In this document: piece after piece, positions 1 to 23,548 of the stretch
Position numbering within the stretch: position 1 is the stretch's first letter
Layout: the number at the start of each line of letters is the position of its first letter
Virus record (IMG/VR): IMGVR_UViG_3300025759_000716
Location: 1 to 23,548 of that record
Direction: 5' to 3' (one strand)
DNA length: 23,548 nucleotides
Origin: a virus
Notes under the pieces: model-generated
Told to the model about the DNA's origin: nothing
Database searches by the model: none
Seen by the model: only the letters and a program-made list of their open reading frames with translations
Made by a program: the position numbers and the translations under genes

Positions 1-81
1 TAGAGTCAGCCATTTTGACGAATTGGCGAGGGGGGGTAAAATCAATCGAAAATCGACCATTCATTGAGAGGATCAATCGTT
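1..81. other. Leader upstream of terminase with G7 tract; candidate packaging region
   Basis: No gene is visible here. It contains a run of seven G at 30-36 followed by an A/T-rich stretch, and an eight-base direct repeat ATCAATCG at 41-48 and 72-79, 31 bases apart (about three helical turns). In phages with P27-type small terminases the cohesive-end site often lies just upstream of the small terminase gene, so a cos or terminase-binding role is possible. That is inference from position and composition only. Confidence 0.3.
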
Positions 82-528
82 ATGGCAGGCAGAAAACCAA
101 TCCCTGACGCGCTGAAAGTGATCAGATCGCCGACACCGCGAAAAGATCGCATGAATCCCGATAAGCCGGAATACTCCGATTTGCTGCAAGTGCCTCAGCA
201 CTTCGACAAAGAGCGAAAAGACGCATGGTTCGAGATTGTCCCGCAGCTGATCGAGGTCGGCGTGGCTCAGACTGTTGACGTTCAGGCGCTCGAAATGCTG
301 GTCGAAAAGTGGGTCGAATGGCGCGGGGCGCAAGACAAGCTGAACAGTACGGGGCTGGTGACGAAAGCGCCGAGCGGGTATCCGATGATGAACCCGTATT
401 ACACGATCACGATCCAGTTGGGAAAAGAGATCAGATCGTTGCTGTCTGAATTCGGGATGACTCCCGCAAGCAGGCAGAAGATCCGCGCAGAGAAAGACTC
501 TGGCGGCAGCGAGTTCGACAATATCTGA
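82..528 (+). CDS. terS: Terminase small subunit, P27 family
   Basis: This 148-aa protein should be the DNA-recognition subunit of the packaging motor, binding the packaging site and handing DNA to the large subunit. The N-terminus is basic (MAGRKPIPDALK), and the C-terminal half has the P27-type pattern of an Asn-Pro (NPYYTI) followed by a helix and the segment FGMTPASRQK. Length is normal for the family. ATG at 82 is preferred over the in-frame TTG at 64 because a Shine-Dalgarno-like GAGAGGA lies at 66-72, about ten bases upstream. The stop codon shares one base with the large terminase start (TGATG), so the two genes are translationally coupled. Confidence 0.88.
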   Translation: MAGRKPIPDALKVIRSPTPRKDRMNPDKPEYSDLLQVPQHFDKERKDAWFEIVPQLIEVGVAQTVDVQALEMLVEKWVEWRGAQDKLNSTGLVTKAPSGYPMMNPYYTITIQLGKEIRSLLSEFGMTPASRQKIRAEKDSGGSEFDNI

Positions 529-2192
529 TGAACGCATATCCTCACTGCGCGACAGCGTGGGAATACGCAAACGATGTACTCGATGGGACTATTCCGGCCT
601 GTCGATATATCCAGTTGATGTGTGAGAGGTTCTTTCGTGACGTCGAACGTGATGACTTGGTGTTTAACTACGAGGAAGCGGAGCGCGTTTGCAACTTCTT
701 TGAGCATCTGCCGCACGTAAAAGGCAAATGGGCGCAGTCGAAAGAAAAGCTGAAATTGGAGCCGTGGCAGGTTTTCGGCTTTGTGAATATCTTTGGTTTC
801 TATCGAAAAGCGACAGGAAAGCGACGATTTAACGAGGTTTTTAAGTTTATCCCACGGAAAAACGGGAAAAGCATCGACGCCGCGGCAGTCGGGCTTTACA
901 TGGCATTCAGGGATAACGAATTCGGCGCAGAAGTCTATTGCGGGGCAACGTCAGAGCGTCAAGCTAACGAGGTTTTCTCGCCAGCGACAAGAATGCTCAA
1001 AGGCAATAAATCTTTGATGAAATTCCTCGGCGTCGAGATTCAAAGCAAGTCTATTTTCCGATCCGAAGATAACAGTTTCTTTCAAAAGGTGATCGGTGAT
1101 CCGCCAGACGGAACCAGCCCACACTGCGGCATCGTGGACGAGCATCACGAAGCGAAGCACGACAGAGTTCTAAAAACATTTCAGACAGGGATGGGCGCGA
1201 GGGAAAACCCCTTGCTCTACGTGATCACAACCGCAGGAGATAACCTGTCTGGCCCCTGTTTTGAGAAGTACGAGGAAGCTATACAAGTGCTTGAAGGCAT
1301 CTTGACTGACGAACACGCCGACTCGCTTTTCGTGATGATCTACACGATTGACGCTGACGCAAGTGATGATTACTGGAAAACAGAGGAAGCGTTGCGGGTC
1401 GCCAATCCAAACTATGACGTTTCGGTTTCCGGCGATTGGCTGAAGAAACAGCAAGAGCAAGCGATCAGGTCAATCAAGGATCAGGGTTACTTTAAAACAA
1501 AGCACCTGAACCTTTGGGTGAACCAGACTGAACCCTTTATCAATTACGAAGATTGGAAACGCTGCGCTGATCCTACGCTGAAGATTGAGGATTATGCGAT
1601 GCACCCTTGCGTTATGGGGATCGACCTGTCGAGCCGCATTGACTTCACGGCAACGTGTAAAGTGTTTTACGAAGATGATGCAGACGGACGAAGGCATTAT
1701 TACCTGTTCCCTGAATTTTGGCTTCCTGAGTCACAGAGATCAGAATACGAAAGCTGGCGTGATTACATTAATTTCACTGAGGGCAATGAGATCGACACGA
1801 TTCATCTAAAGAAGCGGATCAGAGATGATTTGCAAAACTACATGGTTGAGGAAATAACTTTCGACCCTTGGAAGTCAGCAGGCATTGAGCAAGAGTTAGA
1901 CAATTATGGGGCTGAAATAACCAGATTCCCGCAAACAATCGGGCAGTTTACTATGCCGATGAATGAATTTGAGGCAGCTATTGTTGCAGGGAGGGTACAT
2001 CATGCGGATAATCCGGTATTGAACTGGATGCTATCCAACCTGCAAGCGAAGCGCGATACCAACGGCAACGTCAAGCCGCGAAAAGAAGATAAGAAGAAAA
2101 AAATAGACGGTATCGTGGCAGCAATCATGGGAATTGGGCGCTGTATGCAGACAGAGGACGAAGATTATTCCGCCGAGCTTATTATTATATAG
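528..2192 (+). CDS. terL: Terminase large subunit (packaging ATPase and nuclease)
   Basis: This 554-aa protein is the packaging motor that pumps DNA into the prohead through the portal and cuts the concatemer. The N-terminal ATPase shows a Walker A variant PRKNGKS at about residues 109-115, a Walker B with catalytic Glu in GIVDE (201-205), and a coupling motif YVITTAG (231-237). The C-terminal RNase H-like nuclease has acidic metal ligands: Asp366 in GIDLSS, Asp446 in TFDPW, and Asp527 in KIDGIVAA. Length and motif order fit the terminase_1 / HK97-type family that accompanies P27 small subunits. It is coupled to the small subunit by TGATG. Unusually, the next gene is a tail fibre, not the portal. 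Confidence 0.95.
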   Translation: MNAYPHCATAWEYANDVLDGTIPACRYIQLMCERFFRDVERDDLVFNYEEAERVCNFFEHLPHVKGKWAQSKEKLKLEPWQVFGFVNIFGFYRKATGKRRFNEVFKFIPRKNGKSIDAAAVGLYMAFRDNEFGAEVYCGATSERQANEVFSPATRMLKGNKSLMKFLGVEIQSKSIFRSEDNSFFQKVIGDPPDGTSPHCGIVDEHHEAKHDRVLKTFQTGMGARENPLLYVITTAGDNLSGPCFEKYEEAIQVLEGILTDEHADSLFVMIYTIDADASDDYWKTEEALRVANPNYDVSVSGDWLKKQQEQAIRSIKDQGYFKTKHLNLWVNQTEPFINYEDWKRCADPTLKIEDYAMHPCVMGIDLSSRIDFTATCKVFYEDDADGRRHYYLFPEFWLPESQRSEYESWRDYINFTEGNEIDTIHLKKRIRDDLQNYMVEEITFDPWKSAGIEQELDNYGAEITRFPQTIGQFTMPMNEFEAAIVAGRVHHADNPVLNWMLSNLQAKRDTNGNVKPRKEDKKKKIDGIVAAIMGIGRCMQTEDEDYSAELIII

Positions 2193-2199
2193 GTGTTAA

Positions 2200-4572
2200 A
2201 TGGCAGCCCGAACGCTTACCTGTAATTTCCGAACATTAGTAAATGCCTCAGTTGGCGAAGGGCTGACAGTAACGCTTTATTCAGAGCAGTTTGATAACAC
2301 CGGATCAGCGGTGATTGTCATCAGCGCAGACACTACAACTACCGATGCAAACGGCGACTGCTCTTTTTCTAATGTCATTCCGAATACTGATGGCGGTCAG
2401 GCGAACCGCTATCGCGTAACGCTCCGCGACTCCGACGGAGTTGAGATATTCAATTCCGACTTCCAGATGCCGGATGCTAACTCAAATCTGCATGACTTGA
2501 TTGACGCCGCCGCCGCTGCCAGTTCGCGTACTCCATACCTCGACGCTAACAACCTCTGGACTGGCAACAACACTTTCGGCACCACATCGAGCACAACCAC
2601 AACGGTTTTCAATGGTTCGATCACGCTGGACAGCGTAAACATTACAGACATTATTGACGATGACTCGATGGCTACCGCGACAGCCACCAGCCTATCGACC
2701 AGCGAGAGCATCAAGGCTTATGCCGACAGCCTGATTGCAGGGAACAACGAACTCTCTGAAATCCTAGCCAACGGCAACAATACTGGCGCAAACAATATTA
2801 TCGTTGCCGCTGGTCAGCAGATTACAACTAACGAGATCAATGAAACTACTGCTGATGCTGGCGTAACTGTTGATGGCGTGGAATTGAAAGATGGCTTGGT
2901 CGATGGCAGAGATGTTGCAGTCGATGGTGTAAAGCTTGATGGCGTAGAGGCTGGAGCGACTGGTGATCAAAGCGCCAGCGAAATCAAAACCTTATACGAG
3001 TCAAACGCTGATACCAACGCTTTCACTGATGCAGAGAAAGCCAAACTGACAGGCATCGAGGCAGGTGCTACCGGCGACCAAACTGGCGCAGAGATCAAAG
3101 CTCTTTACGAATCCGAAGCAAACACTAACGCATTTACGGATACCGAGAAAAGCAAGCTATCTGGAATCGAGTCAGGCGCGACCGGTGACCAAACCGCCAG
3201 CGAGATCAAGACTGCCTACGAATTAAATGCCGACACGAATGCATTTACGGATTCAGAAAAAACGAAATTGTCAGGTATCGAATCGGGAGCCACAGCCGAC
3301 CAAAGCGCAAGCGAAATTCGTGCGCTGGTTGAATCTGCTACTGATAGCAATGTGTTTACGGACGCCGACCACAGCAAACTTGATGGCATCGAAGCTGGCG
3401 CTGACGTAACCGATGCAACTAATGTCGATGCGGCTGGCGCAGTAATGAACACTGATGCGTCTACAGCCGGAATGTCGTTTGTTATCAACGATGACACTAT
3501 GGCAAGTGCGTCAGACACGACTGTTCCCACAAGCGATTCAGTCAAACAATTCGTGCTCAATGAAATCACCTCGCAAGTTAGGTATCGTGGTGGGTATAAC
3601 GCGGCAACCAATACTCCTGATCTTGATACATCTCCTTCAGGAATTATTGTCGGCGATATGTACACAGTGACTGTCGCGGGTACGTTTTTTACGGCAAATG
3701 TTGAAATCGGTGATGTGTTAATTGCCGAACAAGATTCTCCGACGCTCGAATCACACTGGACTATTGTCAACGTTAACCTTGACGCGGCCAGCATCAAGGC
3801 ATCGTATGAGTCAAACGCTGACACCAACGCATTTACCGATGCCGAGAAAACCAAATTGTCTGGTATCGAGTCTGGCGCAACGGCAGATCAAACAGGGGCT
3901 GAAATCAAGTCTCTTTACGAATCGGAGGCCGACACCAACGCATTTACTGACGCAGAGAAAACTAAGTTGTCGGGTATTGCTGCTGGCGCAGAGGTCAATG
4001 ATCCGACAACTCTTTTAGACGCGGACATAGGCGTCAACGTGCAGGGCTACTCTGCTGTTCTTGCTGGCACGACTGCATCTTATACGACTGCGGAAGAAAG
4101 CAAGTTGGCTGGGATTGAAGCAGGCGCTACGGCAGATCAGACTGCTAGTGAGATCCGTGCTCTGGTTGAATCTGCAACAGACTCGAATGTCTTTACCGAT
4201 GCGGATCACTCAAAGCTGAACGGCATTGCCTCCGGTGCTCAGGTCAACGACCCGACGACACTGTTGGATGCTGACATTGGTGTGAATGTTCAGGCCTACT
4301 CAGCGGTACTGGCTGGCACAACGGCCAGCTACACCACAGCAGAACAGTCGAAACTGTCCGGTATCGAGGCGGGTGCTACTGCTGATCAATCTAATGCTGA
4401 GATTGAGGCGGCCTATAACGCACAGGTTGGCGTGGTTTCCCAAGCCAATGCTGAAGCGGGCACGTCCACTACGGTGTACCGCTGGACGCCACAGCGCGTC
4501 GCTCAGGCTATCGCAGCCAATGCGTCGTCTGGTTTTGCAAAAGCTGAACTCAAATTCTTTGGACGGAGGTAG
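2200..4572 (+). CDS. Repeat-rich tail fibre protein
   Basis: This 790-aa protein is probably a trimeric tail fibre or adhesin. The N-terminal ~105 residues look like a beta-rich attachment domain. The rest is built from repeats found in many phage fibres: a 37-residue unit with the core NADTNAFTDAEKTKLSGI, four in tandem from residue 250; an intervening segment (about 402-530) with its own fold; and a second repeat block to about residue 735, including an 83-residue super-repeat with LLDADIGVNVQ. The motif pattern DDsMAtAtAt..lsTSeSiK occurs at about 151-176 and again at 428-451. The C-terminus YRWTPQRVAQAI resembles a common fibre ending. It follows the terminase by seven bases with a weak AGGTG upstream. 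The receptor is unknown. Confidence 0.82.
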   Translation: MAARTLTCNFRTLVNASVGEGLTVTLYSEQFDNTGSAVIVISADTTTTDANGDCSFSNVIPNTDGGQANRYRVTLRDSDGVEIFNSDFQMPDANSNLHDLIDAAAAASSRTPYLDANNLWTGNNTFGTTSSTTTTVFNGSITLDSVNITDIIDDDSMATATATSLSTSESIKAYADSLIAGNNELSEILANGNNTGANNIIVAAGQQITTNEINETTADAGVTVDGVELKDGLVDGRDVAVDGVKLDGVEAGATGDQSASEIKTLYESNADTNAFTDAEKAKLTGIEAGATGDQTGAEIKALYESEANTNAFTDTEKSKLSGIESGATGDQTASEIKTAYELNADTNAFTDSEKTKLSGIESGATADQSASEIRALVESATDSNVFTDADHSKLDGIEAGADVTDATNVDAAGAVMNTDASTAGMSFVINDDTMASASDTTVPTSDSVKQFVLNEITSQVRYRGGYNAATNTPDLDTSPSGIIVGDMYTVTVAGTFFTANVEIGDVLIAEQDSPTLESHWTIVNVNLDAASIKASYESNADTNAFTDAEKTKLSGIESGATADQTGAEIKSLYESEADTNAFTDAEKTKLSGIAAGAEVNDPTTLLDADIGVNVQGYSAVLAGTTASYTTAEESKLAGIEAGATADQTASEIRALVESATDSNVFTDADHSKLNGIASGAQVNDPTTLLDADIGVNVQAYSAVLAGTTASYTTAEQSKLSGIEAGATADQSNAEIEAAYNAQVGVVSQANAEAGTSTTVYRWTPQRVAQAIAANASSGFAKAELKFFGRR
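2947..3390 (+). repeat. Four tandem 111-bp (37-aa) fibre repeats
   Basis: Units start at 2947, 3058, 3169 and 3280, each at a Glu codon of the pattern E-(A/S)-G-A-T-(G/A)-D-Q. A fifth unit begins at 3391 but diverges after EAGAD. The repeat is clear in protein sequence but much weaker in DNA because synonymous codons differ between copies. It is coding and forms the shaft of the fibre. Confidence 0.9.
3991..4389 (+). repeat. 249-bp (83-aa) super-repeat in the fibre gene
   Basis: The segment starting at 3991 (codons for EVNDPTTLLDADIG) recurs at 4240, an offset of 249 bases; the second copy is shared up to about 4389. Over 47 aligned codons beginning at DPTT, 44 residues are identical but only nine codons are identical. 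The array is coding, with strong protein conservation and near-complete synonymous turnover. Confidence 0.9.
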
Positions 4573-4574
4573 CA

Positions 4575-4892
4575 ATGGCTACATTTTACGCAAGCGATGC
4601 CGGTACGCTGGTCGCTAATACGCCGAAAAACGTCGGCCAGTCTGCGACTACTGCAGGCAGCTACACAGCGAAGATTGTCAACAAGGGGGGTGTAACGGCG
4701 ACGGTATACCTCTCGACAAGCGCGACAGCCAACACACATGATGTAGACCGGTATGAGGTCTACGACTTCCAGTTGGTAGCCGGTGGTGCGCCGCTGGTAA
4801 TCGACTTTGATTTGGATGCGAACGAGTATCTGGTAATTACATCAAATGTGGTCGGCGTTTCGGCAAAGATGTCCGGCTACAAGAACGATTAA
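4575..4892 (+). CDS. Small beta-rich protein of the fibre block, function unknown
   Basis: This 105-aa protein has no motif I recognise. It is rich in Thr, Val and Ala with alternating hydrophobic residues, suggesting a small beta-sandwich, and lacks a signal peptide or membrane segment. A strong GGAGGT at 4565-4570 lies inside the end of the fibre gene, whose stop is two bases before this ATG, so it is probably made together with the fibre. A fibre cap, connector or accessory adhesin is possible; this rests only on position. Confidence 0.65.
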   Translation: MATFYASDAGTLVANTPKNVGQSATTAGSYTAKIVNKGGVTATVYLSTSATANTHDVDRYEVYDFQLVAGGAPLVIDFDLDANEYLVITSNVVGVSAKMSGYKND

Positions 4893-4906
4893 GTAAGGAG
4901 TAAACC

Positions 4907-5260
4907 ATGGCTGATAATTTTCCAGCTCAGACTTCGGCAGGTTTAAAGGAGTCCCTGATCACAGCATCGGGGACTACTCCTTCTCTTGACTGTAGTCTCG
5001 GTAATAATTTCAAAATATCAACAACAGGCAATACCACTTTCACCTTCTCTAATCCTGCGGCATCCGGGGAGGTGACTGCTATCACATTAGTCGTTACACA
5101 GGGAGGATCATACAGCCTTACTTGGCCTGCCTCGGTTGATTGGCCGGCAGGCAGCGCTCCGAGCGCACCCGCTTCTGGTGCCGTCAATAGTTATGTCTTT
5201 ATGACCAATGATGGTGGCACTACTTGGTATGGATTCTTGGCAGGAGAGGACTTGTCGTGA
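4907..5260 (+). CDS. Small phage tail/fibre-associated protein
   Basis: This 117-aa protein is beta-rich with no membrane segment. The C-terminal half, including WPASVDWPAG and DGGTTWYGFLAG, resembles a module I know from the ends of phage fibre or other tail-associated proteins, here as a free-standing gene. An AAGGAG box lies just before ATG 4907. Its last four bases overlap the GTG start of the LamG protein, so the two are translationally coupled. A structural role at the fibre tip or base is likely but unproven. Confidence 0.7.
   Translation: MADNFPAQTSAGLKESLITASGTTPSLDCSLGNNFKISTTGNTTFTFSNPAASGEVTAITLVVTQGGSYSLTWPASVDWPAGSAPSAPASGAVNSYVFMTNDGGTTWYGFLAGEDLS
5242..5250 (+). promoter_or_regulatory. 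Shine-Dalgarno that sets the GTG start at 5257
   Basis: AGGAGAGGA sits six bases before GTG 5257. It supports that start over the in-frame TTG at 5224, which lies upstream of this box within the preceding gene. Confidence 0.75.
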
Positions 5261-7236
5261 GTCTAGCTTCCAGAAAGTTAATTCAGGCGGCGGCTAATGC
5301 TGGCGCCCCTAGTGACGACTACTGGAACAGCGTCCAGCTCCTCCTGAATGGCGACAAGGGCGCTGACGGGGACAACAACACGACGTTCACTGGAGCCACG
5401 ATCACGGGTTCACCTGATGCTGCTAACGTCAACCCTTACGGCGCTCACTACTTTGATTTTACGGGCGGAGAACTCGATGTCTTAGAGACAGGAACGGAAT
5501 TCACTTTTGGTACTGGCGACTTTACGGTAGAGCTCTGGGTCAATTTTGATGCCCTGAGTGGCCTTGCGGTTATTCTGGACTGGAGGAGCGCGGCGGGCGG
5601 TTCTGCTGGCCGCGGGTCGCTCTACACAAATGGCACGAGCCTTATCTGGTTCAATGGAACGGGAACCGTAGTAAGCACGACCGTGGCGACAGGCCAATGG
5701 TATCATGTGGCCGTGTCCAGATCAGGGTCCACGACCAAGCTATTTTTGGATGGAGTGGAGTCCGGCAGCGCCACCGACAGCACAAACTACATTGCTCCGG
5801 CAGACAACCTGCACATTGGAGGGCTTAACGGGACCTACAATATAAATGCAAAGATGTCTAACTTGCGCATAGTCAAGGGTACGGCTTTGTACACTGCGGC
5901 ATTCACACCCCCAACCAAGACCCTGACCGACGTAACCGGAACCTCTCTGCTGACCTTTGTCAACGGGGCTATTGTCGATTACTCGTCAGAGGCTCACGAT
6001 ATCACGACTGCAGCCGGGGCTGTTAGGGCGTATCCGGGCGGGCCACTGAATAAGCCGTACGATGAGAATGCAGGGTCTATCGTCTACCCCAACGACACTA
6101 GCGGCAGCGCAAACTATGTAGACTACTCGGGCGCCCAAACGGGAATGGGTACAACCTTCACGATTGAGTTTTGGTATTATCCTTATACTGTAAACACCAC
6201 TTATGCGGACGGCTCGATTGCGTGTCTACTTGATGCCGAGGCCAGCGCAGGGTCTAGCACAGCGGATTACTGGTCCGTCTTTCAATCATCTGACGACCTT
6301 CGATTTTACAGCGGCGGCGGTGGCGGCGTTACAGTTGAAGGCTCGTGGCTCAATGTGCTTAAGGACCTCTCGTGGCACCACATAATGATAACGGGAGATG
6401 GCACTAATGTCGAGCTATTTGTTAATGGTGTGTCGCAGGGGACCAGTGCGTTTACCTACGGTACTGGTACGGGAACGCGAAAGCTCCGGGTGGGGAGAGA
6501 GGACAGCGCTTTCTCTCGGTACGTGAGAGGACTCATCTCAGACGTTCGCCTCAGCGACACGGTCCGAGAGACTGCTGACTTCACGCCTCCTACTGCGCCA
6601 CTCACGAGTGATGCCAACACCACAGAGCTGCTGCAGTTCAACGAGGCAGCTTGTGGCGACTTGACCGGAAGGGCTATCGTGACCGAGGCGGGCGATGCCC
6701 AGATGGACACAGGCATCTTCAAGTACGGCGCGGGGTCTCTGCTGTTTGACGGAACTGGTGATTATCTCGCCTACGATGACTCGTCCTTGACGGTTGGCGA
6801 TGGAGACTTTACGGCTGAGGGATGGGTTTATTGGTCATCAATCGCGGCAAACGATAGTGTCATTTTCGATGCTAGAGATGTAAACCTATCTTCAACCGGA
6901 TGGGTTTTAAACATACGCAGCACTAATAAGGTGATCCGCTTCTTTACAGGCTCGGTAGGCTACGATGGAGTCACGGCTACAACCGTCAACACATGGCATC
7001 ATGTTGCTGTGACGCGAGAAGGTACGACCCTCCGCATCTTCCTCGACGGTAACCTCGATGCCACGCACACAGTGACCAACAACTTTACTGACGGGCAGGT
7101 CAAAATTGGACAAGGCGTATACTCCAGCAGCGACTGGAACGGCCATATGGACGATTTACGCATCACCAAGGACGTGGCTAGGTACACAGCCAACTTTACA
7201 CCACCAACAAGAGCAGCGGAGACGCAACAGACATGA
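5257..7236 (+). CDS. Tail adhesin with three LamG/concanavalin-like domains
   Basis: This 659-aa protein is probably a receptor-binding part of the tail. It contains three laminin-G-3 / concanavalin-A-like lectin domains at about residues 65-218, 285-447 and 495-651. Each has the diagnostic strand motif (WYHVAVSRSG at 148, WHHIMITGDG at 373, WHHVAVTREG at 580), followed by lFlDG or lFVNG, and ends in FTPPT. Such domains usually bind glycans. The copies are clearly divergent from each other. The GTG start overlaps the previous stop (GTGA) and the stop overlaps the next start (ATGA), placing it in a tightly coupled fibre operon. No enzymatic motif is visible. Confidence 0.85.
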   Translation: MSLASRKLIQAAANAGAPSDDYWNSVQLLLNGDKGADGDNNTTFTGATITGSPDAANVNPYGAHYFDFTGGELDVLETGTEFTFGTGDFTVELWVNFDALSGLAVILDWRSAAGGSAGRGSLYTNGTSLIWFNGTGTVVSTTVATGQWYHVAVSRSGSTTKLFLDGVESGSATDSTNYIAPADNLHIGGLNGTYNINAKMSNLRIVKGTALYTAAFTPPTKTLTDVTGTSLLTFVNGAIVDYSSEAHDITTAAGAVRAYPGGPLNKPYDENAGSIVYPNDTSGSANYVDYSGAQTGMGTTFTIEFWYYPYTVNTTYADGSIACLLDAEASAGSSTADYWSVFQSSDDLRFYSGGGGGVTVEGSWLNVLKDLSWHHIMITGDGTNVELFVNGVSQGTSAFTYGTGTGTRKLRVGREDSAFSRYVRGLISDVRLSDTVRETADFTPPTAPLTSDANTTELLQFNEAACGDLTGRAIVTEAGDAQMDTGIFKYGAGSLLFDGTGDYLAYDDSSLTVGDGDFTAEGWVYWSSIAANDSVIFDARDVNLSSTGWVLNIRSTNKVIRFFTGSVGYDGVTATTVNTWHHVAVTREGTTLRIFLDGNLDATHTVTNNFTDGQVKIGQGVYSSSDWNGHMDDLRITKDVARYTANFTPPTRAAETQQT

Positions 7237-7793
7237 AATTAGCTAAAGTAACAGACGGCGTTGTTGAAATTGTTGACAGCGCATCCGAGTGGCCCAATGT
7301 GTCATTCCCGAAGAAAGGCCCTAACGCTGAATGGATGGGGCAGAGCGGTGTTGTGCCGTTTGCAAAGCGCCCGAGCTACGACCGATCGACACACAAGTGC
7401 GTAAGCGCAACCCCGTTCCTGGAGGATGGCAAGTGCCAGAGATGGCAGGCTGTCGCCAAGACTGCCGAGGAGATTGCTGCGGAGCAAGAGGTCGAGCAGA
7501 AGCGCACCGACAAGAGTCTAAAGGACTTTCTGGAGGCTCAGGTTGATCCCCTCACGCAGGAATACTCTCCCTCAGAGATCGCTTCATGGCCGATCCAACT
7601 CAGTGAGGCTCGTGCTTATCTTGATGACCCCGCCGCCTACACGCCATTCATGGACGCCGTGTGCGTCGAGTCTGGTGAAGACAAGGTGGACTATGCCAAC
7701 AGTATCATTGCCAAGGCGGAGACTTATTCCGCTATGGTTGGTAAGGCCTTGGGTAAGAAAAGGAAGGCATTAAACCTTGACCATACCAGATGA
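7233..7793 (+). CDS. Tail fibre assembly-like protein
   Basis: This 186-aa protein has a short N-terminal beta-rich region, a charged helical linker (about 75-105), and a C-terminal segment with ASWPIQLSEARAYL and TPFMDAV. That segment is typical of phage fibre-assembly or DUF4376-like proteins encoded directly after fibre genes. These act as chaperones or as the terminal part of the fibre. It overlaps the LamG gene by ATGA. The very basic end (GKKRKALN) is notable. The family assignment rests on the C-terminal pattern and position. Confidence 0.6.
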   Translation: MKLAKVTDGVVEIVDSASEWPNVSFPKKGPNAEWMGQSGVVPFAKRPSYDRSTHKCVSATPFLEDGKCQRWQAVAKTAEEIAAEQEVEQKRTDKSLKDFLEAQVDPLTQEYSPSEIASWPIQLSEARAYLDDPAAYTPFMDAVCVESGEDKVDYANSIIAKAETYSAMVGKALGKKRKALNLDHTR

Positions 7794-8151
7794 TTTCCTT
7801 GTGTACTTGATGGGCATTGTTGCAAGTGTGCTTGGCATTTTAGAGTTCTACCGCAGGAAAGTCATTGCTGAGGCTAATGAGGCTCATTCCCATGAGCAGA
7901 TCGAGACTCGACTAGGCGATGTGTTAATAGACGTTCAAAAAATAAGCCGCCGCTTGAATGAGATTGCAAAGCGGCCAAACTACACAAACGCACATCTTGA
8001 AATAGATATCAAAGAAATAAAGCAGCGGCTTCTTGAGACATCGCCTACGCTCGTTGCAGAGGAGCTGAAAGAAATCAAAGAGGAGATACATAAAATGCAG
8101 CAGACTGTGGACTTGCTTGAACGACAAATAGCATTCAAGACGAAAATTTAG
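7777..8151 (+). CDS. Membrane-anchored coiled-coil protein, unknown
   Basis: This 124-aa protein has one N-terminal hydrophobic segment (about residues 7-24, FLVYLMGIVASVLGILEF) followed by basic residues and a long charged region with heptad-like spacing (about 38-120), predicted as coiled coil. This suggests an inner-membrane protein with a cytoplasmic helical tail. The chosen TTG at 7777 has AAGGAAGG upstream and overlaps the fibre-assembly gene by 17 bases; ATG 7810 is an alternative that trims part of the membrane segment. A holin, spanin-like or superinfection-exclusion role is possible, but nothing in the sequence decides this. Confidence 0.6.
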   Translation: MTIPDDFLVYLMGIVASVLGILEFYRRKVIAEANEAHSHEQIETRLGDVLIDVQKISRRLNEIAKRPNYTNAHLEIDIKEIKQRLLETSPTLVAEELKEIKEEIHKMQQTVDLLERQIAFKTKI

Positions 8152-8155
8152 CAAG

Positions 8156-8368
8156 ATGACTTTGAGTATTGAGCAATCAAATAATCGTCAAATGAAATCG
8201 GCGCTGCTGGCCTCTATTGAATTGATCGGCATCGGCCTGATGGGGTACGGCGCATGGCTTTGTTATGAGCCTGCTGGTTACGTGCTAGTGGGTTTTCTTT
8301 TATGGTTCGAGGTGAATCAAAATGTTTTCACAGTTAATCGAGAAGCGAGAACTATCGACGATAGGTGA
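8156..8368 (+). CDS. Small two-helix membrane protein, unknown
   Basis: This 70-aa protein has two hydrophobic segments at about residues 16-35 and 40-53, separated by a short turn (YEPAG), and a charged C-terminal tail. Its last 47 bases overlap the start of the portal gene, so it probably shares that transcript. No clear Shine-Dalgarno precedes ATG 8156. Size and topology would fit a small holin or antiholin, but no endolysin gene is nearby, so the function stays open. Confidence 0.55.
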   Translation: MTLSIEQSNNRQMKSALLASIELIGIGLMGYGAWLCYEPAGYVLVGFLLWFEVNQNVFTVNREARTIDDR

Positions 8369-9860
8369 CGCATCGGCGTTCGCTCGCTGGCTGATCGACA
8401 ACACAGGCGGCGATACTTCCTCTGGGGTCAATGTCTCAGAAGGGACAGCGTTACAGCTAACCTATGTTTACGCTTGCATCAATGTTTTAAGTCAAACATT
8501 GGCGCATGTTCCTTTGGAGCTTTTGAAGGAAGAATCAAAAGGGCCGAAGCGAGCGACAAACCATTATTTGTGGGGAGTCATCAGCAATCCGTTTTCAGAG
8601 TGCAGCGATTATCTTTGGAAAGAAACGCTAGAGTCACATAGGAATGGATGGGGAAACGGTTTCGCTTTGATTCGCCGCGATGGTGCAATGGTTCAAGATT
8701 TGCCGTTGCTTTATCCAGACAGGACGCAAGCTCACAGACTGCTGAATGACAGTTCGATTGTTTACATCACAGAAAGGGAAGGCAAGAAACTTCAAATACC
8801 TGCTGCTGACGTTCTTCATTTTTCCGGCATGGGATTCGATGGGCTGACAGGTTATTCGCCAATTCATCAAGCGCGTGAAGCAATTGGCTTAGGCTTGTCC
8901 ATTCACAAGTATGGCGGGTCATTCTTTGGCAAGGGCGGAACACCGAAGGGCGTGATTGAGTCAGAGGTTCCAGCTAATTCGCTTGGTCAGTTTGCTGACG
9001 AGTTCAGAAAGAACTATGGCAGTCTGGATCAGGCTAATGGAACACCCGTACTGCCGAAGGGTTTGAGTTATAAGCCGCTGTCGGTAAACCCTGACGATGC
9101 GCAAACGCTGGAAACTCTTAAGTTCAACCGAACAGAAATTGCGGGGCTGTACCGAGTACCACCGCAGTTCATCATGGATTTGGAACGCTCCACGTTTACG
9201 AATGCCTCAGAAATGGATTTGCACTTCGTGAAGCACACCATGATTCCGATTTACAGTCGATGGGAAGCCGAGTTGAATCGCAAGCTGTTGACCGAATCGG
9301 AGCGCAGGCGAGGCTATCACTTCAAATTTAACGTCAACGGTTTGCTTCGCGGTGCTACGAAGGAACGATTTGAGGCGTACCACGTAGCGCTGCAAGATGG
9401 CTGGATCAGTCGCAACGAAGTGCGAGTAAAAGAGGATATGCCGACTGAGGCAGGGCTGGACGAGTTTCTGGTGCCTAACAATATGGTTAGGCCTAATGAC
9501 GAGACTGCAAGCGAGCCGCAAGATGATGATACTGGCGAGCAGCTAACTGATGAGCAAGCGCGATTCTTACCGCTTGTTGAAATGATTTCGCAGCGTATCG
9601 CAAGCAAAGAGCGTCGATGCCTTGAGCGCTATTCGATAAGCCCGAGTAAGCTGGCTGATCTGTACGTAACTGAACTGCCGGAATTTATTGCGACTACTGT
9701 CGAGCCGCTGTCAAGAGTAATGGTGGACAACCACGAAACATTTATGGACAATTTCTCAAAACAGTACATCAAGCGCCAGATGACTAAACCCGCAACGGCA
9801 GAATCGGTCACTGAAAGCGATGTGCAAAAAACCTTTTTCGAGGTGTTGAATGGACATTGA
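8322..9860 (+). CDS. Portal protein, HK97 family
   Basis: This 512-aa protein should form the ring at the capsid vertex through which DNA enters and the tail attaches. The segment YVYACINVLSQTLAHVPLEL near residues 48-67 is the hallmark start of HK97-type portals. Other matching parts are HRNGWGNGFALI, the DVLHF strand, GYSPI, and TLKFNRTEIAGLYRVPPQF in the stem region. The C-terminal ~90 residues are charged and helical, as usual. The ATG at 8322 has GAGGTG upstream and lies inside the preceding small membrane gene. It overlaps the protease gene by 11 bases. Confidence 0.95.
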   Translation: MFSQLIEKRELSTIGDASAFARWLIDNTGGDTSSGVNVSEGTALQLTYVYACINVLSQTLAHVPLELLKEESKGPKRATNHYLWGVISNPFSECSDYLWKETLESHRNGWGNGFALIRRDGAMVQDLPLLYPDRTQAHRLLNDSSIVYITEREGKKLQIPAADVLHFSGMGFDGLTGYSPIHQAREAIGLGLSIHKYGGSFFGKGGTPKGVIESEVPANSLGQFADEFRKNYGSLDQANGTPVLPKGLSYKPLSVNPDDAQTLETLKFNRTEIAGLYRVPPQFIMDLERSTFTNASEMDLHFVKHTMIPIYSRWEAELNRKLLTESERRRGYHFKFNVNGLLRGATKERFEAYHVALQDGWISRNEVRVKEDMPTEAGLDEFLVPNNMVRPNDETASEPQDDDTGEQLTDEQARFLPLVEMISQRIASKERRCLERYSISPSKLADLYVTELPEFIATTVEPLSRVMVDNHETFMDNFSKQYIKRQMTKPATAESVTESDVQKTFFEVLNGH

Positions 9861-10509
9861 AAGACGATTCCTTGCCCAACCTGTCGAGATCAGAGCCGAG
9901 ACTGATAACGAAGGTGAAAAGATTGTTGGTTATGGCGCTGTGTTTGAAAGCCGCAGCGAGAATTTAGGCGGGTTCACTGAGATCATTGAAAAAGGCGCGT
10001 TCGATAACGTGCTCGATCAAGACGTTAGAGGGCTTTTTAATCACGACCCGAATTATGTGCTCGGCAGACAATCGGCAGGAACGCTTAAACTGTCAGTTGA
10101 TGAGCGCGGTTTGAAATACGAGATTGACCCGCCAGCAACAGACACAATTCGCGATCTGGTCATGGAGCCAATGAAACGCGGTGATATTTCAGGCAGTTCA
10201 TTTGGTTTCATCGTTGACGATGATGAATGGACAGAGGGCGACGATGGCGCTGTGACGCGCACGATCAAATCGGTTCGCTCTTTGATGGACGTTGGGCCTG
10301 TGACTTTTCCTGCATACCCTGAAACGGGGGCCGCTATGAGATCATTAAACGAATTCAGACAAGCGATCAAAGAGGGTCGAACCCTTGACGCTGATCAGCT
10401 TGTTGCGCGCATCGAGGACTTAGAGCTTGAGGTGCGCCGCCTTCAAGAGTCGAACGCCACTTATCGGCGTTTGCTCAACATTGAAACTGCATCGGCAGAC
10501 AACGACTAA
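9850..10509 (+). CDS. Prohead maturation protease, HK97 (S78) family
   Basis: This 219-aa serine protease cleaves the scaffold part of the capsid protein inside the prohead. Visible signatures are GYGAVFESRS near residue 27, the catalytic His65 in FNHDPNYVLGR, the catalytic Ser in SGSSFGF (Ser116 or Ser117, by family most likely the one before Phe), and the strand GPVTFPAYPET (149-159). The C-terminal ~40 residues form a charged helix with coiled-coil character, which could interact with the capsid delta domain. It overlaps the portal gene and precedes the capsid gene by 23 bases, the standard HK97 order. Confidence 0.95.
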   Translation: MDIERRFLAQPVEIRAETDNEGEKIVGYGAVFESRSENLGGFTEIIEKGAFDNVLDQDVRGLFNHDPNYVLGRQSAGTLKLSVDERGLKYEIDPPATDTIRDLVMEPMKRGDISGSSFGFIVDDDEWTEGDDGAVTRTIKSVRSLMDVGPVTFPAYPETGAAMRSLNEFRQAIKEGRTLDADQLVARIEDLELEVRRLQESNATYRRLLNIETASADND

Positions 10510-10532
10510 ACCATCACAGGGAGCATCCGACT

Positions 10533-11810
10533 ATGGATTTGAATCAGAAACTCTCGGCCTATCGGGACGAGGAAATGGAAAAACGGTCACGCGCTGCCGA
10601 TCTCGCAGATGAGCAAGCAAAGCGCGAACTGAACAGCGACGAGATTGCAGAGCTTGACGAGATTCACGGTCGAATCAAGACACTGCAAGAGCAACAGCGT
10701 TCGATTCAGTCTCAGCTTGAAATTGGCCCGTACTCGAAAGACGTCAACGAGCCGATTGGCATGAATGACAAAGAAATCCGCGAGTTCTCGCTGCTCAAGC
10801 TGCTCAAGGCACAATCGCGTGACGCTTCACAGGCTGATCGTGACGCTGCGACGCTGGAGCTTGAAGCATCACGCGCAGTCGAGCAGAAAATCGGTCAGGC
10901 AGCAACAGGCTGCTATATCCCGACAGAAATTACGGGTGATTATCGCTCAGTTAATGACCCGGTCGAAAAGCGCGATCTGTCAGCTGACGTTTTCAGTCAG
11001 GCAGGCGCGCTGGTTGGTGTTGACTTTAGACCGCAACAGCTGATCCCTCTGCTGCGTAACGCAATGGCGCTTTCCACCGCTGGCGTGACGATGCTCGATG
11101 GCCTCGTCGGCGATGTTGCGATTCCTCGTCAGACGGGTGCTGGTTCAACGACTTGGGTCAACACTGATGGCGGCGCAGTCAGCGAAACGAATCAAACGGT
11201 CGGTCAGGTAACGCTGACTCCGCGAACGCTTGGCGCATTCACTGACTACACTCGCCAGCTAAGGCTGCAAAGCTCGGTTTCTGTCGAGAACTTCATCCGT
11301 CAGGACTTGATGACAATCGTTGCTCTTGAGAAAGATCGCGCTGCGCTTCACGGTTCTGGCACAGCGGGTCAGCCTGTTGGTATCGCGAACACCACTGGCG
11401 TCGGTACTGAGACTTTCTCAACGACTGGAGGCCCGACTCGCCCTGAAGTGATCGCCATGCGATCTGATCTGGCGACTGCAAACGCTCTTGCTGGCAATCT
11501 GAACTTCATCACGAACAGCACCGTTTACGGCAACCTGCTCTCTGAGCTTGTCGATGCTGGCTCTGGTCAGTTCCTGCTGAACGAGAACACCAGCACCATG
11601 ATCGGTCGCAACGTGATCGAATCGAATCAGGTCGCAGCCAATACAATTTTCTTTGGAAATTGGGCTGATCTGCTCATGGGTTCTTGGGGCGGCATGGATA
11701 TCCTTATCGACCCCTATACCGCGAGCACAACTGGCACAGTTCGAGTGGTGATTTTCCATACTTGCGACGTAGCTGTGCGCAGACCCGCATCATTCACTGT
11801 TGGCTCGTAA
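10533..11810 (+). CDS. Major capsid protein, HK97 gp5-like
   Basis: This 425-aa protein forms the icosahedral shell. Residues 1 to about 70 are highly charged and helical, the expected scaffolding delta domain that the upstream protease should remove; the cleavage point probably lies around residues 95-125, before GCYIPTEI. The mature part shows typical HK97-fold segments: VGDVAIPRQTG, a TDYTRQLRLQSSVSVENFIR spine region, the LHGSGTAGQPVGI loop and a C-terminal RPASFTV strand. A GGGAG box precedes ATG 10533. Whether it makes HK97-style covalent cross-links cannot be told from sequence alone. Confidence 0.95.
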   Translation: MDLNQKLSAYRDEEMEKRSRAADLADEQAKRELNSDEIAELDEIHGRIKTLQEQQRSIQSQLEIGPYSKDVNEPIGMNDKEIREFSLLKLLKAQSRDASQADRDAATLELEASRAVEQKIGQAATGCYIPTEITGDYRSVNDPVEKRDLSADVFSQAGALVGVDFRPQQLIPLLRNAMALSTAGVTMLDGLVGDVAIPRQTGAGSTTWVNTDGGAVSETNQTVGQVTLTPRTLGAFTDYTRQLRLQSSVSVENFIRQDLMTIVALEKDRAALHGSGTAGQPVGIANTTGVGTETFSTTGGPTRPEVIAMRSDLATANALAGNLNFITNSTVYGNLLSELVDAGSGQFLLNENTSTMIGRNVIESNQVAANTIFFGNWADLLMGSWGGMDILIDPYTASTTGTVRVVIFHTCDVAVRRPASFTVGS

Positions 11811-11838
11811 GCGCTGACTCAACTGAGAGGAACATTAA

Positions 11839-12267
11839 ATGTTCGAGAAAAAAGATTTTGGTAATGACAGCATCGTTATAGGCCTGATCTCGCAAACGCT
11901 TACTGCTGATGGCACTGGCGCGGCGATTGACGCAAAGGACTTTGACGCGACTGCTGTTCTGTTCAACATCGGCAATTCCGGTGACACGCTTTCCGGCTCG
12001 GTTTATATCGAGTGCGAAATTCAAGTGTCTGATGACAACAGCACTTGGACAGCAGCAGCTGATGCAGAAGTGTATAACCCTGTAACTGGCACCAACACTG
12101 GTACGGTTGCAGTGATTAACGCACCTGCTGAGGACTCGCTGCTTGTCACTGGCATTTACCGTGGTCGTGATCGCTATGTGCGGGGCGTGATTAACCTCAC
12201 TGGCACCCATTCGAATGGGACGCCTTGCGGCATTACTTACGTCAAGACTCGCGACAAGTACAGCTAA
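11839..12267 (+). CDS. Possible head decoration protein
   Basis: This 142-aa protein is beta-rich and Thr/Asp-rich, with no catalytic or membrane features. The segment ECEIQVSDDNSTWTAAAD resembles Ig-like or jelly-roll virion proteins. It follows the capsid gene by 28 bases with a GAGAGG box before ATG and lies before a strong terminator, so it is probably expressed as strongly as the capsid protein. Position and composition suggest a decoration or head-stabilising protein; I cannot place it in a named family. Confidence 0.65.
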   Translation: MFEKKDFGNDSIVIGLISQTLTADGTGAAIDAKDFDATAVLFNIGNSGDTLSGSVYIECEIQVSDDNSTWTAAADAEVYNPVTGTNTGTVAVINAPAEDSLLVTGIYRGRDRYVRGVINLTGTHSNGTPCGITYVKTRDKYS

Positions 12268-12289
12268 ACGGCTGTTGCTTTTCCACGTT

Positions 12290-12328
12290 GGGCGGCTTCC
12301 ATTACCTCTGGTGGTTGCCGCCCTTTTT
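12290..12328 (+). terminator. Rho-independent terminator after the capsid block
   Basis: GGGCGGC at 12290-12296 pairs perfectly with GCCGCCC at 12317-12323. An inner CCA/TGG pairing is separated by a TT/TT mismatch, and five T follow at 12324-12328. It lies in the 78-base gap after the putative decoration gene, the longest gap between genes in the window. It probably limits read-through from the abundant capsid transcript into the head-tail joining genes. Confidence 0.88.
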
Positions 12329-12345
12329 ATTTGAGAGATTGAAAC

Positions 12346-12600
12346 ATGGCAAAACGAGTCAAGTTCAACATTCCTTGCTTAGTCGCTGGCGCGAAGTACG
12401 CAGCAGGTGATGAAGAAACGATCAACGACAACGATTACTCAGAGCTTTCAATGATGAGTCGGTTGGGCGTTCCTTACGTCGAACTGGTTGAGGATCACAA
12501 GAAAGAAACCGTGATCGAGCAGGCAGAGAAAGCGCCGAAGCCAAAGCGCAAAGCGAAAGCGAAGGCAAAAGCGAAACGGGAAACGGCCACTAAAGAATGA
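12346..12600 (+). CDS. Small protein with Lys/Ala-rich tail, paralogue of the gene at 13225
   Basis: This 84-aa protein has a small N-terminal domain (VKFNI, then AKYAAGDEETI, then GVPYVELV) and a C-terminal tail of Lys/Ala repeats (KPKRKAKAKAKAKRE) that should be disordered and could bind nucleic acid. The N-terminal domain resembles the small phage proteins with a G-x-x-Y-x-x-G-D-E pattern that occur next to connector genes. It matches the product at 13225-13428 in the same pattern. It starts 18 bases after the terminator T-run with GAGAG upstream and overlaps the connector gene by ATGA. Function unknown. Confidence 0.65.
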   Translation: MAKRVKFNIPCLVAGAKYAAGDEETINDNDYSELSMMSRLGVPYVELVEDHKKETVIEQAEKAPKPKRKAKAKAKAKRETATKE

Positions 12601-13244
12601 GCATTGTTCGTCAAATCAGCCGCGGGGATACGTTCAACCATCAGGTCAATCTGGTGACTGGCCCCACGTTTGAGCCTGTGACAACTCAGGAGGCTAAAGA
12701 CCATCTGCGCGTTACGCATGACGATGATGACATTGAAATTGCAACCATGATCACCGCTGCTCGACTTCGGATAGAGGCGCTGTCGGGCATGAGGCTGGCG
12801 AGCCAGACTGTTGACGTCATCGCTGATAATTGGGAAGCGCTTGCAGACCCCAATCGCCGTGAAGTGCTGCGGCTTGGCATTGCGCCTGTGACGTCGATTA
12901 CTTCGGTGAAGTATTACGATGGTGACGATAACGATACGACCTACAGCGCATCGAATTACTGGACTGACACCAACTCGGTGCCTGCTCGCATTCAGTGCAA
13001 GACAAGCTGGCCGACAAGTGTCAACGAGCGCATTGGTAATATCAGGATTCGCTGCGTCGTGGGCTACTCAAGCCGCAATGCGGTGCCTGCGATATTCAAG
13101 CAAGCGATCAAGCTGCTTGTCGGTCACTATTACGAGAATCGGGAGCAGGTCACTGATCTGCGTCTGATCGAAATACCGGATGGCATTTACCATCTGGTGC
13201 AAAGCCACCCTGAGTTTCATCATTATGCCACTGGTGCGCTTTAA
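12597..13244 (+). CDS. Head-tail connector, phiE125 gp8 / HK97 gp6-like
   Basis: This 215-aa protein should form a ring below the portal that extends the DNA channel and receives the head-closure protein. The N-terminal signature PVTTQEAKDHLRV followed by an acidic DDDD and a long helix (IATMITAARLRIEALSG) is characteristic of the family, as are the beta segment PVTSITSVKYYDGDD and the C-terminal helix IFKQAIKLLVGHYYENRE. Length fits the phiE125 gp8 branch. ATG overlaps the previous stop (ATGA). Confidence 0.88.
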   Translation: MSIVRQISRGDTFNHQVNLVTGPTFEPVTTQEAKDHLRVTHDDDDIEIATMITAARLRIEALSGMRLASQTVDVIADNWEALADPNRREVLRLGIAPVTSITSVKYYDGDDNDTTYSASNYWTDTNSVPARIQCKTSWPTSVNERIGNIRIRCVVGYSSRNAVPAIFKQAIKLLVGHYYENREQVTDLRLIEIPDGIYHLVQSHPEFHHYATGAL

Positions 13245-13428
13245 CATTATTACGAACTTCCGTGGAGTCGAGTATCGCCCCGGCGACGAGGCTGAACTGA
13301 CTGAAGCGGAAATAAAAACATTTGATGGCACTGGCTCGTCCGGTATGCCTCACATCATAAGGGTGAAAGATGGCGCGACGAATGCTCAAAGCGGGGACGT
13401 TACGGCATCCGATCACGATTCAGAGTAA
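13225..13428 (+). CDS. Small head-tail region protein, paralogue of the gene at 12346
   Basis: This 67-aa protein, with the start set at ATG 13225 because the homologous domain begins MPLVRFNI there, shares the pattern VrFNI...G.eYrpGDEaeLt...i..f...G.PhiirV with the product at 12346-12600. It ends in an acidic tail (SDHDSE), opposite in charge to the basic tail of its paralogue. It overlaps the connector by 20 bases and the head-closure gene by 59 bases. No strong Shine-Dalgarno is seen, so translation is probably coupled. Function unknown. Confidence 0.55.
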   Translation: MPLVRFNIITNFRGVEYRPGDEAELTEAEIKTFDGTGSSGMPHIIRVKDGATNAQSGDVTASDHDSE

Positions 13429-13711
13429 CACGATTGGCCGTGATGCTTACGGCGGTCTGACTGAATCATGGGCGACCCATTTCACCACTCGCGCCAGCGT
13501 CAACTCAATCGGCGCCACTGAGCGTCAAAGCGGTGACAGGATCACTGCTGACCACGTTTACGAGTTCATCTTTAGAGTTCACCCTTCCAAGTCTGTCACG
13601 CCTCAGAATCGCATAAGTTACGACTCGCGCACGTTCGACATTGAGACTGTCGAGAATTTCGAGGAAAAGGATCACATCATTCGACTGACCGCTGTCGAGA
13701 GGAATCTGTAA
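13370..13711 (+). CDS. Head closure / head-tail adaptor, SPP1 gp16-like
   Basis: This 113-aa protein should seal the connector after packaging and provide the docking face for the tail. It has the family pattern: AGTLRHPITIQ at the N-terminus, then DAYGGLTESWATH, RASV, a central charged helix, and a C-terminal strand set ending in IRLTAVERN. Length is typical. ATG 13370 has AAGGGTG close upstream; ATG 13382 is an alternative start that keeps the core motif. It overlaps the next gene by one base (TAATG). Confidence 0.88.
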   Translation: MARRMLKAGTLRHPITIQSNTIGRDAYGGLTESWATHFTTRASVNSIGATERQSGDRITADHVYEFIFRVHPSKSVTPQNRISYDSRTFDIETVENFEEKDHIIRLTAVERNL

Positions 13712-14265
13712 TGGCTGAGATAACAGGGTTCGATAGAACGTATTTTAGCCATAAAGGCGCTGGCGGCATGGGATTCGATCTTGACGCCACGGACTTCGTG
13801 AAAGCGCTCGGGCATTTGTCGTATGACTTAGAGCACCAGCTAGGCAGCAAGGCTGTCAGAGCAGGCGCGAATATGTACGCAAAGCAGATGCGCAAAGCAG
13901 TTCCAATGGACACTGAGGACGAAGGCGGCAGAAAGCGACGCGAGACACGCATGAAATGGAAAAAGGCGGGGAAAGGTCAGTGGTTTGACTCAAAAGTTGA
14001 GGACAAAGATACCCGCGACGTTCATCTGCGGCGTTCTATTCGTGTCAGACAGGAAAAGGGAGCCAAGAAACGCGGCATCTTGAATTTCAGAGTCGGCATC
14101 ATTGGTTGGGCGCGAGCTTACGCGCACGTTTTTGAGTTTGGTTCGAGCAAGGGCCATCGAGCCAATAGGATTTTCACTCGCACACTTGAAGCAAACTGGA
14201 GTCAATACGTCGAGGAAATGACGAAGGTGATGCGCGAGGGGTTAAAGCAACATGGCAGAAGTTGA
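13711..14265 (+). CDS. HK97 gp10-like head-tail joining / minor tail protein
   Basis: This 184-aa protein belongs to the HK97 gp10-like family found between head closure and tail terminator genes. It is implicated in tail completion or tail-head joining. Visible features are a basic helical middle (AKQMRKAVPMDT, then a Lys/Arg-rich loop), the strand pair LRRSIRVRQ and FRVGIIGWARAYAHVFEFG, whose HVFEFGSSKGHR is the most diagnostic part, and a C-terminal helix. The family usually ends the loop with a Pro-Phe-hydrophobic patch; here it reads NRIFTRTLE. It is coupled upstream by TAATG. Confidence 0.85.
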   Translation: MAEITGFDRTYFSHKGAGGMGFDLDATDFVKALGHLSYDLEHQLGSKAVRAGANMYAKQMRKAVPMDTEDEGGRKRRETRMKWKKAGKGQWFDSKVEDKDTRDVHLRRSIRVRQEKGAKKRGILNFRVGIIGWARAYAHVFEFGSSKGHRANRIFTRTLEANWSQYVEEMTKVMREGLKQHGRS

Positions 14266-14641
14266 GTCAGCTGTAAAATCGTTGCTTGAGACTGTCACCA
14301 GCAACCTTTCAAGCAGCAGCGCGATTTATGCGGTTCTTGGGCCGCAGAACGCTGTAAAGCCTTACGTTGTTTTCGATGTGGTTGGCGATGACGTCACGAA
14401 CGTCATGGGAACAGAAACAAAGCCGACACGCGCAACCGTTGAAGTGATGATGTATGCGTCCACCTTTCTTGAGATCGTCAACATCACGAACGATATACGT
14501 GGAGCTTTCAACCGTTATAGCGGTACAATCAACAGCGTTGTGATTCAGGATATTTTTTACGATGGTCGGGATGACTACTACGACGAACCCGACAGAACTT
14601 ACGAAAGGTCACTGACCTTTACCATTTGGTACGAGGAATAA
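14252..14641 (+). CDS. Tail terminator / tail completion protein, DUF3168 (lambda gpU-like)
   Basis: This 129-aa protein should cap the tail tube to stop polymerisation and then bind the head connector. Features match DUF3168: an N-terminal helix (ESAVKSLLET), then AIYAVLGPQNAVKPYVVFDVVGD, the strand RATVEVMMYAS, the helix LEIVNITNDIRGAF and a final strand RSLTFTIWYEE. Length is typical. It overlaps the gp10-like gene by 14 bases and lies directly before the tail tube genes, the expected order. Confidence 0.85.
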   Translation: MAEVESAVKSLLETVTSNLSSSSAIYAVLGPQNAVKPYVVFDVVGDDVTNVMGTETKPTRATVEVMMYASTFLEIVNITNDIRGAFNRYSGTINSVVIQDIFYDGRDDYYDEPDRTYERSLTFTIWYEE

Positions 14642-14644
14642 AGC

Positions 14645-15346
14645 ATGGCAACGTCAGTCATAACAGACCGTGACTTATGGGTTGGCTCGCTTAATCTGAG
14701 CAACATCGCGCACACTGCCGTTTTAGATTACGGCGCTGAGGCTGTGGACAATACAACGCTGGCCGATACGACGCGCAGCAATGCGGGTGGTTTGAAAACG
14801 GTCGGATTTTCGATTGACGCCTATTCTGACTTCACCACTTATGATGGTGTGCTGTTCTCAAGTGTCGGTGGCTCGACGCCCATCACGTTCGACGTTCGCG
14901 AAAACAACAACTGTTTCATTTTCAACGCGACGCACTTGGTTCATAACCCGCTGACTGGCGCAGTTGGCGATATGGCAGGCATGAACATTTCTGGCGCGAC
15001 TGCTGGCGTCATGGCTGATGGTGTTGTCATGTATGACGATTCAACAGCATCGTCAGGGAATACGTCAGGCTCGCAGGTTGGATCAGTGAGCGCGACTCGC
15101 GCTATGTTTGCAAATCTACACGTTACCGCAGCGGCGGGAACCTCACTTGACGTTGTTGTTCAATCTGATGACAACGCAGGATTTACCAGCCCGACTAACC
15201 GAATCACGTTCACGCAGGCGACAGGCGTTACTAGCGAGCACTTGTCGGTAGCGGGCGCAATCACTGACGATTACTGGCGCATCAGTTACACCATCGTCGG
15301 AGGTTCGTTCACTTTTGCCGTTGCGATTGGCGCAGCGGATATTTAA
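14645..15346 (+). CDS. Tail tube-like protein with extra C-terminal domain
   Basis: This 233-aa protein has a tail-tube-like core (about 1-120) whose segments GAEAVDNTTLADTTRSNAGG and PLTGAVGDMAG align with the next gene. A second domain follows at about 145-233, with HVTAAAGTSLDVVVQSDDNA and AGAITDDYWRISYTI, a module I recognise from other phage tail proteins. It starts three bases after the tail terminator stop. It may be a minor tube subunit or a tube protein decorated by an outward domain; the smaller neighbour could be the main tube subunit. Confidence 0.75.
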   Translation: MATSVITDRDLWVGSLNLSNIAHTAVLDYGAEAVDNTTLADTTRSNAGGLKTVGFSIDAYSDFTTYDGVLFSSVGGSTPITFDVRENNNCFIFNATHLVHNPLTGAVGDMAGMNISGATAGVMADGVVMYDDSTASSGNTSGSQVGSVSATRAMFANLHVTAAAGTSLDVVVQSDDNAGFTSPTNRITFTQATGVTSEHLSVAGAITDDYWRISYTIVGGSFTFAVAIGAADI

Positions 15347-15353
15347 GGGAGGT
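15345..15353 (+). promoter_or_regulatory. Strong Shine-Dalgarno of the tail tube gene
   Basis: AAGGGAGGT lies eight bases before ATG 15362 and overlaps the previous stop codon. It is one of the longest anti-Shine-Dalgarno matches in the window, consistent with high expression of the abundant tube subunit. Confidence 0.7.
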
Positions 15354-15361
15354 CATTTCAC

Positions 15362-15769
15362 ATGGCAACTTTTGTTCTTACGGATGCAAGCGTCACGATC
15401 AACAGCGTTGACCTTTCTGATCATGTTCGCAGCGTCACAATGTCCTATGAAGCTGAGTCGGTGGATGACACCAACATGGCTGACACAACGCGAATCAATA
15501 CTGGCGGCCTGCTGAATTACTCGGTGGAGGTTGAGTTTTCGCAAGACTTTGCAGCTAACGAAGTTGATGCGACGCTGTTCAGCTTGGTTGGTTCAACGAC
15601 CACGGTGATCATTAAGCCGACTTCGAGCGCTGTCAGTTCAACCAATCCGTCATTTAGTGGCACGATGCTGTTGACAAGTTACACGCCTGTTACTGGTACT
15701 GTCGGCGATCTGGCGACTGCCACGGCATCGTTTGTACCTGCTGGCGCACTGACGAGGGCCACGAGCTAA
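15362..15769 (+). CDS. Major tail tube protein
   Basis: This 135-aa protein is the likely main tube subunit. It aligns with the core of the preceding protein: EAESVDDTNMADTTRINTGG against the paralogue's GAEAVDN..., and TPVTGTVGDLATATASF against PLTGAVGDMAG. A compact beta-sandwich of this size fits siphophage tube proteins. It has a strong Shine-Dalgarno and directly precedes the tail assembly chaperone gene, the position of the major tail protein in most siphophages. Confidence 0.82.
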   Translation: MATFVLTDASVTINSVDLSDHVRSVTMSYEAESVDDTNMADTTRINTGGLLNYSVEVEFSQDFAANEVDATLFSLVGSTTTVIIKPTSSAVSSTNPSFSGTMLLTSYTPVTGTVGDLATATASFVPAGALTRATS

Positions 15770-15773
15770 TAAG

Positions 15774-16139
15774 ATGGACGAATTTACCGCCGAGGATTTG
15801 GAAACTTATACTGCAACTGTTCATCCGATTGAGTTGCTTGGCAAACGCGCTTACATCCGAGGGCTGACGCTTGACGGACAGGAGGCGATTGCCAAGAAAT
15901 TCAATCAGCGAGACATTGAACAAGAAACGACTGCCGCCGATCTGCGTTTTTTGCTTGCTTGTGTTCTGTGCGACTCAAAAGGAAATCTGATCTTTTCGGA
16001 TTTTGAGAAAGGCGCGCAGGCGTTGAATAGACTCGATCACGATGATCTGCTCGGGCTGATTGAAAGCTACAACGCAGCGAACGGACAGGACATTGAAGCG
16101 GAAAAAAAGCCCTCAGAGACAATCCAATCAGTGCGCTAA
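15774..16139 (+). CDS. Tail assembly chaperone, short form (lambda gpG-like)
   Basis: This 121-aa protein should coat the tape measure protein and keep it soluble until tube subunits replace it. It is acidic and largely helical, with an N-terminal beta segment (IELLGKRAYIRGLTLDGQEA). It lies between the tube and tape measure genes. It begins four bases after the tube stop. Ten codons after AAG of an A AAA AAG sequence the zero frame ends at 16137-16139; most ribosomes should make this short form. Confidence 0.85.
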   Translation: MDEFTAEDLETYTATVHPIELLGKRAYIRGLTLDGQEAIAKKFNQRDIEQETTAADLRFLLACVLCDSKGNLIFSDFEKGAQALNRLDHDDLLGLIESYNAANGQDIEAEKKPSETIQSVR

Positions 16140-16315
16140 AGATTCGATTGTCGAAAGAATACGGCATACCGCCAAGCGAAATAGGCCGGCGGTTCACCGC
16201 GAAAGAAGTGAGCCAGATAGTCGCGTTTGAGTTGATACAGGACGAGATCGCGAAAGAAGCGCAGAGAGTTGCAGAGCTTGAGGCGAAAGCGAAAGGCATG
16301 AGGCATCAACTGTAA
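15774..16315 (+). CDS. Tail assembly chaperone, -1 frameshift fusion (lambda gpGT-like)
   Basis: A -1 shift at 16103-16109 joins the first 112 codons to 68 codons in the -1 frame, giving a 180-aa product that ends at TAA 16313-16315. That stop overlaps the tape measure ATG by one base. The extension (SKEYGIPPSEIGRRFTAKEV, then a charged helix) looks like the T-domain of other siphophage chaperones. The -1 frame has a stop at 16094-16096, just upstream of the slip site, and no convincing start of its own, so frameshifting is the simplest way to translate it. This fills the otherwise gene-free gap 16140-16314. Confidence 0.85.
16103..16109 (+). promoter_or_regulatory. Slippery heptamer for programmed -1 frameshift
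   Basis: The zero-frame reading is A AAA AAG, the same heptamer as in E. coli dnaX. It lies within a run of seven A, 28 bases before the zero-frame stop. I do not see a convincing downstream stem-loop or an upstream Shine-Dalgarno stimulator. Confidence 0.85.
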
Positions 16316-17895
16316 TGGCTATACTCGGTTCAATCATTGCCAATCTTGGCATGAACACAGCCAACTTTAAGGCTGGCGTTAAGACTGCGACCACGCAGCT
16401 TGAGCGTTTTTCCCATACTGCTAAACGCAAGTTCCGCGAAATCAACAAATCAGCTGGCGTCACTGCTGAACGTATCGGAGCAATCGGTGCGGTCGGCTTT
16501 GGCGCATTAGTGAAAAATGCGATTGATTCGGCTGATCAGATGGAAAAAATCAATCGGCGCTTGGGGATATCGACTGAAGCTCTATCACAGCTGAAATTCG
16601 CAGCAGAGCAGTCAGGCATCGCTTTTAATCAGCTGACAATGGGAATGCAAAGGATGCAGCGCCGCGTCGCTGAGGCCGCTCAGGGAACGGGTGAGGCGAA
16701 AGATGCTCTGATCGAGCTTGGTCTGTCTGCGCAGCAGTTGAATAAAATGTCACTCGATCAGCAGTTGCTTGCTGTCGCTGACGCAATGCAAGGGCTTGAG
16801 GAATCGGGCGACAAGACTAGATTAGCGATGAAGCTGTTTGACAGCGAAGGCGTTGCCTTGCTGCAAATGTTCGAGGAAGGAAAGATTGGCATTGAGGAGT
16901 TGATGGCTGAAGCTGACAAGCTCGGCTTGACCCTGAACAACAAGACAGCGAAAGGTGCTGCTGCTGCCAATGACGCGATAAACCGAGCAAAGGCCGCGAT
17001 GCAAGGTGCTGCTTTGCAAGCTGCTGAGAACACTGCGCCAGCTATCGAGCATCTTGCAAATCAGTTTTCATCGGTCATCCCTCTTGGTGTAAATCTCGCG
17101 ATCAAGGGACTTTATAAGTTTCAACAGGTTGCGGGATCAAGTTTGGCTTGGATTGTTGAGAAGTACGCGACACTCCATCTGGTGATTGGTGACGCGCTAG
17201 GGCGATTGGGTTTTCACCAACAGGCGCTGGCCGAATTTAAGGATGCCGAGGTTTTGGCGAACTTTGCTCAATCGTTGCAAAACGTCGCAGATGGCGCAGC
17301 GGCAGCTGAATCTCAACTGAATGAGACAAAGCACACTGTTGGGGAAATGGCTGCGAATCCAGACGCGAAAGACGCAAATACGCAAATCAACTTAATGACG
17401 GAAGGGCTTGCAGCAGCACAGCAAGAGGCTGCGAAACTCGGTGAAACAATGTCAGTTGATCTGTTCGACTCAAGCAAAAACGCTTTTGAGCAGATACAAG
17501 ATCAGTTCAAGCAGACATTGAAAAACATGATCAACGACTGGATCAGTTCAGGCATTCGTGATCTCTTTAAGAATCTCGGCTTTTTCTCAGGAAAGGGCGG
17601 GTTTTTTAAATCGCTTTTCCCCGGCTTCGCTACCGGAGGATCGTTCACTGTGGGCGGCAGAGGCGGCACTGATAACAATCTGGTTGCTTTTCGCGCTTCT
17701 CGCGGTGAACAAGTTACAGTCAGCACACCAGCACAACAGGCAGCAATGGGCGGCGGTGGTGGTATTGTTTTCCAGAATTCTTATGACTTCAGTGGTTCCA
17801 CATTAAGTGAAGCGGAAGTCAGACAGATGATCGAGCAAAGCCAGCAGATGACGAAGCGACAAATTCAAAACGAAATGATCAGGGGTAGATTCTAA
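16315..17895 (+). CDS. Tape measure protein
   Basis: This 526-aa protein sets tail length and is ejected with the DNA. The N-terminal half is helical and Ala/Gln-rich (TANFKAGVKTATTQLERFS, then ISTEALSQLKFAAEQSGI, the usual tape measure segment). The C-terminal part has the lambda-gpH-like ending: a Phe-rich segment GFFKSLFPGFATGG, then FTVGGRGGTDN, LVAFRASRGEQVTV and a Gln-rich helix. It is short for the family (lambda gpH is 853 aa); by the usual rule of about 0.15 nm per residue the tail would be near 80 nm. It is coupled to the chaperone frameshift product by TAATG. Confidence 0.93.
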   Translation: MAILGSIIANLGMNTANFKAGVKTATTQLERFSHTAKRKFREINKSAGVTAERIGAIGAVGFGALVKNAIDSADQMEKINRRLGISTEALSQLKFAAEQSGIAFNQLTMGMQRMQRRVAEAAQGTGEAKDALIELGLSAQQLNKMSLDQQLLAVADAMQGLEESGDKTRLAMKLFDSEGVALLQMFEEGKIGIEELMAEADKLGLTLNNKTAKGAAAANDAINRAKAAMQGAALQAAENTAPAIEHLANQFSSVIPLGVNLAIKGLYKFQQVAGSSLAWIVEKYATLHLVIGDALGRLGFHQQALAEFKDAEVLANFAQSLQNVADGAAAAESQLNETKHTVGEMAANPDAKDANTQINLMTEGLAAAQQEAAKLGETMSVDLFDSSKNAFEQIQDQFKQTLKNMINDWISSGIRDLFKNLGFFSGKGGFFKSLFPGFATGGSFTVGGRGGTDNNLVAFRASRGEQVTVSTPAQQAAMGGGGGIVFQNSYDFSGSTLSEAEVRQMIEQSQQMTKRQIQNEMIRGRF

Positions 17896-18575
17896 TGCCG
17901 AGCGTTGTAGCCTTTCCTTCGATCACTCCCAACGTCACCGAGGCGGGGATTATCACTAACTCGAAACAGTTTGTTTCACCGCTTACTGGATACACGCAAA
18001 CAGCGAGCCGCAAGGGTGGCCGCTGGATGATGCGAATGGTGTTCAACAACCTGCAAGGCTCATCGCGTCGAGTCCTGCAAGGTTATCTGAATTTTATGGA
18101 AGGTCAGGTTAATCGAATCGAAACCGTTGACCATTCGTATACTGGTGCGCTCGGTGCGCTCGGCGTAAATATCGAAGTTGATGGGGCTAACCAGACAGGC
18201 ACCACGCTGAACATCAAAGAAGTTTCAGCAGGCACCAGTACGATTGCTAATTTTTTCCGCGCTGGCGATCTGATCTGTTTCAGCAACGGTACTTATTACG
18301 AACTGAAACAAGTGACCAGCGACACTGACTTGACCACTGGCACCGCATCAGTTCCCATTGCGCCGGAAATCCACACTTCACCGACTGACGCGCAAGCCGT
18401 AGAAACTGGCTCTTTCACTTCCGCTATTACGTCAGCATCTTGGAGCTATCCGGTCGGGACGTTCATGCTGGTTTCGCCTGTTGTGCGATGGGGTAACCGA
18501 CCGGGGCAAGTCTCTGGATCGTCATCGCCGTTTTCTGATTTCACCGTTGAGTTGATGGAGGATATTGGCACATGA
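17895..18575 (+). CDS. Distal tail-like minor tail protein
   Basis: This 226-aa protein follows the tape measure (TAATG overlap) where the distal tail protein is expected. It has an N-terminal segment around GRWMMRMVFNNL and RRVLQGYLNFMEGQVNRIETVDH, then an inserted beta domain with TLNIKEVSAGT, FFRAGDLICFSNGTYYELKQV and PIAPEIHTSP. This layout is shared by siphophage tail-tip proteins whose middle domain contains GD-hydrophobic strands and ends in a Pro-rich strand. It probably forms the ring linking the tube to the hub. The exact family is not certain. Confidence 0.7.
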   Translation: MPSVVAFPSITPNVTEAGIITNSKQFVSPLTGYTQTASRKGGRWMMRMVFNNLQGSSRRVLQGYLNFMEGQVNRIETVDHSYTGALGALGVNIEVDGANQTGTTLNIKEVSAGTSTIANFFRAGDLICFSNGTYYELKQVTSDTDLTTGTASVPIAPEIHTSPTDAQAVETGSFTSAITSASWSYPVGTFMLVSPVVRWGNRPGQVSGSSSPFSDFTVELMEDIGT

Positions 18576-19213
18576 GTCGCGGCATTGATTCTGCTGTCAC
18601 CACTGACGTTTCAACTGAAAGACATATCAGGCTTGTCAGTTTCGTTGCGCTTGAGCTTGATAGTGGAACTGTTTATTTGCATGACTCAATCGGTACATTC
18701 AGTTTCGGTGGCAATGATTATCTAGGTGTTGGTGACTTTGGCGGGATCAGCACTATCGAAGAAAATCAGCAAATGTCAGCTTACGAAATCACGCTGGTAT
18801 TGTCGGGCCTCGATGCTGATCTGCTGGATGAAGCGCTCAACCAAAATTATCAGGGTCGCCCCGTGACCATTTATCTCGGCGCGATTGATCTGGACACTGG
18901 CGCACTGTTGGCAACGCCGAATGAGATCTGGTCGGGTGTCACTGATATTGCCCGAATTGCGTTAGGTGCTGGAAATGAAAACGCCATTGAAATCACTTGT
19001 GAATCGGATTTTGCCAAACTCGAAAAGATTAACGGCAGAACCTTCAGTGATGCTGATCTACAGGCCGAGTATTCCGGTGACACGTTTCTGCAATATTTGG
19101 CGGCGATGGAGGATGCAAAAGTTGTCTGGCGCGGCGAAAACGCAAACAAGTTTGGTAAGCCGGGGCGGGATGGAAACGATCCTAGAATTGCGCCTAAGTT
19201 TATGGGTTTTTGA
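18572..19213 (+). CDS. Tail-tip hub-associated protein, DUF2163-like
   Basis: This 213-aa protein has a pattern common in gene-transfer-agent and siphophage tail tips. It includes an N-terminal beta region with LVSFVALELDSGTVYLHDSIG, NDYLGVGDFGGIS, a middle with NEIWSGVTDIARIAL and IEITCESDFAKLEKINGRTF, and a C-terminal Asp-rich turn region. It should contribute to the baseplate hub between the distal tail ring and the central tip protein. It overlaps the previous gene by ATGA and the next by TGATG. The DUF2163 label is by resemblance and position. Confidence 0.7.
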   Translation: MSRGIDSAVTTDVSTERHIRLVSFVALELDSGTVYLHDSIGTFSFGGNDYLGVGDFGGISTIEENQQMSAYEITLVLSGLDADLLDEALNQNYQGRPVTIYLGAIDLDTGALLATPNEIWSGVTDIARIALGAGNENAIEITCESDFAKLEKINGRTFSDADLQAEYSGDTFLQYLAAMEDAKVVWRGENANKFGKPGRDGNDPRIAPKFMGF

Positions 19214-19608
19214 TGAACGAAAGACAAAAAGCAGTCAGGGAAATTATGCTGGAATATGCAGGCGAGCCGTTTGAATGGGGTTCGCTTGATTGCTGTCACT
19301 TCGCGGCAAAGGTTGCTGAAAGAATAACGGGTGTTGATTATTCGGCAGGCTTCGATTACTGGTCAGAGCAAGGGGCTGAAACAATCATTGAAAGGTTTGG
19401 CGATCTGACTGGCTTGGTATCGCACATTTTGAATCGCAGCCATGTTGAGATAAGCGCGCTCGATGTTGGCGATCCTTGCTTAGTGAGAATTCCCATTCAA
19501 GGTGATTTGCTTGGAATCTACAATGGCAACAATGCAATCGTAAAAATGAAAGCGAGAGCGTATCAGGTTGAGCGCAAGCGCGTGATGTGGGGGTGGAACA
19601 TTGGCTAA
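19213..19608 (+). CDS. NlpC/P60-like tail protein, DUF6950 type
   Basis: This 131-aa protein resembles the small NlpC/P60-related proteins encoded before the hub gene of many siphophages, which are thought to help the tail cross or assemble at the cell wall. The core motif FEWGSLDCCHFAAKVAERITG (from residue 20, the first 20 matching best) carries Cys27 in the Asp-Cys position. The matching later segment DVGDPCLVRI...LLGIYNGN lacks an obvious catalytic His, so enzymatic activity is doubtful. ATG 19213 is preferred over the in-frame TTG at 19210, since it overlaps the upstream stop as TGATG. It overlaps the hub TTG start at its 3' end. Confidence 0.78.
   Translation: MNERQKAVREIMLEYAGEPFEWGSLDCCHFAAKVAERITGVDYSAGFDYWSEQGAETIIERFGDLTGLVSHILNRSHVEISALDVGDPCLVRIPIQGDLLGIYNGNNAIVKMKARAYQVERKRVMWGWNIG
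19589..19597 (+). promoter_or_regulatory. Shine-Dalgarno deciding the TTG start of the hub gene
   Basis: GGGGGTGGA lies three bases before TTG 19601. The reading frame opens only after a TGA at 19583-19585, and no ATG lies nearby, so TTG 19601 is the best start. Confidence 0.6.
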
Positions 19609-22600
19609 CGCAGTCATAAATTGGGTAGTCAATACGCTTGTCACTATTGGTGTCAGTGCTGAAACGGCTGTTGCTGTCGGAAATGTTTTAACTACCATTG
19701 CGGCAAGCAAGACTTTCGCCACTATTGCCACGCTTGCTGTTAGTTCTGCCGTGATGAAATCGAGGATGCCCGACCTTTCCGATAATGCGGATTTGAAACG
19801 GGACATAAATATCAGGTCAGCTATCGAAGGGCGAAAAATACTCTACGGTGAAACTCAAGTCGGCGGCGTTGTCGTTTATACCAATGTTGGTGGTACTGAC
19901 AACTCCACGCTGACCGTTGTCATTGCTCATGCAGGACATCAGGTCAACGATATGACTGATTTCTATCTGGATGGTACGCTGATCGCTGACGCTGATATCG
20001 GCAGTGGTGCTGGTGCCGATAGCGGATTGCAGCAAGTTTCTGGCGGCGCTTATTACAGCGCAACTTCTGGTCAGGGTTATGTCAGCATTGATCGCCGCAC
20101 TGGTTCACCGACTCAAGCAACAAACTCACTTTTGAATTCGCAGTTTCCATCTGATTTCGATACGGCAGACCGTGGCAGAGAGATTGCGTATTCACTGGTT
20201 CAGTTGCGCCTCGAAGAAATCAGCGAAAAAATGTTTGAGTCTGGCGCGCCTTCTGCTTACAAGTGTTTGATTCAGGGAAAGCTGCTTTACGATCCGGCTG
20301 CTGACGCTGGTGTTGCTGGCGCTGATATGATCGCCAATGGTTTTAGTTCTGGCACGTACAAATCATATTCAACCAATCCGGTACTCGCTGCTATCGATTA
20401 CATGATGGATGATCGGCTAGGCATGGCGATTGATCCATCCAAGATTGATTGGGATGAAGTTGTAGACGAAGCCGCGTATTGCGATCAGCCAGTGGTGAAT
20501 AGCACGACAGGTCAGCGTGAAACACGCTTCACCTGTAACGGTGTGCTTTCCACTTACGACACGCACAAAACTAATCTGCAACGCTTGCTGTCATCTTGTA
20601 ATGGTTCCATTGCTTACAAAAACGGCAAATGGTTCGTTAAGGTCGGTCGCTATGGTCAGGGTGCGAACCTTGTCAGCAACGGCGATTTTTCCGGTGGTCT
20701 AACAGGCTGGACAACATTCGGCACCGCCACCACGAACACAGTTACCAGCGAACGGCTTGAACTGGTCGTTGCTGCTGGTAATAAAGCAGGACGTTACCAA
20801 ACACTATCAGGGTTGACGGTCGGTAACCTTTACACTGTGTCTGTTCTGTTTGAGAACATGAGCATCGGCGCATCGTCAACCGCTGAGTGTACGGTATCAA
20901 CTGGAACGGCTGACAGCGGCACGAATCTCGGCGGGGCCAATATCGGCGTTGGTGGTCAAGATGGTAATTATGAGTTCGATTTCATTGCAACAGGGACTAC
21001 GGCTTATCTGAATCTCTTTATCAATGCGGCGAATAACAGCAGCGGGTTTTTCGATAACGTCGAAACCTATCTGGTCGCTGAAAAGACAGTTACGGCAGAT
21101 TGGCTTCGTGACACTGTAGGCATTCAAACTGGTTTGACGAAAGCTGAAAGATACAATGGCGCTAGGGCGTTTTATTTCAGCAAGGACGAAACTTATAAGC
21201 AGGTGCAGACCTTAGAGGTCACCAGCACTGTAAACCTATCACGTGACAATCAGGAAGTGTTGTTCAGAGAAATCAACCTTCCCTGCACTGATACCGAGGA
21301 CGAATCGCAGCGCATCCTTTACAAGTTGCTCAAGATGAACGAGCAGAATGTACGCCTGACGGTTCCTTGTAACTATCTGGCGCTCGATGTGGCTGTGCAT
21401 GACCGAGTGATGGTCACCATTGATGAATTGAGTTACAGCAACAAGCCGTTTTTGGTTGAAGGCTGGCAGCTTGTAGACAATCAGGGTGGCGTTGATCTTA
21501 TCTTGATCGAGGATGACAACGACTATTGGCGCGACCCTGATCAGAATGATTACGCCACACGAACGGCGACAGGTGCGCTTGTGCCTGCAACGCCTGAAGT
21601 TCCACCGCCGACCAACGTTACGCTCACCGCAAAAACTGATTTACCATCATTTTTGATAACTTGGGACGATCCTGAACCGTCGAGCATGTTCGACTTTGCG
21701 CAGGTATATCGCTCAACCACAAACAGTTTTGGCTCTGCAACCGTTCTCGTAGATACTCGCGCAAACGCATTTGTTGACACGACCGTTACTGCTGGAACGA
21801 CATACTACTATTGGGTGCGGTCAAGAAAATGGAATGAATTTTCTACCGAAGTCGCTACGACCCCGACTAATTCCGCAGCGGCCACGATCAGTGCCACGAG
21901 CATCGAATGGGCTGCGGTTCTTGATGGTGCTGGAACTCGGCCAGATGACAATGCGACTGTCGGCGGCCAGCTTGGAACAAATATCCTCGACGAAGGCGGC
22001 GCAACGCTTTCAGATATTGATGCTGTAAATGACTACGCGCAATCGGGTGGATTCGTTGCAGCCAATCCCAATGCGTACATGGATATCGTCAAAAGTGATG
22101 GTACACCGCAAGGCTATTGGATTGGCGATCAGTCGGGATCAGCAGCGCGCACTGATTTGCTTGGCTACACCGACGCGAACCGTGATGTGATGGAAGTAAC
22201 AAACAGCGGCGGGTCGATTCCGGTGATCTGTACAACCGCCATCAGGGCAGACTATTTCAATCGCTTGAAGGTTTGGGCGCGCATGAAATGCGACTCATCA
22301 ACCAGCGTCTATATTCGCATGAGGCAGTTTGATACTTCCGACCTTGGCGCTGACAAACTGGCAGTCGGGACAGCATCGCCGACGAATGCGGATTCAGAAG
22401 TGGTTACGGCAGACCGCTACTATGGCAACGTCACGCCTTCGGAAACTGCTTACTCTTTGACTAGCGGCTATAGCGAAATCACTGTTGATTTCGGGTCGGT
22501 GTATAAAGATGACGATGACCTGAACACTGGCGCGGTTGATGAACCACGTTGGATTTCGGTTAGCTTTGAAGCGACCAGCGCTGTTGATGTGCAGGTCGAT

Positions 22601-23548
22601 TCTTTCATCGTCTATTGGGAACCGCTGACAATTATTCAAAACTCTGGCGCTCCGACGCTGCTCAACGCCTCAATGAAAGGTTTGCAATATAGTGACATTT
22701 CAACAGACGATTTGTATGTTTGCGATGGTACTGCGTGGAACAAAATTAATACTGCGCATCCAAGCGGCACTGACATTTCTTTCGTTGGCAATCAGGCGAT
22801 TGTTGACACTGTAAATGCATTCGATATTTTTGCTCTTGACGGGTCATATAATGTCAAAGTTGATTCTTCTGCCAACACCACGATTGATGCGACAAATTTC
22901 TTGGGTTTGACCGCAGGCATTTTGATCGAAGTTACGCAAAACCTCGACATGAACAGCAATAACATTGTCGGCGGCGGGACTATCACGGCGACAACTTTCA
23001 GCGGTTCGCTGTCAGGTAACGCCACAACCGCAACGACTGCTGGCACAGTGACAACCGCAGCGCAACCAGCGATCACCAGCGTCGGGACGCTAACCAGCCT
23101 AACTACCTCTGGCCTTGTTACTGCTCAAACCAGCGGCGCATCAGGCGGCGCACTTGTTGCCAGCAATACGAACGGCTCTTTTTCTGGTCTGCTCAATCAA
23201 GTAAAGGCGACTCGCGCAGCGTCGAGCGCATATCAGCTTTTACGTTGCGATGCGTCTGGCGGTGCTGATGCGAAGTTTAGGGTAAAAGGTGATGGTAATG
23301 TTACTTGCGATGGCAGCTTTACAGGTGGCGGCGCTGACTTTGCTGAATTCATGGAATGGGCAGATGGCAACCCAACAGGCGAGGATCGCGCCGGGATGGT
23401 GGTGCAGATTGCCGAGGGTTCTGGCGGCATGATCGAAGTGTGCACTGACCCCGCGAAAGCCATTGGAGTCATATCAGTCAACCCAACAGCAACAGGCGGC
23501 AGTGATTGGGCAGGCTGGCAGGGCAAATATGCTACTGATGCTTTCGGT
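19601..23548 (+). CDS. Central tail hub / host-specificity protein (lambda J-like), 3' end outside window
   Basis: At least 1316 codons are open to the window edge. This protein should close the tail tip and carry receptor-binding parts. The N-terminus has a hydrophobic stretch (about 7-50), then IRSAIEGRKILYGETQVGGV and LTVVIAHAGHQV, as in J and gene-transfer-agent hubs. A carbohydrate-binding-like sandwich (356-494, starting NLVSNGDFSGGLTGW) is inserted into the hub. An FN3-like domain lies at 666-750 (PPPTNVTLTA to YYYWVRSRK), followed by AGTRPDDNATVG, a fibre-like stretch with SGSLSGNATTATTAG (about 1130-1175), and the start of a Peptidase_G2-type domain (GADFAEFMEW at 1244-1253, then GVISVNPTA). 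The TTG start overlaps the previous stop region. Confidence 0.88.
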   Translation, partial: MANAVINWVVNTLVTIGVSAETAVAVGNVLTTIAASKTFATIATLAVSSAVMKSRMPDLSDNADLKRDINIRSAIEGRKILYGETQVGGVVVYTNVGGTDNSTLTVVIAHAGHQVNDMTDFYLDGTLIADADIGSGAGADSGLQQVSGGAYYSATSGQGYVSIDRRTGSPTQATNSLLNSQFPSDFDTADRGREIAYSLVQLRLEEISEKMFESGAPSAYKCLIQGKLLYDPAADAGVAGADMIANGFSSGTYKSYSTNPVLAAIDYMMDDRLGMAIDPSKIDWDEVVDEAAYCDQPVVNSTTGQRETRFTCNGVLSTYDTHKTNLQRLLSSCNGSIAYKNGKWFVKVGRYGQGANLVSNGDFSGGLTGWTTFGTATTNTVTSERLELVVAAGNKAGRYQTLSGLTVGNLYTVSVLFENMSIGASSTAECTVSTGTADSGTNLGGANIGVGGQDGNYEFDFIATGTTAYLNLFINAANNSSGFFDNVETYLVAEKTVTADWLRDTVGIQTGLTKAERYNGARAFYFSKDETYKQVQTLEVTSTVNLSRDNQEVLFREINLPCTDTEDESQRILYKLLKMNEQNVRLTVPCNYLALDVAVHDRVMVTIDELSYSNKPFLVEGWQLVDNQGGVDLILIEDDNDYWRDPDQNDYATRTATGALVPATPEVPPPTNVTLTAKTDLPSFLITWDDPEPSSMFDFAQVYRSTTNSFGSATVLVDTRANAFVDTTVTAGTTYYYWVRSRKWNEFSTEVATTPTNSAAATISATSIEWAAVLDGAGTRPDDNATVGGQLGTNILDEGGATLSDIDAVNDYAQSGGFVAANPNAYMDIVKSDGTPQGYWIGDQSGSAARTDLLGYTDANRDVMEVTNSGGSIPVICTTAIRADYFNRLKVWARMKCDSSTSVYIRMRQFDTSDLGADKLAVGTASPTNADSEVVTADRYYGNVTPSETAYSLTSGYSEITVDFGSVYKDDDDLNTGAVDEPRWISVSFEATSAVDVQVDSFIVYWEPLTIIQNSGAPTLLNASMKGLQYSDISTDDLYVCDGTAWNKINTAHPSGTDISFVGNQAIVDTVNAFDIFALDGSYNVKVDSSANTTIDATNFLGLTAGILIEVTQNLDMNSNNIVGGGTITATTFSGSLSGNATTATTAGTVTTAAQPAITSVGTLTSLTTSGLVTAQTSGASGGALVASNTNGSFSGLLNQVKATRAASSAYQLLRCDASGGADAKFRVKGDGNVTCDGSFTGGGADFAEFMEWADGNPTGEDRAGMVVQIAEGSGGMIEVCTDPAKAIGVISVNPTATGGSDWAGWQGKYATDAFG

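Follow-up and report, generated by a model that had tools for sequence, protein, structure and literature searches.

The repeat units of a predicted tail fibre of a marine phage, which keep nearly the same protein in largely different codons, are most probably (about 0.83) old paralogues that are saturated at synonymous positions and whose protein is held by purifying selection. The pattern is real, is general in the family of fibres that carry the unit called A below, and is ordinary in mechanism, being explained by known evolutionary processes. According to this reading, two protein modules, A (37 aa) and B (46 aa), would alternate along the fibre shaft, and their copies would have arisen through duplication, possibly aided by occasional unit-length recombination; the duplications would be old enough for synonymous positions to saturate, while purifying selection would have kept the residues, presumably for packing of the fibre shaft.

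The DNA analysed here, referred to as the window, comprises positions 1-23,548 of the IMG/VR virus record IMGVR_UViG_3300025759_000716, and this 23.5-kb record represents part of a tailed-phage genome: Pfam and PHROGs both recognise terL, portal and capsid domains, and PHROGs also recognise a tape measure. The ORF at 2200-4572 is placed among virion structural genes, between terL and portal; it matches PHROG tail fiber families (24456 with E 8.5e-76, the second-listed E value being 2.6e-75, and also 21412 and 32345), and its sole PDB match is the fibre gp28 of cyanophage P-SCSP1u (8I4M, E 6.7e-31). Judging from these sequence matches, it is a tail fibre of the family with A-type repeats (PHROG 24456/21412). 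The same gene order is found in the related phage L031, namely terS, terL, a fibre with A/B-type units, portal, protease and capsid, with a TerL that is 73% identical. The portal gene immediately follows terL in L082, and different ORFs occupy that position in L155, so that the slot between terL and portal appears to be a place where adhesion genes insert. In the window, it holds a block of fibre and lectin-like genes (2200-7793), which includes a 670-aa protein adjoining the fibre (5224-7236) with three lectin domains of the Laminin_G_3/ConA-like type (E 4.1e-54), and a short protein (4907-5260) that resembles fibre C-terminal domains (PHROG 9017, E 7.5e-13) and is possibly a detached fibre tip. 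Elsewhere, a very long ORF of at least 1316 aa (19601-23548) runs off the end of the record and carries TTAAQPAITSVGTLTSLTTSG-like fibre words close to its end.

The fibre ORF is assembled from units A and B, both of which are common in marine phages. Unit A has the consensus KLxGIEAGATADQTASEIRxLVESATDSNVFTDADHx, with a variant ending in FTDAEKx, and the arrangement in the window is four A units, a spacer, and then A-A-B-A-B. No convincing Pfam family was found for this widespread module; the Pfam matches of the unit arrays to DUF2922 and Lectin_like were discarded as spurious, being weak scores that added up across repeats. An AlphaFold2 monomer model of A1-A4, for which a trimeric shaft fold was the question, reached a pLDDT of 46 and a pTM of 0.21. 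The features are as follows; A5 and A6 are numbered according to the profile scan.

528-2192: terL, directly upstream of the fibre ORF
2200-4572, plus strand: predicted tail-fibre ORF, 790 aa (from the ORF, PHROG tail fiber families and the gene-order partner in L031)
2932-3042, plus strand: unit A1, 37 aa (repeat family with 111-nt spacing; unit profile)
3043-3153, plus strand: unit A2 (repeat family; unit profile)
3154-3264, plus strand: unit A3 (repeat family; unit profile)
3265-3375, plus strand: unit A4, ESATDSNVFTDADHS subtype, with the first ESATDS segment at 3331 (repeat family; profile)
3376-3786, plus strand: spacer without repeats, containing the ADVTDATNVDAAGAVMN module, which is widespread (60 aa align to other phages at 75% aa identity; matches P-SCSP1u gp28)
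3787-3852, plus strand: partial A unit, 22 aa (sequence)
3853-3963, plus strand: unit A5 (repeat family; unit profile)
3964-4101, plus strand: unit B1, 46 aa, with the first DPTT at 4000 (shares 41/46 aa with B2 but 10 codons)
4102-4212, plus strand: unit A6, with the second ESATDS segment at 4168 (34/37 aa and 10 codons shared with A4)
4213-4350, plus strand: unit B2, with the second DPTT at 4249 (alignment with B1)
4351-4416, plus strand: degenerate last A unit ahead of the C-terminal cap (repeat family D2)

The first-pass annotation had drawn attention to two copies of a segment starting at DPTT, 249 nt apart, in which 44 of 47 amino acids but 9 of 47 codons are identical, and these counts were reproduced exactly; bases are identical at 42, 44 and 11 of the 47 first, second and third codon positions, respectively. 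The same trend, which it had placed near 3328 and 4165, is present in the ESATDSNVFTDADHSKL segments, whose true starts are 3331 and 4168 (17/17 aa, 5/17 codons). When synonymous codons are drawn at random from the phage's own codon usage, 14.6 +/- 3.0 identical codons are expected for the DPTT pair (P(<=9)=0.04) and 6.1 for the ESATDS pair (P(<=5)=0.38), other A-unit pairs in the window scatter around the null expectation, and the ratio of observed to expected codon identity, pooled over the 15 A-A pairs, is 1.02. The DPTT pair falls slightly into the lower tail, as the extreme one of many pairs, and the synonymous sites of the window are saturated, that is, fully randomised, rather than over-dispersed.

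The divergence between units, estimated with the GY94 model, bears out the proposal of old duplications under strong protein selection. For B1/B2 the fit gives dS of ~4.9, with a lower limit of ~1.9 (the log-likelihood falls by 1.65 at dS 2 and by 3.56 at dS 1.5), and omega of ~0.015, while other unit pairs in the window give dS of 1.9-2.9 and omega of 0.03-0.08; synonymous saturation is accompanied by omega far below 1. B1 and B2 pose a puzzle of their own, in that they are mutually closest in protein (the best other B unit matched 34/46 residues at first comparison and ~77% later), so that their duplication should postdate known splits, yet no synonymous memory is left between them. This is accounted for by a duplication older than dS ~2 under constraint like that of TerL, perhaps with the added action of a filter that removes identical tandem copies. 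Most A units of the window have, in another phage, a protein relative at least as close as the closest one within their own gene.

Ordinary genes provide the scale against which these values can be read. TerL of L031 and L155, which is 84% identical in amino acids, shows a codon identity of 0.47, dS of 3.7 and omega of 0.028; this pair alone was used, since fits of the GY94 model to the window and its L031, L082 and L155 orthologues mostly went to infinite dS, i.e. saturation. The similar saturation of TerL shows that the divergence between units is not extraordinary in the phage group of the window. In close relatives, same-position omega is 0.082 in A units and 0.215 in the remainder of the fibre, flanking genes have a median of 0.093, and 18% of the 90 flanking-gene pairs have omega of 0.02 or less, which places B1/B2 at the low end of ordinary phage genes. 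At equal protein identity over 30 codons, median synonymous identity is 0.11-0.18 for repeats within genes and 0.18-0.85 for flanking genes, depending on gene-identity class; repeats keep much less synonymous identity than flanking genes, which indicates that the modules exceed most genes in constraint or in age.

At least several hundred IMG/VR contigs carry A/B-type units, and a sample of 139 non-redundant fibre genes with 416 A units, 109 of these genes having two or more, was used to extend the comparison to the family. Codon identity within genes is 0.517 against a null of 0.471 (109 genes), and that of A units between unrelated phages is 0.451 against 0.431. Amino acid identity of A units is 0.73 within a gene and 0.69 between phages, so that units of the same gene are about as distant from each other as from those of other phages. 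In the fibre genes of L239, L048 and L031, the words YDTAYGWGNHASAGY, ADMNTLGTTAIVSDMDTLADISSNI and TSTAAELNILDGV also repeat intragenically, at 90% protein identity or more and with random codons.

Recombination that exchanges individual units with those of other phages or other positions would also place neighbours with the same protein and different codons side by side, and this import of units, raised by the first-pass annotation, did leave traces, although as the explanation of the pattern it is rather unlikely. Among close relatives of other family members, unit counts are usually equal, and same-position units mostly share 0.6-1.0 of their codons, as compared to ~0.5 for paralogues of the same gene; the retention of codons at the same position indicates that arrays are mainly inherited unchanged. 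This in-register inheritance was seen in those phages; for the window phage, no close relative was found by which to date its own units. Against this background, sharp unit-length tracts stand out in three pairs of phages: unit 2 of L056/L120 (32 aa the same, 12 codons, flanks at 0.86 and 0.83; p 1e-8), unit 1 of L009/L014 (35 aa, 18 codons; p 4e-8) and unit 1 of L100/L109 (36 aa, 18 codons; p 2e-7). The order of unit subtypes also varies from phage to phage. However, clear independent replacements are rare (3 in 115 comparisons of units whose flanks are conserved), and the swapped unit in L056 and L109 is near a paralogue of its own gene (95/111 nt), so that two of the three swaps may represent intragenic copying. 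In the relatives, old duplication is therefore supplemented by the occasional replacement of a unit. Two earlier replacement matches were artefacts of flanks that were 100% identical and were dropped, and GC3 of units (0.41-0.63 in full units) was too noisy to serve as a sign of foreign origin.

A second possibility is that identical tandem copies of 111 nt are soon deleted by recombination or slippage and that the units that persist are those whose codons have diverged, which would be a mutational filter and not selection on codons. The scarcity of recent unit pairs (z>4 in 1.1%) is in its favour, as is the slightly lower retention of adjacent units compared to distant ones (0.062 against ~0.11), but this trend with distance is not significant (paired test, P=0.087), short-read metagenome assembly also loses identical repeats, and some recent tandem copies do exist (L016); as a full explanation, such survivorship is unlikely. 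Equally tentative is a broader scheme, in which marine phages would share a pool of short fibre modules with randomised codons, swapped between and within genes by unit-length recombination, thus yielding protein repeats without DNA repeats that would be stabilised against deletion.

The first-pass annotation had also suggested that selection favours differing codons in neighbouring units, since lower DNA identity would prevent the deletion of repeats by recombination. The DPTT pair lies below the null, as do a few other lineage-specific pairs (for example, 6 identical codons against 10.9 expected in L048), but the family points the other way. Within genes, the ratio of observed to expected codon identity is 1.10 (CI 1.06-1.15, bootstrap over 109 genes), that of tandem neighbours is 1.07 (1.03-1.11), and 28 of the 109 genes fall below expectation, so that the proposed deficit of DNA identity relative to a codon-usage-matched null did not materialise. 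The lower tail (z<-1.64) holds 3.4% of within-gene pairs and 4.5% of GC3-matched between-phage pairs, and intragenically repeated 9-25-mers are in total 1.6-22 fold above synonymous shuffles, the window gene not falling below its own shuffles. These tests, sensitive to a few percent, refute selection for dissimilarity as a general force, and it is very improbable as the cause of the pattern. An artefact of metagenome assembly or sampling is the least credible explanation of all: metagenomic contigs make up most of the relatives, and assembly copes badly with identical repeats, but highly diverged repeats assemble easily, and the same picture is seen in the cultured isolates S-CREM2, MA01 and S-B68 (525, 27 and 48 pairs, with retention of 0.25-0.33), the 604 within-gene pairs from isolates having a retention of 0.26 and 525 of them coming from the S-CREM2 long tail fibre. 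The latter, gp85 (L304), is a single gene of ~14.9 kb, and its 525 pairs are 30-codon windows with at least 26/30 identical amino acids in the stretch read.

Protein identity of 90-100% alongside almost no synonymous memory has now been measured in more than 100 marine phage genes, and calls for caution, since high protein identity among phage fibre repeats does not imply recent duplication. The fibre-repeat family also represents a clean natural system in which to separate old purifying selection, unit swapping and the loss of identical repeats. No account of scrambled codons in phage fibres came up in literature searches, and the string GATADQT appeared in no paper.

Several known fibres, namely P-SCSP1u gp28, the S-CREM2 long tail fiber gp85 and members of PHROG 24456/21412/32345, share the 37-aa unit of the window and the ADVTDATN module, according to profile, PDB and tblastn matches. 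The S-CREM2 long tail fiber is present in the virion proteome by mass spectrometry, with 286 unique peptides (PMC10665884), and for the P-SCSP1u fibre the N-terminus, and not the distal part, was resolved in the cryo-EM map (PMC10575957). The window phage differs from these in being a terL/portal/MCP phage whose fibre lies between terL and portal and has its own arrangement of units. Polyubiquitin-type repeat genes, for which Nei et al. 2000, according to PMC10457151, argued birth-and-death evolution under purifying selection, resemble the fibre units in that, as far as that account goes, nearly identical protein repeats accumulate synonymous differences. In polyubiquitin, according to the same description, repeats within a species are usually more alike than those between species, whereas fibre units within a gene are barely closer than those of unrelated phages. 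The general course of repeat evolution described by Persi, Wolf and Koonin 2016 (PMC5120217) is followed in part, as omega is higher in unsaturated within-gene fibre pairs (0.18) than in units at the same position in relatives (0.08); unlike the repeats in that work, most pairs of fibre units are synonymously saturated.
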